NCBI GenBank assembly: GCA_022843485.1 | Contig: JALHNM010000012.1 | Span: forward strand, 1-64,000 | Direction: 5' to 3' | Length of the DNA: 64,000 nt | DNA from: Fimbriimonadaceae bacterium | Lineage (GTDB): Bacteria; Armatimonadota; Fimbriimonadia; Fimbriimonadales; Fimbriimonadaceae | Position numbers and translations under genes: made by a program | In this document: one piece after another, positions 1 through 64,000 of the stretch | Layout of the letters: each line of letters begins with the position of its first letter | How positions within the stretch are numbered: position 1 is the first letter of the stretch | Notes under the pieces: model-generated | The model's input: the letters and a program-made list of their open reading frames with translations, nothing else | The model's database searches: none | What the model was told of the DNA's origin: nothing

Positions 1-258
1 CGGGTGGAGGTGGCGGGCTCGGCGGCGAACGGCCAGGGGGTCGTCACCGAGCTCCTGCTCCAGCGGCTGGAGTCGGCGAACCGGCGCACGTACCTCTCGC
101 GCTACCGCTCGGCGCGTGTGCTGGCCCTGCCCGGGCCGGGGACGGTCGAACTGCCTGCCCGGCCGGGGTGGTGGGCGGTCGGGGCGCGGTTCCTCTTTGC
201 GCAGACTGGCCAGGCGTCGGCGGTCGCGGAGTTGGGGGTCGTGCGGGTTTCGGGGTAG
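1..258 (+). CDS. Partial hypothetical protein (C-terminal end)
   Basis: The frame is open from the first base, so this is the last 85 codons of a gene that begins outside the window. The visible part has Tyr/Arg-rich and beta-like segments and no domain I recognise, so no function is proposed. Codon third positions are strongly G/C, as in neighbouring genes. The TAG stop runs directly into a 15-base G homopolymer. Confidence 0.5.
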   Translation, partial: RVEVAGSAANGQGVVTELLLQRLESANRRTYLSRYRSARVLALPGPGTVELPARPGWWAVGARFLFAQTGQASAVAELGVVRVSG

Positions 259-272
259 GGGGGGGGGGGGGG
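258..272. repeat. Poly-G tract, 15 bases
   Basis: Fifteen consecutive G residues, the first being the last base of the preceding stop codon. It lies outside the coding sequence, so length changes would not shift that frame. It could act on transcription readthrough or simply be a slippage-prone or assembly-sensitive site. Confidence 0.8.
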
Positions 273-397
273 AACACGACTAACCCCTTGGCCCGATTTT
301 GATGCGGCAGGCGCTCTCCAGCGCACGTCGCCCGAGCTACACGCCGGCCACGCGCCGAAAACGCGCCGGGCCTTCCACTGAGCAACAATGGGGTTCG

Positions 398-697
398 ATG
401 CGAGTCTTCTCTCTCTTGCTGAGCCTCGCTGGGCTGAGCTTCTCGTCGGTCGCGCTCGGCACGCCGGAGCTTGACCTCAAGAACCACGTCGCTGCCGCTC
501 TGGGCATGCCGGTCGCCGAACTGATGACCCGGGCGGTCCCGCGGCCGGGCGAACCGGCCGTCGATCTCGACATTCTCGAACAGGGAGCGAACGCGCGATT
601 CCCGTCAGGAATCGGCTACCCCCGATTCGTGCGTCAGGCGGCAAAGGCCGGGGCGGCGCGGAATGGGGCCGAGCGTGTAACCTCACCCCCAGGATGA
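398..697 (+). CDS. Small secreted hypothetical protein
   Basis: A 99-residue frame starting MRVFSLLLSLAGLSFSSVALG, which looks like a cleavable signal peptide (basic n-region, leucine-rich core, Ala-Leu-Gly cleavage site). The frame is open further upstream, but residues before this Met are arginine-rich and not signal-like, so the ATG at 398 is preferred. The mature part has no recognised domain. The last 20 or so codons overlap the promoter box and the start codon of the next gene (ATGA overlap), so the 3' end may be eroded. Either a real exported protein or a truncated one. Confidence 0.45.
   Translation: MRVFSLLLSLAGLSFSSVALGTPELDLKNHVAAALGMPVAELMTRAVPRPGEPAVDLDILEQGANARFPSGIGYPRFVRQAAKAGAARNGAERVTSPPG
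678..683 (+). promoter_or_regulatory. -10 box TAACCT, near-leaderless start of the M42 peptidase gene
   Basis: TAACCT ends 10 bases before the ATG at 694 and no Shine-Dalgarno sequence lies between. It is one of at least sixteen such arrangements in the window. Confidence 0.45.
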
Positions 698-1749
698 ACA
701 TCGAGCTGTTGCGGGAGTTGACGGAGGCCCACGGGTGTCCGGGGCAAGAGGACGCGATCCGGGAGATCGTCCGGCGGGAGCTGTCGCCGATGTGCGAGGT
801 CCGCGTGGACACGATGGGTAGCTTGATCGCGCGCAAGCCCGGGACGGCCGGGGACGGGGCCAAGAAGCTGATGCTGGCCGCCCACATGGACGAGATCGGC
901 TTCCGGGTCAAGCACGTGAGCGACAAGGGGTTCCTGCGGCTCGCGCCTGTGGGGGGCTGGGACCCGCGGCAGATGGCGAGCCAGCGCGTCAAGGTTCATA
1001 CGCGCGAGGGTTCGATCCCGGGGGTGCTCACGATGAGCACGAAGCCCAAGCACCTCCTCCTTCCGGGCGAAGGGGCCAAAGAGGCGACCATCGACGACTT
1101 CTTCGTCGACTGCGGCCTGAGCGGGGACGAGGCCAAGGCGAAGATCGAGGTCGGCGACGGCGTCACGATGGACCGGGGCTTCCAGCGCATGGGCGACCTC
1201 TTCACCTGCAAGGCGATGGACGACCGGGTCGCGGTGTTCGTGATGATCGAGGCGCTGAAGGCGGCCGGCGAACACGGGGCGGACGTCTACGCCGTGGCGA
1301 CGGTGCAAGAAGAGATCGGACTCCGGGGCGCCGCGGCGAGCGGCTGGGCGATCCAGCCGGACGTCTGCGTCGCGATCGACATCACCCTCGCGAACGACTT
1401 CCCGGGCATCCCAGAAGAGCTGGCCGTCACCCGGCTGGGCGAGGGGACGGCGATCAAGGTCCTCGACAGTTCGCTCATCTGCCACCCGAAGGTCGTCCGC
1501 CACTTCCGAGACCTCGCCGAGCGACACGGCATCAAGCACCAGCTCGAGCTCCTGACAATGGGGGGCACGGACGCCGGGGCGGTGCAACGGCTCCACGGGG
1601 GGGTTCCCTCGTTCACCCTCTCGATCCCGACCCGCTACGTCCACACCGTGAACGAGACCGTCCACTCGGGGGACGTCCAAGCCTCGATCGACCTCTTGGC
1701 CCGGTACATCGAGGACTGCCAGGACGGATCCTACGGCTACGAGGCCTAA
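694..1749 (+). CDS. M42 family metallopeptidase (glutamyl aminopeptidase/endoglucanase M type)
   Basis: 351 residues, the normal size for M42 di-zinc aminopeptidases, which trim N-terminal residues from cytosolic peptides as large TET complexes. Metal and catalytic motifs are in order: AHMDEIG (His64, Asp66), KAMDDR (Asp176/177), VQEEIG (catalytic Glu206 and metal Glu207), a further Asp at about 229, GGTDAG, and a late His in RYVHTVNE. There is no signal peptide, so it is cytosolic. The start is the ATG at 694, which has a -10-like box just upstream. Substrate preference cannot be read from the sequence. Confidence 0.93.
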   Translation: MNIELLRELTEAHGCPGQEDAIREIVRRELSPMCEVRVDTMGSLIARKPGTAGDGAKKLMLAAHMDEIGFRVKHVSDKGFLRLAPVGGWDPRQMASQRVKVHTREGSIPGVLTMSTKPKHLLLPGEGAKEATIDDFFVDCGLSGDEAKAKIEVGDGVTMDRGFQRMGDLFTCKAMDDRVAVFVMIEALKAAGEHGADVYAVATVQEEIGLRGAAASGWAIQPDVCVAIDITLANDFPGIPEELAVTRLGEGTAIKVLDSSLICHPKVVRHFRDLAERHGIKHQLELLTMGGTDAGAVQRLHGGVPSFTLSIPTRYVHTVNETVHSGDVQASIDLLARYIEDCQDGSYGYEA

Positions 1750-1878
1750 GCCCTGGCGGTCCCGACGCGACGCTCCAAGATCGAACGGCCGCTGACTCCC
1801 AGATGGTCGATCCCGGGGTGTCGCATCGCTTCCTTCCGCCAGCCGGAGCCGGGGGGCCCAACCAGGTTCGGTGAGACC

Positions 1879-2136
1879 GTGCTCGAAGCGGATTCGATAC
1901 GGTTCACGGATTCGCCAACCGAAGGGCTCTTTGACGCTGTGATCTCAGCCGGCGGGCTGACCGAGGCCAACCGCCGGCAACTGAGCGGGGCTGCTTTCCT
2001 GAGGCTGGACGCTACGGTCGCCGAGTACGCCGTCGCGACACGGATCGGCGAGATCGAGTTCGAACAGCTCGCCACAGCCTCCACCGGCGACGACCCGCTC
2101 TCCAAGTTCGGGGCTCTACCTGAAACTCTGGACTAG
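1879..2136 (+). CDS. Hypothetical protein, 85 aa
   Basis: GTG-initiated frame with G/C-rich third positions and an acidic, soluble, helix-prone product (residues 35-65 resemble a small alpha-helical segment). No signal peptide, membrane segment or known motif. No clear ribosome binding site. It stands alone between the M42 gene and the selenoprotein candidate. It may be real or the remnant of a longer gene. Confidence 0.4.
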   Translation: MLEADSIRFTDSPTEGLFDAVISAGGLTEANRRQLSGAAFLRLDATVAEYAVATRIGEIEFEQLATASTGDDPLSKFGALPETLD

Positions 2137-2200
2137 GAATCTCCGAGACCAAGGGCCCGATTAGCGCCACGTCGTGTGACCCCTCGCCCTCTCCGTGCGT

Positions 2201-2206
2201 TACACT
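2201..2206 (+). promoter_or_regulatory. Candidate -10 box TACACT for the selenoprotein gene
   Basis: TACACT lies 39 bases before the ATG at 2246. No convincing -35 element is visible. This would give a short untranslated leader. Confidence 0.35.
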
Positions 2207-2245
2207 CGCTGAGGGTCTGCGTCATCGGGCCCCCGGAACACCACA

Positions 2246-2617
2246 ATGAAGAACGCCCTCCCGCTCGCCCTTGCCCTCGGGCTCGTGGCCTTTTGCGGGT
2301 GCGCTCCTGTCGAAGAGACCTCCAACGCCCCCGCGACCGCGCCGGCAGCCCCCGCTGCTGCAAGCCCGGCCCCGGCGGAGTCGATGAAGGTCGCTAAGGC
2401 AGTTTTGAGCGTGCCCGGCATGACGTGAAGCTCTTGCCCCGCCAAAGTGCGGTCCATCTTGGTCAAGATGGAAGGAGTAAAGTCGGTGACGACGAACAGG
2501 CAGGATCTCACTGCGTCGATCGAGTTCGACGCTGACAAGACCTCGGCGAAGAAGCTGGCCGAAGACCTCGGCAAGGTCAACTCACACTACGCCGCGACAG
2601 TGAAGACGGAGGGTTAA
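2246..2617 (+). CDS. Putative selenoprotein: HMA (heavy-metal-associated) lipoprotein with Sec-x-x-Cys
   Basis: Read with one in-frame TGA as selenocysteine, this is a 123-residue protein. Residues 1-19 form a lipoprotein signal (MKNALPLALA..., lipobox FCGC, Cys19), 20-47 an Ala/Pro-rich linker, and about 54-121 an HMA/MerP-like fold. The metal motif, normally GMTCxxC, reads GMT-TGA-SSCP: the TGA (2426-2428) is at the first Cys (position 61) and Cys64 is kept. The frame continues intact for 62 codons past the TGA with HMA-like sequence (AKVRSILVKMEGVKSV...) and ends in TAA at 2615-2617, sharing TTAA with the convergent VOC gene. A hairpin with a GGTC loop lies 25 bases after the TGA. Likely role: periplasm-facing metal or redox handling by a selenolate/thiol pair. 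The alternative is a TGC-to-TGA nonsense mutation. Confidence 0.8.
2454..2471 (+). promoter_or_regulatory. Putative bacterial SECIS hairpin (GGTC loop)
   Basis: CCATCTT (2454-2460), loop GGTC (2461-2464), AAGATGG (2465-2471): a perfect 7-bp stem, 8 bp with T2453-A2472. The loop starts 32 bases after the TGA. Bacterial SECIS elements recognised by SelB are small hairpins inside the coding region, roughly 16-37 bases past the UGA, with G (often GGU) in the apical loop. All three conditions are met. Confidence 0.75.
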
Positions 2618-3009
2618 GGCTCCCACCGAGGGTCAGTGAACCGCTGAACCTCGATCCGGTAGCCATCCGGGTCGTCCGCGTAGAAGTGGTCGATCTGATA
2701 CTTCTCGTTATGGCGAGGTGGGCCGTCCGTGGGGACGCCCGCCTCGCTTAGCTTTTCGTACCAGCCGTCGACGTCTTGAGTGACGAGGGTGAAGACTACC
2801 GTAGACGTTGGCTCCGGAAGCGGCTTGTCGTCCGCGCAGAACCCGATGGACGCTCCTGTCGTTACGCGATAAATACGGCACGCCCCTTGATCCAGAACGA
2901 GGGAGAGCCCTAGGGTCTGACCGTAGAACGTCTTGTTCTCTTCGGGCCGTGCGGTGCGCAGGAAGGTGATTGCGTGATCGATCTGCGGCATGCGGTTAGT
3001 CTCGCTCAC
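2614..3009 (-). CDS. VOC family protein (glyoxalase/bleomycin-resistance fold)
   Basis: 131 residues with the paired beta-alpha-beta-beta-beta modules of vicinal-oxygen-chelate proteins: IDHAITFL (metal His) near the N-terminus, then [10 protein letters not shown], and at the C-terminus [13 protein letters not shown] with the metal Glu. It is the last gene of the methylmalonyl-CoA operon. The GTG start used here overlaps the mutase stop by 14 bases; an alternative ATG at 2991 removes the overlap. It is distinct from the methylmalonyl-CoA epimerase upstream, and its substrate is unknown. Its stop codon shares TTAA with the convergent selenoprotein gene. Confidence 0.85.
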
Positions 3010-5143
3010 ACTGTGGGCCTACCGCCTGACGGTGGAGCATGACGTTCAATATCTGAGCAGCTGCTTGCGGGAGGACAGTGCCGGGCCCAAAAACGGCCAT
3101 AACGCCCTTCTCGAACAAGAACTCATAGTCTTGGTGAGGGATAACCCCCCCTACAACGACAAGGATGTCTTGCCGACTAAGGCCCTTAAGCTCTTCGATA
3201 AGGGCGGGGACAAGGGTATTGTGTCCGGCCGCCTGGCTCGAGACCCCAACGACGTGGACATCGTTCTCCGTCGCTTGGCGGGCGACTTCGGCTGGTGTCT
3301 GGAAGAGTGGGCCGACGTCGACGTCCCAACCGAGGTCGGCAAAGGCGGTGGCCACGGCCTTTTCACCTCGGTCGTGGCCGTCTTGGCCCATTTTCGCGAC
3401 GAGGATCCTGGGTCGGCGGCCCTCCGCCTTTGCGAACTGGTCAGCGAGGGCTCTCGCGTGTTGGATATCGTCGGTCAGGCCAGCCTCCTGGATATAGACC
3501 CCGGCCGAAGCAGTGGCTTCAGTGCGATAACGCCCGTAGACGGTTTCGAGTGCGTCACTGATCTCTCCGAGCGTAGCACGAACACGTGCGGCCTCGACAC
3601 TCAGCTCCATAAGGTTCCCGTTGCCTGAATCGGCAGCCTGGGTCAGCGCCTGGAGCGCCGAATCGACTCGTGTCTGGTCTCTCTTCGCTCGCACTTCCTT
3701 GAGTCGAGAGATCTGACTCTCACGCACTACCGTATTGTCTATGCTGAGGATGTCGATGGGACGTTCGCGGTCTAAGCGGTATTTGTTCACCCCGACGATC
3801 GTGTCTCGCCCGCTGTCGATACGGGCTTGCTTCCTGGCCGCTGCTTCTTCGATACGACGCTTCGGCAACCCGGTCTCGATCGCTTTCGCCATCCCACCGA
3901 GTGCTTCGATTTCCTCGATAAGGCCCCACGCCTTGTGCGCAAGTTCGTGCGTCAGCCTTTCGACGTAGTAGGATCCACCATAAGGGTCGACCATCTTAGT
4001 AATGCCCGTCTCCTCCTGGAGTACAAGCTGAGTGTTCCTCGCGATCCGGGCACTAAACTCAGTCGGCAAGGCGATCGCCTCGTCGAGCGCGTTCGTGTGC
4101 AAGCTCTGGGTGTGACCTAACACGGCGGTGAGGGCCTCGACGCAGGTCCTCATGACGTTGTTGAACGGGTCTTGTTCCGTAAGCGACCACCCGCTGGTTT
4201 GGCTATGCGTCCGTAGGGCCATGGACTTCGGGTTCTTCGGGCCGAACCCCTTAACGATTTTCGCCCACAGCATCCTCGCCGCCCTCATCTTCGCGACTTC
4301 GGTGAAGTGATCCATCCCGATGTCCCAGAAGAAGCTGATGCGAGGGGCGAAGTCGTCGATGTCTAGGCCCGCGGCGATCCCAGTACGGAGGTACTCAAGA
4401 CCGTCAGCAAGCGTGTACGCGAGTTCGATGTCGGAAGTGGCACCGGCCTCCTGCATGTGGTACCCGCTCACGCTTATGCAGTTGAACCTCGGCATCCGCC
4501 GGGCACAGTACGAGAAGATATCCCCGATAATCCTCATGCTTGGCCCGGGCGGATAGATGTAGGTGTTTCGAACCATAAACTCTTTGAGGATATCGTTCTG
4601 GATCGTTCCGGCTAATTGTTCGGCGCCTACCCCTTGTTCTTCAGCGGCAACGATGTAGAACGCCATCACCGGAAGGACGGCACCGTTCATCGTCATGGAA
4701 ACGCTCATCTCTCCGAGTGGGATTCCGTCGAAGAGCCGCTTCATGTCTTCGACCGTATCGATAGCGACTCCCGCTTTCCCGACGTCCCCGACCACCCGGT
4801 CATGGTCGGAGTCGTACCCGCGGTGCGTCGGCAGGTCGAACGCGACACTAAGACCTTTCTGCCCTGCGGCGATATTCGCACGGTAAAAGGCGTTAGACTC
4901 TTCCGCCGTCGAGAACCCCGCGTATTGGCGCACCGTCCATGGTTGGAGAGCGTACATCGTCGAGTACGGGCCCCTGAGGAACGGGGGTAAGCCAGCCGCA
5001 TACCCGAGGTGTTCGAGCCCCTCCAAGTCCTTGGAAGAATAGAACGACGAAACATCGACCCCTTCGGCAGTCCGGGCGATCCGAAGCTCCCCAAGTCGTT
5101 CAGCACCAAGGTCGAGCTTCAGTTCTTGCAGATTAGGTCTCAT
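2996..5143 (-). CDS. mutB: Methylmalonyl-CoA mutase, large (alpha, catalytic) subunit
   Basis: 715 residues, full length. Converts (R)-methylmalonyl-CoA and succinyl-CoA using adenosylcobalamin. The N-terminal TIM barrel carries [14 protein letters not shown], and [11 protein letters not shown] and [16 protein letters not shown] follow. The C-terminal B12-binding domain has the base-off signature GQDGHDRG (DxHxxG, with the lower-ligand His), then SSQAAGH and GGVIP. Start ATG at 5143 overlaps the small-subunit stop (ATGA), so synthesis is coupled. Third codon positions look less G/C-rich than in the small subunit, which may reflect conservation or a different history. No MeaB-type chaperone gene is next to it. 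Confidence 0.96.
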
Positions 5144-7092
5144 CGCGCTGCCCCTTCTTGACTTCGATCCGTGACGCCAAACGTGTCGTGGAGACGGCGG
5201 AGTGTCCCAAGGAGGTCACTCCTCAGGTGCACGAAGTCGTCGGCCCCGGCGGCCTTGATCGCATCGACAAGGTCCGTGGGATAACCAGCGACCGTAAGCG
5301 GTGAATCGATGCCGGAAGCCCGGAGCTCCCTGACCCAGGACTCGTACTCGCTGTCCGCACTGCAAAGAACGACGAGGTCGGCCCCCAGGACAATCTGAAC
5401 AGCCTCTTGGGGAGAGGTGACGACGGATCGGCGCACTTCATAGCCACCGACCCCGTAGAAGCCCTGGCAGAAGCCCGCGCGGGCCGCCCGCATGGCCGCA
5501 TCGCCGAAGAGCAGAAGCTGGATCACCGGCCGCCGGCCCCCGTCAGCGAGGTGCCGCTCCAAGTCGAGTCGAAGCTCCTCGAAGTCAGCGCTCGGTCGGA
5601 ACGACGTTAGGGGCCCCTTGACCACCGTCTGGTCAGTCAACCATCCGGTCAGCCCTTCCAGTCGGACTACGTCTCGCAGCCGTTCGAAGGTCTCGGTGCC
5701 AGCATAGGCTGGAGCTACGACGAGGGCTGGGTTTGGTGGCCTGACGTCGGAGAGCCGATTCTCCGCCGAGTTCGGGTAAACGGTCGTCCCCACGATCGTG
5801 CGCCGTCGGTGAGCGACGGACTTCGACCGGTCGCCGCAGACGCGGGCCAGTTCTCGCTGAATCGAGCCCGTTCCCCAAGCGGCCCAAAACCCACCAGCCT
5901 CCTCGATCCGTCGGAGCTCCTCCCAGGCGGCCAGGGCCAGGTCCGCGGTGAGCCGCTCGACCGAGTAACTCCCACCGAGCGGGTCGGCCACTCGCCCGAG
6001 GTGGGCCTCGTCTCGGAGCACGGTCTCTGTGTTCCGCGCGAGGTGCTCGCTGAACTCGTCCGGCGTGTGGTACCCCTGGTCGTAGGCCGCGACGCTAAGC
6101 GAGTCGATACCCCCGACGACCGCCGCCATCGCCTCGACCGTCGCGCGAAGCAAGTTGTTGTAGGGGTCGTAGATCGTCTTGTTCGAGCTCGTCGTCACCG
6201 CGTGCACCTGGGGGGACACACCGGTCACTCCAAAGGCGTCCAATACGTTCGAGAGCAAGACCTTTAGGGCACGAAACTTCGCGATCTCCAGGAAGTAGTT
6301 CGTGCCGACGCCGAACCGGAGTTCGCTCCGCTCCACGATCTCGCCCAGACCGATCGGGAGGCGCCCCCGTCCCGTCCACTCCTGGCAGGCCACCAGGTAC
6401 TCCATGAGCACGGCCAGGGTCCAGGCCAGCTCTTGCGCGAGCGATGCGCCGGCTTTCTCGAAGATCGATCCCCGTACCGTCAGTGTCCCGAACGCGGGCA
6501 GATCACGACAGACGTACTCAAGGGTCGGGAACAGCTCCTTCGACCAGTCGCCCGTCGTCCGCCAGCCGGCGCACTCGTCGAGGATCGGGTCGAGTTCCAC
6601 GCTCCCGCTGAGGCGAGCCCGGTCGAGCCCCCGCCGGTCGGTCTCCTGGACGAACAGCGCAAGGACTTGAGGCGACAACGGACCGGTCAACCAGTGCGTC
6701 TGGATCATCTCGACGAACACCCCATCCAGCATCACACGCAAGGTGTCCTCATCAGTCGACAGGCATCCGATCGGGTATCCGTAGAAAGCCAGCTGATCGG
6801 CTCCCCGCTGGAGGGCGGCTAGCGCGTGGGCGTTCGCCTCCTTCGGGTCGCCTTCGCGGATCTCCTCGCGCATCGCCCAGCGGTTTCCGTCGAGCCGGCG
6901 GCCGCGCGCGGCCCCGTCGAGCCCGGGCGGAAGGTCCTCGGCCCTCGCGAAAGGCGCGACCTTGAGCCCGTCGAGGGTCGTCGTGACGAGTCTCTTCTCG
7001 AACTCGGCCCCCTTCAGGTCCTTCTCGACTGCCGCCCTCCAGGCCTCGGTCGTGACGGGCGGGAACTCAGCGAAGAGTCGGTCGCCGGCCAC
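5140..7092 (-). CDS. mutA: Methylmalonyl-CoA mutase, small (beta) subunit
   Basis: 650 residues. It has the barrel fold of the catalytic subunit ([55 protein letters not shown]), but the C-terminal cobalamin domain is degenerate: where DxHxxG should be, it reads [15 protein letters not shown], so it should not bind B12. This matches the structural subunit of the two-subunit mutases of Propionibacterium type. It starts with GTG at 7092, immediately next to the epimerase stop, and overlaps the large subunit by four bases. Confidence 0.93.
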
Positions 7093-7548
7093 TCATGCCT
7101 CCTGCACGAACTCGTAGAGCACGCCGAGGGCCCCGTCCGTAGGGTGCGTCTTGGGGTGGAGGAAGAACACGGTCGTCCCTCTCGACCCGGGCCGCGGGGC
7201 CTCGTCGATGACCTGCAACCCTTCGGAGCGCGCAGCAGCGAAGGCTGCCTGAATGTCTGGCACCCGAAAGGCCACGTGCGCGAGACCCCCGCGCCCGCCC
7301 TGGCGCTCGATCTGCTTGGCCACCGGGGAGTCCGAGTTCAACGGTTCGAGGAGTTGGATCATGTTCCCCGTCTCCCCGACTCGCAACAGCACCTCGCGCA
7401 CCTGGTCGCCCCCGTATACCTCCTCCCGGTGCAGCACCGTGAAGCCCAGGCGCTCATAAAGGGCGACCTGCGCCTCGAGCTGCCCCGCAGGCACCGCGAT
7501 CGCCACATGGTCGATCATCGTCACGCCGATCTTGTCCATCGTCTCCAT
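7093..7548 (-). CDS. mce: Methylmalonyl-CoA epimerase
   Basis: 151-residue VOC protein with the epimerase pattern: IDHVAIAVP (metal His), GDQVREVLLRVG, MIQLLEPL, SPVAKQIE, GGLAHVAFRV (metal His), DEAPRPGSRGTTVFFLHPK and GVLYEF (metal Glu). It interconverts the (S)-methylmalonyl-CoA made by carboxylation and the (R) epimer used by the mutase. It sits between the biotin carrier and the mutase subunits, where the pathway needs it. The exact start (7548 or an internal ATG such as the one before IDHVAI) is uncertain by about ten residues. Confidence 0.93.
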   Translation of the reverse strand: METMDKIGVTMIDHVAIAVPAGQLEAQVALYERLGFTVLHREEVYGGDQVREVLLRVGETGNMIQLLEPLNSDSPVAKQIERQGGRGGLAHVAFRVPDIQAAFAAARSEGLQVIDEAPRPGSRGTTVFFLHPKTHPTDGALGVLYEFVQEA

Positions 7549-7555
7549 CCTTCCC

Positions 7556-7936
7556 TCACTCGAACTCCACCAACAACTGGCCCTGCTTCACAGCGTCGCC
7601 CACCGCGACGTCGACGGCGACCACGGTCCCATCGACGGGCGAGGTGATCGTCGTGAACATCTTCATCGCCTCGAGCACGAGGACGGCCTGGTCTGCGGTG
7701 ACCACGTCGCCAGGCGCTACGTTGACCTCGGAGACCACCCCCGCCAGTGGCGACCGGCACGCCCGACCTTCGTCCGCCGGGTTCCGTCCGCCTCCACCAG
7801 AAGGTGCAGCCAGCGGTGCGACAGGAGCACTGGACCGCCCACCTCCGACGTACCGAACGGTGGTCGTCGGTTCCGGTTCGGCGACTTCGATATCGACCTC
7901 GTAGGCCTTCCCGTCGATCGTGACTCGCAGTCTCAT
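7556..7936 (-). CDS. Biotin carrier protein (1.3S/BCCP type) of acyl-CoA carboxyltransferase
   Basis: 126 residues: a short beta segment, a Pro/Ala/Gly-rich hinge (about 34-58) and a C-terminal biotinyl domain with the lysine motif EAMKM (Lys92), between LAGVVSEV and VDGTVVAV, typical of swinging-arm domains. GGAGG lies just before the start (7942-7946). It probably carries CO2 on biotin for the carboxyltransferase encoded upstream. Its size and hinge match transcarboxylase 1.3S and decarboxylase gamma subunits rather than a full biotin carboxylase fusion. Confidence 0.93.
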   Translation of the reverse strand: MRLRVTIDGKAYEVDIEVAEPEPTTTVRYVGGGRSSAPVAPLAAPSGGGGRNPADEGRACRSPLAGVVSEVNVAPGDVVTADQAVLVLEAMKMFTTITSPVDGTVVAVDVAVGDAVKQGQLLVEFE

Positions 7937-7949
7937 CGTAGTCCTCCGG

Positions 7950-9512
7950 TCACATCGGCATCAGGCCGTGCTTCTTGGCCGGCCGAAGCTCGTGCTTCGT
8001 GTGCAGGCTCTCCAGCGCCCGCGCGACGGCGATCCTCGTCTGGGCCGGTTCGATCACGTCGTCCACCATTCGGCGGGACCCCGCAACGTAGGGCGTGCTG
8101 AACGTGCTCCGGTACTTCTCCGTGAACTCCGCCCGGGCAGCCGCCTTGTCCTCGGCCGCTTCGATCTCCCGCTTGAAGACGATCTCCGCCGCCCCATCGG
8201 CACCCATCACGGCGATCTCGGCCGAGGGCCAGGCGAACACCCGGTCGGCGCCAAGGTCGCGGGCGCACATCGCGACGTAGGCCCCGCCATAAGCCTTCCG
8301 GACGATCACGCTCACCTTCGGGACCGTGGCCGCCGAGTACGCGAAGAGCACCTTCGCGCCGTGCCGGATGATGCCCCCGTACTCCTGGCTCACGCCCGGC
8401 AAGAACCCCGGCGTGTCGACGAACGTGACGATCGGGATGTTGAACGCGTTGCAGAACCGGATGAACCGGGCCGCCTTGTCGCTCGAGTTGATGTCGAGCA
8501 CGCCGGCGAAGACCTTCGGCTGGTTTGCGACGATCCCCACCGTCCGTCCGGCCACCCGTCCGAACCCGACAACGATGTTCTCGGCGTACGTCTCCTGGAC
8601 CTCCATGAAGTCCCCGTAGTCGACCACTCTGGCGACCACGTCCCGGATGTCGTAGGGCTGGCGAGCGTCCTCCGGCACGACCTCGTTCAGGGCTGGCTCG
8701 GGCTCCAGCGAGTACTCGCCCGGCTGCACCGGCGCGTCCTCGAGGTTGTTGCTCGGCAGGAAGCTAAGGAGCCGCTTACAGACGAGCACAGCCTCCTCGT
8801 CGTCCTCCGCGACAAAGTGCACGACCCCCGAGTAGTGCATCTGGGCCTCGGCCCCACCAAGTTCCTCCGCGCTGACGTCCTCGCCCGTCACCTGCTTGAT
8901 CACCGAGGGACCAGTGATGAACATCTGGGCGTGCCGGGTCTGGATGATGAAGTCTGTGAGCGCGGGCGAGTACGCGGCGCCCCCCGCGCAAGGGCCACAG
9001 ATGAGCGAGATCTGCGGCACCACCCCGGAGAGCTGCGTGTTCGCGTAGAAGACCTTCGCGTAGCCGCTGAGCGAGTCGATCCCTTCCTGGATCCGGGCCC
9101 CGCCCGAGTCGTTCAGGAAGACGAACGGCGTGCCCGTCCGGAGCGCAGCCCGCATCGCCTCGACCACCTTCTCGGAGTGCACTTCGCCCGCGGAGCCGCC
9201 GAACACGGTGAAGTCTTGGCTCGCGATATGGACGTACCGCCCGTCGACCGTCCCGACACCGGTCACGACCCCGTCCGCCGGCGCGTCCTTGCCCGCCATA
9301 CCGAAGTAGTTGCACCGGTGCTGCGCGAACATGGAGAACTCTTGGAAGCTGTTCGCGTCCGCGAGGGCGTCGATCCGCTCACGGGCCGTGAGCTTGCCGC
9401 CGGCCCGTTGCTTCGCCAGCTTCTCCTCGCCGCCTCCGAGCTTGATGGTCTCCTTGCGCCGCCGGAGATCGTCGATCCGGGCTTGTGACTGCGTCCCTTG
9501 TGTACTTGGCAT
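7950..9512 (-). CDS. Propionyl-/methylmalonyl-CoA carboxyltransferase (12S/PccB/MmdA type)
   Basis: 520 residues, full length for the crotonase-fold carboxyltransferases. Characteristic segments include KLTARERIDALAD, GSAGEVHSEKVVEAM, NDSGGARIQEGIDSL, CGPCAGGAAYSPALTDF, FITGPSVIKQVTGEDVS, GFLPGVSQEYGGIIRHGAKV and a glycine-rich KAYGGAYVAM, with the two oxyanion-hole regions present. It moves carboxyl from biotin to propionyl-CoA or the reverse. No membrane decarboxylase beta subunit is encoded nearby, so a sodium-pumping methylmalonyl-CoA decarboxylase is less likely than a transcarboxylase or a carboxylase with a remote biotin carboxylase. Confidence 0.94.
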   Translation of the reverse strand: MPSTQGTQSQARIDDLRRRKETIKLGGGEEKLAKQRAGGKLTARERIDALADANSFQEFSMFAQHRCNYFGMAGKDAPADGVVTGVGTVDGRYVHIASQDFTVFGGSAGEVHSEKVVEAMRAALRTGTPFVFLNDSGGARIQEGIDSLSGYAKVFYANTQLSGVVPQISLICGPCAGGAAYSPALTDFIIQTRHAQMFITGPSVIKQVTGEDVSAEELGGAEAQMHYSGVVHFVAEDDEEAVLVCKRLLSFLPSNNLEDAPVQPGEYSLEPEPALNEVVPEDARQPYDIRDVVARVVDYGDFMEVQETYAENIVVGFGRVAGRTVGIVANQPKVFAGVLDINSSDKAARFIRFCNAFNIPIVTFVDTPGFLPGVSQEYGGIIRHGAKVLFAYSAATVPKVSVIVRKAYGGAYVAMCARDLGADRVFAWPSAEIAVMGADGAAEIVFKREIEAAEDKAAARAEFTEKYRSTFSTPYVAGSRRMVDDVIEPAQTRIAVARALESLHTKHELRPAKKHGLMPM

Positions 9513-9523
9513 CGTGTCCGTCC

Positions 9524-10795
9524 TTATCGGTGGTACCTCTCGAAGGCGGCCCGCTCGAGTTCCTCTCGGTGCTCGGGGTGGGCGATGGCGATGAGCGCGG
9601 TCGCACGCTGGCGCAGGTTCTTGCCGTAAAGGTCGGCGACCCCGTGCTCGGTGACCACGTAGTGGACGTGGGCCCGCGTCGTGACGACCCCCGCCCCCGG
9701 CTTGAGCAACGGCACGATCCGGGTCTCGCCCTTCGTCGTGACGCTCGGGAGCGCGAAGATCGGCTTTCCCCCCGGGCTCAGGCTCGCGCCCCGGACGAAG
9801 TCCATCTGACCGCCGACGCCGCTAAAGAGCCTCGTCCCGATCGAGTCGGCGCAGACCTGGCCGGAGAGGTCGATCTCGACCGCGCTGTTGATGGCCGTCA
9901 TCTTGTTTTGCCGACGGATGATCGCCGTATCGTTGACGTAGGCAATGTCGAGTAACTGCACGAACGGGTTGTCGTCCACGAAGTCGTAGAGCCGCTTCGT
10001 CCCACTCACGAACCCGCCCACGATCCGCCCCCTGTGCATCGTCTTCTCGTTCCCGGTGACGACCCCCTTCTCGACGAGCTCGACGACCCCGTCGCTGAAC
10101 ATTTCGGTGTGGATCCCAAGGTCGCGGTGCCCGCCCAAGGCGGCGAGGACCGCGTTCGGGATCGCCCCGATCCCCATCTGGAGCGTCGCCCCGTCCTCGA
10201 TCAGGCCGGCCACAAGCCGACCGATGTGGGCTTCCACCTCGCTGATCGGCCCGGGCGGGGCTTCACCCAAAGGGCGGTCGACCTCGACCAGCGCCGCGAA
10301 GCGGGACACGTGGACGTTTCCGTCGCCGTGCGTCCGCGGCATGTGCCGGTTGACCTGGGCGATCACGGTCTTGGCGGACTCCACCGCGGCGAGGCTCGTG
10401 TCGACCGAGACGCCCATCGAACAGTAGCCGTGGGTGTCCGGGGGCGACACCGTCACGATCGCCACGTCCAAGGGCAGGGCCCCCTTGCGGAACAGGGCGG
10501 GGATCTCGCTCAGGAACACCGGGATGTAGTCGGCACGCCCCTCGGCCACCGCACCACGCAAGTTCCCACCGATGAACAGGTTGTTCACGAAGAAGCTGTC
10601 GAGGAGCTCAGGGGCGGCGTAAGGGGCGTCGCCCTCCGTGTGCAGGTGAACGATCTCCACCTCCCGCAACTCGGGCGCCCGGGCCACCAGCGCCGCAATG
10701 AGGTCGTGGGGGGTCGCGCCCATCCCGTGAAGGAAAACGCGGTCTCCAGACTTGACAAGACTGACGGCCTCAGCGGCCGAAACGAAACGCACCAT
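9524..10795 (-). CDS. Acetyl-CoA hydrolase/transferase family (acyl-CoA:carboxylate CoA-transferase)
   Basis: About 424 residues with the 4-hydroxybutyrate/succinyl-CoA transferase family motifs GIGAIPNAVLAAL, GLGIHTEM-like DLGIHTEMFSDG, and GVGGQMDFVRGA; the glutamate that forms the CoA thioester in this family lies in the C-terminal half (likely VTEHGVADL). As first gene of the methylmalonyl-CoA operon it most plausibly exchanges CoA between propionyl-CoA and succinate or acetate. The ATG at 10795 is chosen over an upstream TTG because GGAG lies at suitable distance. The substrate is inferred from context only. Confidence 0.9.
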   Translation of the reverse strand: MVRFVSAAEAVSLVKSGDRVFLHGMGATPHDLIAALVARAPELREVEIVHLHTEGDAPYAAPELLDSFFVNNLFIGGNLRGAVAEGRADYIPVFLSEIPALFRKGALPLDVAIVTVSPPDTHGYCSMGVSVDTSLAAVESAKTVIAQVNRHMPRTHGDGNVHVSRFAALVEVDRPLGEAPPGPISEVEAHIGRLVAGLIEDGATLQMGIGAIPNAVLAALGGHRDLGIHTEMFSDGVVELVEKGVVTGNEKTMHRGRIVGGFVSGTKRLYDFVDDNPFVQLLDIAYVNDTAIIRRQNKMTAINSAVEIDLSGQVCADSIGTRLFSGVGGQMDFVRGASLSPGGKPIFALPSVTTKGETRIVPLLKPGAGVVTTRAHVHYVVTEHGVADLYGKNLRQRATALIAIAHPEHREELERAAFERYHR

Positions 10796-10888
10796 TGTCA
10801 ACTCCGTGAATCAGTTGCAGGCGGTTCGAGCCGCCCCCCGATGCGATCGATCGCCTTTGACCAAGGGGCATCAGGCGCTGTTCCGTGA

Positions 10889-10903
10889 GTCACTCTACCC
10901 ACA
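10889..10903 (-). promoter_or_regulatory. Promoter element TGTGGGTAGAGTGAC of the methylmalonyl-CoA operon
   Basis: On the minus strand this 15-mer contains a -10-like TAGAGT about 95 bases upstream of the CoA-transferase start. The identical 15-mer occurs before the next divergent unit at 11312-11326, which supports a regulatory role. Confidence 0.5.
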
Positions 10904-10974
10904 GGACGCTCTTGCTCGCATGAGCATGAACAGGCCCTTGGTTTGCGGGCCGCGTTGCCCGACCCAACCCCGAG

Positions 10975-11298
10975 TCAGCCGCGGGGACTGTCCTCGAAGA
11001 CCTCTCGCTCCAGCCGGTCGATGCGGGCTTGGGCCTCGTGGACCGTGAGCACGCGCATGTACTGGATCGCGTCCATCGGCACCCAGTAGGTCGCATCGCG
11101 ACGGTGCACGCCGTCGATCGCGTCGTAGACCAACTCCACGCAGACCATCGGGCCCGAGTGGCCCCGTACCACGTAGACGCACTTCTCGCACTGGCGCTTC
11201 GCCAGACGGTTCGTGCCTGTCCAGTGCACCTCGCAATAGGTGCCGACTAACTCCAAGGCGCTACGGTCGCGCTCGATCAGGGGGACTTCGCCGATCAT
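10975..11298 (-). CDS. Hypothetical protein with possible CxxC pair
   Basis: 107 residues starting MIGEVPLIERDRSALELVG. The body is beta-rich with a CEKC pair (QCEKCVYVV) that could bind metal, and the C-terminus is an amphipathic helix (VHEAQARIDRLEREVFED). No signal peptide. The start at 11298 is chosen because upstream residues are poor and a copy of the 15-base promoter box lies 14 bases further upstream. No family recognised. Confidence 0.6.
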   Translation of the reverse strand: MIGEVPLIERDRSALELVGTYCEVHWTGTNRLAKRQCEKCVYVVRGHSGPMVCVELVYDAIDGVHRRDATYWVPMDAIQYMRVLTVHEAQARIDRLEREVFEDSPRG

Positions 11299-11311
11299 GG
11301 GTCTCTCCGCC

Positions 11312-11326
11312 GTCACTCTACCCACA
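11312..11326 (-). promoter_or_regulatory. Promoter element TGTGGGTAGAGTGAC (second copy)
   Basis: Same 15 bases as at 10889-10903. TAGAGT (minus strand) ends 16 bases before the ATG at 11298. Confidence 0.5.
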
Positions 11327-11380
11327 AGACTTGCGCTCCCGCACACAACGACCGGGGCCCAACGCAGAGGCGGGCCCGAG

Positions 11381-11386
11381 TATCCT
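11381..11386 (+). promoter_or_regulatory. -10 box TATCCT, leaderless amylase start
   Basis: TATCCT ends 7 bases before the GTG at 11394 and there is no Shine-Dalgarno sequence, so the transcript probably begins at or next to the start codon. Confidence 0.5.
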
Positions 11387-11393
11387 CCGAGCC

Positions 11394-12926
11394 GTGGCTG
11401 CCTTAACCCTCGGCCTCGCCGCTGTCCTCATGACGACCCCCGATACGTTCGCCCGTCGCGCCCAGGATTGGCGGAACGGCCCCGTCGTCTACCAGGTCTT
11501 CGTCGACCGCTTCGCCCCCGCCGCCGACCTCCAGGCTAAGCGAGCGCTCTACCCAGCCCCCAGGAAGCTTATGACCTGGGATCAGACCCCGAAAGCGGGG
11601 CGGCTCGACCCAGCCCTGGGGTCCTACACCCACGAACTTGAGTTCTGGGGTGGCGACCTCCAGAGCCTTCGGGGACGGCTCGACTATGTCGAGGGCATCG
11701 GGGCCGACGTGGTCTACCTGAACCCGATCTTCAAGGCCCTCACGAACCACAAGTACGACACCCAGGACTACTTCGCGGTCGCCGACAACTACGGCACGCG
11801 GGACGACCTGCGCTCCCTGCAAGACGCCCTCCACGGTCGCGGGATGAGGCTCATGCTCGACGGCGTCTTCAACCATATGGGGAGGACGGCGCCCCGCTTC
11901 CTGGAAGCCCAGGGGGACCCGAAGAGCCGCTACCGGTCCTGGTTCGTGTTCGACCCGCGGTACAAGTCCGGCTACCGAGGTTGGGCAGGGGTCGCTAACC
12001 TCCCCGCCCTCAACCTCGACGACCCCGGGGTTCGCGACTTCCTTTGGCGCAAGGACGACTCGGTCGTCCAAACCTACCTCCGCGAGGGGCTCGACGGCTG
12101 GAGGCTCGACGTAGCCTTCGACCTCGGCCCCGAGGTCCTCGCCGAGATCACCGCCGCCGCCCACAAGGCCAAGCCGGACAGCGTCGTCGTCGGTGAGATC
12201 AGCGGCTACCCGAGCGACTGGGCCCCTGCCGTGGACGGGGTCTTCAACTTCTTCCCTCTCTCTCTCGGCCGCGACATGCTCGCGGGCCGGGTCGCAGGGG
12301 GCCGGATCGGCACGATGCTCGACCAAATGGTCGAAGACGCAGGCATCGAAACCGTCCTCAAGAGCTGGCTGCTCCTCGACAACCACGACACCCCCCGGCT
12401 CGTCGATCAGGTCCCCGACCCCGCCGACCGAAAACTCTGCTTCCTGCTCCAGGTCACCCTTCCCGGAGCGCCGGTCGTCTACTACGGCACGGAGCTGGGC
12501 ATGGCCGGCGACGGCGACCCCGCGAACCGGGCCCCCATGCGGTGGGACCTCGTCACCGACTCGAACGAGACGCTCGCCTGGGTTCGGTCGCTCCTCACGA
12601 TCCGCAAGGCCCACCCCGCCCTGCGCTACGGCGACTTCAAGGCCCTCGCGACCGACCGGCTCCTCGCCTACGTCCGCACGACCGAAAAGCTCCGCGAGAC
12701 CGTCCTTGTCGTCGTCAACCCCACCGAGACCGCCGTGACCGAGACCTTCGCCACCCGCGTCGGGAGGATCATGAGCTGGGGTGAGCTCGACGACCTTCTT
12801 TCCGACGCCAAGACCCGCTCGATCAACGGACTGATGCGCGTCACCGTCCCCCCGAAGACGGCCCGGCTGTTCGTGCCGATCACCGACCTCGGAGGGGAGT
12901 TCAAACCCTACGAACGGATCCCTTGA
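11394..12926 (+). CDS. GH13 alpha-amylase family glycosidase, secreted
   Basis: About 510 residues. N-terminal VAALTLGLAAVLMTTPDTFA looks like a signal sequence, then PVVYQVFVDRFAP opens the barrel. Conserved GH13 regions follow: LMLDGVFNHMG (region I), DGWRLDVAFD (region II with nucleophile Asp), VVGEISGY (region III acid Glu) and LLDNHDTPRL (region IV Asp). YLNPIFKALTNHKYDTQDYF is the neopullulanase/cyclomaltodextrinase-like variant of the early region. A small beta C-domain ends the protein. It likely hydrolyses alpha-1,4 glucans or cyclodextrins outside the cytoplasm. A longer TTG start at 11331 is possible but would add a non-signal-like extension. Confidence 0.92.
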   Translation: MAALTLGLAAVLMTTPDTFARRAQDWRNGPVVYQVFVDRFAPAADLQAKRALYPAPRKLMTWDQTPKAGRLDPALGSYTHELEFWGGDLQSLRGRLDYVEGIGADVVYLNPIFKALTNHKYDTQDYFAVADNYGTRDDLRSLQDALHGRGMRLMLDGVFNHMGRTAPRFLEAQGDPKSRYRSWFVFDPRYKSGYRGWAGVANLPALNLDDPGVRDFLWRKDDSVVQTYLREGLDGWRLDVAFDLGPEVLAEITAAAHKAKPDSVVVGEISGYPSDWAPAVDGVFNFFPLSLGRDMLAGRVAGGRIGTMLDQMVEDAGIETVLKSWLLLDNHDTPRLVDQVPDPADRKLCFLLQVTLPGAPVVYYGTELGMAGDGDPANRAPMRWDLVTDSNETLAWVRSLLTIRKAHPALRYGDFKALATDRLLAYVRTTEKLRETVLVVVNPTETAVTETFATRVGRIMSWGELDDLLSDAKTRSINGLMRVTVPPKTARLFVPITDLGGEFKPYERIP

Positions 12927-12935
12927 CCCTCTGGC

Positions 12936-14810
12936 CTACTCCACTGTGACCGACTTCGCCAAGTTGCGGGGTTGGTCGATCTCGCAACCCTTCGCCTTCG
13001 CCACGTAGTAGGCGAAGAGCTGCATCGGCAGCACCGAGAGGAGGGCGTTGAGGTAGGCCGAGCGTGAGGCGGGGACCTTGAGGACCGCCTCGGCGACCCC
13101 GTCGAGCGAGTCGTCGCCCTCCGTGGTCACCGCCACCACGAACCCACCCCGGGCCTGAACCTCGCGGACGTTCGAGACCGTCTTCTCTCGCACGTCGGCG
13201 TCGGTCGCCCCGAAGATCGCGAGCGTCCCTTGTTCCACCAGCGCGAGCGGGCCGTGCTTCATCTCCCCGGCGGGCGATTCCTGGGTCGGGATGTAGGCGA
13301 TCTCCTTGAGCTTCAGCGCCCCCTCCCGCGCGACGTGGGCGTCCGCGTTCCGACCGAGGAAGAACACGAGCGGGGCGCCCTTGAAGCGCTCGGCCAACGC
13401 CTTGACCTCGTCCTCAAGGCGCAAGCACACCTCCGCCTTCTCGGCGAACGCCCGCAAGTCCGCCACCGCCTCGTCGATCCGGACCCCCGGCGTCTCCTTG
13501 ACCTGCGCGATGTGCAGCGCGAGCAACATGAGCACTAAGCACTGCGCGGTGTACGCCTTCGTCGAGGCGACGCTGATCTCAGGGCCCGCCTGTGTGAAGA
13601 CGGTGCGATCGCACTCCCGGGCGATGCTCGACCCGACCACGTTCACGACCCCGAGCGTCCGGATCCGCCGCTGCTTGCACAGCCGCAACGCCGCCAGCGA
13701 GTCGAGTGTCTCCCCGCTCTGACTCACGAAAACGGCCAGCGACTTAGGCGACAGGATTGGGTCGCCATAGCGGAACTCGGACGAGAAGAACACGTCCGTC
13801 GGCAGCTGCAGGAGCCGCTCGAACAAGAACTTGCCCATCAACCCCGCGTGGTAGGCCGTGCCGCACGCGATGATGTTCACCCGGTCGATGTCCTGCCAAA
13901 CGTGGTCGCCGAACACCTGGTCGAGCCGCACCCGGCCCTTGTCGTCGATCCTGCCGGCGAGGGCCCCCCGGATCACGTCCGGTTGCTCGTGGATCTCCTT
14001 GAGCATGAAGTGCTCGTACCCGCCCTTCTCGGCCGCCTCGACGTCCCAATCGACGTGGAACGACTCCAGCGGCACCGGCTTGCCCTCCAGGTCCATCAGC
14101 CGCACCCCGTCGCGCTCTAGGACCGCGATCCGGTCGTCCTCCACGGCCACGACCTCGCGCGTGTAAGGGATCAAGGCCGGGATGTCGCTCGCGACCATGT
14201 TCTCCCCCTGGCCCAGCCCGACGATCAGCGGCGAGGCGTTCCGTGCCGCCACGAACTTGTCCCGCTCCCGCTTGCTGAAGGCCACGAAGGCGAACGCCCC
14301 CCGCATCCTCCGCACCGCTTGCCGCACCGCCTCTTCGAGCGGGACGCCCTTGGCGTACTCCTGCCCAATCACGTGAGCCGCGACCTCGGTGTCCGTCTCG
14401 CTCTCGAAGCTGTGGCCCGCCGCCGCCAACTCACCCTTGAGGTCGAGGTAGTTCTCGATGATCCCGTTGTGGATCAGCGCGACGTCGCCGTACCGGTCGA
14501 AGTGGGGGTGGGCGTTCTCGTCCGTCGGCCCGCCGTGGGTGGCCCAGCGGCTATGGGCGATCGCGAGGTGGGGCACGTCGATCCCTTCCCCGCCCGGGCC
14601 GCCGCCCGATTCGGGGGTCCCGTCGCCGTCCCAGAGGACTTTGCCCAGTTCGCCGAGCTTCCCCGCCCGCTTCACGACGTGGATGGTCCCGCCACCGTTG
14701 AGGTAGGCGACCCCGGCGCTGTCGTAGCCCCGGTATTCAAGCCGCTTGAGTTGGTCGTAGACGACCTCAACCGCGTTCCGTGGACCGATGTATCCCGCGA
14801 TGCCGCACAT
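12936..14810 (-). CDS. glmS: Glutamine--fructose-6-phosphate aminotransferase
   Basis: 624 residues. Starts MCGIAGYIG with the N-terminal Cys glutaminase nucleophile exposed after Met removal; SRWATHGGPT and NGIIENY follow. Two SIS isomerase domains contain IACGTAYHAGL, SQSGETLDSLAALR and ESPAGEMKHGPLALV, and the end NLAKSVTVE is the conserved tail. It makes glucosamine-6-phosphate for peptidoglycan and lipid precursors. A Gly-rich insertion of roughly ten residues (near 70-80) makes it slightly longer than the E. coli enzyme. No glmS ribozyme-like leader is present: a TACCCT box lies just 7 bases before the ATG. Confidence 0.97.
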   Translation of the reverse strand: MCGIAGYIGPRNAVEVVYDQLKRLEYRGYDSAGVAYLNGGGTIHVVKRAGKLGELGKVLWDGDGTPESGGGPGGEGIDVPHLAIAHSRWATHGGPTDENAHPHFDRYGDVALIHNGIIENYLDLKGELAAAGHSFESETDTEVAAHVIGQEYAKGVPLEEAVRQAVRRMRGAFAFVAFSKRERDKFVAARNASPLIVGLGQGENMVASDIPALIPYTREVVAVEDDRIAVLERDGVRLMDLEGKPVPLESFHVDWDVEAAEKGGYEHFMLKEIHEQPDVIRGALAGRIDDKGRVRLDQVFGDHVWQDIDRVNIIACGTAYHAGLMGKFLFERLLQLPTDVFFSSEFRYGDPILSPKSLAVFVSQSGETLDSLAALRLCKQRRIRTLGVVNVVGSSIARECDRTVFTQAGPEISVASTKAYTAQCLVLMLLALHIAQVKETPGVRIDEAVADLRAFAEKAEVCLRLEDEVKALAERFKGAPLVFFLGRNADAHVAREGALKLKEIAYIPTQESPAGEMKHGPLALVEQGTLAIFGATDADVREKTVSNVREVQARGGFVVAVTTEGDDSLDGVAEAVLKVPASRSAYLNALLSVLPMQLFAYYVAKAKGCEIDQPRNLAKSVTVE

Positions 14811-14817
14811 CCCCGCT

Positions 14818-14823
14818 AGGGTA
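14818..14823 (-). promoter_or_regulatory. -10 box TACCCT, leaderless glmS start
   Basis: On the minus strand TACCCT is separated by 7 bases from the glmS ATG. Confidence 0.5.
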
Positions 14824-14864
14824 CCTGCCCCTCGAAACGCGACCCTCCCAGCCCCCCCCGGAGC

Positions 14865-14909
14865 GCGGGCTTTCCAGCCCGCACCCCGGTCCGCGGCCTT
14901 TCAGGCCGC
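14865..14909. repeat. Two adjacent GC hairpins between aspartoacylase-like gene and glmS
   Basis: GCGGGCT-TTCC-AGCCCGC (14865-14882) and GCGGCCT-TTC-AGGCCGC (14893-14909): perfect 7-bp stems with pyrimidine loops and related sequence. They lie after the minus-strand aspartoacylase-like gene and could end its transcript, but no T-tract follows. Confidence 0.6.
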
Positions 14910-14954
14910 ATGCCCCACTCCAAGAGCACCCTAAGCCCCCGCACCCCCGACCGC

Positions 14955-15953
14955 TCAGTCGTCAGTGACGGTCGTGCGCTCCGGCCGACAGTCCCTCTCG
15001 TGCCGGGCGAGGTGGAGCAGCCCGTCCCCACGCGTGACCTGGGGGTTGACGACCATGCCCACGACCATCCCGTCCCAAGGCGCGACGACCTTCGCTCGCT
15101 GCCTGCCGAACACGTCCATCACCCGTCCCAGCACCTCCCCCTTCTTGACCCGGTCGCCCGGGAAGGTGGCGGTGTGGAACAGCCCCCCGTGCCTGGCCCG
15201 GAGCCAGGAGCTGTCCCCCGCGACGAACGGGCCCGGCCGCAGCGCCTCGTTCGTCCCCGGCCGCATCCCGAGGTGCCCCATCACCCGCCACACCCCCTGC
15301 ACGCCGATCCGGATGACCTCCCGCTCGAACCGCATGGTCTCGCCGCCCTCAAAGAGCAGCATCGGTAGCCCACGCCCCGCCGCCGTCGCCCGGTAGCTGT
15401 TGGCCCGGAGCTTGGCGTGAAGCACGACCGGTGCCCCGAACTCCAGGGCCGCCATCCGCGTCGTCCCGTCCCCGAGGTCCGCCCGGATCTGGGGCACGTT
15501 CGTCCGCCCGTCGCTCCCCGTGTGGAAGTCGATCGCGAAGTCCGCGTGCGAGACGATCTTCGAGACGAACAGGTGGGCGAGCTGACTCGCGAGCGAGCCC
15601 TTGGCCGATCCCGGGAACGATCGGTTGAGGTCGCGCCGGTCCGGCAAGTACCGCGACTGAGTCAAGTACCCGAACACGTTCACGACCGGCACCGCGATGA
15701 GGGTGCCCCTCAGGCTCCGAGGGTCGACGTCGGCCACGACCTGCCGCACGATCTCGACCCCGTTCAGCTCGTCGCCGTGGATCGCCGCGCTCAGCAACAG
15801 CTTGGGCCCCTCGTGGCGCCCGTTCACCACCGTCACCGGCACGTGCACCTCGGTGCCCGTGCTCAGGCGAGCGACCGGGATCTCGACCCGCACCGACTTC
15901 CCCGCAGGGACCGGGGTGCCCGCGAGAGACATGACCCCGTTCGCGCTGCCCAT
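14955..15953 (-). CDS. Succinylglutamate desuccinylase/aspartoacylase family zinc deacylase
   Basis: 332 residues. Zinc ligands of the M14-like AstE/AspA fold are visible: AAIHGDELNGVE (HxxE), DLNRSFPG (substrate-binding Asn-Arg) and DFHTGSDGR (His). The C-terminal third adds a beta-barrel lid with RVKKGEVLGRVMDVFG and APWDGMVVGM, biotinyl-like hammerhead features common in this branch. It removes an acyl group from an amino-acid-like amide; the real substrate is unknown. Members of this family can partner RimK-type ligases, and a RimK/RimB pair is found at 48-50 kb, but linkage is only suggestive. Confidence 0.88.
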   Translation of the reverse strand: MGSANGVMSLAGTPVPAGKSVRVEIPVARLSTGTEVHVPVTVVNGRHEGPKLLLSAAIHGDELNGVEIVRQVVADVDPRSLRGTLIAVPVVNVFGYLTQSRYLPDRRDLNRSFPGSAKGSLASQLAHLFVSKIVSHADFAIDFHTGSDGRTNVPQIRADLGDGTTRMAALEFGAPVVLHAKLRANSYRATAAGRGLPMLLFEGGETMRFEREVIRIGVQGVWRVMGHLGMRPGTNEALRPGPFVAGDSSWLRARHGGLFHTATFPGDRVKKGEVLGRVMDVFGRQRAKVVAPWDGMVVGMVVNPQVTRGDGLLHLARHERDCRPERTTVTDD

Positions 15954-16112
15954 CCTCTCATTCTGGCCGATCCCTGGCCCGGTCTACCTTGGCCTCCCGC
16001 CCCGCCGAAACACATCAGGTTCATGCGCCGTTCAGACTCCGGTCGGGCGACGGTCAGGTTCGAGGGCGACACTCCCTCCACGCGGCCCCGGTGGGGTCGC
16101 AAGGACAAACTT

Positions 16113-17540
16113 ATGAGACTGGACGCTCAGATGAAGCGAATCGCCGCCCTCGCCGGCGGCACCGTGCTTGCCGGCCTGGCCTTCTCGGCCAGCCACTCCG
16201 ACGCCCCGATGATGGTCCTCGACCCGAGCGCCAACATCACCGACGTCTACGCCTTCCTGCGCACCAACACGCAAGGCAAGAAGGTGCTCAACCTCTCCAT
16301 GAACGTCAACCCGCTCGAAGACCCGGGCAACGGCGTCATCTACGACAAGTTCAGCGACGACGTGATCTACCAGATCCACATCGCCAAGCCGGTCAACCGG
16401 AACGGCCAGTGGGTCTTCACCGGCGAGTCGGCCATGCACTACGAGGTCCGGTTCACCACGACCTACAAGAACGGCAATACGATCCTCAGCTACGGGCTCG
16501 GCACCGAGGCCGGGCCGATCCTGCGGACCGACGACGCCCGCCAGAACTTCCTGCAGCGCTACACGGTCACCCTCGTCAAGGGCAACCAGCGCATCGACCT
16601 CACCGGCAACCAGACCCTCAAGACCCCGCCCGTGAACGTCGGCCCGCGGACGACCCCCAACTACTACGACGCCCAGGGCAACCGGCTCCAAGGCGCCATG
16701 AGCACCGGCGAGCAGCCGATCTACACCCAGGAGACGGTCTACCGCCTCAACGACGGCAGCCTCGTGTTCGCCGGGCAGCGCGAGGACGGCTTCTACGCCG
16801 ACACCCCCGCGATCTTCGACTTCCTCGGCGTCCGCAACCCCGGCAAGGACGGGTTCAGCGGCACCAACGTCCACACGATCAGCTTCCAGGTCCCCGTCGA
16901 GAACCTCGTCGGCCAAGGCGAGCGACCTGAAGTCGGCGTCTACGCGACCACCTGGCGCCAGAGCTTCCAGATCTCGAGGACCAAGGGCCAGGCCGAGCGG
17001 CGAGGCCCGTGGGTGCAGGTCAGCCGGATGGGCAACCCCCTCTTCAACGAGGTGCTCGTGCCGCTGAAGGACAAGGACCGCTACAACATGGTCGCCCCGA
17101 CCCGGGACACGTCCGTGTTCAGCACCTACGCCGAGAACCCCGAGCTCGCCACGCTCCTCAACGTCGTGCTCGGCACGAACATCGTGACGACCGGCCGCGC
17201 CGACCTCGTGGGCTTCTTCATCCCGGACGTCATCAAGGTCGACCTCTCGACCGAGGACGTCCCGCTCGCCGGTGAGCCCAAGTTCAACCGCCTCAGCGTC
17301 TTCGGCGGCGACACCGTCGCGAGCACGTTGACCGGCGGCCAGGTCGCGGCCGGCTGGCCCAACGGCCGCCGCTTCGGTGACGACGTCGTCGACATCGCCC
17401 TGACCGCCCTCGCGAGCGGCCCGAGCTACTCGACCATCGTCCCGCTCGGCGACAACAGCAACGCGAACGACACGAAGTACGACCTCGTGTTCCCGTACGC
17501 GGGCACGCCTTGGGGAGGCCCCGGCACGACCCTGCGCTAA
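16113..17540 (+). CDS. DUF4331 family secreted protein
   Basis: 475 residues. Starts MRLDAQMKRIAALAGGTVLAGLAFSASHSDAPM: signal peptide followed by the SHSDAP segment that begins the mature part in DUF4331 proteins. ITDVYAFLR, NVNPLEDPGNG, IYQIHI and FDFLGVRNPGKDGFSG also match the family pattern I remember. ATG at 16113 has AAGGAC 7 bases upstream (16101-16106); a second ATG at 16131 is possible. The function of the family is not known. Downstream are a prepilin and a TPR lipoprotein on the same strand, a grouping that may form one export-related unit. Confidence 0.88.
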   Translation: MRLDAQMKRIAALAGGTVLAGLAFSASHSDAPMMVLDPSANITDVYAFLRTNTQGKKVLNLSMNVNPLEDPGNGVIYDKFSDDVIYQIHIAKPVNRNGQWVFTGESAMHYEVRFTTTYKNGNTILSYGLGTEAGPILRTDDARQNFLQRYTVTLVKGNQRIDLTGNQTLKTPPVNVGPRTTPNYYDAQGNRLQGAMSTGEQPIYTQETVYRLNDGSLVFAGQREDGFYADTPAIFDFLGVRNPGKDGFSGTNVHTISFQVPVENLVGQGERPEVGVYATTWRQSFQISRTKGQAERRGPWVQVSRMGNPLFNEVLVPLKDKDRYNMVAPTRDTSVFSTYAENPELATLLNVVLGTNIVTTGRADLVGFFIPDVIKVDLSTEDVPLAGEPKFNRLSVFGGDTVASTLTGGQVAAGWPNGRRFGDDVVDIALTALASGPSYSTIVPLGDNSNANDTKYDLVFPYAGTPWGGPGTTLR

Positions 17541-17627
17541 GGCAGGAGTAGGCCCGCGGGGCCGGGAGCAAGGACGCGACCGGCCCCGAATCCCCTCCAC
17601 GACCACCCCTAACGATAGGAGCCTCCC

Positions 17628-18524
17628 ATGAAGCGAACCGCGTTCACCCTGATCGAACTGCTCGTCGTCATCGCGATCATCGCGATCCTCGCCGCCATCC
17701 TCTTCCCCGTCTTCGCCCAGGCCAAACAGGCTGCGGTCAAGACGGCCGACCTCTCCAACACCCGCCAGATCGCCACCTCCGCCCAGCTCTACATGGCCGA
17801 CAACGAGGGCGCCCTGTTCCGGCACCACGACGATTGGGTGCTGGACGACGGCTCGCTCGTGCTCGAGCTGCCCGCCACGGCCGATGGCTGTGCGGGCGGG
17901 GGCTTCGGCAACAGCCAGGCCGAGAAGCCGTGGGCCGTCATCCTCCAGCCCTACCTCAAGAGCCGTGACGTGGCCTTCAGCCCAGCCGACCCGACCGTCC
18001 GCTCGCAGCGCCTCGCCCGATCGATGGAGGAGTACAACGGCGGCTCCGAGATCGTCGGCAACCACTGTGACGTCGCCCCGAACGGTGAGCTCTGCCTCGC
18101 CGAGAAGAACGGCTGGACGATGTGGAGCTATCTGCTCAACTCCGTCTTCACCCACCGCTCGTGCCGCTACGCGATGGAAGGCGTGCTCGCCGGTTTCGCC
18201 ACCGAGAGCGCCCTCGCCGGCCTCGACGACCCGAACCTCATCATGTTCTCGGCCCGCAACTCCGAGGGCTTCGCCGACCCCGCCAGCGACTTCCACGCCA
18301 TCGGCCAGGACGATTACGACGCTTGGGCCGGGGAGGCCGCCCTGGTGCGCTGGGGCAGTGGTAGCCGCCCGAACGAGGGCTGGATCAAGTACGACCGCCT
18401 CAGCGGCGGCGCGAACTACGTCTACGCCGACGGCCACGTGAAGTGGATGCGCTGGGGCCGCGCCCGGCTCGACCAGTTCCCCGACCACCGCGTCCGCTAC
18501 CCCCTGGAGAACCCGCCCCGCTAA
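17628..18524 (+). CDS. Prepilin-like protein with type IV N-methylation motif
   Basis: 298 residues. KRTAFTLIELLVVIAIIAIL is the prepilin leader plus hydrophobic stalk (cleavage after the residue before Phe, then conserved Glu5), continuing into LFPVFAQAK, the form typical of Armatimonadota pseudopilins. The head ends GGANYVYADGHVKWMRWG, the H-X9-DG-like motif found in this family. A strong AGGAG lies at 17617-17621. Processing would need a prepilin peptidase elsewhere. Cys residues in the head (ADGCAGGG, GNHCD, ELCLAE, RSCRY) may form disulfides. Confidence 0.9.
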   Translation: MKRTAFTLIELLVVIAIIAILAAILFPVFAQAKQAAVKTADLSNTRQIATSAQLYMADNEGALFRHHDDWVLDDGSLVLELPATADGCAGGGFGNSQAEKPWAVILQPYLKSRDVAFSPADPTVRSQRLARSMEEYNGGSEIVGNHCDVAPNGELCLAEKNGWTMWSYLLNSVFTHRSCRYAMEGVLAGFATESALAGLDDPNLIMFSARNSEGFADPASDFHAIGQDDYDAWAGEAALVRWGSGSRPNEGWIKYDRLSGGANYVYADGHVKWMRWGRARLDQFPDHRVRYPLENPPR

Positions 18525-18553
18525 GGGCCCGACCCCGACCCCCGGAACCCGAC

Positions 18554-19834
18554 ATGACCCCCAAGACCCTTCTCATCCTCGTCGCTCTGGCCGCCCTCGG
18601 CGGCTGCTCGACCACCCCGTCCGGCCAGGTGCCGCGCACCGAACTCTCGGCCGTCAAGGCCACTGGCGCCAGTCAGGTCGACCGCGCCGTCCAGCAGGCC
18701 CAAGTCTGGGTCAAGGAGTTCCCGACCCAGCCCCGCAGCTACACGGCCCTCGGCAACGCCCTCATGCAGCGCGGCCGGGAGACCGGTGAGCTCGAAAACT
18801 ACAACGCCGCCCTCACCGCCTTCGAGAAGGCCGTGGAGCTCGGCCCGGACGACAGCGAGAGCCTGCGCGGCCTCGCCTGGGCCTGGACGATGTTCCACGA
18901 CTACGAGAAGGCCGAGGCCTTCGCGAGGAAGGCGATCGCCGCCAACCCCCGGAACCACCTCGCCTTCGGCGTCCTCTTCGACAGCCAGATGGAGCTCGGC
19001 CGGTACGACGAGGCGCTCGAGTCGGGGCAGACCATGATGGACTTGCGCCCCGACCTGGCTTCCTACAGCCGCGGCGCCCAGGCGCTCTGGGCTAGAGGCG
19101 ACGCCAAGGGCGCGATGCTCCTCATGGGCAAGGCCGCCCAGGCTGGCGGGCCCTACGCCGAGAACACCGCCTGGTGCCAGGCCCAGCTCGGCGACATGGC
19201 CTTCAAGACCGGCAACACCCTGGCCGCAGAAGAGCAGTACCGGGACGTGCTCGCCCGGCTGCCCGAGTACCGCCACGCCCTGTTCGGCCTGGGCCGGGTC
19301 GAGGCCGCCCGCGGGGAGTGGGAGAAAGCCGCCGACCTCATGGGCCGGGCCACGGCCAACGCTTGTCCGATCCCCTACGTCGTGGAGTACGGCGACGTCC
19401 TGACCCGGTTGGGCCGCAAGGAAGAGGCCAAACGCCAGTACGCCCGGGTCGAGGCCATGGTCAAAGACCACCTCGCCCACGGGGTGCACGGGGACGAGCT
19501 CGCCCTCGCCGACTACTTCCTCGAGCAGGGCCGCGACCCCAAGCGCGGGCTCAGCCTCGCCCTACACGAGATCAGCCACCACCGCAGCACCCACAACTAC
19601 AGCACCCTCGCCTGGGCCCACTACCGAGCGGGGCGGCTTCAGAAGGCGAAGGAGGCCATGGCCACCGCGCTCGAGAGCAACCTCCAAGACCCCGTGCTCC
19701 ACGCCCGGGCCGCCGCGATCTTCGCCGCCCTCAGCGAGGACGAGAAGGCCGTGTCGCACCGCCTGAAGGCCGAAGCCCTCAACCGCTACCTCGCCGCCAC
19801 CGTCCGCCCGGACAACCTGGTCGCCAAGAACTGA
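18554..19834 (+). CDS. TPR-repeat lipoprotein
   Basis: 426 residues. MTPKTLLILVALAALGGCSTT gives a lipobox (LGGC), so it should be membrane-anchored. From about residue 60 to 390 it is made of tetratricopeptide repeats (ALTAFEKAVELGPDDSESLR, KAEAFARKAIAANPRNHLAF, AAEEQYRDVLARLPEYRHAL and others). Starts 29 bases after the prepilin stop. It probably scaffolds partners of the upstream DUF4331 protein or prepilin. Confidence 0.88.
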   Translation: MTPKTLLILVALAALGGCSTTPSGQVPRTELSAVKATGASQVDRAVQQAQVWVKEFPTQPRSYTALGNALMQRGRETGELENYNAALTAFEKAVELGPDDSESLRGLAWAWTMFHDYEKAEAFARKAIAANPRNHLAFGVLFDSQMELGRYDEALESGQTMMDLRPDLASYSRGAQALWARGDAKGAMLLMGKAAQAGGPYAENTAWCQAQLGDMAFKTGNTLAAEEQYRDVLARLPEYRHALFGLGRVEAARGEWEKAADLMGRATANACPIPYVVEYGDVLTRLGRKEEAKRQYARVEAMVKDHLAHGVHGDELALADYFLEQGRDPKRGLSLALHEISHHRSTHNYSTLAWAHYRAGRLQKAKEAMATALESNLQDPVLHARAAAIFAALSEDEKAVSHRLKAEALNRYLAATVRPDNLVAKN

Positions 19835-20479
19835 CCCCCCGGCCCCCGGCCTGCCCTGCGGGTCAGGCCGGGCCACCCGCGTGGTCACTAACAAGTGACT
19901 CACCACCCGCCGTGCCACCCCCGGTGGCACAGCGACGTGGCACGCCCGTCCCGGGCGTGGTCCCTGGGGCGTCCCGCCCCAGGCCGGGGCAGGGGCGGCC
20001 CGCCCCTGGTCCCCAGGGCGGCTCGCCCTGACCAACCCTGGGACCTCGGACGGGTCGCCCTGCAAGTGACCTGACGGGTGGCCCAGCCTGATTGCGGAGC
20101 GAGAGGCCGGGTACAGAGGCGTCCCTCGCCCCGGCCTGCCCTCCGGGTAAGACCGGGCCACACGCGTGGTCGCTCACAATTGACTCACCACCCGCCGTGC
20201 CACCCCTGGTTGCACAGCGACGTGGCACGCCCGTCCCGGGCGTGGTCCCTGGGGCGTCCCGCCCCAGAGCGTGGCTGGGGCGGCCCGCCCCTGGTCCCCA
20301 GGGCGGCTCGCCCTGACCCGCCCAGCACCGGGTTTGCCCGGCCTAATCGCGGAGCGAGAGGCCGGGGATCGGAGCGTCTCGATTCCCGGCCTGCCCTCCG
20401 GGTCAGGCCGGGCCACCCGCCGCTGGCACTCTCGTTGCGAGGCGATGAAAATCGAGGGAAGGGATGTACACTGGAACAG
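19835..20479 (+). repeat. Intergenic repeat block: family B, A, B, A
   Basis: No gene supported. Two family-B modules (about 19920-20035 and 20195-20320), each with four hairpins; in the second these are 20226-20244 (8-bp stem, loop TCC), 20249-20267 (8 bp, loop TCC), a GGGGCG/CGCCCC stem near 20277-20291 and CAGGGCG/CGCCCTG near 20299-20315. Two family-A modules (20076-20165, 20329-20421) run from GGGTGGCCC-like ends to GGTCAGGCCGGGCCACCCG-like ends. All copies have the same orientation. Confidence 0.8.
20467..20472 (+). promoter_or_regulatory. -10 box TACACT, leaderless PEP-CTERM gene
   Basis: TACACT ends 7 bases before the ATG at 20480. Confidence 0.5.
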
Positions 20480-21151
20480 ATGAACCGGATCGCGCTCCTC
20501 GCCTTAGGCTTCTGCGCCGCCCCGGCGGCCCTTGGGGCGTTCGTGTTCGACGACTTCGTCTCCGGCGGGTGGTCCTGGGAAGTCCAGGGGCTGGGGCAGA
20601 AGAGTAACGTCGAGACCGGGCTCGACCGGAACCACACGCCTTCCGGCGACCGGACGACGAGTTTCGACGTCTACCGGAACGAGCGCAACGCGCTCGTCTT
20701 GCTCCGAGTCGGCGGTGGCGGGGCCGAGGTCACGGCGTCCAGGTCCGACGTGTCGTCCCGAATCAACTTTCGCTACGGAATCGCGAGCCGGCTCCAAGCG
20801 GACCTCTCGTTCGCCGACCGGATTGAGGTCGATTACACGTCCCAACCGCCCCAGTTCATCGCGACGACGTACGAGGTGTTCCTTCTCGACGAGGACGGCG
20901 TCGTAGCAACAAGCTCGATCGCGTCCGCAACGCCGACCGGCATCCGGTTCCTGCGACGGGACTTCACCGGGCCGATCGATTGGTCGAGGATCAAGCAGTC
21001 CGGCTTCTCGGCGAACTGGGTCAACGACAGCCGTCAGCTCCGGAGTTACCGTTTCACCGAGTTCCGCGCCGTACCGGAGCCAGGCCTGCTCCTTGCCGCC
21101 GGCGCAGGGCTGGCGGCCGTCTGTCGCAGACGGCCGCCAAAGCGCGGCTAA
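20480..21151 (+). CDS. PEP-CTERM sorting-signal protein
   Basis: 223 residues. N-terminal signal MNRIALLALGFCAAPAALGA, a beta-rich body of about 170 residues (FDDFVSGGWSWEVQG...), and a C-terminal tripartite tag: VPEPG, a hydrophobic stretch (LLLAAGAGLAAV) and CRRRPPKR. This is the PEP-CTERM arrangement recognised by exosortase, which moves proteins to the cell surface or into extracellular matrix. No exosortase gene is in the window. It stands alone between family-A repeats. Confidence 0.88.
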   Translation: MNRIALLALGFCAAPAALGAFVFDDFVSGGWSWEVQGLGQKSNVETGLDRNHTPSGDRTTSFDVYRNERNALVLLRVGGGGAEVTASRSDVSSRINFRYGIASRLQADLSFADRIEVDYTSQPPQFIATTYEVFLLDEDGVVATSSIASATPTGIRFLRRDFTGPIDWSRIKQSGFSANWVNDSRQLRSYRFTEFRAVPEPGLLLAAGAGLAAVCRRRPPKRG

Positions 21152-21210
21152 GGCTGCCAGACCACGGGCACGTTGTGCTGCGTGGCCCGCCACTTTCCGC
21201 CGAAGAAGAC

Positions 21211-21297
21211 GGGTGGCCCGGCTCAATCGCAGAGCAAGTGGCCGGGGGATCGAAGCGTCCCCCGGCCTGCCCTCTGGGTCAGGCCGGGCCACCCGTC
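21211..21297 (+). repeat. Family-A inverted repeat
   Basis: Starts GGGTGGCCCGGCT and ends AGGCCGGGCCACCCGT; the ends are imperfect reverse complements, with a second internal pair around GGCCGGGGG/CCCCCGGCC. Confidence 0.75.
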
Positions 21298-21313
21298 AGC
21301 CATAATCCTCGAA

Positions 21314-21685
21314 ATGAGTCGATGGCTGACGTTGCTCGCCGTTGTGAGCGGTTCCCTTCTTAGCTGCGCGCCAGCTCAACATCGCGTAGTCGGCATGTGG
21401 AGTCTCGACGAGGCAGCTTCGACGAAACCTTCCTTGGGGACCCTGCAAACGATGGTCGGCGGCACGCAGATCGAGTTCGCAGACTCGGGCCGATACAAGG
21501 GATCCCTCGGGATACTCGAAGCGAAGGGGACGTATCGCGTCAGCGGCGACCAAGTCTTCCTTGTAGGCAAGGACGGTGAGGACTTCGCCAAGTTCCGCCT
21601 GTCTTCTGATGGCCAGCGTCTGACAAGCGTTCCGGAGTTCAAGTCGGACGGTGTCGCTGTGTTCGTGCGTGTTCCCGATCAGTGA
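21314..21685 (+). CDS. Hypothetical lipoprotein
   Basis: 123 residues. MSRWLTLLAVVSGSLLSCAPA has a lipobox (LLSC). The mature part alternates short strands (VVGMWSLDEA, GGTQIEFADSGRYKG, AKGTYRVSGDQVFLVGKDG) in the manner of lipocalin-like WxL proteins that open with a G-x-W motif. No function proposed. Flanked on both sides by family-A repeats. Confidence 0.75.
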   Translation: MSRWLTLLAVVSGSLLSCAPAQHRVVGMWSLDEAASTKPSLGTLQTMVGGTQIEFADSGRYKGSLGILEAKGTYRVSGDQVFLVGKDGEDFAKFRLSSDGQRLTSVPEFKSDGVAVFVRVPDQ

Positions 21686-21701
21686 ACCCCTTGTCGACGA
21701 C

Positions 21702-21790
21702 GGGTGGCCCGGCCTAGTCACGAAGCGAGGGGCCGGGGACGAGGGCTCCTCGATCCCCGGCCTGCCCTCCGGATCAGACCGGGCCACCCT
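21702..21790 (+). repeat. Family-A inverted repeat
   Basis: GGGTGGCCCGGCC at the left and CCGGGCCACCC at the right end, with internal GGCCGGGGA/TCCCCGGCC pairing. Confidence 0.75.
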
Positions 21791-21806
21791 TCCGTAGTGT
21801 TGAGCC

Positions 21807-21812
21807 TAAACT
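21807..21812 (+). promoter_or_regulatory. -10 box TAAACT, AraC-type regulator
   Basis: TAAACT ends 9 bases before the ATG at 21822. It directly abuts a GTG at 21813, which argues for the ATG as the true start. Confidence 0.45.
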
Positions 21813-21821
21813 GTGGAGGAG

Positions 21822-22682
21822 ATGGTCGAGCTCAATCCGCAGGTCCCGCGGCTTTGGTCGGTGAACGCCCTTCTGAGCGGCAGGTCGCGTAGCCTTGCCT
21901 CGGGGCCCCACGAGGGGACTTTGTCGGTCAAGACCGTCGTCAGCGGGCACTGCGTCTATAGAACCCGGACGAAGGTCTTCCGGCTTCAACCGGGCGTGTT
22001 CACGGTGCTGCCGGAGGGCCGTGCGTACGAACTGGAGATCAGCCGGCCATGCGAGACCCTCTCGGTGTTCTTCCGGCCCGGGTTTCTGCAGGAGGTCGAG
22101 GCGGCTGCGACCGGAATCGACCTGGACTCGCCCGAGGTCGGCTCGGCGAGGAACGGCTTCGCGATGCCGGAGCGGCTGGAGGCCGCGCCTTCGCGCCTGC
22201 ACTCGCTGGCCCTGCGCCTTCAGAGCGCGCTGAAGATGGGCGAAGACCCGATGCTGGCCGAGACGCTCGTCCTGGAGGCCGCCCGCGAGGTCGCCTCTTA
22301 CTCTACCGAGGCGCAAAGGGAATCGGAAAGCCTGGGCTATGCGCGGCTCCCGGTCCGGCAAGAGGCGTTCCGCCGCCTGAACCGCGCGAGAGACCTGCTG
22401 ATCGACGAGATGGACAAGCCGCTCAGATTGGCGGACCTCGCCCGCGAGGCCTGCCTCTCGCCGAGCCAGTTCCACTTCCTCTTCCGGTCGGCCTTCGGCG
22501 TGAGCCCGCACGCGTTCCTCACGGCCCGACGGGTCGACCGGGCCGTCCTTCTGCTCGGGACGACGGACTGGCCGCTCTGGTCCATCGCGTCGGCGGTGGG
22601 CTTCAAGAGCGAGTCGCACCTGTGCCGCCTGGTCGCCCGGGCCACGGGCCGGAGGACGAGCGAGCTTCGCTCGGTTCCGTAA
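21822..22682 (+). CDS. AraC family transcriptional regulator
   Basis: 286 residues. The N-terminal half resembles a cupin sensor domain (FRLQPGVFTVLPEGRAYELEI). The C-terminal 100 residues form a double helix-turn-helix: PLRLADLAREACLSPSQFHF, then AFGVSPHAFLTARRVDRAVLLL, and WSIASAVGFKSESHLCRLV. The gene for a VOC protein follows 46 bases downstream and is a candidate target, although it has its own promoter box. Confidence 0.9.
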   Translation: MVELNPQVPRLWSVNALLSGRSRSLASGPHEGTLSVKTVVSGHCVYRTRTKVFRLQPGVFTVLPEGRAYELEISRPCETLSVFFRPGFLQEVEAAATGIDLDSPEVGSARNGFAMPERLEAAPSRLHSLALRLQSALKMGEDPMLAETLVLEAAREVASYSTEAQRESESLGYARLPVRQEAFRRLNRARDLLIDEMDKPLRLADLAREACLSPSQFHFLFRSAFGVSPHAFLTARRVDRAVLLLGTTDWPLWSIASAVGFKSESHLCRLVARATGRRTSELRSVP

Positions 22683-22714
22683 GATCGGACAATGTCGGGG
22701 CCGCCCCGGCCGTG

Positions 22715-22720
22715 TACGCT
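22715..22720 (+). promoter_or_regulatory. -10 box TACGCT, leaderless VOC gene
   Basis: TACGCT ends 8 bases before the ATG at 22729. Confidence 0.45.
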
Positions 22721-22728
22721 CCGGGCCG

Positions 22729-23238
22729 ATGGAAAACCGCGAATGGACAAGGCGGCAGATCGTCGCGACGGCGGTGACGCTGGTGACGACGCCGTTCGTG
22801 CCAGGGATCGTCAGGACCCAACCCATGAAGAACGTCAACAAGATCAAGGGCGTCGGCCAGATCGCCCTCACGGTGTCGGACATCGCCAAGGCCAAAGCCT
22901 TCTACTGCGACGTGCTCGGCCTCGAGCACCTGTTCGACGCAGGCCCGAACCTCTCGTTCATCAACGCCGGCAACCTGCGCCTCATGCTTACCCTTCCCGA
23001 GTCCGGTCTGCAAGCCGGGCGCAACTCGGTCGTCTACTACCGCGTGGAGAGCGTGGAGGAGGCCCACAAGGAGGCCGTGGCCAAGGGTGCCAAAGCCGCG
23101 GGCGAGCCGCACATGATCGCCCAGATGGACGACCACGAGCTCTGGATGGGCTTCCTGCAAGACCCCGAGGGCAACCTGCTCGGCCTGATGGAAGAGAGGC
23201 GGCGGGACGATAGCCCGGCCAAGTCGCTGAGCGACTGA
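22729..23238 (+). CDS. VOC family protein with N-terminal Tat-like leader
   Basis: 169 residues. Residues 1-25 (MENREWTRRQIVATAVTLVTTPF) look like a twin-arginine leader: TRRQ followed by a moderately hydrophobic stretch. The rest is one VOC module pair: GQIALTVSDIAKAKAFYCDVLGLEHLF, LSFINAGNLRLML, WMGFLQDPEGNLLGLM. If exported, this would be unusual for a glyoxalase-fold protein. A downstream ATG (before KNVNKIKG) would give a cytosolic 142-residue form. The substrate is unknown. Confidence 0.82.
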   Translation: MENREWTRRQIVATAVTLVTTPFVPGIVRTQPMKNVNKIKGVGQIALTVSDIAKAKAFYCDVLGLEHLFDAGPNLSFINAGNLRLMLTLPESGLQAGRNSVVYYRVESVEEAHKEAVAKGAKAAGEPHMIAQMDDHELWMGFLQDPEGNLLGLMEERRRDDSPAKSLSD

Positions 23239-23720
23239 GGCGCCCCGCCTCAGGCCGTGGCAGGGGCGGCCCGCCCCTGGTCCCCAGGGCGGCTCGCCCT
23301 GACCCACCCGCCGCCGCGGATGGCCCGGCCAAGCCTCGGAGCGATAGGCCGGGGATCGAGACGCCCCGATTCCCGGCCTGCACGCCCGTGGTCAAGCGAG
23401 TCCACACGCCCGCCCATAAGCCCGGCCTGCCCTCCGGGTCAGTGCGGGCCACCCGCTGGGTTGGGCCGGGCCACCCGCCGTGCCACCCTCGGTGGCACAG
23501 CGACGTGGCACGTCCGTCCCGGGCGTGGTCCCTGGGGCGTCCCGCCCCAGAGCGTGGCTGGGGCGGGCCGCCCCTGGTCCCCAGGGCGGCTCGCCCTGCG
23601 GGTGGCCGGGGGGGTGGACGGATCAGATCCGGCCGCCCTTGTTCGCTTGCCTGTGCGCCATGGCAAGCGGCTCCCGCTGACCGTGGGAGACCGGGGCGCA
23701 CCGTACCGTCATGCCCCTTT
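23239..23720 (+). repeat. Intergenic repeat block: families B, A, B
   Basis: Partial B module at about 23240-23310, degenerate A modules at 23317-23470, and a full B module at 23481-23600 with the four GC hairpins. The rest to 23720 shows no gene. Confidence 0.75.
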
Positions 23721-23721
23721 G

Positions 23722-23781
23722 ACGCCTCTTACACGCCTCTTCAACGCCTCTTTAAGGGTTTAAGAGGCGTGTAAGAGGCGT
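23722..23781. repeat. Family-C element: perfect 20-bp inverted repeat of phased 9-mers
   Basis: ACGCCTCTTACACGCCTCTT (23722-23741) and its exact reverse complement (23762-23781) with a 20-base spacer. The 9-mer ACGCCTCTT (allowing AACGCCTCT in the spacer) starts at 23722, 23733 and 23744, and its inverse at 23762 and 23773, always 11 bp apart. A second copy is at 30055-30114. Confidence 0.85.
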
Positions 23782-23819
23782 GCGCCACCCCTCGAAGAGG
23801 TCGGTCGGCAGGATGTGCC

Positions 23820-23975
23820 CGGTGGCCCGGCCTCGTTGCGGATCGTCTGAAGGGGGACGAAGCGGCCCCGGCCTGCCCTTCGGCCCTGGCCCGGCCAACC
23901 GCCATTGCACCCCCTCCCGGCCTGCCCTTCGGGTCAGGCCGGGCCACCCGCCTTCGGGTCAGCCCTGGCCACCCG
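23820..23975 (+). repeat. Family-A repeats, two partial copies
   Basis: GGTGGCCCGGCC at 23821 opens one copy; CTGCCCTTCGGGTCAGGCCG followed by GGCCACCCG closes another near 23950. A third truncated end (CCCTGGCCACCCGG) follows. No gene. Confidence 0.7.
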
Positions 23976-24018
23976 GCCGCAGAGACCGTCACACGATGGG
24001 CCTGGGTGGAAAACAAGC

Positions 24019-24044
24019 GTGGGCGCCTCTTGTGAGGCGCCCAC
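24019..24044 (-). terminator. Intrinsic terminator for the 24068-24586 gene
   Basis: An 11-bp perfect stem GTGGGCGCCTC/GAGGCGCCCAC with loop TTGT. On the minus strand it is followed by ACGCTTGTTTTCC, a T-rich run, 24 bases after the stop codon. Confidence 0.75.
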
Positions 24045-24067
24045 GGATCGGAGAGAGCGGTCTTAGC

Positions 24068-24586
24068 TTACTGCCAGTTGACGTCCCAGGTGAGCTCGTC
24101 GAGAGCGACCCGCCACTTCGGCAGGGTGACCGGGCCGCGGGCATCGACCCAGTACCGGATCTTCATCTGGCCTCCGCTGCCAGTGAAGCGCCAGCACAGC
24201 GGGATGTCCACGACGGTGCGCGTGTCCGTCCTGCGGATCGGGCCGCGGTAGACCTCGACGAACCGGTTCGAGTTCCACTCCCACATCTCGACGTACTCGA
24301 CGAGACCCACAGTCGTGGCCGCCGATTCGATCGCGAGGGTCATGGTCTGCGGGTCCGGGGCGCCGCACACGACCTCGCCCTCGATGTCGATCGGGTTGTC
24401 GTAACCCGAAATGCGGATTCCGTTCTCGACGACGAGTCGGTTGTTGTCGCTCGACTGGAGGCTTCCGAGCGTGCCCTCGACGACGCGACCCCGCTTCACG
24501 GTCATCTGCTGGGGACCGAAGACGAAAGCCGCGGCCATTGCGGTCAAGGCGAGGATCGAGGTGAGTGCCAGTGTTTTCGTTCTCAT
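24068..24586 (-). CDS. Secreted hypothetical protein
   Basis: 172 residues. MRTKTLALTSILALTAMAAAFVFG is a signal peptide or N-anchor. The mature part is beta-rich with Arg/Trp-rich strands (YVEMWEWNSNRFVEVYRG, IPLCWRFTGSGGQMKIRYWV). The start at 24586 is preferred since the upstream in-frame part is short and basic. A TAATCT box lies about 35 bases upstream on the minus strand, and a good terminator follows the gene. The family is not recognised. Confidence 0.75.
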   Translation of the reverse strand: MRTKTLALTSILALTAMAAAFVFGPQQMTVKRGRVVEGTLGSLQSSDNNRLVVENGIRISGYDNPIDIEGEVVCGAPDPQTMTLAIESAATTVGLVEYVEMWEWNSNRFVEVYRGPIRRTDTRTVVDIPLCWRFTGSGGQMKIRYWVDARGPVTLPKWRVALDELTWDVNWQ

Positions 24587-24671
24587 TGTTCTGCCCACGG
24601 CGGACCTGATCCGCACATCACTCAGATTACTTTGCTTAGAACGAAGGTTACAAGCCCGAAGCCGAAACTCT

Positions 24672-25024
24672 GGTACGACGGGTGGCCCGGCCTCGTCGGT
24701 GAGCGAGAGGCCGGGAACCGAAGCGTCTCGACTCCCGGCCTGCCCTCCGGGTCAGGCCGGGCCACCCGCCCGTGGCACGCCCGTCCCGGGCGTGGTCCCT
24801 GGGAAGTCCCGCCCCAGGCCGTGGCTCGCGGGGCCCGCCCCTGGTCTCCAGGGCGGCCCGCCCTGACCCGCCCAGCAGCGCGCGTGGCCCGTACTTCTCG
24901 CGAAGCAACAGGCCGGGTGCGGCACCGACCCCATTCCCGGCCTGCCCTCCGGATCAGGCCGGGCCACCCGACTGCCCTGCGGGTCAGGCCGGGCCACTCG
25001 CTGGGCCGGGCCACCCGGCCAGCC
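24672..25024 (+). repeat. Intergenic repeat block: families A, B, A
   Basis: A complete family-A copy (24680-24771), a family-B copy with its hairpins (24771-24880), then a degenerate A copy plus two extra right ends (to 25019). No gene. Confidence 0.78.
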
Positions 25025-25025
25025 G

Positions 25026-26438
25026 TCATCGCCCCTTGGCCACCGCCTGCGCCACCATCGCGCTCAGGCCACGGGCGACGTAGTCGGCTTCGAGGTCGTA
25101 GTTGGCCAGGGCAACGATGGTGTAACCGCTCTCGCGGAAGCAGACGAGCTCGCCGCTGATGCCGGGAAAGCCGCCGCCGTGGCCGAACGAGCGGTCGTGC
25201 GGCCACGTGTCGGCCTGGAAGCCGAGCCCATAGGCGAGGGTGCCGGAGGCCTGCGTCATCTCGTCGAGCGTGGAAGGCTTGATCAGCCGCCCCGAGCGCA
25301 GGGCCTCGGCGAACTTCACCAAGTCGAGCACGGACGAGTAGCTGCCGCCAGCCGGGCTGCCCTTGGCCGTGTGCATGAAGAGGTTGTTCTTCGGCTCACC
25401 GGTCAGCCGGGGGCCGTCGAACGACACGTGGGTGTAGCCGAACGCGAGGTTGGGCGTGTCGCTGTCGGCCTCGAACGCTCCGGTGTCGCCCATCTGCAGC
25501 GGGTCGAAGAGCGACGCCTGGAGGTAAGCCCAGTACTCCTGGCCCGAGAGCTTCTCGATGATCGCGCCGAGGACGCAGTAACCCCCGTTGCTGTAGGCGA
25601 ACCGAGACCCCGGCTCGAAGGCCAGCGGCCGCTCCTGGAAGAGGGCCAGCCAGGACGCCACCGTCTTGAACGCGTCCTTCGGGCTCCTCTGGTACTCCTC
25701 GTTGAAGATGTCGCCTACGCCCGACCGGTGGCCCAGCAAGTGCCGCACCGTCACCTTCTCGCGCACGGCCTCGTTCGGGAAGTCCGGCAGCACCTCGCCC
25801 ACCTTGGTGTCGAAGGTCAGCCGGCCGGCCTCGACGAACTGGGCGATGGCCACGGCGGTGAACATCTTGCCCATCGAGGCCAGGTTGAACTTGGTGTCGG
25901 GCCGGTTGGCGACCTTGAAGCCCCGGTGCGCGAGCCCGTAGGCGTCGCTGAAGAGCACCTTGCCGTCCTTGACCAAGGCCACCGCCCCGTTGAACTTGCC
26001 TCGCTCGGCGACTCGTCGCACATGGGCGCGAGCCGTCTCGACGAGGTTGGCCTCGGTCAGGCCCTCGAACGGCGGGTAGTCCACCGCCCGGGCCCGCCGG
26101 GTGCCGAGCCGCCACCCCGTGTCGGTCTTCGACACGAGCATCGTGACGTAGGCCTCCACGTCCTCGAGAGAGACGAGCGCCTCGACCCGGGCATCCGTCT
26201 GGGCGAGCGTCTTGACGAGCTTGAGGCGGCCGGCACGTTGCTTTGCCGCGACCTCTTCGTCGGTGACGTCGGCGATCTCGGCGTCGGTCTTGAGCCAACC
26301 GAGCTCCTTATGGAACGACGAGATCCGCTTGGCGTCCCCGCTGTTGACGGCGGCCAGCCAACGGTCGAGCACCTCGGTCGGCTGGGGAGCGGTCTGGGCG
26401 GCGAGAAGCATGGCGGTGAGCGTGAGTGTGTGGGTCAT
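25026..26438 (-). CDS. Serine hydrolase (class C beta-lactamase/DD-peptidase family)
   Basis: 470 residues. Short signal peptide MTHTLTLTAMLLAAQTA; residues about 20-115 look like an NTF2/SnoaL-type domain; the rest is the beta-lactamase fold with SMGK (Ser-x-x-Lys nucleophile motif), YSN (Tyr-x-Asn) and HGG near the end. Enzymes of this family hydrolyse esters, D-amino peptides or lactams; the substrate is not predictable. It is translated from the same message as the upstream ArsR-like regulator (ATGA overlap), suggesting control by that regulator. Confidence 0.9.
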   Translation of the reverse strand: MTHTLTLTAMLLAAQTAPQPTEVLDRWLAAVNSGDAKRISSFHKELGWLKTDAEIADVTDEEVAAKQRAGRLKLVKTLAQTDARVEALVSLEDVEAYVTMLVSKTDTGWRLGTRRARAVDYPPFEGLTEANLVETARAHVRRVAERGKFNGAVALVKDGKVLFSDAYGLAHRGFKVANRPDTKFNLASMGKMFTAVAIAQFVEAGRLTFDTKVGEVLPDFPNEAVREKVTVRHLLGHRSGVGDIFNEEYQRSPKDAFKTVASWLALFQERPLAFEPGSRFAYSNGGYCVLGAIIEKLSGQEYWAYLQASLFDPLQMGDTGAFEADSDTPNLAFGYTHVSFDGPRLTGEPKNNLFMHTAKGSPAGGSYSSVLDLVKFAEALRSGRLIKPSTLDEMTQASGTLAYGLGFQADTWPHDRSFGHGGGFPGISGELVCFRESGYTIVALANYDLEADYVARGLSAMVAQAVAKGR

Positions 26439-27019
26439 GGTCTTGGTTCTTCTTCTGGCCCTGGGGCCGGGTCTTGAGTCGCGGGCAGATCACGCATGGG
26501 CAGATCCACCAGGGCGAGGCGTCGTAGGCGGCGCTCCGGAGTCCGGGGCCGGTCGGCGAAGCTGCGCACGGTCTCGAGGAGCGCACGGTTGAGCTCGACG
26601 CTCTCCTCTGGCGAGAGGTAGAGGGACAGGCCACGGCACCTCCAGTCGCCTGGGCGCACGCCCGTGCCACGGACGGCGTCGGCGTAGCACGTCATGAGTT
26701 CGGCCAAGAACACGTTCACGTAGTGGGCGTTCTCGTCCACCGAGTCGGGGTCAATGGCGTCGCGGTCGAGCAGGCCGGCGCCGTCGGCGACCGCCAGCAC
26801 CCGCTCCCTCCGCCCCCCCGCGCCCCGCTCGGCGACCACTCGGAGTAGCCCGCCGTCGATCAGAAGGGCGATGTGGCGGTAGAGGCTCGGCATCGGCACG
26901 CTGTCGAGTAGCGAGCCCAACTGCTCGACCGTCAACTCTCGCCCTGCCAAAGCCACCATCACCCGCATCCGAAGCGGGTGCGCGATCAGCTCGTTGCGGG
27001 TCGGTGTCTTCGATCTCAT
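26435..27019 (-). CDS. ArsR/HTH_20-type transcriptional regulator
   Basis: 194 residues with an N-terminal winged helix: HPLRMRVMVALAGRELTVEQ, then SLYRHIALLIDGGLLRVV. The C-terminal part (about 85-190) is helical and may sense a ligand or dimerise (LSPEESVELNRALLETVRSF). It overlaps the serine hydrolase by four bases. A perfect 18-bp palindrome covers its own start codon, so it probably represses its own operon. Confidence 0.85.
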   Translation of the reverse strand: MRSKTPTRNELIAHPLRMRVMVALAGRELTVEQLGSLLDSVPMPSLYRHIALLIDGGLLRVVAERGAGGRRERVLAVADGAGLLDRDAIDPDSVDENAHYVNVFLAELMTCYADAVRGTGVRPGDWRCRGLSLYLSPEESVELNRALLETVRSFADRPRTPERRLRRLALVDLPMRDLPATQDPAPGPEEEPRP

Positions 27020-27032
27020 TATCGATAATGAG
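27015..27032. promoter_or_regulatory. Perfect 18-bp palindromic operator CTCATTATCGATAATGAG
   Basis: The palindrome contains the start codon of the regulator (27017-27019 on the minus strand) and is AT-rich in a very GC-rich setting. Its size and position fit an autoregulatory binding site of a dimeric winged-helix protein. Confidence 0.75.
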
Positions 27033-27104
27033 TTTAATCCACCCCGCCGGAACCGCTGAGTCTCTGGTCCCGAAGGCTAGGGACTACGACGCCATTCCTC
27101 ACGG

Positions 27105-27440
27105 GAATCCGTGGCACGCCCGTCCCGGACCTGGTCCCCGGGCCGTCCCGCCCCAGGCCGTGGCTGGGGCGGCCCGCCCCTGGTCCCCATGGCGGCTCGC
27201 CCTGACCCGGCCTGCCCTCCGGGTCAGGCCGGGCCACCCGCCCCGGGGCGTGGCTGGGGCGGCTCGCCCCTGGTCCCCGGGGCGGCCCGCCCCGACCCGC
27301 CCGCCACCGCAGACGGGTTGCCCGGCCCAGTCACGTCGCAGAGGGTCGAGGCTGGCGCAGATCCTTGTTCCGGTCTCTCCCCCCGTTGGGCACCACCTCT
27401 GATCCCGGCCTGCCCGTCGAGTCAGGCAGGGCCACCCAGC
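27105..27440 (+). repeat. Intergenic repeat block: families B, A, B, A
   Basis: Full B module (27108-27205), short A right end (27206-27240), partial B module (27241-27300) and degenerate A module (27315-27436). The remaining 27440-27528 shows no clear feature apart from the next gene's upstream region. Confidence 0.75.
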
Positions 27441-27528
27441 CGTCGGGGCACACCGGATTTCAGGGATTGGCCCCTTGCGCCTCTGAACCTCCGCTGCTAG
27501 CCCGCGTCATTACCGACGGAGCCACACT

Positions 27529-29049
27529 GTGAGACCTCTACTGATTGCGTTACTCGCCCTCCCCCTCGTCGCTAGCGCCCAGAACTTCGTCAGGATCCCG
27601 AACGTCACGTACGGAACCTACCTAGACTCCAACAACCAGGTCGTCGAGCTCAAACTCGACGTCTACAAGCCCGTCCAAGGCAACGGCCCCTTCCCGTGCG
27701 TGGTTTGGATCCACGGCGGGGGCTGGAGCAAGGGCTCGAAGGAGGCCATCGACCCGCACGTCACCGACCTCACCACCCGAGGGTACGTCGTCGCCAGCAT
27801 CAACTACCGTCTGGTGCAGGCCGGCCCCTGGCCTGCGCAGATCAACGACTGCCGCGGCGCGGTTCGCTTCCTGCGCGCGAACGCCGCCCTCTACGGCATC
27901 GACCCCACCAAGTTCGCGACCTGGGGCAACTCGGCGGGCGGGCACCTCTCGCTCATGATGGCCACCGCCGGCGACACCCGGGAGTACCGCGAAGGGAACC
28001 TGGTCGTCGACCTGGAAGGCACCACGGGCGGCAACCTCGACCAATCGAGCGCCGTCCAGGCCTGCATCAACTACTTCGGCGTGGCCGACCTGCTGTCGAT
28101 GAACGACTTCGACGCCCGGTACGACAGCGGCGACCCGTCCTCTGGCGCCTCGCGCATGGTGGGCGGCCCCCTCCAGGAGCGGCCGGAGATGGCCATCGCC
28201 GCATCGCCGAGCACCTATGTGTCCCCGAACGACCCGCCCACGCTGCACGTCCACGGGGCACAAGACGACCAGGTCCCCTTCAACCAGACCGAGAGCCTGG
28301 CGTACCTCCAGAAGCAGCGCGGTGCTCGGTACGCCATTTGGCCGCTACCGAACGGCGGCCATGGCGGCACCGGGTTCCGAACCCCGCCCACCACGAGCGT
28401 CGTCTACGCCTTCCTCGACGAGCACCTAAAGGGGCGCCAACTGCAGCACCCGAACTTCCTCCCGACCGCGACCCCCGCCCAAGGCCAGGTCCCGCTCGAG
28501 ACCACGCTGCGGCCGATCTTCACCAGGGCCATCTTCCTCCCTGCCCAACCGATCTGGTCGTTCGGGGACAGCGGCGCGAGGGCGGGCGGCACCTTGCAGC
28601 ACCGCTACGAGTGGACGGGCGAGTTCCCGATGTCGGTGACCGTCCGGCTCGGCGACAACGGGGTCACGACGAACACCGCGCTCGTGCGAGTGTTCGCTCC
28701 GGGCAGCGGCCCCCAAGGGACGCTCCGGTTCCACAACACCTCGCGGCTCGCCCGAGAGGTCGGGACGGCCATCTGGGTGCGGGTCTTGCGGCAGCTCGGG
28801 TCCACCGGCGCGGTCAGCGTGAGCTTCCGCACGTCTCCCGGTTCGGCGCTGCCGGGCCTCGACTACGTCCACACCGAGGGCCGACTCGACTTCGCGGACG
28901 GCGAGACAGTCAAGGTCATCAAGGTCCCGGTCATCGACGACGGGGTCACGGAGCCCGAGGAGAACTTCTTCATCGAGATGGGCAACCCGACCGGCGGCGC
29001 CGTCGTCGGCGTCCCCGGCCGAGTGACCGTCCGCCTCGTCGACCAGTAA
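27529..29049 (+). CDS. Secreted alpha/beta-hydrolase (carboxylesterase) with C-terminal Calx-beta domain
   Basis: 506 residues. GTG start, then signal peptide MRPLLIALLALPLVASAQ. The hydrolase (about 20-305) has oxyanion motif HGGGWSKG, nucleophile elbow GNSAGG, an Asp in HGAQDDQVPF and His in NGGHGG, all typical of hormone-sensitive-lipase/acetylxylan-esterase-like enzymes. Residues about 395-506 are a Calx-beta repeat (ALPGLDYVHTEGRLDFADGE, VIDDGVTEPEENFFIEM). A middle region of roughly 85 residues resembles a PKD-like beta module. It probably degrades acylated polysaccharide or ester substrates at the cell surface. Confidence 0.88.
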   Translation: MRPLLIALLALPLVASAQNFVRIPNVTYGTYLDSNNQVVELKLDVYKPVQGNGPFPCVVWIHGGGWSKGSKEAIDPHVTDLTTRGYVVASINYRLVQAGPWPAQINDCRGAVRFLRANAALYGIDPTKFATWGNSAGGHLSLMMATAGDTREYREGNLVVDLEGTTGGNLDQSSAVQACINYFGVADLLSMNDFDARYDSGDPSSGASRMVGGPLQERPEMAIAASPSTYVSPNDPPTLHVHGAQDDQVPFNQTESLAYLQKQRGARYAIWPLPNGGHGGTGFRTPPTTSVVYAFLDEHLKGRQLQHPNFLPTATPAQGQVPLETTLRPIFTRAIFLPAQPIWSFGDSGARAGGTLQHRYEWTGEFPMSVTVRLGDNGVTTNTALVRVFAPGSGPQGTLRFHNTSRLAREVGTAIWVRVLRQLGSTGAVSVSFRTSPGSALPGLDYVHTEGRLDFADGETVKVIKVPVIDDGVTEPEENFFIEMGNPTGGAVVGVPGRVTVRLVDQ

Positions 29050-29074
29050 GGTCGGCACGACCGCTAGCCGCCCC

Positions 29075-29190
29075 GGCCCGTGCCTGGGGCGTCCCGCCCC
29101 AGGGTGGCTGGGGCGGCTCGCCCCTGATCCCCCGGGCGGCCCGGCCTGGCCCGGCATGCCCTACGGGTCAGGCCGGGCTACCCGCGGGGT
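29075..29190 (+). repeat. Family B and A repeats (short copies)
   Basis: CTGGGGCGTCCCGCCCCAG hairpin at about 29084-29102 and GGGGCG/CGCCCC-type stem, then a family-A right end (GGTCAGGCCGGGCTACCCG) at 29167-29185. Confidence 0.7.
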
Positions 29191-29198
29191 CCGGGCCG

Positions 29199-29600
29199 TT
29201 AGTGGTCCATGCCGTAGTAGAACTTAGCCTCGGTGATCTTGCCGTCCGCGACCGTGTAGTGCGCCATCTCGCGCATGTCGAACTTCTGGCCGGCCATCGG
29301 GCCTTCCTTGAACGTGCACGACATCCACTGCTCGACGATGAACGTGTCGTCGTGGGGGTACGGCTTGCCGATGCCCATGTCGTGGACCTCGAGGTTGCCG
29401 AAGAAGTGCTCGGCGGCCTGCATCAGGGCCTGCTTGCCCTCCACGATGCGCGGCTGCGGCGAGTCGGGCATGACGAACGCCTCGACGTGGCGGGCGTTGT
29501 CGGCGTAGAGCTCGGCCATCGCCTCCATGTGCTTGCCCTGGGCGCAAAGCTCGCACAGTCGGTTGGCGACGGTCTCGGTCGGGTTCATGGTCGCGGCCAT
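29199..29600 (-). CDS. NTF2-like/SnoaL-domain protein
   Basis: 133 residues. The pattern of a small cone-shaped NTF2-like fold is clear: VANRLCELCAQGKHMEAMAELY, a beta hairpin, KQALMQAAEHFFGNLEVHDM, and C-terminal strands REMAHYTVADGKITEAKFYYG. Such proteins bind or isomerise small molecules; no catalytic residues can be assigned. A TAGGAT box lies 6 bases before the ATG (leaderless). Confidence 0.85.
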   Translation of the reverse strand: MAATMNPTETVANRLCELCAQGKHMEAMAELYADNARHVEAFVMPDSPQPRIVEGKQALMQAAEHFFGNLEVHDMGIGKPYPHDDTFIVEQWMSCTFKEGPMAGQKFDMREMAHYTVADGKITEAKFYYGMDH

Positions 29601-29606
29601 GCCGGG

Positions 29607-29612
29607 ATCCTA
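29607..29612 (-). promoter_or_regulatory. -10 box TAGGAT, leaderless NTF2-like gene
   Basis: On the minus strand, separated by 6 bases from the ATG at 29600. Confidence 0.45.
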
Positions 29613-29689
29613 CCCCGGCAGACCCGGCTCCGTAGTCTTGATTACAGAAACCCCCGCGGCCGCCCCTCCACGGTGCGTCACGCCCGCCG

Positions 29690-29895
29690 ATCCCGGGCGC
29701 GGCCGCTGGGGCGTCCCGCCCCAGGGCCGTGGCTCGGGCGGCCCGCCCCTGGTCCTCAGGGCGGCTCGCCCTGACGCGTGGGCGCACCGCCCTGCAGACC
29801 CGCGAGCCCCTGCTCCCGGCCTGCCCTTCGGGTCAGGCCGGGCCACCCGCCGCCGCCCCGATCCTGGCCAGCCCTACGGGGCAGGCCGGGGAACC
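29690..29895 (+). repeat. Family B and A repeats
   Basis: B module with hairpins CTGGGGCGTCCCGCCCCAG and CAGGGCGGCTCGCCCTG at about 29706-29775; A right end GGTCAGGCCGGGCCACCCG at 29832-29850. The following 29900-30050 shows nothing convincing. Confidence 0.72.
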
Positions 29896-30054
29896 CACCC
29901 CTTCACGGGCGCTAGGGCTCGTGACCGGGGTGATGTCTTGTGCTCCTCGGGCCCTCTCCGTCGGAGGCCTGCCCGGCAGCGGGCCTTGAGGGGCGGCGCG
30001 GAGCGTCGACCTCCGGGCCGGGCCGGGCCGTCTCCCTCCTTGCTGGCCTCTTTG

Positions 30055-30114
30055 ACGCCTCTTACACGCCTCTTCAACGCCTCTTAAACACTTTAAGAGG
30101 CGTGTAAGAGGCGT
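30055..30114. repeat. Family-C element, second copy
   Basis: ACGCCTCTTACACGCCTCTT at 30055-30074 and its exact reverse complement at 30095-30114, again with a 20-base spacer holding a third direct 9-mer. Same 11-bp phasing as the copy at 23722; the spacers differ in their second half, and flanks are partly similar (TTTGACGCC before, TCGAAGAGG after). Confidence 0.85.
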
Positions 30115-30164
30115 CGTGCACCTGTCGAAGAGGCCACCAGGGAGTGTGCAGCCGGGGGCCGGGC

Positions 30165-30270
30165 CGCCTAGCGGGGCGAGTGCCCGAGGAAGGAGGGGCC
30201 CCGGATCCCGGCCTGCCCTCCGGGTCGGGCCGGGCCACCCGCCTTCTGGTCAGGCCGGGCCACCCGCCAC
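30165..30270 (+). repeat. Family-A repeat ends
   Basis: Two right ends (GGTCGGGCCGGGCCACCCG and GGTCAGGCCGGGCCACCCG) near 30222 and 30249 after a degenerate left half. This is the last copy seen in the window. Confidence 0.7.
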
Positions 30271-30345
30271 CCGCCGCCGAGGGGGTGGGGTTCTGCGGGC
30301 CAAGGGGCCTTGGCGGGCTACCTTGCGGGCCCCGAGGAGCCGACG

Positions 30346-30351
30346 TAGAAT
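30346..30351 (+). promoter_or_regulatory. -10 box TAGAAT, leaderless hydrolase gene
   Basis: TAGAAT ends 7 bases before the ATG at 30359. Confidence 0.5.
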
Positions 30352-30358
30352 AGCAGCC

Positions 30359-31594
30359 ATGGTCCCTGCGCTGATCCTCCTCGCCGCCCAGCAGCCGGTC
30401 TTCCGGGCCGACCGGACGGACCTCGCCGAGCGCCTCATCCGGTTCGAGCGGGCGTGGGCGGAGACCGGCGACACCGAGGTCAAGCGCAAGGCCGTGCCCC
30501 TCTTCTCCCAGGCCGTGGTCGGATTCCTCGGGGGCGACCCGGGCGGGTCGTGCCGGGCGATCGACCGGGCCGTCGCCGTCCTCCAGGGCCTCGACCCCGA
30601 CCCGATGGACGCCGTCTCCCTCCGGGTCGCGCCGGGCGTGCTCAACCCGGGCGAGCCCCTGCGGTGGGAGCTCCGGTGGAGCTACGACCCAGGGCCCCTG
30701 GAGCCCATCGACGTGCGGGTGGGCGACGACACCCACACCCTGGCCCGGGGCGCGGTGCTGCGGGGCCTGATCCCCTCGCCCGAGGACACGACCCTGCTCA
30801 CGGTCGACGCAGGGGGGCGGACGTGGTCGGTCGAAGTCCCCGTGGTGCCGGGGGTCGAGGGCCTCGCCAAGCGGGCCGCCGCAAGCGAGCACCCCGAGGC
30901 CAAGGGCTTCGCCGAGCTCTACGCCAAGCGGGACACGGCCGAGGTCCAGCCCGACTGGCCCGCCCTGGCCGACCGGGTCGAGCGGCTGCTGCGGGACCCC
31001 GCCTCACCGCCCGGGCCGGACGTGGCGCTCGCCCGATGGGGCTCGACCTGGCTGCGGGCCTGGCTCCCGCCACGGGCGCCGGGCACCCTCGTCGTCGCCG
31101 TCCACGGGGCCGGAGGGAGCGAGAACCTCTTCTTCGACGGCTACGGCGGGGGCCGGGCCTCGACGCTCGCCGCCCAACGGGGCTGGGCCTTCGTCGCCCC
31201 CCGGGCCGGGGCCGGGGCCGGGGCCGTCCAAGACGCCATCGGCTACTACGGGAACGTCTTCGGCGAAGCTCCGGGCCGGGTCGTGCTCATGGGGCACAGC
31301 ATGGGCGGGGCGGTCGTGCTGAACGCGGTGCGGGCGGGGGTGAAGCCGGCCGCGCTCGTGCTCTTCGCCCCCGCGGCGGCGGCTTGGCCGGCCGAGGCGA
31401 AGGAGGTGCCCGCCTTCCTCGCCGTCGGGGCCCAGGAGCTGGCGATGCTCGCCCGGTCGGCCACCTCGCTGCGGCAGGCCCGGCCCGACGCCACCTTCCT
31501 CCAGCCCGACCCGTGCGAGCACTACCTGGTGGTGGGCGAGGCGGCGGACGCGGCTTACCGGTGGCTGGACGAGACCCTCAAGCCCGGCGGCTAG
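30359..31594 (+). CDS. Alpha/beta hydrolase with N-terminal helical region
   Basis: 411 residues. The first 240 residues form a largely helical and beta-sandwich region without a recognised domain (RVAPGVLNPGEPLRWELRW is Ig-like). From about 240 the hydrolase begins: LVVAVHGAGGSENLF (oxyanion), MGHSMGGAVVL (nucleophile Ser), with a likely catalytic His in CEHYLVV near the end. The start MVPALILLAAQQPVFRA has a short hydrophobic n-region, possibly a weak signal. ATG at 30359 is chosen because of the promoter box just upstream. Confidence 0.85.
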   Translation: MVPALILLAAQQPVFRADRTDLAERLIRFERAWAETGDTEVKRKAVPLFSQAVVGFLGGDPGGSCRAIDRAVAVLQGLDPDPMDAVSLRVAPGVLNPGEPLRWELRWSYDPGPLEPIDVRVGDDTHTLARGAVLRGLIPSPEDTTLLTVDAGGRTWSVEVPVVPGVEGLAKRAAASEHPEAKGFAELYAKRDTAEVQPDWPALADRVERLLRDPASPPGPDVALARWGSTWLRAWLPPRAPGTLVVAVHGAGGSENLFFDGYGGGRASTLAAQRGWAFVAPRAGAGAGAVQDAIGYYGNVFGEAPGRVVLMGHSMGGAVVLNAVRAGVKPAALVLFAPAAAAWPAEAKEVPAFLAVGAQELAMLARSATSLRQARPDATFLQPDPCEHYLVVGEAADAAYRWLDETLKPGG

Positions 31595-31618
31595 CCCCGG
31601 ACCGGGAGGGCCGACGGG

Positions 31619-31624
31619 TAGCCT
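31619..31624 (+). promoter_or_regulatory. -10 box TAGCCT, phosphodiesterase gene
   Basis: TAGCCT ends 10 bases before the ATG at 31635, suggesting an almost leaderless transcript. Confidence 0.4.
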
Positions 31625-31634
31625 CCCGGCCGCC

Positions 31635-32399
31635 ATGACCCTGCACGTGAGCATCGACGGACTGCGCCCGGACGCGGTCACGCCCGAGACCGCCCCGTTC
31701 CTCGACCGCCTCCTCGCCGAAGGGCGCTCGAGCCGCGAGGCCCGCACCGTGATGCCGAGCGTCACACTCCCTTGCCACACCTCGATGGTGCGGTCTGTCC
31801 CGCCCACCCGCCACGGGGTCACCTCCAACACGTTCACCCCGCTCGCCCGGCCCGTCCCCTCCATCGCCGACCAGGCGAAGGCGCACGGCCGCCGGACAGG
31901 CATGTTCCACAACTGGAGCGAGCTCCGCGACCTCGCCGATCCCGCCAGCCTGGACGTGGTCATGATGAACAGCCACAACCGGGCCCACGAGGACGACCAC
32001 CGGGTCACGGACTACTGCCTGGCGGCGCTGGCGACCGAGGGGCTGGACTACGCCTTCCTCTACCTGGGGCACGTGGACAGCGCCGGCCATGCCCACGGAT
32101 GGATGAGCGACGCCTACCTGGCGGCCGTCACGAACGCCGACGCCTGCGTCCGCCGGGCGGTCGAAGGGGCACTCGACCCCGACCTGCGGGTGCTCTGGCT
32201 GAGCGACCACGGGGGCCACGACCGCGGGCACGGCACCGACTGCGACGAGGACATGACGATCCCGTTCTGCGTGTGGTGGCCGGGGGTCGCGGCGGCCCGG
32301 CTCGAGGGCGTCCAGATCCTCGACGCCGCCCCTACGCTCGCAGCGATGCTGGGCGTGCCCGGGCACGAGGATTGGGAAGGCACGGACCGGAGCTCGTGA
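31635..32399 (+). CDS. Nucleotide pyrophosphatase/phosphodiesterase (alkaline phosphatase superfamily)
   Basis: 254 residues. Metal-site motifs in order: HVSIDGLRPDAV (metal Asp), MPSVTLPCHTSM (nucleophile Thr), HVDSAGHAHG (Asp and His) and LSDHGGHDRGHG (Asp-His). This is the NPP-type arrangement that hydrolyses phosphodiesters or nucleotides. There is no signal peptide, so it may be cytosolic. It is shorter than eukaryotic NPPs but normal for bacterial ones. Confidence 0.88.
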   Translation: MTLHVSIDGLRPDAVTPETAPFLDRLLAEGRSSREARTVMPSVTLPCHTSMVRSVPPTRHGVTSNTFTPLARPVPSIADQAKAHGRRTGMFHNWSELRDLADPASLDVVMMNSHNRAHEDDHRVTDYCLAALATEGLDYAFLYLGHVDSAGHAHGWMSDAYLAAVTNADACVRRAVEGALDPDLRVLWLSDHGGHDRGHGTDCDEDMTIPFCVWWPGVAAARLEGVQILDAAPTLAAMLGVPGHEDWEGTDRSS

Positions 32400-32405
32400 G
32401 CCCAC

Positions 32406-32430
32406 GGGCCCCCACGTCGCGTGGGGGCCC
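32406..32430. terminator. Bidirectional hairpin between convergent genes
   Basis: GGGCCCCCACG-TCG-CGTGGGGGCCC: an 11-bp perfect stem with a 3-base loop in a 40-base gap between convergent genes. There is no T-tract. Confidence 0.55.
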
Positions 32431-32439
32431 GCCCGGCGG

Positions 32440-33513
32440 TCAGTCTCGAGAGACCGACTTCGACTTGACGTTCATCGTGCCCGCGCCCATGACGACCGTG
32501 TAGCGGTACCGGCCGGGCCTGTTCCCGCCCCGGGCTTCGAACCGGCCGGTGACGGTGCGGTTCCCGAACACGACCTGGCCGACGGTCTCGTCGTCCCAAT
32601 CGAAGCGCGTCGAGCGGCTGAAGTCGTCCTCGACCGCCCCCCTCGCCTCACGGATCCACCGCCGCTCCTCGCTCGAGGAGAGGCCAGAGTCGCTCTGGTT
32701 GCCCGAGCCACCCCCACCCTCGACGAACCGGTCGGTGAGGAAGCTGACGGTCATGCTCGCGTTCTTGACGAAGGCGTTGAGACCGACCTGCCGGAAGCTG
32801 CCCCGGCCGTCGAGCTCCACCTTGCCCTTGCCGGTCGCGGAGTCCCGACCGACCTGCGAGACGTCGAGCTCGATCGTCGTGGGGCCGGTCTGCCACCAGC
32901 GACCCCGAACGCCGTCCGAAATGCCCGCCGAGGGGTCGATCTCGAACTCGTGGTTCGTGTTGAGCCGGACCCGGATCCGGTCGAAGCCGGAGGACGTCGA
33001 TCGGGACTGCCAGCGCAGGTTGCCGCTCCCCCTTTCGCTCCGGTCGAGCGAGCGGACGGTGTTCCACTGGCCCCCGCCCCCTCCGCTCCCCCCGCCCCAG
33101 TCGTTCCCGGCGGAGAAGCGCAGAGAGAACCGGGCGTTGCGGCCCACTGAGCCACTGAGATCGACCCGTGTGAAGCTGCCTCGCCCGTCGAGGGTCACGC
33201 TGCCGGTTCCGTCGGCGTCGTCGCGCCCGACCTCGTCGATGCGGATGCGGACCCCCCTCGGCCCGTCCGGGCTCCAAGTGCCGCGGAACGACTCCTGGGC
33301 CCCGCGAACGATGACGATCTCGGCACGGCCGCTACGGAGCAGGTTGACCGAGACGCGCTGGACGTCGTTGGCGCTCGAGCGGGAACGGAACTCCAACGTA
33401 CCTCGCCCGTCCTGAGTCGAGCGCATTTCGGCGAGTTGGGCCGCCGAGGGGGCGGAGAGGGCGGCGAGGGCCGTGAAGAGGCCAAGGGCCCTGATCGCGG
33501 GGATGGCGCGCAT
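32440..33513 (-). CDS. Secreted protein with two homologous beta domains
   Basis: 357 residues. Signal peptide MRAIPAIRALGLFTALAALSAPSAAQ. Two domains of about 110 residues are clearly related: GTWSPDGPRGVRIRIDEVGRDDADG and GSVTLDGRGSFTRVDLSGSVGRNARFSL in the first align with GRWWQTGPTTIELDVSQVGRDSATG and GKVELDGRGSFRQVGLNAFVKNASMTV in the second. A C-terminal third unit (about 275-357) is acidic and then basic. Function unknown; probably an extracellular or envelope protein. Confidence 0.8.
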   Translation of the reverse strand: MRAIPAIRALGLFTALAALSAPSAAQLAEMRSTQDGRGTLEFRSRSSANDVQRVSVNLLRSGRAEIVIVRGAQESFRGTWSPDGPRGVRIRIDEVGRDDADGTGSVTLDGRGSFTRVDLSGSVGRNARFSLRFSAGNDWGGGSGGGGGQWNTVRSLDRSERGSGNLRWQSRSTSSGFDRIRVRLNTNHEFEIDPSAGISDGVRGRWWQTGPTTIELDVSQVGRDSATGKGKVELDGRGSFRQVGLNAFVKNASMTVSFLTDRFVEGGGGSGNQSDSGLSSSEERRWIREARGAVEDDFSRSTRFDWDDETVGQVVFGNRTVTGRFEARGGNRPGRYRYTVVMGAGTMNVKSKSVSRD

Positions 33514-33519
33514 ACCTCA

Positions 33520-33525
33520 ATTATA
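33520..33525 (-). promoter_or_regulatory. -10 box TATAAT, leaderless
   Basis: Perfect consensus TATAAT on the minus strand, 6 bases before the ATG at 33513. Confidence 0.6.
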
Positions 33526-33558
33526 CGTGCCGGGGCCAGCGGTCGCCTCGGGCTCGGG

Positions 33559-33855
33559 TCAGCCCCCCGACCGGACGCCCCGCACCCGAGGCAAACTCCG
33601 GCCGGCCGCGAGGTTCGCCCGGCCGAAGCTCCGCCAGGAGTCGCTGTCGTCGCTCACCCGGCGAACGACCTTGATCGTGGCCCGCTTGCCGAGGTAGGCG
33701 GCGACAGCGGCCGCGATCACCCGCACCGTATCCGGGTCGAGGCCGTCGACGGGTTCGGGCGGTGCAGGGCGCAGGGCGGCGAGCTCCGCCTCCAGCGAGG
33801 CCAGCCGCGCGAGCAGCGCCTCGAACTCGGCGCGGGTGACGGGCGTCTCGCTCAC
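33559..33855 (-). CDS. Small OadG/delta-like accessory subunit (soluble)
   Basis: 98 residues. GTG start at 33855 overlaps the 5S-subunit stop (GTGA). The middle reads DTVRVIAAAVAAYLGKRATI and then KVVRRVSDDSDSWRSFGRAN-LAAGRSL, a pattern I associate with small OadG-like or delta subunits of biotin-dependent decarboxylases (an AAAVAAYLG helix, basic strand, W..xGR). The N-terminus is a short coiled coil (VTRAEFEALLARLASLEAELAAL) instead of the usual membrane helix, so it should be soluble. Role inferred: assembly partner of the carboxyltransferase. Confidence 0.6.
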   Translation of the reverse strand: MSETPVTRAEFEALLARLASLEAELAALRPAPPEPVDGLDPDTVRVIAAAVAAYLGKRATIKVVRRVSDDSDSWRSFGRANLAAGRSLPRVRGVRSGG

Positions 33856-35342
33856 GCCGGCGACACCGTGACCTTGGCCTTCTGGCCGTTCACCGTCACT
33901 TCGTACTCGATCTCCTGGGCGAGGTAGCCGGGGTGGCTGGGATCGACCGGGGCCCTGGGGGCGACCGGGTCGCGACCCAAGTTCAGCGGCCCGTCCGCCC
34001 GCTCCCGGAAGAACTTCGGAGCGACTTGGGGGAACATGGCGTAGGTCAGTGTGTCCTCGTCCGAGCCGTCGTGGCCCTCGAGGGCCTTGGCCTCGGCGGT
34101 GAGCTTGTCCCACTCGGGGGCGAGCAGGTCGGCCGGGCGGCCCGTGATCGGCTCCTTCTTAGCGCTCTCCTTGGCTTTGGCGACCACGGCCGGGTCCTTG
34201 TCGGCGTCGGTGGCCCCGTAGTAGCCGAGCATAAGGTCGCTGAACTCGCCGGTCATGACCTTGTACTCGCCCATCATGACGTTGAACACGGCCTGGGTGC
34301 CGACGATCTGGCTGCTCGGGGTCACGAGCGGGGGAAAGCCCGCCGCCTGGCGCACCCGCGGCACCTCCTCGAGCACCTCCCTCATCCGGTGGCCCTGGTT
34401 CTGCTGCTTGAGCTGGCTCTCCATGTTGCTCAACATCCCGCCCGGGATCTGGCTCTTGAAGATCTCCGTCTCGACGCCCTGGAAATCGGTCAGGAACTCG
34501 CGGTAGCGGGGCCGGATCGTCGCGAAGTGGTCGCGGGCCTCGTAGACGGCGGCGAGGTCGAGGCGTGTGTCGTACCCCGTCCCCTCGAGCATCTCGACCA
34601 GGCTCTCGGTCGGGTTGTGCCCGGGGCCGAGGCTGAGGGCGCTCACCGAAGTGTCCACGATGTCCGCCCCCGCTTCGATCGCCTTCATGAGGCTCACCAG
34701 CGTGACCCCGGTCGTCGCGTGGACGTGGACGTGCACGAGCAGCCCCTCGCCGCACTTCTCCTTGATCCCCTTGACTAGGTCGTAGGCGGGCTGCGGCTTG
34801 AGCAGGGCGGCCATGTCCTTGATACAGACCGAGTCCACGCCCATGTCCTGGAGCCGGGCCGCCATATCGACGAACTTCTCGATCGTGTGCACCGGGCTGA
34901 TCGTGTAGCAGACCGTGCCCTGGGCGTGCTTGCCGGTGGCCTTGACCGCCCGGAGCGCCGTCTCCAGGTTGCGCGTGTCGTTCAAGGCGTCGAACACCCG
35001 GAAGACGTCCATCCCGTTCTCGGCCGCCTTATCGACGAACCGCTCGACGACCCCGTCCTCGTAGTGCCGGTAGCCGAGGATGTTCTGCCCTCGCAGGAGC
35101 ATCTGGGTACGGGTGTTCGGGAGCAAACGCTTGAACGTGCGCAGCCGCTCCCAAGGGTCTTCGTTCAAGAACCGGATGCAGGAGTCGAACGTCGCCCCAC
35201 CCCAGCACTCGAGCGACCAGTACCCGGCCCGGTCCAGCGCCTCGCAAGCAGGCACCATATCCTCCAGGGCCATCCGCGTGGCCATGAGACTCTGGTGAGC
35301 GTCTCGGAGGATGACGTCGGTCACTTCGACGGTGCGTGCCAC
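33852..35342 (-). CDS. Pyruvate/oxaloacetate carboxyltransferase (transcarboxylase 5S / OadA type)
   Basis: 496 residues. TIM-barrel carboxyltransferase: VILRDAHQSLMATRM (metal Asp and His region), ECWGGATFDSCIRFLNEDPW, SVCIKDMAALLKP (carbamylated Lys) and HVHATTGVTLVSL (metal His). The C-terminal region (GPLNLGRDP...TVNGQKAKVTV) is the carrier-contact domain seen in 5S and OadA. There is no biotinyl domain, so the biotin carrier must be supplied in trans, fitting the stand-alone carrier at 7.6 kb. It exchanges carboxyl between biotin and pyruvate/oxaloacetate. Confidence 0.93.
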   Translation of the reverse strand: MARTVEVTDVILRDAHQSLMATRMALEDMVPACEALDRAGYWSLECWGGATFDSCIRFLNEDPWERLRTFKRLLPNTRTQMLLRGQNILGYRHYEDGVVERFVDKAAENGMDVFRVFDALNDTRNLETALRAVKATGKHAQGTVCYTISPVHTIEKFVDMAARLQDMGVDSVCIKDMAALLKPQPAYDLVKGIKEKCGEGLLVHVHVHATTGVTLVSLMKAIEAGADIVDTSVSALSLGPGHNPTESLVEMLEGTGYDTRLDLAAVYEARDHFATIRPRYREFLTDFQGVETEIFKSQIPGGMLSNMESQLKQQNQGHRMREVLEEVPRVRQAAGFPPLVTPSSQIVGTQAVFNVMMGEYKVMTGEFSDLMLGYYGATDADKDPAVVAKAKESAKKEPITGRPADLLAPEWDKLTAEAKALEGHDGSDEDTLTYAMFPQVAPKFFRERADGPLNLGRDPVAPRAPVDPSHPGYLAQEIEYEVTVNGQKAKVTVSPA

Positions 35343-35378
35343 AGCCCTAGTCTGGCACGGGCCGTCCGAGCGAAAAAG

Positions 35379-35400
35379 GGCCGCCCCGGAGGGGGCGGCC
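35379..35400 (-). terminator. Intrinsic terminator of the 35442-36479 gene
   Basis: GGCCGCCCC/GGGGCGGCC 9-bp stem with a 4-base loop; on the minus strand followed by CTTTTTCG. It lies 41 bases after the stop codon of the secreted repeat protein gene. Confidence 0.8.
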
Positions 35401-35441
35401 GAAGCTATGAGGAGAGTCTGCGCCTCTTTGGGCCGGGCGCT

Positions 35442-36479
35442 TTAGTTCTCGAAGTTGATCCGTCGGCCGACGCCGAAGAACTGGTCGGTGCCCGGGCCGC
35501 CGTCGCTGAGCGGGTCGCCCGTGAGAGCGCTCGCGTAGAACTCGACGATGTCGTTGCCGTCGCCGGCGGTGATCAGCGGGCTACCGATGACGGTGCCGTC
35601 CGTGAGGACCTTGATCGCGTCGTCGCCGCCGAGGCTGGAGATCCGGCCCGTCCCGCGCAGGTCGCGGGCGAAGTAGAGCTCCATGACGTCCTTGCCGTCG
35701 CCCGTGTCGATGAGGCCGCTGAGGCCCACCGACTGGTTGAGGAGGAAGTTGCCGACGAACTTGTCGTCGCCGATCCCGGTCGTGAGGAAGCTGCGGAGGC
35801 CCACCACGGTGTTCCCGCCGGTCGTCGAGTTGATCTCATAGGTGTCCGAGCCCGCGCCGAGCTGCCCACCCAGGACGAGGTTCAGAATCGTCGGCCGGGC
35901 GATCACGTCCAGCTTAACGTCGTCGTTCGACTCACCGCCGACGACGTTGACGTCGAGCGTCATGGTCGTGCTGACGTCCTGCGAGTCGACGAGGAGGTTC
36001 GTCGAGTTGGCACCCTCGCCGCCCTGGACGTCCCACTTCGTGCGGAAGTCGCGGGCCGCGCTGGTCCCGTTGATGAGGAACGAGTCGCTGCCAGCCCCGC
36101 CCGAGAGAGCGATGCGGCTGGTGACCGCGTTGGTCGTGAAGAACACCTGCTTATCGACGCTGGCGACGTCCTCGCCCGCCCCGGTCTCGATGCGGATCGA
36201 CGGGAACTGAGTGCCTTGGGCCGTCACGCGGACCTGGTCGTTCCCGGCCTGGGTGTCGGCGAAGATCGACGTTACGCCCGTGTAGACGGTGCCGTCCGGA
36301 ACGCCCGGGACGTTGAAGAGCGTGACCTCTCCGTTGACCGGGCCGACGACGACGGTGAAGACGTCGTCCGCCGCGGCGGTGACGATGCTGAGCGCGCCGT
36401 TCTCGAACGTGGTCTGGGCCATCGCCGCCTGGGCGAGGAGGGCAAGGGTGACAAGGGTGAAGGGTCGATTCAAGTTCAT
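35442..36479 (-). CDS. Secreted repeat protein (calcium-binding-like GGxGxD repeats)
   Basis: 345 residues. Signal peptide MNLNRPFTLVTLALLAQAAMAQ. The rest consists of about 25-residue beta units with Gly/Asp/Asn turns: TQAGNDQVRV, TGAGEDVASV, SGGAGSDSFLIN, GGESNDDVKL, GAGSDTYEIN, TGIGDDKFVG, GGDDAIKV, AGDGNDIVEF, GPGTDQFFG. These resemble calcium-binding hemolysin-type repeats. It follows the S8 protease gene but is separated by a terminator-like hairpin, so it may have its own promoter. Confidence 0.82.
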   Translation of the reverse strand: MNLNRPFTLVTLALLAQAAMAQTTFENGALSIVTAAADDVFTVVVGPVNGEVTLFNVPGVPDGTVYTGVTSIFADTQAGNDQVRVTAQGTQFPSIRIETGAGEDVASVDKQVFFTTNAVTSRIALSGGAGSDSFLINGTSAARDFRTKWDVQGGEGANSTNLLVDSQDVSTTMTLDVNVVGGESNDDVKLDVIARPTILNLVLGGQLGAGSDTYEINSTTGGNTVVGLRSFLTTGIGDDKFVGNFLLNQSVGLSGLIDTGDGKDVMELYFARDLRGTGRISSLGGDDAIKVLTDGTVIGSPLITAGDGNDIVEFYASALTGDPLSDGGPGTDQFFGVGRRINFEN

Positions 36480-36611
36480 TGTCGTGTCCGTGAGGGCGGT
36501 GTGTCCGCCCTTCACCCTCTCAGGACCACCGACCCCCGTGGGGTGGACAGGAATCTTCGCGAAAGTGTGGGAATGGGCCCTTCCGACCCCGACACCGGTA
36601 CCCCAAAGCGA

Positions 36612-36643
36612 CGACACCCCGGCCGTTCCCGGTCGGGGTGTCG
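36612..36643 (-). terminator. Hairpin after the S8 protease gene
   Basis: CGACACCCCGGCC paired with GGTCGGGGTGTCG (one G-T pair), 6-base loop, 22 bases past the stop. On the minus strand TCGCTTTGGGG follows, a weak T-run. Confidence 0.6.
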
Positions 36644-36664
36644 GTACAGCGGCAGGGCGTGGGG

Positions 36665-37984
36665 CTAGAGCGAACCCAGAGCGAGCACGACGTCGAGTCG
36701 GCCCGCCCCGAGGCGGGGATCCGAAAGGGCCGCCGCGTGCGAGACCGCGGACTCCAGGTCGTTGGTGGTGGCGTCCGACTTCCGCCCGAGCACAAGGGCC
36801 GCGACTCCGGACACGAGCGGCGCCGCGAACGAGGTGCCCCAGCCCCCCGCCCACCTGTTCCCCGGGTACGGCAAGAGCAGCCCCTCGCCCGGCGCCGACA
36901 GCGTGACAAGGGGGACCCCGAAGTTCGTGAACCGACTCCTCGCGTCCAACGGCGAGACCGAGGCGACGCCCAAGACCCGGTCGAACCCCGCAGGGTAGAC
37001 CCCCGCCGTCTCAACCCCGTCGTTGCCCGCGGAGGCCACGAGCATCACGCGCTGACTGTCGAGGAACGCCACCGCCCGTTCCAATTCCTCCGAGCGGACG
37101 GTCGAGCTGAGGCTCATGTTGATCACTCGGGCCCCGTTCGCCTGCGCGAAGTAGAGCGCCCGCAGGACGTTGAACAGCGTCCCCCGACCGGTGCCGTCGA
37201 ACGCCTTGAGCGGCATCAGCCGAGCCCCGGGGGCGACGAGTCGGATCGAGCCCATCACCATCGTCCCGTGGCCGAACGCCTTCGGCAAGGGGTTGTTGAG
37301 CACGTACTCCTGGAGCGAGCGCTCGAGGAGCGGCGTCGTGGTCGGGTTGATCTGGTACAGCTCCATCTCACCGAACGGCACGTTCGGCGGGGCCAAGCGA
37401 GACCGCTGGTCGGCCGACAGCTCGTCCTGCTCCGGCGCGAACCCAGGGCGCTCGCGGACGAAGTCGTAGCCAGGCACGAGTACCGGGGCGAGGAACGGGT
37501 GGTTCGGGTCGGAGCCCGTGTCCACCACCGCGACCGTCCACACGCCGAGACCGAAGAGGCCCCGGGCGACGTCGGCCCGGGTCTGGGTCGCCGCAGGCTG
37601 GTCCGCGAACCCGCGGATCGCGACGCTCCCGTAGTAGTCCACCGGGACCGGGTCGTTGAGGGCTTGGAGCAGGAACTGCAAGGTGTCCACGAGGCTCGTC
37701 TCGTTCTTCGCCTCCGGGATCCAGACCTCGACGTTCGGCTCGAGGTAGACGCCGTCCGCGGGCTCGAACGAACGCTCCACCGCCCGAGGGGCACGGCGGA
37801 CGAGGTGGACCGGTTGGCCCGGGATCGATCGCAAGACGACGAAGCCGTTCTGTCGGAGGTAGTCGCGGAAGCCAGTCTGGCGCTCGTACCGGAGGACGAA
37901 CTCGGGCGTGGCGGCCAGGGCCACGCCGGTGATGAGGGCCAGCAACGCCAGCACCCAGGTCAGTCGAAGGTTCGGTCGTTTCAT
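36665..37984 (-). CDS. Secreted S8 (subtilisin-like) serine peptidase
   Basis: 439 residues. Signal peptide MKRPNLRLTWVLALLALITGVALA, a propeptide-like stretch to about 140, then the subtilase domain with Asp155 (VAVVDTGSD), His239 (FGHGTM), Asn321 (SAGND) and Ser385 (GTSFAAP). The catalytic set is complete, so it should be active outside the cytoplasm. ATG at 37984 overlaps the stop of the 182-residue protein gene (ATGA). It belongs to the sigma/CHAT gene set transcribed in the same direction. Confidence 0.94.
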   Translation of the reverse strand: MKRPNLRLTWVLALLALITGVALAATPEFVLRYERQTGFRDYLRQNGFVVLRSIPGQPVHLVRRAPRAVERSFEPADGVYLEPNVEVWIPEAKNETSLVDTLQFLLQALNDPVPVDYYGSVAIRGFADQPAATQTRADVARGLFGLGVWTVAVVDTGSDPNHPFLAPVLVPGYDFVRERPGFAPEQDELSADQRSRLAPPNVPFGEMELYQINPTTTPLLERSLQEYVLNNPLPKAFGHGTMVMGSIRLVAPGARLMPLKAFDGTGRGTLFNVLRALYFAQANGARVINMSLSSTVRSEELERAVAFLDSQRVMLVASAGNDGVETAGVYPAGFDRVLGVASVSPLDARSRFTNFGVPLVTLSAPGEGLLLPYPGNRWAGGWGTSFAAPLVSGVAALVLGRKSDATTNDLESAVSHAAALSDPRLGAGRLDVVLALGSL

Positions 37985-38529
37985 TGGGATCCTCGTGGCT
38001 CGGAAGGTGAAGGCAAGGGGACGGTGAACTCGCCGTGGTCGCCAGCGTCGATCTCGAGGGTCGCACCCGGGGGCACCGTGAGCGCGAACTCGCCGGAGGG
38101 CATGGCCGCGACCCAGGGTCCGCCGTCGGCGTCCCGCACGGTCACCGGGACGACTGTCTCGCCCTGGCGCACCAGGCCGACGACCGAGAGGCCGGCACCC
38201 GCCCTCTCGAGCCGGACCTCCACCACGAGACCCCCAGCTTCGAACTCGAGGTCCCGAGAAGCCGTGGCCGCACTTCGGACGCCCACCGCCGCTTGGGCCC
38301 AGGAGTCGAACGAGAGCGCTGCGAGCAGCCGCTCCCCGAGGCTTGGCCCTGGGGCCCCCGCGATCCCCTTCGCCCGCACCAGCCAGGCGTCGGGAACTTC
38401 GAAGTCAGCCCGTCCCGAGGCGGCGTCGTGGACGGCCGCGAACACATCGACCCGGTCGCTACCTGCCGTTCCCGGCACCAGGCCCCTTGCCTCGTCGATG
38501 ACCCTCCTGAGTTCGTCCCCGTCCGCCAT
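37981..38529 (-). CDS. 182-aa protein of the sigma/CHAT module, function unknown
   Basis: 182 residues, no signal peptide or membrane segment. Residues 1-60 are helical; a central segment LLAALSFDSWAQAAVGVRSA is followed by RDLEFEAGGLVVEVRLE, then a short beta domain (PVTVRDADGGPWVAAMPSGE, LTVPPGATLEIDA). From memory, similar FDSxAQ...GVRS proteins sit beside ECF sigma and CHAT genes in other phyla, but I cannot check this. A good Shine-Dalgarno (GGGGAGAAG) precedes the ATG. It lies between a cytosolic CHAT protease and a secreted S8 protease and could be a substrate or a sigma regulator. Confidence 0.75.
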   Translation of the reverse strand: MADGDELRRVIDEARGLVPGTAGSDRVDVFAAVHDAASGRADFEVPDAWLVRAKGIAGAPGPSLGERLLAALSFDSWAQAAVGVRSAATASRDLEFEAGGLVVEVRLERAGAGLSVVGLVRQGETVVPVTVRDADGGPWVAAMPSGEFALTVPPGATLEIDAGDHGEFTVPLPSPSEPRGSQ

Positions 38530-38599
38530 TCTTCTCCCCTACCCGTCTCTAGACGCCCTGTGCCCGGCCTGATACACCCATTTCCTTTCTAGGATTTCA

Positions 38600-41176
38600 T
38601 CAAAAGCGGCCGAACACGGCGAACGTCGCCCAGTGAGCCGGATGGTCAGAAAGGGACTTGACCGCCTGGACCGCTTCCGGATAGGCGCGACCCAGGCCCT
38701 CACCTCGGCCCAGGGCCCCGGCGAGGGTTCGCATGAACACCCTGGACAGGGCGTCGTCGGCGTCCCAAAACGAGCCCACGACCTGGCGGGCGCCCGCGGC
38801 CAGGCACGCCTGGATCAAGCCGGTCGGCTCGTCGCCCCGACCGATCTGGTCCAAACCCGTACTACACCCGCTCAGCACGACCCGTTCGCACCGGATCGGC
38901 ACAGCGGCCAGGTCGAGTGCACAGACGTCCCCTCCGGCGAGCCGGATCGAGCTGAGGGCCGGATTGTCCTCCCGGTGCAGGCCGTGGGCGGCGACGTGGA
39001 GCCACCGGTGCCGTGACGCGAGGTCCCGCAAGGCGGCGGGAGTCGCCTCGTGGCCGACCACAAGGGCTTCCGCCCCCAGTGCCTCGCCGACCTCACGGGC
39101 CTCGTCGGCGATCTGAGGCGCTGCCTCGTCCGGCGCCGCCAACACCGCCCCGCCGCCACCGGCCCACGGGGCGAACGTACCGAGCCGGTGCCAGACGGTC
39201 GCCGACGGCACGGACACGACCGACCGGGCAAGGGCGAGGGGAGCGCCCTCGACGAGGGCAGCGTGCCAAGGCAGACCAAGGAGCGGGCCCGCCGGGGCGA
39301 GCACGACCGAGTCCGGCAACGACCCGACCCGCCCAAGCGTCAGGGCCCCGAGCTCGTCGAGCAGAGCCAGGGCCTCGGCCCCGCCACGCCCGCCCCGCTG
39401 GGCTCGAGCCAGGTGGAACCGAAGGCGACGGCCAAGGTCCTCGACTCCCCCGGCCGGGCCCCAATCGACGAGGTCGCACCGCTCGGCGCGAACGTCCAGG
39501 CCCCAGAGGCGCCCGTCCGCGACAAAGGCTTCCAGCACGGCTGTCCCGGGGCCGAGGCCGCCCTGGACGTCTGCAAGGCTCAGCGGGGCCGGGGTCGGCA
39601 AAGACTCGTGAGGGCCCCCGAGGCCGGGGACAAGCCCCTGTCCGAGAGTCTCCGCGAGCGTCCTCGCCTTGGCCTGCTGGACGACGGCGAACCGGCCCTC
39701 GCTGTCCGGTTCGACCAGGAAGGCGTCCTCGAACACGCGGGTCCGATCCGTCTGGAACGAGAGGCGGAGTCCGGCCGAACCCAGGTCCCCGCGGAGCCCC
39801 TCGAACGACGACCGGGCCCTGCCAAGCGCCGACCGGGCGGCCTCTTCCTCACCATCGAGCCGCTCGGCCCGCCCGACGATCCAGGCCGTATGGAAGTCCA
39901 CCAGCGGGCCTGGGAAGGCGGCCGAGGCTTCGCGGGCCGCGCCTTTGGCCGCGTCCCCGTCCCCTACTCGGAGGTCGGCCTCGGCCACGAGCAGCGCCGC
40001 CTCGGCGTGCCGCTCTCTAGCGCCCGCCGTCCGAAGCCGGTCGAGGGCCCGTCGGAGGCGCAGACGAGACGCCTTCCCCGCCCCGGCACGGTCGTCCGCG
40101 AGCCCAAGGTAGAGCTCGGCCAGCCCCCGCCAGACCGGGTTACGCCCACGGGCCAAAGCGCGACGGGCCCCGTTCAAGTCACGGACCGCATCGTCCAGGC
40201 GCCCGGCCAAGAGGGCCGCTAGACCCTTCACCAACAGGGCCCGGCCCAGTTCGGACCGGAGGCCTAGGGCCCGGAACGCCCGCTCAGCCCGCTCCGCGAC
40301 CCCGTACCCCTCGTCTCGAAGCCCGATCTGGATCAGGAACTCGCTCTGGTCGAGCAGGGCGTTTCCGATCTCGAAGTCAGGCTCCGAGTCCAGCGTCAAT
40401 TCCCACTCGCCCAGCGCCCGGCGGTAGCTGGCGAGGGCCTCGCGGTACCGCCCCTGACGACCCAGGCTGTACGCCCGGTTGAAGTCGGTCTCTCGGAGGG
40501 GCAACACCATGCCGTGCTCGCGGAAGTACGCGGCCGACCGCTCGTAGTAGGCGTCCGCCTCGAGGAACCGCCCTAAGGCCATGAGGCACACCGCCGCGTT
40601 ACGGGTCGAAAGAGCGACGTCCTGGAACGCACCGGCCCCCTCGAGAACCGGCAGGGCCCCCAGGTACCGCTCGAGCGCCTCTCCGTGCCGGTCGAGCCGG
40701 TGCAGGGCGTTCGCGAGGTTGACGTCGAGGCGGGCGATCCGGAACGAATCGCCGGCCCCGGCCAGGACACTCCGGGCCTCTTCGGCGAGCGCGAAGGCCT
40801 CGTCGAAGCGGTCCGCGTAGATCAGGGCCTGGATGGCGCCGGTCGCAGTGATCGCCGCCTCCTTCGGTTCCCCCGCGGCCAGCAGGTTCCGGCGGCTGCG
40901 GACGTAGTGGCCCCAAGCCAACCGGTGCCGGCCACGAAGGAGCGCGACGTGCCCCAACAGCCGGTCCGCGAGCCCTCGCTCCCGCTTGTCCCGACCCCGC
41001 CCGGCGACCCGCTTCGCCCCGTGCGCGAGGCGGCCCGCGGCGTCGAGGTCCTCCCGCAAGGCCCGCATGGTGCGCTCGAACAGGGCCCCAGCCAGCCCCG
41101 GAGCAGGGTCGAGCGAGTCGGGGTCCCGCTGCCCGTTCGCGACGGTCTCGACCAGTTCAGCAAGGTCTATCGTCAC
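38600..41176 (-). CDS. TPR-CHAT protein (caspase-like CHAT protease)
   Basis: 858 residues, cytosolic. Residues about 60-430 form tetratricopeptide-like helical repeats (KRERGLADRLLGHVALLRGR, GEALERYLGALPVLEGAGAF, GRYREALASYRRALGEWELT). The C-terminal CHAT domain starts near 560; the catalytic dyad is His731 in HVAAHG and Cys771 in LSGCSTG, spaced as in active CHAT proteases. The TPR part probably binds a trigger or partner. ATG at 41176 overlaps the sigma factor stop by four bases (ATGA), so both are made together. Known relatives include HetF, separase-like proteins and the Csx29 subunit of type III-E CRISPR effectors. Confidence 0.93.
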   Translation of the reverse strand: MTIDLAELVETVANGQRDPDSLDPAPGLAGALFERTMRALREDLDAAGRLAHGAKRVAGRGRDKRERGLADRLLGHVALLRGRHRLAWGHYVRSRRNLLAAGEPKEAAITATGAIQALIYADRFDEAFALAEEARSVLAGAGDSFRIARLDVNLANALHRLDRHGEALERYLGALPVLEGAGAFQDVALSTRNAAVCLMALGRFLEADAYYERSAAYFREHGMVLPLRETDFNRAYSLGRQGRYREALASYRRALGEWELTLDSEPDFEIGNALLDQSEFLIQIGLRDEGYGVAERAERAFRALGLRSELGRALLVKGLAALLAGRLDDAVRDLNGARRALARGRNPVWRGLAELYLGLADDRAGAGKASRLRLRRALDRLRTAGARERHAEAALLVAEADLRVGDGDAAKGAAREASAAFPGPLVDFHTAWIVGRAERLDGEEEAARSALGRARSSFEGLRGDLGSAGLRLSFQTDRTRVFEDAFLVEPDSEGRFAVVQQAKARTLAETLGQGLVPGLGGPHESLPTPAPLSLADVQGGLGPGTAVLEAFVADGRLWGLDVRAERCDLVDWGPAGGVEDLGRRLRFHLARAQRGGRGGAEALALLDELGALTLGRVGSLPDSVVLAPAGPLLGLPWHAALVEGAPLALARSVVSVPSATVWHRLGTFAPWAGGGGAVLAAPDEAAPQIADEAREVGEALGAEALVVGHEATPAALRDLASRHRWLHVAAHGLHREDNPALSSIRLAGGDVCALDLAAVPIRCERVVLSGCSTGLDQIGRGDEPTGLIQACLAAGARQVVGSFWDADDALSRVFMRTLAGALGRGEGLGRAYPEAVQAVKSLSDHPAHWATFAVFGRF

Positions 41177-41730
41177 GGGAGGCCCCTCGCGCGCAGCAGC
41201 CGCTCAAGTCGCTCGAGACAGCGCCGCCGGGTCAGCCCGATCGACCCGACGGCGAGGCCGAGCTCGGCCGCGACTTCGTCGTACGGTCGGGGGGGGTCTT
41301 CGAAGAACAGGCGCTCGACCAGCGCCCGACACTTCGGCGAAAGCTCCTCGAGTGCGCCCAGCACCGTGTGCCTCCGCTCGGCGAGAAGGAGATCGCGTTC
41401 GGTGTCGCCCTCGTCCGGGACCGCCTCAAGTTCAGACCCCGTCGGGCTCGTGACAGTTCGGGCCGACATGTCCCGGAGTCGCCGGGAATGTCGGGAGGCG
41501 ACCACCCGGAGCCAGGCCCCCAGGTTCGCCGTGTCCTCGAGCCGGTCGAGTCGCCGGTACAGCTCGAGGAACACGTATTGAAAGGCGTCCGGCTGGTCTG
41601 CGAGGGGCACCCGCTCGGCCCGCACCACGGCTGCCACAAGTCCCGCGTACCGATCGACGAGGGCGTCCCAAGCGCCGGCGTCGCCCCGGGCGGCCGCACG
41701 GACAAGGGTGGGGTCGGACCGCTGAGTCAT
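41173..41730 (-). CDS. ECF-type RNA polymerase sigma factor
   Basis: 185 residues. Region 2 (about 5-75): VRAAARGDAGAWDALVDRYA, then DAFQYVFLELYRRLDRLEDT and LGAWLRVVASRHSRR. Region 4 (about 120-180): LEELSPKCRALVERLFFEDP and YDEVAAELGLAVGSIGLTRRRCLERLERLL. There is no anti-sigma gene with a membrane segment next to it; instead it is coupled to the TPR-CHAT gene. The start at 41730 gives the normal length; a TATTGT box lies about 40 bases upstream on the minus strand. Confidence 0.93.
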   Translation of the reverse strand: MTQRSDPTLVRAAARGDAGAWDALVDRYAGLVAAVVRAERVPLADQPDAFQYVFLELYRRLDRLEDTANLGAWLRVVASRHSRRLRDMSARTVTSPTGSELEAVPDEGDTERDLLLAERRHTVLGALEELSPKCRALVERLFFEDPPRPYDEVAAELGLAVGSIGLTRRRCLERLERLLRARGLP

Positions 41731-41918
41731 GGGCGCCTCTCCGACCTCGACGTCGGCAGTCTCCACAATACAAGACGCACGCGCCGAACCGGCGGGACGG
41801 CGGGCGCCGCCGCAGGTGCGCCTGCGGGGGCGACGCACAAGGCCGGGCTGTCCGACGAGCGAAGACCCCCGGCCCGAGCCCGACTCAAGCCCACGCAAGA
41901 CGCCGGTCCAGGCAAACT

Positions 41919-43814
41919 ATGAGCCGGAGGCCTCCAGACCCGGAGCACCCGATGGATCCCGTCACCTCGACCCGCCCTTCCCCCCTCGACCGGCCGCTCG
42001 TCGAGGAGCTCCTCGGGCTTCGGGAGGAGATGGTGGAGTTCGCCGATTCGCAAGCGGACGAGGTGCGGCTCCTCGACCCCGGACGTCAGGCGAGTGCACG
42101 GAACCTGTTGCACTACCTGGCCCTGCGGCGGAGGGACCTGCGCGACCTCCAAGACCGGTTGGCCGAACTCGGGCTCTCGTCCTTGGGACGGGCCGAGTCC
42201 CATGTGCTCGCCACCCTGGACGCAGTCGTCACTCTGGTCCACCAAGCCCAAGGCCTCACCTGGTCGCCGCCGCAGGACCCGCCCCCTCTCGACTCCGCTC
42301 AGGGCCGCGCCTTGTTAGCGAGCCATACCGAGGCGCTTCTGGGGCCGGAGCCGTCGGGCAGGGCCGTCAGGATCATGGTCACGATGCCGAGCGAGGCCGC
42401 CGACGACGCCGGGCTCGTCCACCGGCTGCTCGAAGGGGGCATGAACGTCATGCGCATCAACTGCGCGCACGACGGACCGAAAGAGTGGCGGCGGATGATC
42501 GAGCACCTGCGTCGGGCCGAGGACGCCCTCCGTCAACCGTGCCGAGTGCAAATGGACCTCGGTGGGCCGAAGCTCCGGACCGGGCCGATCGAACCCGGCC
42601 CGGCCGTGCTCAAGGTGCGGCCGCAGCGCGACCCCTATGGTCGGGTCGAGCGGGCAGCCCGGGTCTGGATCTGCCCCGAGGACCGGCCTTCCCCGCCCCC
42701 GACCCCCGCCGACGGAGTGCTGCTCCTGCCCGGCGAGTGGGTCGACCGGCTGGAAGCGGGCGACCTGATCGAGTTCGAGGACGCCCGGGGCGCACGCCGC
42801 GAGCTCTCGGTCCTCGATACGACCTCGACCGGGGCCTGGGCCCTGTCCGACCGCACCGCCTACTTCGTCCCCGGCACGGTGCTCACCCGGACGACCCGCG
42901 GCCAGCGGGAAACGACGCTCAGGGCGGTGCCGCCAACCGGACAGGCGATCCCGCTCCGTAAAGGCGACGTGCTCCTGCTCACCAGGTCGGCCGCGCCTGG
43001 TCGTCTAGCGACTCTGGACCCCCACGGCCAGGTCCTCACGCCCGCGATGGTCGGGTGCACGATGCCAGAGGTGTTCGAAGACGTCGAGACCGGTGAGGCC
43101 GTTTGGTTCGACGACGGACGGATCGGCGGGGTCGTCGAGCGCAAGGAGAGCGACCGCCTGGTCGTCCGGATCACCCAAACCCGGGCCCGGGGAGGAAAGC
43201 TCCGCGCGGACAAGGGCATCAACCTGCCCGACTCGCAACTTCGACTCTCGGCCATGAGCGAGAAGGACGAGGAGGACCTCGCCTTCGTGGCCACGCACGC
43301 CGACATCGTCGCGCTTTCGTTCGTGAACTCCGCGACCGACGTCCAGCGCCTCCACGAGCGGCTGGACCGGCTTGGGGCCGGGCTCGGCGTGGTGCTTAAG
43401 GTCGAGACGCGGCGGGGCTTCGAAAACCTCCCGTCGATGCTGCTGAGGGCCCTACGCTCACGGGCGTGCGGCGTGATGATCGCCCGGGGCGACCTCGCCG
43501 TGGAGTGCGGCTTCAACCGTCTGGCCGAGGTGCAGGAGGAGGTGCTCTGGCTGAGCGAGGCGGCCCACGTGCCGGTGGTCTGGGCCACCCAGGTCCTTGA
43601 GAACCTCGCCAAAGAGGGCCTGGCTTCGCGCGCCGAGATCACCGACGCCGCCATGGGCCACCGCGCTGAGTGCGTGATGCTCAACAAGGGGCCTTACGTC
43701 GAGGAGGCGGTCCGGGCGCTCGACGACATCCTGCGGCGCATGCACGGGCACCAGTCGAAGAAACGGTCGATGCTCCGGCGTTTGAGCCTGGCCAGCGACT
43801 TCGCCCGCACCTAG
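41919..43814 (+). CDS. Pyruvate kinase-like protein, divergent, with N-terminal extension
   Basis: 631 residues. The first about 145 residues are a helical extension (SARNLLHYLALRRRDLRDLQ...). The kinase barrel follows: GGMNVMRINCAHD, MDLGGPKLRTG, ALSFVNSATDVQRLHE, VVLKVETRRGFENLPSML, GVMIARGDLAVECG and VVWATQVLENLAKEGLASRAEITDAAM. Compared with classical enzymes, R-x-N-F-S-H-G is R-I-N-C-A-H-D and the C-terminal regulatory domain is missing. This long form is a known pyruvate kinase subfamily, so phosphoenolpyruvate/ADP chemistry is likely but not certain. It ends with a 4-base convergent overlap with the DtxR gene. Confidence 0.85.
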   Translation: MSRRPPDPEHPMDPVTSTRPSPLDRPLVEELLGLREEMVEFADSQADEVRLLDPGRQASARNLLHYLALRRRDLRDLQDRLAELGLSSLGRAESHVLATLDAVVTLVHQAQGLTWSPPQDPPPLDSAQGRALLASHTEALLGPEPSGRAVRIMVTMPSEAADDAGLVHRLLEGGMNVMRINCAHDGPKEWRRMIEHLRRAEDALRQPCRVQMDLGGPKLRTGPIEPGPAVLKVRPQRDPYGRVERAARVWICPEDRPSPPPTPADGVLLLPGEWVDRLEAGDLIEFEDARGARRELSVLDTTSTGAWALSDRTAYFVPGTVLTRTTRGQRETTLRAVPPTGQAIPLRKGDVLLLTRSAAPGRLATLDPHGQVLTPAMVGCTMPEVFEDVETGEAVWFDDGRIGGVVERKESDRLVVRITQTRARGGKLRADKGINLPDSQLRLSAMSEKDEEDLAFVATHADIVALSFVNSATDVQRLHERLDRLGAGLGVVLKVETRRGFENLPSMLLRALRSRACGVMIARGDLAVECGFNRLAEVQEEVLWLSEAAHVPVVWATQVLENLAKEGLASRAEITDAAMGHRAECVMLNKGPYVEEAVRALDDILRRMHGHQSKKRSMLRRLSLASDFART

Positions 43815-44257
43815 GGGCCTGCGATCGCACGGCGCATGGCGCCGAGGGTGGCCTCGCTCACATGGTGCTCGATCCCCTCGGCGTCGATCTCGGCCTGGCC
43901 GCGGGGTACACCGATCGAGACGAGGAAGTCGACCACCAACCGGTGCCGCTCGAGGCTCGCGACGGCCATGTCCCGCCCTGCCCGGGTCAAGTGGACGAAC
44001 TGGCGCGGGTGGATGCAGACAAGGCCTTCGCCTTCGAGCCGAAGCAGCGTCTTCGTGACCGTCGGTTGGGCGACCCCGAGCTCGCGGGCCAGATCGACGG
44101 TCCGGGCCCCCACGGCGGTCTCGCACTCGCACGCGCCGGGGACCTCCCCGCCCAACCGCCCCTCGCCGAGCCGGAACACGAGCTCGACGTAGTCCTCGGC
44201 CTGCTCGCGGGCGTGGTCGGCCCGGGTGCGGCTGAAGGGGTTGGCCGTTCCGGTCAC
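43811..44257 (-). CDS. DtxR/MntR family metal-dependent regulator
   Basis: 148 residues. AEDYVELVFRLGEGR leads into a winged helix: VDLARELGVAQPTVTKTLLR and EGLVCIHPRQFVHLTRAGRD. The metal-binding and dimerisation segment follows: ERHRLVVDFLVSIGVP, then AEIDAEGIEHHVSEATL with the His/Glu ligands. Length is as for MntR (no SH3-like domain). It represses metal uptake when Mn or Fe is bound. GTG start with TAGAGT 6 bases upstream. Confidence 0.9.
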   Translation of the reverse strand: MTGTANPFSRTRADHAREQAEDYVELVFRLGEGRLGGEVPGACECETAVGARTVDLARELGVAQPTVTKTLLRLEGEGLVCIHPRQFVHLTRAGRDMAVASLERHRLVVDFLVSIGVPRGQAEIDAEGIEHHVSEATLGAMRRAIAGP

Positions 44258-44263
44258 GGTGGG

Positions 44264-44269
44264 ACTCTA
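44264..44269 (-). promoter_or_regulatory. -10 box TAGAGT, leaderless DtxR-type gene
   Basis: Minus strand, 6 bases before the GTG at 44257. Confidence 0.45.
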
Positions 44270-44341
44270 CCTGGCTAGCCTCCGGAGGGTCGGCCCGGCG
44301 CAACCGGAGCCGCCCATGAGCCGTACACTCTTCGAGACCTG

Positions 44342-44695
44342 ATGAAGACGCTCGCACTCTTCTCGCTCGCCGCCGCTAGCCTGGCCCTTGCCGGGTGCCA
44401 AAACCAACAGGCCAACGTCGAGGGCAGCCGGAAGGCCGCCGAAGAGTGGGTGGCCAACACCCTCCCGGACGGCTACCGCCTCGTGAAGTTCTCGACTGCG
44501 ACCCTGGACACGGACAAAGACGGGTACGTCACGGCGGACATCCTGGTGACCCGAGGCGACGGCAAGTACCGGCTCATCCAGCTCCAGACCCCCACGATGG
44601 GGCGAGTCCTCGAGATCGAGAAAGGGGGCTCTGCGAAGCTCCACATGATCCCCTACAACGATACGTTCGAGGGTTCGGAACCCCGCCCGCGCTAG
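44342..44695 (+). CDS. Hypothetical lipoprotein
   Basis: 117 residues. MKTLALFSLAAASLALAGCQN has a classic lipobox (LAGC). The mature part has a DTDKDGYV segment like an EF-hand loop but only one, and short beta strands. Function unknown. TACACT lies 12 bases before the ATG (44324-44329). Confidence 0.8.
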   Translation: MKTLALFSLAAASLALAGCQNQQANVEGSRKAAEEWVANTLPDGYRLVKFSTATLDTDKDGYVTADILVTRGDGKYRLIQLQTPTMGRVLEIEKGGSAKLHMIPYNDTFEGSEPRPR

Positions 44696-44792
44696 CCCGC
44701 GGGCCATCGTACCGATTCAGAAAACCAGGGCGTGTCGGTGCACAGACCGGCCTCCGTCCAGAGTCGTGAGAGTGGCCAATGCCGCCTCAAAA

Positions 44793-44802
44793 CCCCTAGG
44801 GG
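44793..44802 (-). terminator. Short hairpin after tRNA-Lys
   Basis: CCCCTAGGGG, followed on the minus strand by TTTTG, 6 bases beyond the encoded CCA. Weak but well placed as a terminator or processing site. Confidence 0.4.
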
Positions 44803-44807
44803 AGTAG

Positions 44808-44883
<76 letters not shown>

Positions 44884-45010
44884 GTGGAGACGCGATGATA
44901 CCCAAGATGATCGGCTGGTAGGGCGGGCGGGCTTAGGGGGTCGAGGGGCCCTGGGGAGGGCCGTGGGCCCGGGGGTGCGTCGAAGCGGGCCCCTCGTCCG
45001 TACCCTGAGT

Positions 45011-46051
45011 ATGGAGGTTCTCGAAACCGTCACCCGCCCGACCCAGGAGTTCCTCGCCCAGATGCCCAAGGTGGAGCTCCACGTCCACCTCGAAGGCTCG
45101 ATCCGTCCCGAGACCCTGCTGGCTCTTGCCCAGCGCAACCGGGTGCCCTTGCCGGTCGATTCCGTCGAGGGCCTGAGGGACTGGTACTCGTTCCGCGACT
45201 TCCCCCACTTCGCCACGGTCTACTGGACCCTGAGCGAGAGCATCCGCCGACCCGAGGACATCGAACTCGTCGTCCGGGACTTCCTGCAGGGCCAGGCCGA
45301 CCAGAACGTCCTCCACACCGAGTTCACCTACACCGCGCTCACGATCTTCCGGCGGTGCGGGATCGCCTGGGCGGATCAGGTCGAGGCGCTGACTGCCGGC
45401 CGGGAGTGGGCCCGACGGGAGCTCGGAGTGACGTCCGCCGTCGTCGTCGACCTCCCCCGCGAGGACTGTACGGAGGAGGAGAGCCTGATGGTCGCCGATT
45501 GGGTGATCGATCGTTACGGCCGGGGCGTGGACGCCTTCGGGCTCGGCGGCTACGAGGTCGGGTTCCCGCCGCACCTGTTCAAGCGGGCGTTCGACCGGGT
45601 CCGTTCCGCGGGGGTGCCGAGCGTGCCCCACGCCGGGGAGACGGAGGGCCCGGCCAGCGTTTGGGGCGCACTCCGCGACCTCGGGGCGGCCCGGATCGGG
45701 CACGGCGTCCGGTCGCTCGAGGACCCCGGACTGGTCTCGTTCCTCGCCGACCACCAGGTCCCGCTCGAGGTCTGTCCGAGCAGCAACGTCTGCCTCAAGG
45801 TCTTCGACGCGATGGCCGACCACCCGCTCCCGCGCATGCTTGAGGCCGGCCTCAACGTCACCCTGAACTCGGACGACCCCCCGATGTTCGACACGAGCCT
45901 AACGACGGAGTGGCAACGGGCCGTGGACTCGTTCGGTCTCGACCTGGCGACGGTCCGGTCCATGACCGAGAACGCAGTCGCCGCCGCCCTTGTGGACGAG
46001 GAGCGGCGGCGGGAGCTGGCGGAGGCCGTACGGACGGCGTTTACTGCTTGA
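45011..46051 (+). CDS. add: Adenosine deaminase
   Basis: 346 residues. Zinc and catalytic motifs: VELHVHLEGS (His24, His26), PHAGE (His and catalytic Glu), RIGHGV (His) and LNSDDP (zinc Asp and second Asp). It deaminates adenosine or a related aminopurine/6-aminodeoxyfutalosine; the family cannot be separated further by eye. ATG at 45011; a TACCCT box ends only 4 bases before it, which is close even for a leaderless start. The 3' end overlaps the convergent next gene by 11 bases. Confidence 0.92.
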   Translation: MEVLETVTRPTQEFLAQMPKVELHVHLEGSIRPETLLALAQRNRVPLPVDSVEGLRDWYSFRDFPHFATVYWTLSESIRRPEDIELVVRDFLQGQADQNVLHTEFTYTALTIFRRCGIAWADQVEALTAGREWARRELGVTSAVVVDLPREDCTEEESLMVADWVIDRYGRGVDAFGLGGYEVGFPPHLFKRAFDRVRSAGVPSVPHAGETEGPASVWGALRDLGAARIGHGVRSLEDPGLVSFLADHQVPLEVCPSSNVCLKVFDAMADHPLPRMLEAGLNVTLNSDDPPMFDTSLTTEWQRAVDSFGLDLATVRSMTENAVAAALVDEERRRELAEAVRTAFTA

Positions 46052-46697
46052 TGGCGACGGAGATGTCGAACTTCTGGTCGCCGACCGTCGCCGTCCCGTC
46101 GGTCTTGAGGATCGCCTTCGTCGTCGAGTCGTAGCTCACGACGTACGCGAGCTGACCCGCTTCGCCCTCCCCGGCCTTGAGCGAGGACTTGACTTCCAGG
46201 CGGGCCACTGGCTTCCCTTCGACCTGGTCGATGCCGATGAGCTTGCCTTCGCCCGAGAACTCGGCCGAGGCGGTTTTCCAGGCCACGGAGAACGAGTCTC
46301 CCACGCTCAGCTCCTTGTTCGGAAGGTAGCTCATCAGGAGGAACATCGCCATGAGGAACTCGGGGCCCTGAGTCGACACCTCCTTCGGCATGCCGAAAGC
46401 GTCGACCATGAGGTTGAGCGCTCCGGTCATCGTCGGCTGGTCGCTCTCGTTCTCGCCCATCTTGACTCGGAAGCTCGTCGGGGTGATCGTGGTGGCGGTC
46501 AGCCCGTCCTGCTTGGCGCCGTAGGCAAGGTCGAACGCCGTCGTCAGCTTCATGGTCAGTTCACCCTGCGAGCCGCCGAACGTCATGACGTAGGAGAGCT
46601 TGCGCCCTTCCGATTGATCGTGGACGAGGTTGACCTTGTCCTGGGCCGAGGCAACGACGAAAGAGCCCATCAGGGCAAGCAGGGCGAACGCTCTCAT
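46041..46697 (-). CDS. Secreted hypothetical protein
   Basis: 218 residues. Signal peptide MRAFALLALMGSFVVASAQ. The mature part is an open beta-sheet pattern with alternating strands (RKLSYVMTFGGSQGELTMKL, TATTITPTSFRVKMGE, VARLEVKSSL, AYVVSYDSTTKAILKTDG) similar to DUF6263-like or lipocalin-type envelope proteins of this phylum. Function unknown. TACTAT (minus strand) lies about 40 bases upstream. Confidence 0.78.
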   Translation of the reverse strand: MRAFALLALMGSFVVASAQDKVNLVHDQSEGRKLSYVMTFGGSQGELTMKLTTAFDLAYGAKQDGLTATTITPTSFRVKMGENESDQPTMTGALNLMVDAFGMPKEVSTQGPEFLMAMFLLMSYLPNKELSVGDSFSVAWKTASAEFSGEGKLIGIDQVEGKPVARLEVKSSLKAGEGEAGQLAYVVSYDSTTKAILKTDGTATVGDQKFDISVAIKQ

Positions 46698-46819
46698 GAT
46701 TCACGTCCTCGGCGCCGGGGCCGAGCGGTACCAGATAGTATCGGCTCGCGGGGGCCCCGCATGACCGACAGGGCGGGATCGGCCCTTTAGACCCGCTGGC
46801 CAAGTGGGACAATCGTGCC

Positions 46820-48268
46820 GTGTTCCGCTCCTTGACCCACGGCGCCCCGGGCCCGACCGACCTTGTCCTGACGACCTGCTTCGACGACCTGGAGGTCCCG
46901 GCCTTCGCCGACCCGGCGGTCCAGGAGGCGGTGCGACGCCCCGGGTTCAAGGGCGAACTGCGACGGGTCGTCGAAGCGAGGCCGGCGAGCGGACCGACCG
47001 TCCTCGTGGCCGGGCTGGGGCCGCGGGCCCGGTTCGACCAAGCCTCATGGCGGGTCGCCGCCGCCGCGCTCGCCCGGAAAGCCAGCGAACTCCGCGCCCG
47101 GGTTGTCCAAGCCCAGGCCTCGGGGCTTGAACCGGTGGGACGGTCCGGCCAAACCCTCGGCGAGGTCTTCGGTGCGCTCGCCTGGCGGTCGACGGAGTAC
47201 CGGGGGAGTCAGGCCAAGCTGGACGACCTCGCCGACGTCGGGCTCACGGCGTCCGACGAGGAGTTCGACCGTGGCGTCGAACGCGGGCTCGCTTTGGCCG
47301 CCTCGGCCAACTGGGCTCGAACGCTGGCCTTCACCCCTCCGAACGTCGCGACGCCCGACTGGATGGCGAGCCAAGCCGAGGGCCTCCGCGCGCTCGGTCT
47401 GCACGTCCGCGTGCTCCGGGGGAGCGAGCTCGAGGAAGAGAGGCTCGCGGGCCTGATCACGGTCGGAAGGGCCTCGGTGAACCCCCCGTGCCTGATCCGG
47501 GTCGAGTACCGCCCGGACGGGGTGAGCGGCGACCCGGTGGTCCTCCTCGGCAAGACGGTCACCTACGACACGGGCGGACTCGCGATCAAGCCGCGAGAGG
47601 GGATGCGCGGGATGAAGGGCGACAAGTCGGGCGGATGTGCCGTCCTGGGGGCCATGCACGCGGTGGCCACGGTCGTCCGGCCGCCGTTACCGGTCGTGGG
47701 GCTCTTGGTCGCCGCCGAGAACTCAGTCTCGGGCGACGCCTTTCGCAACGACGACGTGATGACGTTCCGGAACGGGGTCACGGTCGAGGTCACCAACACG
47801 GACGCGGAGGGGCGGCTGGTGCTGGCGGACGGGCTCTGTTGGGCGTACGACAACGAGTCGCCTCGCTGTGTCGTCGACCTGGCGACGCTGACCGGCGGAG
47901 TGGTGGTGGCCCTCGGGTCGGTCTACGCGGGGTACTGGGCGACCGACGAGGCCCTCGGCGCGGGCCTCACCTCGGCTGCCGAGGAGACCGGTGAGCGGCT
48001 CTGGCGGCTTCCCCTACACCGGGAGTACGTCGAATCGATGAAGTCTGAGATCGCCGACCTCGTCAACTCCGTCGCGAGCCGCGGCGCCCACCCGGTGATG
48101 GGCGCGACGTTCCTCTCCCAATTCGTGCCCGAGGGGGCGCCCTGGGCCCACATCGATATCGCCGGGGTCGCCTCGACGGATCGCGACAAGGACGGCCAAA
48201 CACCCGGGCCGACCGGGTTCGGCGTGCGGCTCCTGGCCGAGTGGCTAGGCCGGGGCGGCCTCGGCTAG
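46820..48268 (+). CDS. pepA: Leucyl aminopeptidase, M17 family
   Basis: 482 residues. The C-terminal catalytic domain has GKTVTYDTGGLAIKP (metal Lys/Asp), MKGDKSGG, NTDAEGRLVLADGL (metal Asp and Glu, catalytic Arg) and DLATLTGG. The N-terminal domain is of usual size. It removes N-terminal hydrophobic residues from peptides in the cytosol as a hexamer. Start GTG at 46820. Its stop overlaps the convergent RimK-type gene by four bases. Confidence 0.95.
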   Translation: MFRSLTHGAPGPTDLVLTTCFDDLEVPAFADPAVQEAVRRPGFKGELRRVVEARPASGPTVLVAGLGPRARFDQASWRVAAAALARKASELRARVVQAQASGLEPVGRSGQTLGEVFGALAWRSTEYRGSQAKLDDLADVGLTASDEEFDRGVERGLALAASANWARTLAFTPPNVATPDWMASQAEGLRALGLHVRVLRGSELEEERLAGLITVGRASVNPPCLIRVEYRPDGVSGDPVVLLGKTVTYDTGGLAIKPREGMRGMKGDKSGGCAVLGAMHAVATVVRPPLPVVGLLVAAENSVSGDAFRNDDVMTFRNGVTVEVTNTDAEGRLVLADGLCWAYDNESPRCVVDLATLTGGVVVALGSVYAGYWATDEALGAGLTSAAEETGERLWRLPLHREYVESMKSEIADLVNSVASRGAHPVMGATFLSQFVPEGAPWAHIDIAGVASTDRDKDGQTPGPTGFGVRLLAEWLGRGGLG

Positions 48269-49467
48269 CCAGTCGCGGTGGAGTCGGTCCGGCCAGCACC
48301 CGAGGCCGTGTACTTACGACGACGAGGCTGCTTTCGGGCGGGCAAGAGGTCCTTCATGACGGCGAGCGGGCCGAAGCAGGTGAGTCGGTCGCCCGCCGCG
48401 AGCACGTGGGCGTCGTCCGGGTTGGGCGTCGCCTGACCGGCCCGGTCGAGGCTCAAGACGACCACGCCCTCCGCCCGGAGCCCGGCGTCTTGGATGGCCT
48501 TGCCCACCAGGGCCGACCCGGTCACGACGTTGACCTCGGCGACGCCGTAGCCCGTGTTCACCGTCAGCTTCTCGCGGATGTCGAGTTCCGGGAACATGAC
48601 CTGCTCGGCGACGTAGTCCACGATCGCCCCGGCCACGTCGATCCCCGTCGCCGTCTCGATCCCCTTCAGCCCGGGGGACGAGTTGACTTCGATGAGTTGG
48701 GGGCCGGTCGCCGACTCGAGGAGGTCCACCCCCGCCACGCGCAACCCAAGGATCTGGGCGGCACGGACAGCGGCGAACCGGTAGTCTTCGGGCAGCTCGA
48801 TCGGCTCCGCTTTGCCCCCGCGGTGGATGTTCGCCCGGAACTCGGTGCCCTGGGCCACGCGGCGCATGCTGGCCACGACCCGGTCGCCCACCACGATCGC
48901 GCGCACGTCCCGGCCCTTCGATTCGGCCACGAACTTCTGGATGAGCACGTTCTGCTTCGCGCCTTGGAGGGTCTCGATGATGGCCTCGGCGACCTTTTGG
49001 GTCTCGGCCAGGATCACCCCGACCCCCTGTGTGCCCTCGAGGAGCTTGATGATCACGGGCGCCCCGCCGACCCGCTCGATGGCCGGCAGGATGTCGTCCC
49101 GGCCCCGTACGAAGGAGGTCGGCGCAATGCCGATGTCGTACTTGGAGAGGATCTGCAGGGACCGCAGCTTGTCCCGGGCGTTCGTGATCGCGTTCGCCGT
49201 GTTCGCGACGAAGACGTTCATCTGCTGGAACTGCCGCACGACGCTCGTGCCGAAGTGGCTGATAGAGGCCCCGATCCGCGGCACGACGGCGTCGGCGACC
49301 CGGACCCGCCGGCCCCGGTAGAAGATCTCGGGCGACCCTTGTTCCAAGAGCAGCGAGAACCGCAGCGTGTCGAGCACCTGGACCCGGTGGCCGCGCTCTT
49401 TGGCGGCCATCCGGAGGCGCCGGGTGCTGTACGACTGGGGGGCGCGGGAAAGGACGAGCACTCTCAC
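48265..49467 (-). CDS. RimK-type ATP-grasp ligase fused to a C-terminal RCK_C/TrkA-C-like domain
   Basis: 400 residues. About 1-290 is RimK-like: MRVLVLSRAPQSYST, ANTANAITNARDKLRSLQIL, PVIIKLLEGTQGVGVIL, GRDVRAIVVGDRVVASMRRV and LIEVNSSPGLKGIE (ATP-grasp metal site E-x-N). Residues about 300-375 have the RCK_C pattern (EVNVVTGSALVGKAIQDAGL, VVVLSLDRAGQATPNPDD, LAAGDRLTCFGP), a fold that binds small ligands such as cyclic dinucleotides. RimK adds glutamates to ribosomal protein S6 or to small molecules. Downstream of and coupled to the RimB-like protease gene. Confidence 0.88.
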   Translation of the reverse strand: MRVLVLSRAPQSYSTRRLRMAAKERGHRVQVLDTLRFSLLLEQGSPEIFYRGRRVRVADAVVPRIGASISHFGTSVVRQFQQMNVFVANTANAITNARDKLRSLQILSKYDIGIAPTSFVRGRDDILPAIERVGGAPVIIKLLEGTQGVGVILAETQKVAEAIIETLQGAKQNVLIQKFVAESKGRDVRAIVVGDRVVASMRRVAQGTEFRANIHRGGKAEPIELPEDYRFAAVRAAQILGLRVAGVDLLESATGPQLIEVNSSPGLKGIETATGIDVAGAIVDYVAEQVMFPELDIREKLTVNTGYGVAEVNVVTGSALVGKAIQDAGLRAEGVVVLSLDRAGQATPNPDDAHVLAAGDRLTCFGPLAVMKDLLPARKQPRRRKYTASGAGRTDSTATG

Positions 49468-49907
49468 GGGGCGGGCTTCCCAAGAAGGTTCGTGGCGTGG
49501 GCGTCGATCAAGAAGTCTTGTCCCAGCGCGGTGCGGCCAATGAGCATCCTTGCGTGCATGTTGTCGCGGTCTACGAGCGACAGTTCGACGACCTTCTCGA
49601 CCGGGCCGAGCCGGATAAGGGTCTTGACGAAGAAGCGCTCTTGGGTCGTCCCGTTACTGGAGGTGACCCGGCTCTTCCGGACGACCGTGGCCTCTACCGG
49701 AATGTGCCGGTGCCGCTCGGTCCGGTGGAGCACGACGTCGAACCGGATCCGGCCCGCGTCCAGCACCTCGAGGTTATCGACGTGGATGGCGCTCGTCCGG
49801 GCTCCGGTGTCGATCTTGGCGTGCAGGTTCGGCACGCCCCAGTCGGGAAGGGCCACGAACTCGCGCCATCCGATCACGATGCGTCGCTCGCGCTCCACGG
49901 GGCCCAT
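49464..49907 (-). CDS. RimB-like retropepsin-type protease (ATP-dependent zinc protease family)
   Basis: 147 residues. GWREFVALPDWGVPNLHAKI leads to DTGARTSAIH (retropepsin-type Asp-Thr-Gly active site), with SSNGTTQERF, LVDRDNMHARMLIGRTALG and FLIDAHAT following. Proteins of this family accompany RimK ligases and cut the glutamate tail. It overlaps the RimK-type gene by four bases. TAACCT lies 8 bases before the ATG (49916-49921, minus strand). Confidence 0.9.
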   Translation of the reverse strand: MGPVERERRIVIGWREFVALPDWGVPNLHAKIDTGARTSAIHVDNLEVLDAGRIRFDVVLHRTERHRHIPVEATVVRKSRVTSSNGTTQERFFVKTLIRLGPVEKVVELSLVDRDNMHARMLIGRTALGQDFLIDAHATNLLGKPAP

Positions 49908-49915
49908 TCTAGCGC

Positions 49916-49921
49916 AGGTTA
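49916..49921 (-). promoter_or_regulatory. -10 box TAACCT, RimB/RimK operon
   Basis: Minus strand, 8 bases before the ATG at 49907. Confidence 0.45.
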
Positions 49922-49963
49922 GGACCTCGGAACGCAGGAGCCACCGCGCGGGTAGCTCGGGGT

Positions 49964-50239
49964 ATGGAGGTCCCGCCGGTGACCCAACGGACTGAACGAT
50001 CGCGCCCTGGAGGCGTCTCCTCCCTTGTGATCGATACCCTGTCGAGCCTTGGGACTTGGACAGCGGTGCTCGTGGCTGGACTCGCGGTCGGTGGACTGGC
50101 GCTCGGTGCGCTGACGACGCCGAGCGTGGTGCTCCTGCCGGAGCGGTCGGGACTGGCGCGCGGGACGGGCTCTCCCCACGGGGCGGGGCCGGACGGTGCG
50201 CCGGGCGGACTCGCGAAAGCGGTGTCGCACCGGCTGTAA
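49964..50239 (+). CDS. Small single-pass membrane protein, hypothetical
   Basis: 91 residues with one membrane helix (LGTWTAVLVAGLAVGGLALG) and Gly/Pro-rich tail. No family recognised. A strong terminator follows, which supports a transcribed unit. Confidence 0.55.
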   Translation: MEVPPVTQRTERSRPGGVSSLVIDTLSSLGTWTAVLVAGLAVGGLALGALTTPSVVLLPERSGLARGTGSPHGAGPDGAPGGLAKAVSHRL

Positions 50240-50270
50240 GACAGACCCTCAAGGGTGAAGGAACTAGCGG

Positions 50271-50303
50271 GCGGCTCCCTCTTGTTTGGAGCCGCTCTTT
50301 TTT
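50271..50303 (+). terminator. Strong intrinsic terminator
   Basis: GCGGCTCC/GGAGCCGC 8-bp stem, 9-base loop (CTCTTGTTT), then TCTTTTTTC. The clearest Rho-independent terminator in the window; ends the small membrane protein transcript. Confidence 0.9.
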
Positions 50304-50359
50304 CTTCGGCCGAGCGACCTGTTCGGCCCTCCCTTAACAGTCCCTTAGCACGAAGGGAT

Positions 50360-50365
50360 TACTCT
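50360..50365 (+). promoter_or_regulatory. -10 box TACTCT, leaderless prepilin gene
   Basis: TACTCT ends 6 bases before the ATG at 50372. Confidence 0.5.
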
Positions 50366-50371
50366 CGCCTA

Positions 50372-51199
50372 ATGCGCAAGGCGTTCACCCTCATCGAACT
50401 CCTCGTCGTCATCGCGATCATCGCCATCCTTGCCGCCATCCTCTTCCCGGTCTTCGCCCAGGCTAAGACTTCGGCGAAGGTGACCCAGTCCACTAGCGGG
50501 ATGAAGCAGCTCGCCCTCGGGTTGCAGATGTACTCGACCGACTTCGACGACACCGCGGTGTACCACTACGGTGACACCCCCGCCGGCCGGGTCGACTACA
50601 CCAAGAACACCACCTGGGTCGCCGACATTCAGCCCTACGTGAAGAACCGGTCGATCTTCTTCGACCCGATGATGCCGGAGCCCAAGGGGGACAATCGAGA
50701 CCTCTACTTCGACCCGTTCTACAACGACTGGTACGCCTGGACCTGGGTCACCAGCTTCAGCCTCAACGTGGACGGGTACTCGGTGACCCTGTCCGGGACC
50801 CGGTGTGAGGACATGACTTCACGAGAGACGGGCGCACGCCGCTTGACTTCAATCGAGAGCCCGTCGGACCGCCTCGCGCTGGCTCCGACCCGGTACGCCA
50901 ACCTCTCCTACTCGTGGATGCGGTTCTTCGCCTACGAGGCGGCCTGGCCGCGCATCGACCGGTACGCCGCGGGCTGGGACTGGAAGCAGCTGATCTGGGA
51001 CGGCCGCCGGCAATACCCGAACAGCCGGTTCGTCGGGGCCTTCGCCGACGGCAGCGCCCGCAAGTTCGGCCGCGAGAAGTTCGTCGGCCGGCACACGGAC
51101 CCGAACCAGACCGAGGCCCGGAACTTCCGGGAGTGGTGCGCGGTCATGGAGCGCAAGCAGCTCTGGTCGTTCTGGGGGCGCCCGTGGTCGCCCGACTAG
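50372..51199 (+). CDS. Prepilin-like protein with type IV N-methylation motif
   Basis: 275 residues. MRKAFTLIELLVVIAIIAIL plus the LFPVFAQAK continuation, as in the 17.6-kb protein. The head domain is Trp/Tyr-rich (FYNDWYAWTWVTSFSLNV) and ends with GAFADGSARKF, an H/DG-type family motif. A small lipoprotein gene overlaps its 3' end. Confidence 0.9.
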   Translation: MRKAFTLIELLVVIAIIAILAAILFPVFAQAKTSAKVTQSTSGMKQLALGLQMYSTDFDDTAVYHYGDTPAGRVDYTKNTTWVADIQPYVKNRSIFFDPMMPEPKGDNRDLYFDPFYNDWYAWTWVTSFSLNVDGYSVTLSGTRCEDMTSRETGARRLTSIESPSDRLALAPTRYANLSYSWMRFFAYEAAWPRIDRYAAGWDWKQLIWDGRRQYPNSRFVGAFADGSARKFGREKFVGRHTDPNQTEARNFREWCAVMERKQLWSFWGRPWSPD

Positions 51200-51360
51200 G
51201 CCTCGTCGCCCTCCTCGCCGGTCTCATCGTCGGGATCACAGGGTGCTCCACTGAACCGGGCCCCAACGACCCCAAGATGACCCCCGCGGAACAGAAGAAA
51301 GAACAGGAGACGATGTACACGCCTGAAGAGGCGGAACGTCTGAAGCCGCCCCGCGGCTGA
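51184..51360 (+). CDS. Small lipoprotein
   Basis: 58 residues from a GTG that overlaps the last codons of the prepilin gene in another frame. VARLGLVALLAGLIVGITGCSTE is a lipoprotein signal (lipobox ITGC); the mature 37 residues are hydrophilic (MTPAEQKKEQETMYTPEEAE). The overlap implies translational coupling with the prepilin. Confidence 0.7.
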   Translation: MVARLGLVALLAGLIVGITGCSTEPGPNDPKMTPAEQKKEQETMYTPEEAERLKPPRG

Positions 51361-51371
51361 TCCCGAATGCC

Positions 51372-51411
51372 GTCCCGGTTGGCCCGAACCCCCTGGTTCG
51401 CCGACCGGGAC
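51372..51411. terminator. Long hairpin after prepilin/lipoprotein pair
   Basis: Outer stem GTCCCGGTTGG/CCGACCGGGAC, 2-base bulge, inner stem CGAACC/GGTTCG, loop CCCT. No T-tract; probably ends the transcript or stabilises it. The remaining bases to gatB hold no gene. Confidence 0.55.
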
Positions 51412-51567
51412 TGCCCTTAGACCGGTTCGGCGCGCCGGGAATCCGTTCGAAGCGTGCGGCCCTGCGTGCCCTTGGGCACCCTGCCCGAGCCTCGTCCGCC
51501 TTGATCGGGGCCAGGCTACGGATCGCAGGCGCAAGGAGGCCCCGAGCCCGTCACCCCGAAAACCCAG

Positions 51568-51573
51568 TAGACT
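51568..51573 (+). promoter_or_regulatory. -10 box TAGACT, leaderless gatB
   Basis: TAGACT ends 6 bases before the GTG at 51580. Confidence 0.5.
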
Positions 51574-51579
51574 CGACCC

Positions 51580-53070
51580 GTGGCGAGATATCTCACCAGC
51601 GTCGGGATGGAGGTGCACGCCGAGCTCCTTACCCGGAGCAAGATGTTCTGCCGGTGCGAGGTCGGGTTCGGGGGCGAGCCGAACACGCGGGTCTGTCCGG
51701 TGTGCCTGGGACTCCCAGGGGCACTGCCGGTCCCGAACAGGGTCGCCATCGAGATGGTCCTGCGAACGGCCCTGGCCCTGAACTGCCAGATCGCCTACGA
51801 CAGCGTCTTCCACCGCAAGAACTACTTCTATCCCGACCTGCCCAAGGGGTTCCAGGTCAGCCAGTACGGGGAGACGAACCCTTTGGGTTACTACGGGACG
51901 CTCGACATCCCCGCCGCGGACGGTGGCACTAAGACGGTCCGGATCCGCCGAGTCCACCTAGAGGAGGACACAGGCAAGCTGATGCACCTCCCCGGCGGCG
52001 GCAGCGGGGTCGACTACAACCGGGCCGGCGTGCCGCTCATGGAGATCGTCACCGACTTCCCGCCCGACATCACCACCCCGGACGAGGCCCGCGACTATCT
52101 CCAGCAACTCCGCCTCGTTCTGCTCTACCTCGGGGTCTGCGACGGGAAGATGGAGCAGGGCAGCATGCGGTGCGAGCCCAACATCTCGATCCGGCCCGAA
52201 GGGAGCGAAACCTACGGGACGAAGACTGAGCTTAAGAACCTGAACAGCTTCCGGAGCGTTCAGATGGGCGTCGAGTACGAGACGGAGCGCCAGAGCCAGG
52301 TGATCGAGTCCGGGGGCCGCGTCGTCCAGGAGACCCGGGGCTGGAACGAGTCGACCCAGTCCTCCTTCGCGATGCGCACCAAGGAGAGCGAACAGGACTA
52401 CCGGTACTTCCCGTGCCCGGACCTCGTGCCGATGCACTTCGAAGAGGCCTCGATCGAGCGGCTGCGGGCCACGATCCCCGAGCTCCCGCTCGCCAAGCAG
52501 CGCCGCTACCAGGGTGAGTTCGGCCTCAGCGAGTACGACGCGGGCGTGCTCGTCGGCGACCAGTCGTGGGCGGGGTTCTTCGAGGAGGCAGTCGGTCAGG
52601 GCGGCGACCCCAAGGCCGTCTGCAACTGGATGAACGGCGACCTCTTGCGCCTTCTGAACGAGACCGGGCAAGTCGCCCTCGCCGGCGGCCAGGCCGTCGC
52701 GCACGGACACGGCACTCCCGCGACCGTCAGCAAGGTCACCCCTGCCCACATCGTCGACCTCGTGCGCCTCGTCGGGTCCGGGCAGATCAACTCGAAGACG
52801 GCGAAAACCCTCCTCGACGACGCGTTCTCGAGCGGGGACATGCCGAGCCGCCTCGTCGAGGCGAAGGGGCTCACCCAGATCTCGGACGACGGATTCATCA
52901 AGGAAACCGTCGCCCAAGTCATCGCCGAGAACCCTGGGCCCGTCGAACAGTACAAGTCCGGGAAGCAGGGCGTGATCGGCTTCCTGGTGGGACAGGTGAT
53001 GAAGTCCTCCCAGGGCCGCGCCAACCCGACGATGGTCCAGGACGAGATGAGGAGGCAACTGGGCGAATGA
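51580..53070 (+). CDS. gatB: Aspartyl/glutamyl-tRNA amidotransferase subunit B
   Basis: 496 residues. [20 protein letters not shown] and [12 protein letters not shown] (structural zinc Cys), then [41 protein letters not shown] and [15 protein letters not shown]. The C-terminal helical and YqeY-like tail binds tRNA ([28 protein letters not shown]). It transamidates Glu-tRNA(Gln) with the GatA and GatC subunits, which are not in the window. Translationally coupled to the next gene (ATGA). Confidence 0.97.
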
Positions 53071-53627
53071 CCCGCGGAGCGTGCCTGGCCGTAGCAACCC
53101 TTGCCTCGACCGCCTTCGCCTGGGGCCAGACGGTCGCCGACGACATCGTCCGGGCCACGCGCGCCCGGGTCGAGGCCGAGAACGACGTCGCCTTCCAGGA
53201 CGGGCAGTTCCCGACCGTGATCCAGGGCCTCAGGGTGTCGTGCGAGCTCGAGCCTTCCGACGGCGACGCCTGGAGCAATCTGGTCTGGATGCTTGGGAAC
53301 GTGGAGGACCATGGGGGGGCGTGGGCGATCGCTGCCCGGTTCCACCGGCTCAATTCGACGAACCCGGACTCGTCCTACCTTCTCGCGGAGTGGCTCTTCC
53401 GAAGGCGCGCCTTCGGTCAGGTGCCGGCCCTACTCGAGCCTGCTGTCGCCGCGACCCCCCCCCCCCACCCGAACAGCTTTCGCTATCTTGCCCACGCTTA
53501 TGACCGGCTCGGGTTCTTCGAGGACTCCGTCCGGGTCTGGGAGCTGCTCATCAAGCTCAACCCAGACGACGCCCCCGCCAAGGCCAACCGCGACCGAGTT
53601 CGTGCGAAGCTGAGTCCCGGGCAGTGA
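53067..53627 (+). CDS. Secreted TPR-like protein with poly-C tract
   Basis: 186 residues. Signal peptide [24 protein letters not shown]-like helices: [60 protein letters not shown] and [20 protein letters not shown]. Codons 130-134 (Thr-Pro-Pro-Pro-His) contain a run of 12 C that could slip and shift the frame. Starts inside the gatB stop (ATGA). Confidence 0.8.
53455..53466 (+). repeat. Poly-C tract, 12 bases, inside coding sequence
   Basis: Twelve C in a row within the TPR-like gene. Length change by one base would truncate or alter the last third of the protein. Confidence 0.85.
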
Positions 53628-53702
53628 GACGCCGCCCCTGGTCGGGGCGTCCCTAGATCTACGGGTCGCGCAGACGGCCCAGGTTCATGGAGGAACCAGA
53701 GT

Positions 53703-54191
53703 ATGGACAGGATGACCCCCCTCGACCTTGAGCGCGTGCAGTTGCCTACGGCCTGGCGCGGCTACCACCGCGAGTCCGTCGACCGGCTCCTCGCGAGCCT
53801 CGCCGCCCAACTCGGGGAGATGCTCGCCGAGGCTCAGACCGCCCGGCGTCGGTTCGAAGACGCCGAGCGAACGCTCGCCACCTACCAAGGACGGGAGCGC
53901 GCCCTCGTCGACGCGGTGACGCTCGCCCAGAAGGCCGCCGACGACGCCCGCGCGAACGCCCGTCGCGAAGCCGAACTCATCGTCCAGGAGGCGAACGTCG
54001 AGGCCCAAGAGATCAGGCAGAAGGCGACCGAATCGGCCGCGTCCGTCCAGTGGGAGATCGAGAGGCTGCGACAGGAGAAGACCAACCTTGAGGCGCGCCT
54101 CCGGGCGACGTTGCTCGAGCACCTCGACCGCCTCGACGCCCAGGGGCGGGCGGTGATCGAGGTCGCCCCCCAAGAGGCCGCGACTGGTTGA
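53703..54191 (+). CDS. DivIVA-like coiled-coil protein
   Basis: 162 residues. MTPLDLERVQLPTAWRGYHR matches the DivIVA N-terminal membrane-curvature-binding domain (R-GY-x-x-x-x-VD), followed by a long coiled coil (LAAQLGEMLAEAQTARRRFE... AELIVQEANVEAQEIRQKAT). It probably organises cell-pole or division-site proteins. Shine-Dalgarno GGAGG is 8-12 bases before the ATG. Confidence 0.88.
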   Translation: MDRMTPLDLERVQLPTAWRGYHRESVDRLLASLAAQLGEMLAEAQTARRRFEDAERTLATYQGRERALVDAVTLAQKAADDARANARREAELIVQEANVEAQEIRQKATESAASVQWEIERLRQEKTNLEARLRATLLEHLDRLDAQGRAVIEVAPQEAATG

Positions 54192-54204
54192 GTTTTCAGT
54201 CCGG

Positions 54205-54438
54205 GTGACGCCGCGAGCCAGTCGGACTCGGATCGAGGCGGGGCCCCCGATCCGGGTTTACGTGACCACGCCGCCGGTCGAGGGGCAGGCGAACCAGGCG
54301 GTGGTCGAGGCCCTCGCGGTGTGGCTCGGCGTCTCGAAGTCGTCGGTCCGAATCGTGCGCGGGGAGACGAGCCGCGATAAGACCATACAGGTCGAAGGGA
54401 TCGAACCTGACGCCTTCCAAGGGCGACTGAAGCTCTAG
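54205..54438 (+). CDS. DUF167/YggU family protein
   Basis: 77 residues from the GTG at 54205. VTTPPVEGQANQAVVEALAV and VRIVRGETSRDKTIQVEG are the family signatures. The codons just upstream encode L-V-E-F-S-V-R in frame, which fits the expected first strand, so the true start may be further 5' (a CTG at 54184 is possible). Function of the family is unknown. Just after divIVA, as in many genomes. Convergent 4-base overlap with the next gene. Confidence 0.85.
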   Translation: MTPRASRTRIEAGPPIRVYVTTPPVEGQANQAVVEALAVWLGVSKSSVRIVRGETSRDKTIQVEGIEPDAFQGRLKL

Positions 54439-54674
54439 CCGAGCCCAGCGGTAGTACCGTCGACGATGTGGATCACCCGGGCAGCGGGCTCGGCAAGGCG
54501 GGCCTGGTCACGCCGCTGGCGGCTGCAGGCGACGACGATGAGCCGCTCCTCGTCGTCCATCAGCGGCCACTGGGAGATCTCGTCAAGAGTGCGGAAGCAC
54601 CCAAGGCACACCCCTTCCCCGTCGAGCTTACACACTCTCACACACGGGGACGTAACGGTTGGCCTCACGCGCAT
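54435..54674 (-). CDS. DUF1289 family small Cys-motif protein
   Basis: 79 residues. MRVRPTVTSPCVRVCKLDGE followed by GVCLGCFRTLDEISQWPLMD: the four Cys (PCVRVC and CLGC) of the DUF1289 family, which probably bind a metal or Fe-S cluster, then the conserved EI..W segment. The tail is basic. A longer start at 54725 is possible; the ATG at 54674 is preferred because AGGAG precedes it closely. Confidence 0.85.
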   Translation of the reverse strand: MRVRPTVTSPCVRVCKLDGEGVCLGCFRTLDEISQWPLMDDEERLIVVACSRQRRDQARLAEPAARVIHIVDGTTAGLG

Positions 54675-54784
54675 CACTCCTACATGATAGACGAAGACTG
54701 TCAGCGATTGCGCCCTGAAGCACAAGGATCAGCGAAAACTTAGGCCCCGATCCCCTCACGCGAGTGTCGGCATAATGCGTGGCG

Positions 54785-55402
54785 ATGCGTCTGTCCGAGC
54801 GGCTCCAACGGGCTTTCGTCCCTGTCGACGGCCGTTTGACCGTGGGGAACGTCATGGACGGTGTCTCGGACGCCGGCTTCGGGATGCTGCTCGCCCTCTT
54901 CTCGTTGCCCGTCGCCCTGCCCTTCACCCCTCCGGGCGTTCCCCTCCCCTTCGCGATCCTGATCGTGATGTTGGCCGTCCAGATGATGCGACGCCAACAC
55001 ACCCCATGGGTGCCGGCAAGGATCCGGGCCCGCGAAGTCAAGCAGGGGGACTCGAAGTTCCAAGCCCTGTTCGTGAAGACGGCGCAGTTCTTCGAGCGGT
55101 TCTTGCGCAGACGACTCGCGTGGCTGTACTCAGACCGCCTGGTGCAGTGGCTCATCGCCCCGATCCTGATCCTTTGTGCGGTGGCAATGCCTCTCCCGGT
55201 CGCCAACACGACCGGCGGGTTCGCAGTCGCGATGATCGGACTTGGGATGACGGAGGAGGACGGACTGGCCGGGGTGATCGGCCTGCTCGCCGGGCTCTTG
55301 ACGTTCGCAATGCTCGTCGTGATCGTTGTGTTCGTCGCCCGCTATGGGCCAGACGGTGTCCAGATGGCCGCCGACTGGGTCAAGACCGCGATCGGAAGGT
55401 AA
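54785..55402 (+). CDS. ExoD family membrane protein
   Basis: 205 residues. Cytosolic N-terminal helix, then four to five membrane helices: FGMLLALFSLPVALPFTPPG (with the proline-rich family motif), PLPFAILIVMLAVQMM, LIAPILILCAVAMPLPVANT, FAVAMIGLGMT and a final long hydrophobic segment (LAGVIGLLAGLLTFAMLVVI). ExoD proteins are linked to exopolysaccharide synthesis in other bacteria; the mechanism is unknown. Overlaps the convergent hydrolase gene by 23 bases. ATG at 54785 is used; a GTG two codons upstream is equally possible. Confidence 0.85.
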   Translation: MRLSERLQRAFVPVDGRLTVGNVMDGVSDAGFGMLLALFSLPVALPFTPPGVPLPFAILIVMLAVQMMRRQHTPWVPARIRAREVKQGDSKFQALFVKTAQFFERFLRRRLAWLYSDRLVQWLIAPILILCAVAMPLPVANTTGGFAVAMIGLGMTEEDGLAGVIGLLAGLLTFAMLVVIVVFVARYGPDGVQMAADWVKTAIGR

Positions 55403-56096
55403 ACCCGAGCCCAGCCGCCTTTTCGCGGATGTAGGCGTTCACCACCATAGCCTGGGCGAACTGGATGAGGTGTCCCCCGTCTTCGACGACCCGGTCCGGA
55501 TCGCCTTCGACCAGGGGGATGACGTCGTCGTGGCGCCCATGGATCTGGAACACGGGAGGGTCGGGCGGGGGCTCCTCACCCTGCCAGGTCGCGCACGCCC
55601 AGGCACCCCACCGAAACGTTCCCAGATCGAACTCGCGGGCCATCTCCATGAGGAGCGTCCGATGCCGGGGCGAGAGGTCTGGGTCTCGAGGGAAGGATCG
55701 GGACAACGCAAAGATGCTGGCTCGAAGGATCGTGTCGGGCACAAGCTGGAGCGCCCCCACGCGGCGGCGGAACTCGGGGGTCACGGCCCGATGGGTCCGG
55801 CACCCCGAGATCATGAAAACCCCCTTCACTCGGCCGTCCAACACCGGCGCCCGCGCCGCCTCCATCGCCACCATGCCTCCGAACGAGAGTCCGCCAAGGA
55901 AGAGGGGGCCATCGCCGGCGAGCATGGCGGCGAACCGGTGGGAATAGGTCGTGAGCGACTCGCCCGGTTCGTTCGGGACCAGGCAGGGCGTCTCGAGGCC
56001 GGGGAACTCAGCCGCCTGATCCTCGAAGAGGCGGTGATCTGCCCCAAGGCCAGGCAGTAGGACGAGACGGGCCTCCGCGCCCCCAGACGGCATCAT
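55380..56096 (-). CDS. Alpha/beta hydrolase
   Basis: 238 residues. LVLLPGLGADHRLFEDQ (oxyanion loop), GLSFGGMVAMEAA (nucleophile Ser), QIHGRHDDVIP (Asp) and EDGGHLIQFAQ (His) give a complete catalytic triad. No signal peptide. Similar to small cytosolic esterases or the MenH/BioH branch; substrate unknown. Confidence 0.9.
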   Translation of the reverse strand: MMPSGGAEARLVLLPGLGADHRLFEDQAAEFPGLETPCLVPNEPGESLTTYSHRFAAMLAGDGPLFLGGLSFGGMVAMEAARAPVLDGRVKGVFMISGCRTHRAVTPEFRRRVGALQLVPDTILRASIFALSRSFPRDPDLSPRHRTLLMEMAREFDLGTFRWGAWACATWQGEEPPPDPPVFQIHGRHDDVIPLVEGDPDRVVEDGGHLIQFAQAMVVNAYIREKAAGLGFTFRSRS

Positions 56097-56188
56097 GCGA
56101 GTCTACGGTGTCGCTTGAAAAGCTGGACGCCGCACTGGGCCCGCTCCCCTAGGACCCCCGATAGCGCCACAGAGCGCACCCGGAGGCC

Positions 56189-56275
56189 TGGTGCCCAGGA
56201 AAGGACTCGAACCTTCACTCCCTTGCGAGAACTAGTACCTGAAACTAGCGCGTCTACCAATTCCGCCACCTGGGC
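56189..56275 (-). tRNA. tRNA-Leu (anticodon CAG)
   Basis: Minus strand GCCCAGG...CCTGGGC acceptor stem, D-arm with GGTAGACGC, anticodon stem CTAGT/ACTAG with loop TTCAGGT (anticodon CAG, complement at 56239-56241), long variable arm (CTCGCAAGGGAG) and T-arm GAAGGTTCGAGTCCTTT. CCA is encoded. 87 bases. Confidence 0.95.
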
Positions 56276-56312
56276 CGGTCGCGAAGCTTCAATCTACCTC
56301 AATCCCGCTCGC

Positions 56313-56900
56313 CTACGGGACGAGCCACTCGCCCTCCCAACCCGCTGGGCCTAGGCGGAACCGGGCCCGCGTGTGACCAGAGAAGCTCAACTGGAGGATC
56401 TCTAGGACCTCCGTCCGGCACTCGACGACGGCGAACCTGCAGGCGGCTTCCGCCCACTCGGATTCGGTCGGAGTCCGCGACTCGAGTTCGACCGGTAGCC
56501 CGCTCGTCGGTGCCTCGGCCATCGACCCTGGGGCCTGGGGGCCGCAGTACGTCCGCTTGGACAGCTCGGACAGCCCTTGCCAGGCCAACGTTGCACCCTG
56601 GGCCTCGCGGATGACCCGGGCCGACCCTTCCGTCCGAACTTGGAGCTTGGACTCGGGGTCGTAGAACAGCCATGCGACCCTAGGTTGGGTCCCGAGCTGC
56701 TCGACCTTGCCCGAACGGGCGTCGGTATGGAACTTCAGGACGCCCGCGGCCCGGTCTGCCCCACGCAAGACCACGGTTCGCACTCTCGGCCCGTCGGGTC
56801 CGATCGTCGCTAGGGCTGCCAAATGAAAAGGCGACCTGCGCCTTTCGACCCCCTCTTCAAGCCGCCCCCAGGCGTCCGCGAGCAGTCCCTCAAGCCTCAC
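56313..56900 (-). CDS. Pyridoxamine 5'-phosphate oxidase-like FMN-binding protein
   Basis: 195 residues. SPFHLAALATIGPDGPRVRTVVLR and FHTDARSGKVEQLGTQPRVAWLFYDPESKLQVRTEG follow the split-barrel flavin-binding fold; GLSELSKRTYCGPQAPGS matches the lid region of this Alr4036-like branch. It lacks the full PdxH C-terminus, so genuine pyridoxamine oxidation is doubtful. Stands alone. Confidence 0.85.
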   Translation of the reverse strand: MRLEGLLADAWGRLEEGVERRRSPFHLAALATIGPDGPRVRTVVLRGADRAAGVLKFHTDARSGKVEQLGTQPRVAWLFYDPESKLQVRTEGSARVIREAQGATLAWQGLSELSKRTYCGPQAPGSMAEAPTSGLPVELESRTPTESEWAEAACRFAVVECRTEVLEILQLSFSGHTRARFRLGPAGWEGEWLVP

Positions 56901-56976
56901 GGGGCAAGGTTACCGGCGTCCCTGGCAAATCCTTCAGGCCGGCTGACCCGGTCGGGATGGAACCGGGAAAGTAGGG

Positions 56977-58692
56977 ATGCTCACGGGCGAAGTGTTCGTC
57001 GAAGAGGGGCTCGTCACCGAAACTCAGCTGCAAGACGCCGTCATCAAGCAGCTCGAGCTCGGGGGTGGTGAGCCGATCGCCGGGGTCATGGTTCAAATGG
57101 GCCTGATCACGGAGCGCGACCGCGTCCGATGCATGGGCAAGGTCTGGGGTGTCCCGTACGTCGACGTGAAGGGGCTCCCGGTCCCCGAGGAGGTCCTCGA
57201 AGCTCTGCCCGGAGCCCACGCTCGCCGACTAAAGGCCCTGCCCTTGGACGTCCAGGGCAAGCGGCTCCTGGTCGCTATGGCCAATCCGCTCGACGTGTTC
57301 GTGATCGACGAGCTCCGGCTGGCGACTGGGCTCGAGATCGAGCCCCTCATCACGATCGAGTCTGACCTTTGGGAGGCCATCGACTCCTTCTACCCGGTCG
57401 AGACCAACGTCAGCGAACAGCTCGCGGGCGTCATGGCGGATTTCGACGGAGAAATCAGTGTCCAGCAACAGGAAGAGGAGCTTAGCGACGAAGAGCTAAA
57501 GAAACTGGGGGAAGACGCCCCTATTATCCGCTTGGCGAACCTCATCATCAATCAAGCGGTCGCCGATAAGGCGAGTGACATCCATATCGAGCCGCGCAAG
57601 GACGGGCTACTCATCCGGCAACGCGTCGACGGAGTGATGATGGAGTGCATGAAGCTCCCCCGAAAGGTCATTGCTCCATTGACGAGCCGGTTCAAGATCG
57701 TCGCCAACATGGACATCGCGGAAAAGAGGGCCCCGCAGGATAACCGGATCAGCGCCGTGATTGGGGGTAAGGAGTTCGACTTCCGAGTTTCGACCCTTCC
57801 GATCGTGTACGGCGAGAAGATCGTCATGCGTGTCCTCGATAAGGGCGGCATCAACGTTGGCTTGAGCAAGCTGGGCTTCTCTGACTCCAACCTCAACATT
57901 TTGCTCGACATGGCCGCGCGCAGCTACGGCATTTGCCTCGTGACCGGGCCAACGGGTTCGGGCAAGTCGACGACGCTCTACTCGCTGATCAACCAAACAA
58001 ACGACGGCAAGAAGAACATCATCACGATCGAAGATCCCGTCGAGTATGAACTGGACGGGATCAACCAGTGCAGCGTCAACGTCCGGGCGGGCATGACGTT
58101 CGCGGCTGGCCTACGTTCGATGCTACGCCAAGATCCGGATGTCATCATGGTCGGTGAGATGCGTGACCGCGAAACGGCTACGATCGCGATGGAGGCGGCG
58201 CTTACCGGGCACCTTGTCTTTAGTACTCTGCACACGAACGATGCTCCGTCCGCGCCGACGCGATTGATCGATATGGACGTCGAACCGTTCCTCATCTCGT
58301 CGTCGATCATCGGCGTGTTAGCGCAGCGACTTGTCCGTCAGGTGTGCCCAAACTGTAAAGAGGAGTACTCTGAGCCGGTCGCGACACTGGAGCGCTTTGG
58401 TTTACCCGTCGGCCCAGACGTGCCGACGGACGGATCCGGGAACGTCACGCTTTGGAAGGGCAAGGGATGCGACATCTGCAAAGGTAGCGGCCACAAGGGA
58501 CGCACCGGAGTCCATGAACTCCTTGTTCTAAGCGACGAAATCAGGGATAGTATCCTTCACAAGTCTCCGGCCCACATCCTGCGGAACCTGGCCATGGAGA
58601 ACGGTATGAACACACTGCAAATGGACGCGACGGCCAAGATCCTGAAAGGCGTCACGTCGGTCGAGGAAGTGCTGCGGGTGATCTATGCCTGA
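56977..58692 (+). CDS. pilB: Type II/IV secretion ATPase, PilB/GspE family
   Basis: 571 residues. Two N-terminal MshEN/GSPII-E modules (residues 1-130), then the ATPase: Walker A GPTGSGKST, Asp box IEDPVEYELDGINQ, Walker B DPDVIMVGEMRDRETA and His box GHLVFSTLHTNDA. A zinc ribbon CPNC...CDIC follows, as in assembly ATPases. It drives pilus or pseudopilus extension and is a likely motor for the prepilins encoded elsewhere in the window. First gene of pilB-HDOD-pilT. Third codon positions are less G/C-rich than average. Confidence 0.96.
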   Translation: MLTGEVFVEEGLVTETQLQDAVIKQLELGGGEPIAGVMVQMGLITERDRVRCMGKVWGVPYVDVKGLPVPEEVLEALPGAHARRLKALPLDVQGKRLLVAMANPLDVFVIDELRLATGLEIEPLITIESDLWEAIDSFYPVETNVSEQLAGVMADFDGEISVQQQEEELSDEELKKLGEDAPIIRLANLIINQAVADKASDIHIEPRKDGLLIRQRVDGVMMECMKLPRKVIAPLTSRFKIVANMDIAEKRAPQDNRISAVIGGKEFDFRVSTLPIVYGEKIVMRVLDKGGINVGLSKLGFSDSNLNILLDMAARSYGICLVTGPTGSGKSTTLYSLINQTNDGKKNIITIEDPVEYELDGINQCSVNVRAGMTFAAGLRSMLRQDPDVIMVGEMRDRETATIAMEAALTGHLVFSTLHTNDAPSAPTRLIDMDVEPFLISSSIIGVLAQRLVRQVCPNCKEEYSEPVATLERFGLPVGPDVPTDGSGNVTLWKGKGCDICKGSGHKGRTGVHELLVLSDEIRDSILHKSPAHILRNLAMENGMNTLQMDATAKILKGVTSVEEVLRVIYA

Positions 58693-59635
58693 TTCGCCGC
58701 GTCTTACCGTCGTCTCGAACGAGCAGTCTGTCAGTCAGGCCGTTGGCAACACCCGGCTTCCACCACCGGTCAAGCCAAAGTCTGAGATTGAAGACCCGAT
58801 CGAGCGCGTCCTCGATAAAGTCGCGGACGTAGCCGTGTTGCCCCAGGTTGTCTGTCAAATCATGGCGCTTACTGGGAGCGATGAAGCTTCGGCCGCACAC
58901 CTCGAGCGCGCGATCATCGTAGACCCCGGCTTCACCGTTCGGCTGTTGGCCCAGGCGAACTCGGCTTTCTATGCCTTGCCTCGTAAGATCGTCTCGATCC
59001 GGGAGGCCGTGCTCTTCCTGGGCTTTCGAGAGGTGCGCCAACTCGCTATGGCGGTCGGTGTCTTCGATCTTTTCGTCGGAAAGACCGACCGAGAGTCGCT
59101 CCGACGAAGAGGGTGGTGGAAGCACTCGCTCGAGACCGCCGGCCTCTGCCGAGTCATCGCCGAAGGGGTCAGCGACGTCAGTGGAGACGAAGCATACACG
59201 TGCGGGCTTCTCCACCTTATCGGCAAGACCCTTCTTGACCGGTATGACTCAGCCGAGTACGAAAGGGTTCATAAGGTCGTCGATCAAGGTGCTCCGGACA
59301 TCTTGGCCGAACGTGCGGTGTTCGGGTGCGACCATGTCGCGATCGGTCTTGAGGCCGCGACCCGATGGAGATTTCCTGAGTCCTTACTCATTGGGCTCAA
59401 CTACTTCGCTCCGGCCGAGGATCCGACACCGGAGAACCGGCTTCGGGCCGCGACGGCCTTGGCGAGCCGTGTCGTCAAGCTGAAGCACCAACTGCAGTCA
59501 GGCGAAGAGATTCGGCTCGACCAACTCCCCGTTTGGGCACTCACCGTCCTGGGGATAGACCCTGATTCCATCCCGGAACTCATCCATCGACTTCACGAGA
59601 CCCTCGATGGGGCTAACCAACCTTCGTTCACCTAG
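58685..59635 (+). CDS. HDOD domain signalling protein
   Basis: 316 residues. N-terminal linker, then VADVAVLPQVVCQIMALTGSDEAS and LERAIIVDPGFTVRLLAQANSAFY, SIREAVLFLGFREVRQLAMA: the HDOD pattern. HD-like residues (KHSLETAGLCRVIAE, GLLHLIGKTLLDRY) follow. HDOD proteins act in signal transduction without confirmed enzymatic activity. Overlaps pilB by 8 bases and sits before pilT, so it may regulate the pilus motors. Confidence 0.92.
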   Translation: MPDSPRLTVVSNEQSVSQAVGNTRLPPPVKPKSEIEDPIERVLDKVADVAVLPQVVCQIMALTGSDEASAAHLERAIIVDPGFTVRLLAQANSAFYALPRKIVSIREAVLFLGFREVRQLAMAVGVFDLFVGKTDRESLRRRGWWKHSLETAGLCRVIAEGVSDVSGDEAYTCGLLHLIGKTLLDRYDSAEYERVHKVVDQGAPDILAERAVFGCDHVAIGLEAATRWRFPESLLIGLNYFAPAEDPTPENRLRAATALASRVVKLKHQLQSGEEIRLDQLPVWALTVLGIDPDSIPELIHRLHETLDGANQPSFT

Positions 59636-59645
59636 AGGCAAACCA

Positions 59646-61130
59646 ATGGCAGAGAATTTCAGCTGGGACAAAGTACTTGGGCAGTCGGCTCCTGATCAGT
59701 CGCAGACGCCCCCTCCAAAGAAGGAGATAGACGATATCCTTAAGGAGATCGAGGATCGGGCGGCCAAAGCCCCTCCAGCGGCTCCTCCAGTTGCCCCTCC
59801 CCAGGCTCCGCCGGCCGTAAGTCGAGATGCGGGTACTCCGCAGGTCGAGGCGCCCGCTCTGGAGGTCGTTTCGACCCCTTCGCGATCTCTGATCGACCCC
59901 GAAGTCACCCGAGTCCCGACTGACGACGAAGCCCAGCAGACTTATGTACCGGCTTACGTTCCAAAGGACGTGCGCGAGGTTAAATCTGAAGCGAACCGCT
60001 ATGCCCAGGCGATGGGGCAACCGGCCCTCAGCGTCCAGACTGGCACGCCTGATGCCAAGTCGCTGGACATGGCCCACATCGACGAGCTCCTCCAAGCGAT
60101 GGTCGAGAGGAAGGCGAGCGACCTCCACATCACGGTAAACCTACCTCCGATGGCTCGAGTCGACGGCGAAGTCACCCCGCTCCCGTTCGAGATGGTGACG
60201 CCCGAGATCGCAAAGCGGTTAGTCTACGAGATCTTCTCGGACGACCAACTCAAGAAGTTCGAACAGACCCACGAACTCGACTTCGCCTACTCCGTCAAGG
60301 ACATGGCCCGCTTCCGTGTGAACGCGTACATGCAACGCGGCTCAGTGGCGGCTGCCTTACGCTTCATCCCGAACCGAATCCCTTCCTACGACGAACTTCG
60401 CCTTCCGCCCGTGATCCGGGAGATGGCGAAAAGGAGTTCAGGTCTCGTGCTCGTAACTGGGCCGACCGGCTCGGGTAAATCAACGACCATCGCAGCGATG
60501 ATCGACGATATCAACGCGACCCGGTCCGGGCACATCCTCACGATCGAAGACCCGATCGAGTACCTACACAACCATAAGAAGTGCATGGTGAACCAACGCG
60601 AGATGCACGCGGACACCTACTCGTTCCATAGCGCGCTGCGCGCGGTCCTTCGTGAGGACCCGGACATCATCCTCGTCGGTGAGCTTCGTGATCTCGAGAC
60701 GATCGAGGCAGCCCTCACCCTCGCTGAAACCGGTCACCTCGTGTTCGGAACCCTCCATACGAGGAACGCTCCTTCCACCATAGACCGTATCGTGGACGTC
60801 TTTCCCGCTGACCAGCAGGAACAGATCCGGGTGCTCCTCGCTAACACGATCGAAGGGATCGTGGCCCAGCAGCTCCTTCCCAAACTTGGGGGAGGTCGGT
60901 GCGCGGCGATGGAGATCATGATCGGAATCCCCGCCGTGCGTAACCTGATTCGCGAGGCTAAGACCCACCAGATGTACTCGGTGATCGAGACTAGCCGACA
61001 GATCGGGATGCAGACGATGGACAGCCACCTTGCAGAGCTCTTCCGTAGCGGACAAGTGAGTTACGACGAGTGTCTCCTGCGCTCCGTCGATAAAGAAACG
61101 TTCGCTCGACTCGCGAAGAGCGCGGCGTGA
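59646..61130 (+). CDS. pilT: Pilus retraction ATPase, PilT family, with N-terminal extension
   Basis: 494 residues. Residues 1-145 are a proline/alanine-rich disordered extension (EIDDILKEIEDRAAKAPPAA...). The PilT core begins with MAHIDELLQAMVERKASDLH. Motifs: VTGPTGSGKSTTIAA (Walker A), TIEDPIEYLHNHKKCMVNQR, DPDIILVGELRDLETIEAAL (Walker B) and AETGHLVFGTLHTRNAPSTI. It powers pilus retraction; the extension may bind partners such as the HDOD protein. AGAGG precedes the ATG. Confidence 0.95.
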   Translation: MAENFSWDKVLGQSAPDQSQTPPPKKEIDDILKEIEDRAAKAPPAAPPVAPPQAPPAVSRDAGTPQVEAPALEVVSTPSRSLIDPEVTRVPTDDEAQQTYVPAYVPKDVREVKSEANRYAQAMGQPALSVQTGTPDAKSLDMAHIDELLQAMVERKASDLHITVNLPPMARVDGEVTPLPFEMVTPEIAKRLVYEIFSDDQLKKFEQTHELDFAYSVKDMARFRVNAYMQRGSVAAALRFIPNRIPSYDELRLPPVIREMAKRSSGLVLVTGPTGSGKSTTIAAMIDDINATRSGHILTIEDPIEYLHNHKKCMVNQREMHADTYSFHSALRAVLREDPDIILVGELRDLETIEAALTLAETGHLVFGTLHTRNAPSTIDRIVDVFPADQQEQIRVLLANTIEGIVAQQLLPKLGGGRCAAMEIMIGIPAVRNLIREAKTHQMYSVIETSRQIGMQTMDSHLAELFRSGQVSYDECLLRSVDKETFARLAKSAA

Positions 61131-61149
61131 CCCTCCAATCCGGGCGTGG

Positions 61150-61155
61150 TATCGT
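61150..61155 (+). promoter_or_regulatory. -10 box TATCGT, leaderless cmk
   Basis: TATCGT ends 8 bases before the TTG at 61164. A GTG at 61146 would overlap the box, so TTG is preferred. Confidence 0.4.
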
Positions 61156-61163
61156 TCAGCGTC

Positions 61164-61850
61164 TTGTCTGAAGCGCCACGCCCGGTCATTGCGATCGACG
61201 GACCCGCCGGGGCCGGAAAGTCGACGGTCGCCGGACTGCTCGCAGCTCGGCTGGGTCTTCCCGTCCTTGATACGGGCGCCATGTACCGGGCCCTCGCCCT
61301 TAAGGCGATGCGCTCGCAGACCCCGGTCAACGACGGTCCCGCCCTAGCCCGCCTCCTTGAGTCGACGACCGTCGAGTTCCGTGGGGCCACGGTCCTGCTC
61401 GACGGCGAGGACGTGACAGGCGACGTCCGAACGCTCGAGGTCGGGCAGTTCGCCAGCGAAGCGAGCGTCCACCCCGAGGTCCGCCGGGTTCTCGTCGCCC
61501 GTCAGAAGGCGGTCATCGCCAGCGGCGGGTTCATCTTGGAAGGCCGCGACACGACCACCGTCGTGGCCCCGAACGCAGAAGTGAAGGTGTTCCTCACCGC
61601 GAGCATCGAGGAGAGGGCCCGCCGCCGGTGGCTCGAGATGCGGGCCCGGGGCGACGGGAAGCCTCTACAGGAGGTCGTCCGGGACGTCGTTGAGCGGGAC
61701 CACCGGGACTACACCCGTGCCGACAGCCCGCTTGCACTCGCCGAGGACGCCGCCATCGTCGAGTCCTTCGGCCTCACGCCGGAAGAGGTCGTCGAGCGCA
61801 TCGCGGCCCTCGTCGTGCAGGCCGCATCCCCGGTACCGCCTGGTCCGTAG
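61164..61850 (+). CDS. cmk: Cytidylate kinase
   Basis: 228 residues. IAIDGPAGAGKSTVAGLLAA (P-loop), LDTGAMYRALALKAM (CMP binding), ILEGRDTTTVVAPNAEVKVF, EERARRRWLEMRARG (lid) and RDHRDYTRADSPLALAEDA match bacterial Cmk. The family usually has GRDIGTVV where this has GRDTTTVV. Phosphorylates CMP and dCMP. Probably starts at TTG 61164. Confidence 0.95.
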   Translation: MSEAPRPVIAIDGPAGAGKSTVAGLLAARLGLPVLDTGAMYRALALKAMRSQTPVNDGPALARLLESTTVEFRGATVLLDGEDVTGDVRTLEVGQFASEASVHPEVRRVLVARQKAVIASGGFILEGRDTTTVVAPNAEVKVFLTASIEERARRRWLEMRARGDGKPLQEVVRDVVERDHRDYTRADSPLALAEDAAIVESFGLTPEEVVERIAALVVQAASPVPPGP

Positions 61851-61865
61851 ACCCAAACAGCGACC

Positions 61866-62540
61866 ATGTGGGCCCCCACACCGTTGTCGAACGAGGAGGT
61901 CCTCGAACGCCTCCGCCGCGAGAGCAGGGCCTGGCGACAGAACCGTGCCCTGCTCCACGGCGTGGTCTTGGGATCGCTCGCGCTGTTCTCGGTGCTGTGG
62001 GCGGTCGATTGGATCCGCAACGGCGACCGGCCGGACTTCAGTTCGATCGCAAGTCTCCTCACGGTCTGGGTCTTGGGGTCGCTGATGAGCGAACAGCATA
62101 AGAGGGCCCTCCGCGAGGCGGCCGGGCTTGACGACCCTCGGCTCGTCGGGTTCCTGCTCGAGGCCCTCGAGTGCGACGAGCGCCAGGTGGTCGACCAGGC
62201 CCGGTCAGCGCTCGTACGGCTCCTCCCCCGGCTGGACGAAGACTCAGCAGGCGCCCTAACCCCCGCCCACTGGAGCCTGCTCCTGGCGAACGTCCGCCTC
62301 GGGCGGCCCCCAGAGTTGGTCCGTGCCTGCCTGCCGGCCCTGAAGGCGGTCGGGGGCAAAGAAGCGATCCCCGTCCTTGAACGGTTCGAAGCCGAAGCCC
62401 GTCGCGGCGGCGAGACCAAGCTCGCTGACCTCGCGCTCCTCGCCCTCCCCGATGTGCGGATCAGGGCCGCCCGGGCGATCGTAGTGGCGGCCCAAGACCA
62501 AGCCGACCAGGACGAAGCGCTCCGGCAGGGCCTTCGCTGA
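61866..62540 (+). CDS. Membrane protein with HEAT-like helical repeats
   Basis: 224 residues. Two membrane helices near the N-terminus (LLHGVVLGSLALFSVLWAV and ASLLTVWVLGSLM), then a HEAT-like array of short helix pairs (RQVVDQARSALVRLLPRLDE, LVRACLPALKAVGGKEAIPV, KLADLALLALPDVRIRAARA). Follows cmk by 15 bases on the same strand. Function unknown; the array is probably cytosolic and binds partners. Confidence 0.75.
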   Translation: MWAPTPLSNEEVLERLRRESRAWRQNRALLHGVVLGSLALFSVLWAVDWIRNGDRPDFSSIASLLTVWVLGSLMSEQHKRALREAAGLDDPRLVGFLLEALECDERQVVDQARSALVRLLPRLDEDSAGALTPAHWSLLLANVRLGRPPELVRACLPALKAVGGKEAIPVLERFEAEARRGGETKLADLALLALPDVRIRAARAIVVAAQDQADQDEALRQGLR

Positions 62541-62548
62541 CCCCTGGG

Positions 62549-62554
62549 TATCCT
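62549..62554 (+). promoter_or_regulatory. -10 box TATCCT, leaderless dapA
   Basis: TATCCT ends 6 bases before the ATG at 62561; GAGG also lies directly before the ATG. Confidence 0.5.
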
Positions 62555-62560
62555 GCGAGG

Positions 62561-63472
62561 ATGACGCCCTTCCCCGGGCCCCGCGACTGGGGCCGCCTCC
62601 TGACGGCGATGCTCACCCCGTTCCGGTCGGACGGGAGCGCGAACTGGGACGAGTCGGCGCGGGTCGCCCGGTACCTGGTCGATGTGCAGAAGAACGACGG
62701 TCTCGTCGTCAGCGGGACGACGGGCGAGTCCCCGACCTTGTCGGCGGAGGAGAAGCTCCAGGCCCTCGAGGTCGCCCTCGAGGCGGTCGGCGACCGGGCC
62801 GCCATCGTCTTCGGCGCAGGCACCTACGACACGGCCGAGTCGGTCCACTTGGCCGAGGAAGCGACCCGCCGCGGGGCGCATGGGGTCATGGTCGTCAACC
62901 CCTACTACAACCGGCCGGGGCAGGCCGGGCTCTATGCACACTTCTCCGCCGTCGCGCGGGCGACACCCCTCCCGGTGATGCTCTATAACATCCAACCCCG
63001 CACGTCGATCAACCTGGAGACCCCGACCCTATTGCGGCTGATCGAGGACCACCCGAACATCGTCGCGGTGAAGGAGGCGAGCGGGAACATGGCCCAGATC
63101 GCGGAGGTCGCCGCGAGCGTGCCCGCCGGGTTCCGGGTCTATAGCGGCGACGACGCCCTTACCCTCCCTGTCCTCAGCGTGGGCGGGCACGGGCTGGTGA
63201 GCGTCGCCGCGCACGTCGTGGGGCATCGGCTGCGCGAAGCGATCGACGCCTTCGCCAAGGACCCAGGTCAGTCGTGGTCGGTGGCCCGCGACCTCCACCC
63301 GGTCATCAGGGCCGTCTTCTCCGCCCCGAGCCCGGTGCCGATCAAGTACGCTCTGAGCCTACACGGGTTCGACTGCGAGCGGGTCAGGCTCCCCCTCGTC
63401 CCGCTCTCGGAGGACGAGAAGGCTGGTCTGCGACCGGTTTTCGAGGCCACCAGAGCCCCGGCCCACGCATGA
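62561..63472 (+). CDS. dapA: 4-Hydroxy-tetrahydrodipicolinate synthase
   Basis: 303 residues. VVSGTTGESPTLSAEEK (catalytic Thr), VVNPYYNRPGQAGLYAHF (Tyr), LPVMLYNIQPRTSINL (Tyr and Arg) and VAVKEASGNMAQI (Schiff-base Lys). Condenses pyruvate with aspartate semialdehyde in lysine and diaminopimelate synthesis. The usual YNVPGRT is YNIQPRT here: Tyr and Arg are kept, the Gly is not. Some related enzymes use other aldehydes, but motif content favours DapA. Confidence 0.93.
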   Translation: MTPFPGPRDWGRLLTAMLTPFRSDGSANWDESARVARYLVDVQKNDGLVVSGTTGESPTLSAEEKLQALEVALEAVGDRAAIVFGAGTYDTAESVHLAEEATRRGAHGVMVVNPYYNRPGQAGLYAHFSAVARATPLPVMLYNIQPRTSINLETPTLLRLIEDHPNIVAVKEASGNMAQIAEVAASVPAGFRVYSGDDALTLPVLSVGGHGLVSVAAHVVGHRLREAIDAFAKDPGQSWSVARDLHPVIRAVFSAPSPVPIKYALSLHGFDCERVRLPLVPLSEDEKAGLRPVFEATRAPAHA

Positions 63473-63529
63473 CCCCTCCCGAAGCGAAAGCGGCCACCGC
63501 GCGTCCTTACCGTTCGGAAGTACAACGTC

Positions 63530-64000
63530 ATGCTTGCCACGATGAGTCTTAGCCTTGCCGTCGTCGCCTCCCAGGCCTCGGGGACCCAAGTCACCGTCTA
63601 CAACCAAGGGTTCGCCCTCGTAAAGGAACAACGGAGGCTCACCCTCCGGTCGGGCGTCCAGACCGTGGCCGTCGAGGACGTGGCCGCGATGATCGAGCCG
63701 ACGAGCGTCGGGATCCGGAGCCTGAGCGCGCCCGGGAGCTTCCGGGTGCTCGAACAGAACTACCAGTACGACCTCATTAGTACGACCGCGATCCTGAACA
63801 AGGCAGTCGGCAAGGAGATCGTCTTCAACCGCACCCTCCCGAACGGCCAGAAGGAACGAGTCACCGGCACCCTCATGAGCGCCCCCACCGCCACGGTCGG
63901 CGACGCGGACGGGAACGTCGGTCGCACTTGGAACGGGATGGTCATCCGCACCGACGACGGGCGCATCCTCCTGAACCCAAGCGGGGAGATCGAGGTCGCC
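63530..64000 (+). CDS. DUF4139 domain protein, N-terminal part (runs off the window)
   Basis: 157 codons to the window end, frame open. MLATMSLSLAVVASQASG is a short signal peptide; VTVYNQGFALVKEQRRLTL is the conserved DUF4139-family opening (Y-N-x-G-x-A-L-V-x-E). Then SVGIRSLSAPGSFRVLEQNY. Function unknown; probably an exported or surface protein. The ATG is inferred from the signal sequence. Confidence 0.82.
   Translation, partial: MLATMSLSLAVVASQASGTQVTVYNQGFALVKEQRRLTLRSGVQTVAVEDVAAMIEPTSVGIRSLSAPGSFRVLEQNYQYDLISTTAILNKAVGKEIVFNRTLPNGQKERVTGTLMSAPTATVGDADGNVGRTWNGMVIRTDDGRILLNPSGEIEVA

What the first reader, a model, noticed from the sequence alone, without database searches (positions are those of the whole stretch)
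19835..30270. Family-B repeats: four consecutive three-base-loop GC hairpins
Seen at about 19920, 20195, 23240 (partial), 23481, 24771, 27108, 27241 (partial), 29084 and 29706. A full copy carries CACGCCCG-TCC-CGGGCGTG, CTGGGGCG-TCC-CGCCCCAG, a GGGGCG/CGCCCC stem and CAGGGCG-GCT-CGCCCTG. All stems share a GGGCG/CGCCC core, all copies have the same orientation regardless of flanking genes, and none is seen outside 19.8-30.3 kb. This is unlike a terminator (no T-tract) and looks like a REP-type or structural nucleic-acid element.
Basis: seen in the sequence. Interest (0 to 1): 0.65.

Follow-up and report, generated by a model that had tools for sequence, protein, structure and literature searches.

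The report
Mobile hairpin repeats, transposase inside enzyme
The hairpins are copies of a small mobile DNA repeat (a REP element), and the enzyme that probably moves them is encoded in an unusual place, in frame inside the bacterium's methionine synthase gene, an arrangement that recurs in other housekeeping genes across several bacterial phyla.

Summary
Family B is real, far above chance, and its stems covary. Two details change. The repeating unit is 45 nt with two hairpins, GTGG-[8 bp/3 nt]-GTCCC-[7 bp/3 nt]; a "four-hairpin copy" is two such units in direct tandem, and three copies carry a fifth hairpin. "None outside 19.8-30.3 kb" holds only for the window: 37 units lie in the genome, 15 here (all +) and 22 elsewhere (11+/11-).

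The REP interpretation is supported. This Fimbriimonadaceae genome has four RAYT transposases, each with its own REP family. Only one, at C2:406 kb, is flanked by family-B units, in inverted orientation.

That RAYT element is exactly 720 bp, GTGG...CCAC, and sits in frame inside metH. Relatives lack it there, joining the flanks gives a normal linker, and the MetH halves keep 225/225 invariant residues.

This recurs. Same-clade RAYTs lie in frame in carB, a GH38 mannosidase, valS, ispG, leuS, alaS, dnaE, murC, fabZ and others across phyla. Published work states there is no evidence of tnpA-REP mobility; these filled and empty sites supply comparative evidence for it. Translation as one protein, and mobilisation itself, are inferred.

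The parts
19912..19930 (+). extra upstream hairpin GTGCCACC-CCC-GGTGGCAC (copy 1)
19937..19981 (+). B-I unit: GTGG-CACGCCCG-TCC-CGGGCGTG-GTCCC-TGGGGCG-TCC-CGCCCCA
   Evidence: 71.2 bits
19986..20030 (+). B-II unit (head GGGG): CAGGGGCG-GCC-CGCCCCTG-GTCCC-CAGGGCG-GCT-CGCCCTG
20197..20215 (+). extra upstream hairpin (copy 2, one mismatch)
20222..20266 (+). B-I unit
20271..20315 (+). B-II unit
23235..23253 (+). hairpin CTGAGGCG-CCC-CGCCTCAG, last hairpin of a truncated B-I unit; overlaps the stop codon of the glyoxalase-like gene
23257..23301 (+). B-II unit
23480..23498 (+). extra upstream hairpin GTGCCACC-CTC-GGTGGCAC (copy 3)
23505..23549 (+). B-I unit
23554..23598 (+). B-II unit
24772..24816 (+). 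B-I unit (second stem degraded)
24821..24865 (+). B-II unit (first stem degraded)
27111..27155 (+). B-I unit (degraded stems)
27160..27204 (+). B-II unit
27250..27294 (+). B-II unit, solitary
29083..29103 (+). hairpin CCTGGGGCG-TCC-CGCCCCAGG, second hairpin of a truncated B-I unit
29104..29148 (+). B-II unit (degraded)
   Evidence: 44 bits
29679..29723 (+). B-I unit (head degraded)
   Evidence: 43.3 bits
29729..29773 (+). B-II unit

Best explanation
Family B is a REP family: non-autonomous, single-strand-recognised mobile repeats. Each unit is GTGG plus two 3-nt-loop hairpins joined by GTCCC. Shown: its partner is a Y1-HUH REP-associated tyrosine transposase (RAYT, resembling TnpA-REP subclass 2.4 / RAYT group 4), the only one of four RAYTs in the genome flanked by this family. 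That REP-RAYT-REP element (GTGG...CCAC, 720 bp = 240 codons) lies in frame in the linker between the cobalamin-binding and activation domains of methionine synthase, the host frame is uninterrupted, and relatives have the empty site. Inferred: the RAYT is translated as an internal domain of MetH (or from an internal start), binds the GTGG-tagged hairpins on single-stranded DNA, and spreads them, and occasionally its own element, as single-stranded intermediates; in-frame insertion in flexible linkers is what lets an insertion into a housekeeping gene survive and be expressed with it. The tandem B-I/B-II composites at 19.8-30.3 kb are then a BIME-like cluster formed by repeated insertion and local duplication in tolerant intergenic DNA.
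For: Stem covariation. GTGG head in 24 of 28 aligned units. RAYT at L038, NCBIfam NF047646 and Pfam Y1_Tnp, with NHVH and YIEGNP motifs intact; TnpA-REP 4ER8 is the nearest solved structure. The family-B model hits both flanks of this RAYT at 62-68 bits in inverted orientation and nothing significant at the other three RAYT loci, each of which carries its own REPs. The same model, built only from this genome, recovers the ends of the in-frame RAYT elements of G005 and G007 and finds nothing in the same-genus G001. metH: only one copy in the genome, domains on both sides of the RAYT, no stop; relatives are empty there, with short linkers; joined flanks read ...LMEGLGDENQDPIPPRVASHRV; 225/225 invariant MetH residues kept and no rate increase. 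Recurrence: carB empty linker 28-31 aa against 215-271 aa filled; Pfam and NCBIfam on fusions; 40 of 80 loci have both flanks in frame. A single B unit is in frame (15 aa) in an M14 carboxypeptidase and absent from the same-genus homologue.
Against: No expression, protein or biochemical data. Most genomes involved are metagenome assemblies or carry no names here. Mobility is inferred from filled and empty sites, not observed. The host could tolerate rather than use the insert. The structure model of the fusion was low confidence (pLDDT 59) and neither supports nor refutes independent folding.
Confidence: 0.85

Rival explanations
1. Family B is a transcribed RNA element (terminator, attenuator or mRNA-stabilising hairpins) kept in place for gene expression, with no mobile origin.
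For: Copies lie mostly between genes; stems are strong as single strands.
Against: One orientation irrespective of flanking genes, between convergent, divergent and co-directional genes; no T-tract; no Rfam match; flanks a RAYT and is found in frame inside genes; absent from the same-genus genome.
Confidence: 0.06
2. Family B are REPs, but the copies in this region arose only by local segmental duplication, and the metH RAYT is unrelated to their spread today.
For: 19844-20038 and 20129-20323 are 92% identical over 195 nt, a 285-bp tandem duplication.
Against: Units recur on other contigs, both strands, with different flanks and compensatory stem changes. Family-specific match of RAYT flanks.
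Confidence: 0.12
3. The in-frame RAYT frames are accidents: GC-rich DNA gives long stop-free frames, or assembly joins placed RAYTs next to host gene fragments.
For: GC is 68% in this window; many genomes are metagenome assemblies.
Against: The same host protein continues in the same strand and frame on both sides with normal domain order; empty sites in relatives; 12 valS and 6 ispG cases form single groups; cases occur at GC 0.46-0.48; in the order-wide list other RAYTs sit in frames of 155-393 aa, and the five listed frames over 450 aa are all of this clade.
Confidence: 0.04
4. The RAYT has been domesticated as a working domain of MetH, CarB, ValS or IspG rather than persisting as a selfish insertion.
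For: valS and ispG insertions are inherited over whole clades.
Against: Unrelated hosts, variable sites; the RAYT in G002 carB has diverged and its tyrosine motif reads SIESNP while the frame stays open, suggesting the host frame, not the RAYT, is kept.
Confidence: 0.15

Closest known systems
REPtrons / RAYT-REP systems (Nunvar 2010, PMC2817692; Di Nocera 2013, PMC3733652)
   Same: GT(A/G)G head, short hairpin, multi-copy extragenic repeats, RAYT flanked by two inverted REPs.
   Different: Two hairpins per unit joined by GTCCC; direct rather than alternating tandem copies; the RAYT element is inserted in frame in a host housekeeping gene.
TnpA-REP subclass 2.4 / RAYT group 4 (Quentin 2018, PMC6006769)
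   Same: NHVH, WQ and YIxxNP motifs, scattered over many phyla; REP insertions that keep reading frames, reported there inside tnpA-REP itself.
   Different: The passages read report no RAYT inside host genes; unexpectedly long proteins were set aside as fusions or annotation errors. Here the whole RAYT element is the in-frame insert, with empty sites in relatives.
Rickettsia palindromic elements and intragenic GTAG/CGTC REPs (described in PMC3733652)
   Same: In-frame palindromic insertions in functional genes, thought to sit in linkers.
   Different: Those inserts encode tens of residues and no transposase; here about 190-245 codons including the transposase.
REPINs (PMC3116915)
   Same: RAYT-dependent repeat populations; family A in this window is an inverted GTGG doublet of this kind.
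   Different: Family B units are in direct, not inverted, tandem.
Inteins
   Same: A mobile gene kept in frame inside housekeeping proteins.
   Different: No intein/Hint domain was found in the fusions scanned; insertion is in linkers rather than active sites (inference).

Membership tests
RAYT-associated REP (GTRG type) | palindrome with short loop, supported by covariation | tested here: met
RAYT-associated REP (GTRG type) | GT[AG]G tetranucleotide at the 5' foot | tested here: met
   GTGG in 24 of 28 aligned units
RAYT-associated REP (GTRG type) | multi-copy, mostly extragenic | tested here: met
   37 units in the genome; in the window all lie between genes; in-frame exceptions in M14 peptidase, metH and probably beside Dus
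RAYT-associated REP (GTRG type) | cognate RAYT flanked by two inverted copies | tested here: met
RAYT-associated REP (GTRG type) | RAYT cleaves the single-stranded REP | not testable with these tools
   needs biochemistry; motifs intact
RAYT (REP_Tyr_transpos NF047646) | profile match | tested here: inconclusive
   75.7 bits, E 3e-21, just below the cut-off of 80; Pfam Y1_Tnp 42.3 against 23 is met
RAYT | HUH and catalytic Tyr motifs | tested here: met
   NHVH and YIEGNP in the metH RAYT
TnpA-REP subclass 2.4 / RAYT group 4 | NH[IFV]H, WQ, YIxNNP motifs | tested here: inconclusive
   NHVH and WQ met; YIEGNP differs at one position; no tree with reference members was built
REPIN | two REPs in inverted orientation | tested here: not met
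   B units are in direct tandem; family A meets it
Intrinsic terminator | T-tract after a GC hairpin | tested here: not met
   sequence inspection
Intein | Hint/intein domain in the insert | tested here: not met
   no such domain in Pfam scans of the metH, carB and GH38 fusions

The most novel reading that the evidence does not exclude
A clade of RAYT elements (REP-RAYT-REP, ends GTGG...CCAC) moves autonomously and repeatedly settles in frame inside housekeeping enzymes across phyla, so that the transposase is carried as an internal domain of methionine synthase, carbamoyl-phosphate synthase, valyl-, leucyl- and alanyl-tRNA synthetases, IspG, DNA polymerase III alpha and others: a non-splicing counterpart of inteins. 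Family B is the non-autonomous progeny of one such element.
Probability: 0.75. Interest if true: 0.85.

Novelty: new variant of a known kind. Interest (0 to 1): 0.72.

Why it matters
RAYTs are described as mostly single-copy, housekeeping-like domesticated transposases with 'no evidence of tnpAREP mobility' (PMC8266576). Filled and empty sites in metH, carB and other genes give comparative evidence that whole RAYT elements move, with the ends proposed to the base in metH. They also expose an unusual strategy: lying in frame inside essential enzymes. This makes RAYT mobility, its target choice and the cost to the host enzyme directly testable, and it explains large 'extra domains' in ValS, IspG, LeuS and CarB of Planctomycetota, Verrucomicrobiota and Fimbriimonadaceae genomes.

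Tried and rejected
Rfam scans at both thresholds found no known RNA family over the repeats. DNA search of family B in 60 relatives found essentially nothing, as expected for species-specific REPs; the structure-aware model was needed. Copy orientation against local GC skew: 8 of 10 informative loci have B on the negative-skew strand, one-sided p about 0.055, suggestive only. The AlphaFold model of MetH-RAYT was low confidence, pLDDT 59, with only 18 sequences and no other RAYT rows, and is not used. The careful tree did not finish; the quick tree is cited; in it the four carB RAYTs at the same junction, and the two GH38 RAYTs, are not one clade, so repeated insertion, replacement and poor resolution cannot be told apart. 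For the alcohol dehydrogenase insert (L122) the GTGG...CCAC ends do not leave an in-frame join, so that site has lost or gained bases or the ends differ. One Pfam call failed on wrong coordinates. Literature searches found no report of RAYTs in frame in housekeeping genes; the library lacks most subscription papers, so absence is weak evidence.
Full report
OBSERVATION. The window region 19.8-30.3 kb holds the described GC hairpins. A mechanical scan finds 25 perfect stems of at least 7 bp with 3-nt loops there, against 0-4 in shuffled sequence and 9 in the other 53.6 kb. Aligning the copies shows the true unit: GTGG-[8-bp stem, 3-nt loop]-GTCCC-[7-bp stem, 3-nt loop], 45 nt. The 'four-hairpin copy' is B-I (loops TCC, TCC) followed directly by B-II (loops GCC, GCT). 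The two are alike in head and linker. Three copies carry a fifth hairpin upstream. Stems vary by compensation (CACGCCCG, CACGGCCG, CATGGCCG and CACGTCCG with matching 3' arms): 92.5% of cells paired, 49 two-sided changes against 18 when shuffled, and 35-53% paired when slid. The units were partly selected for pairing, so the statistic is somewhat favourable; the compensatory changes themselves are visible in the alignment.

GENOME-WIDE. The window is part of contig C12 of a 2.96-Mb genome. A covariance model from 28 units finds 37 units at E <= 0.01: 15 on C12, all +, and 22 elsewhere, 11 on each strand. 'None outside' is thus true of the window only. The same-genus genome G001 has none.

PARTNER. 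A search for RAYT-type transposases finds four in this genome. Their flanks carry four different REP families: family A (GGGTGG-CCCGGCCTG...) at C6:21.6 kb; family B at C2:406 kb; a GGAG-CGAGCAAGCTCG family at C1:648 kb; a GGAG-GGTGCCA-GTCCCT-TGGCACC family at C1:139.9 kb. The family-B model hits only the C2 locus convincingly, once on each side, inverted, at 68.2 and 62.5 bits. This is the RAYT-REP arrangement described by Nunvar 2010 (PMC2817692: RAYT genes flanked by two inverted REPs, GT(A/G)G heads).

RAYT INSIDE metH. The C2 RAYT lies in one stop-free frame of 844-853 aa whose other parts are cobalamin-dependent methionine synthase: B12-binding domains at 94-296, activation domain at 651-843 (Pfam), RAYT at 417-520 (NF047646). 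It is the only metH in the genome. The relatives whose metH could be read across the junction lack the insert and have short linkers. The element runs GTGG...CCAC, L038 1307-2026, 720 bp. Joining its flanks gives ...FEGLRLMEGLGDENQDPIPPRVASHRVGVVDPD, an ordinary linker. MetH in this genome keeps all 225 residues invariant among 17 relatives and is no further from outgroups than they are. HUH (NHVH) and tyrosine (YIEGNP) motifs of the RAYT are intact.

NOT A SINGLE CASE. In relatives of the same order, RAYTs of the same clade sit in frame in carbamoyl-phosphate synthase large subunit (G005, G007, G002, and G036 cut by a contig end), in a GH38 mannosidase (G007, G061), in a zinc alcohol dehydrogenase (G062) and in carB at another site (G059); two more look like C-terminal fusions. 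The carB linker is 28-31 aa in relatives without the insert and 215-271 aa with it. At the DNA level most of these inserts show the same ends, GTGG-hairpin-spacer-hairpin...CCAC, and the family-B model built only from our genome finds those ends in G005 and G007. Across GTDB species, 80 of 544 hits were kept; 40 have both flanks of at least 70 aa in frame and five more are cut by contig ends. NCBIfam names representative hosts: ispG, valS, leuS, alaS, DNA polymerase III alpha, isochorismate synthase, threonylcarbamoyl-AMP synthase, murC, fabZ; several adenine methylases follow by inspection only. In a quick tree of the RAYT domain, 12 valS cases form one group (support 90), six ispG cases one (99), and leuS, isochorismate synthase and hsdR one each: the simplest reading is inserted once, then inherited. 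The 40 of 80 is not an unbiased fraction, because the query alignment included in-frame members and only the best hits were kept. As an internal control, in an order-wide list with the general RAYT model the five listed frames over 450 aa all belong to this clade, while the other RAYTs sit in frames of 155-393 aa (the list was cut).

NON-AUTONOMOUS COPIES IN GENES. One B unit (C3:270871-270915) lies in frame, 15 residues, in an M14 carboxypeptidase; the same-genus homologue and others lack it.

MECHANISM. Shown: covarying GTGG hairpins, family-specific flanking of one RAYT, filled and empty sites, open host frames. From published biochemistry (PMC8266576, PMC3733652): TnpA-REP proteins bind and cleave single-stranded REPs, using the GTAG head. 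Inferred: RAYT-B does this for GTGG heads, spreads family B, and occasionally moves its whole element; in-frame linker insertions are those that survive in genes. Orientation against GC skew agrees with a strand preference but is not significant.

NOVELTY. Family B itself is a new member of a known kind. Intragenic in-frame REPs are known (PMC3733652), and subclass 2.4 RAYT genes carry in-frame REPs within themselves (PMC6006769), but the passages read report no RAYT element in frame in host genes. PMC6006769 set long proteins aside as fusions or annotation errors, and PMC8266576 states that there is no evidence of tnpAREP mobility. The library is incomplete, so a report elsewhere is possible.

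Noticed in passing
window 20071-20169, 20326-20424, 21697-21795, 24675-24773 and others: Family A: inverted GTGG-headed doublets (GGGTGGCCCGGCCT...AGGCCGGG...CCCGGCCTGCCCTCCGGGTCAGGCCGGGCCACCC), REPIN-like, with their own stand-alone RAYT at C6:21.6 kb (L039 1106-1594, -).
   Followed up: partly
window 23713-23871 and 30046-30204: Two copies (76%) of a 159-nt element with a long inverted repeat of GCCTCTT/AAGAGGC (ACGCCTCTTAAAcacTTTAAGAGGCGT).
   Followed up: no
L040 1400-2370 (C1:648 kb): Third RAYT with a GGAG-headed REP family (GGAGCGAGCAAGCTCGCTAYTCC).
   Followed up: partly
L276 780-1680 (C1:139.9 kb): Fourth RAYT with a GGAG-GGTGCCAGTCCCTTGGCACC family.
   Followed up: partly
L176, L177, L179, L180, L183, L187, L198, L199, L209, L226, L227, L231: RAYT in frame at one site of valyl-tRNA synthetase across Planctomycetota.
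   Followed up: partly
L174, L182, L189, L206, L242, L251; L220 at a second site: RAYT in frame in IspG of Verrucomicrobiota.
   Followed up: partly
L107 1469-3949 (G002): carB-embedded RAYT relic: diverged, tyrosine motif reads SIESNP, frame still open.
   Followed up: partly
L263 9753-11348 (-), C4:200179-200223: B unit in frame just after a dihydrouridine synthase domain, next to another repeat (SAIRNLQSATPNPQS).
   Followed up: partly
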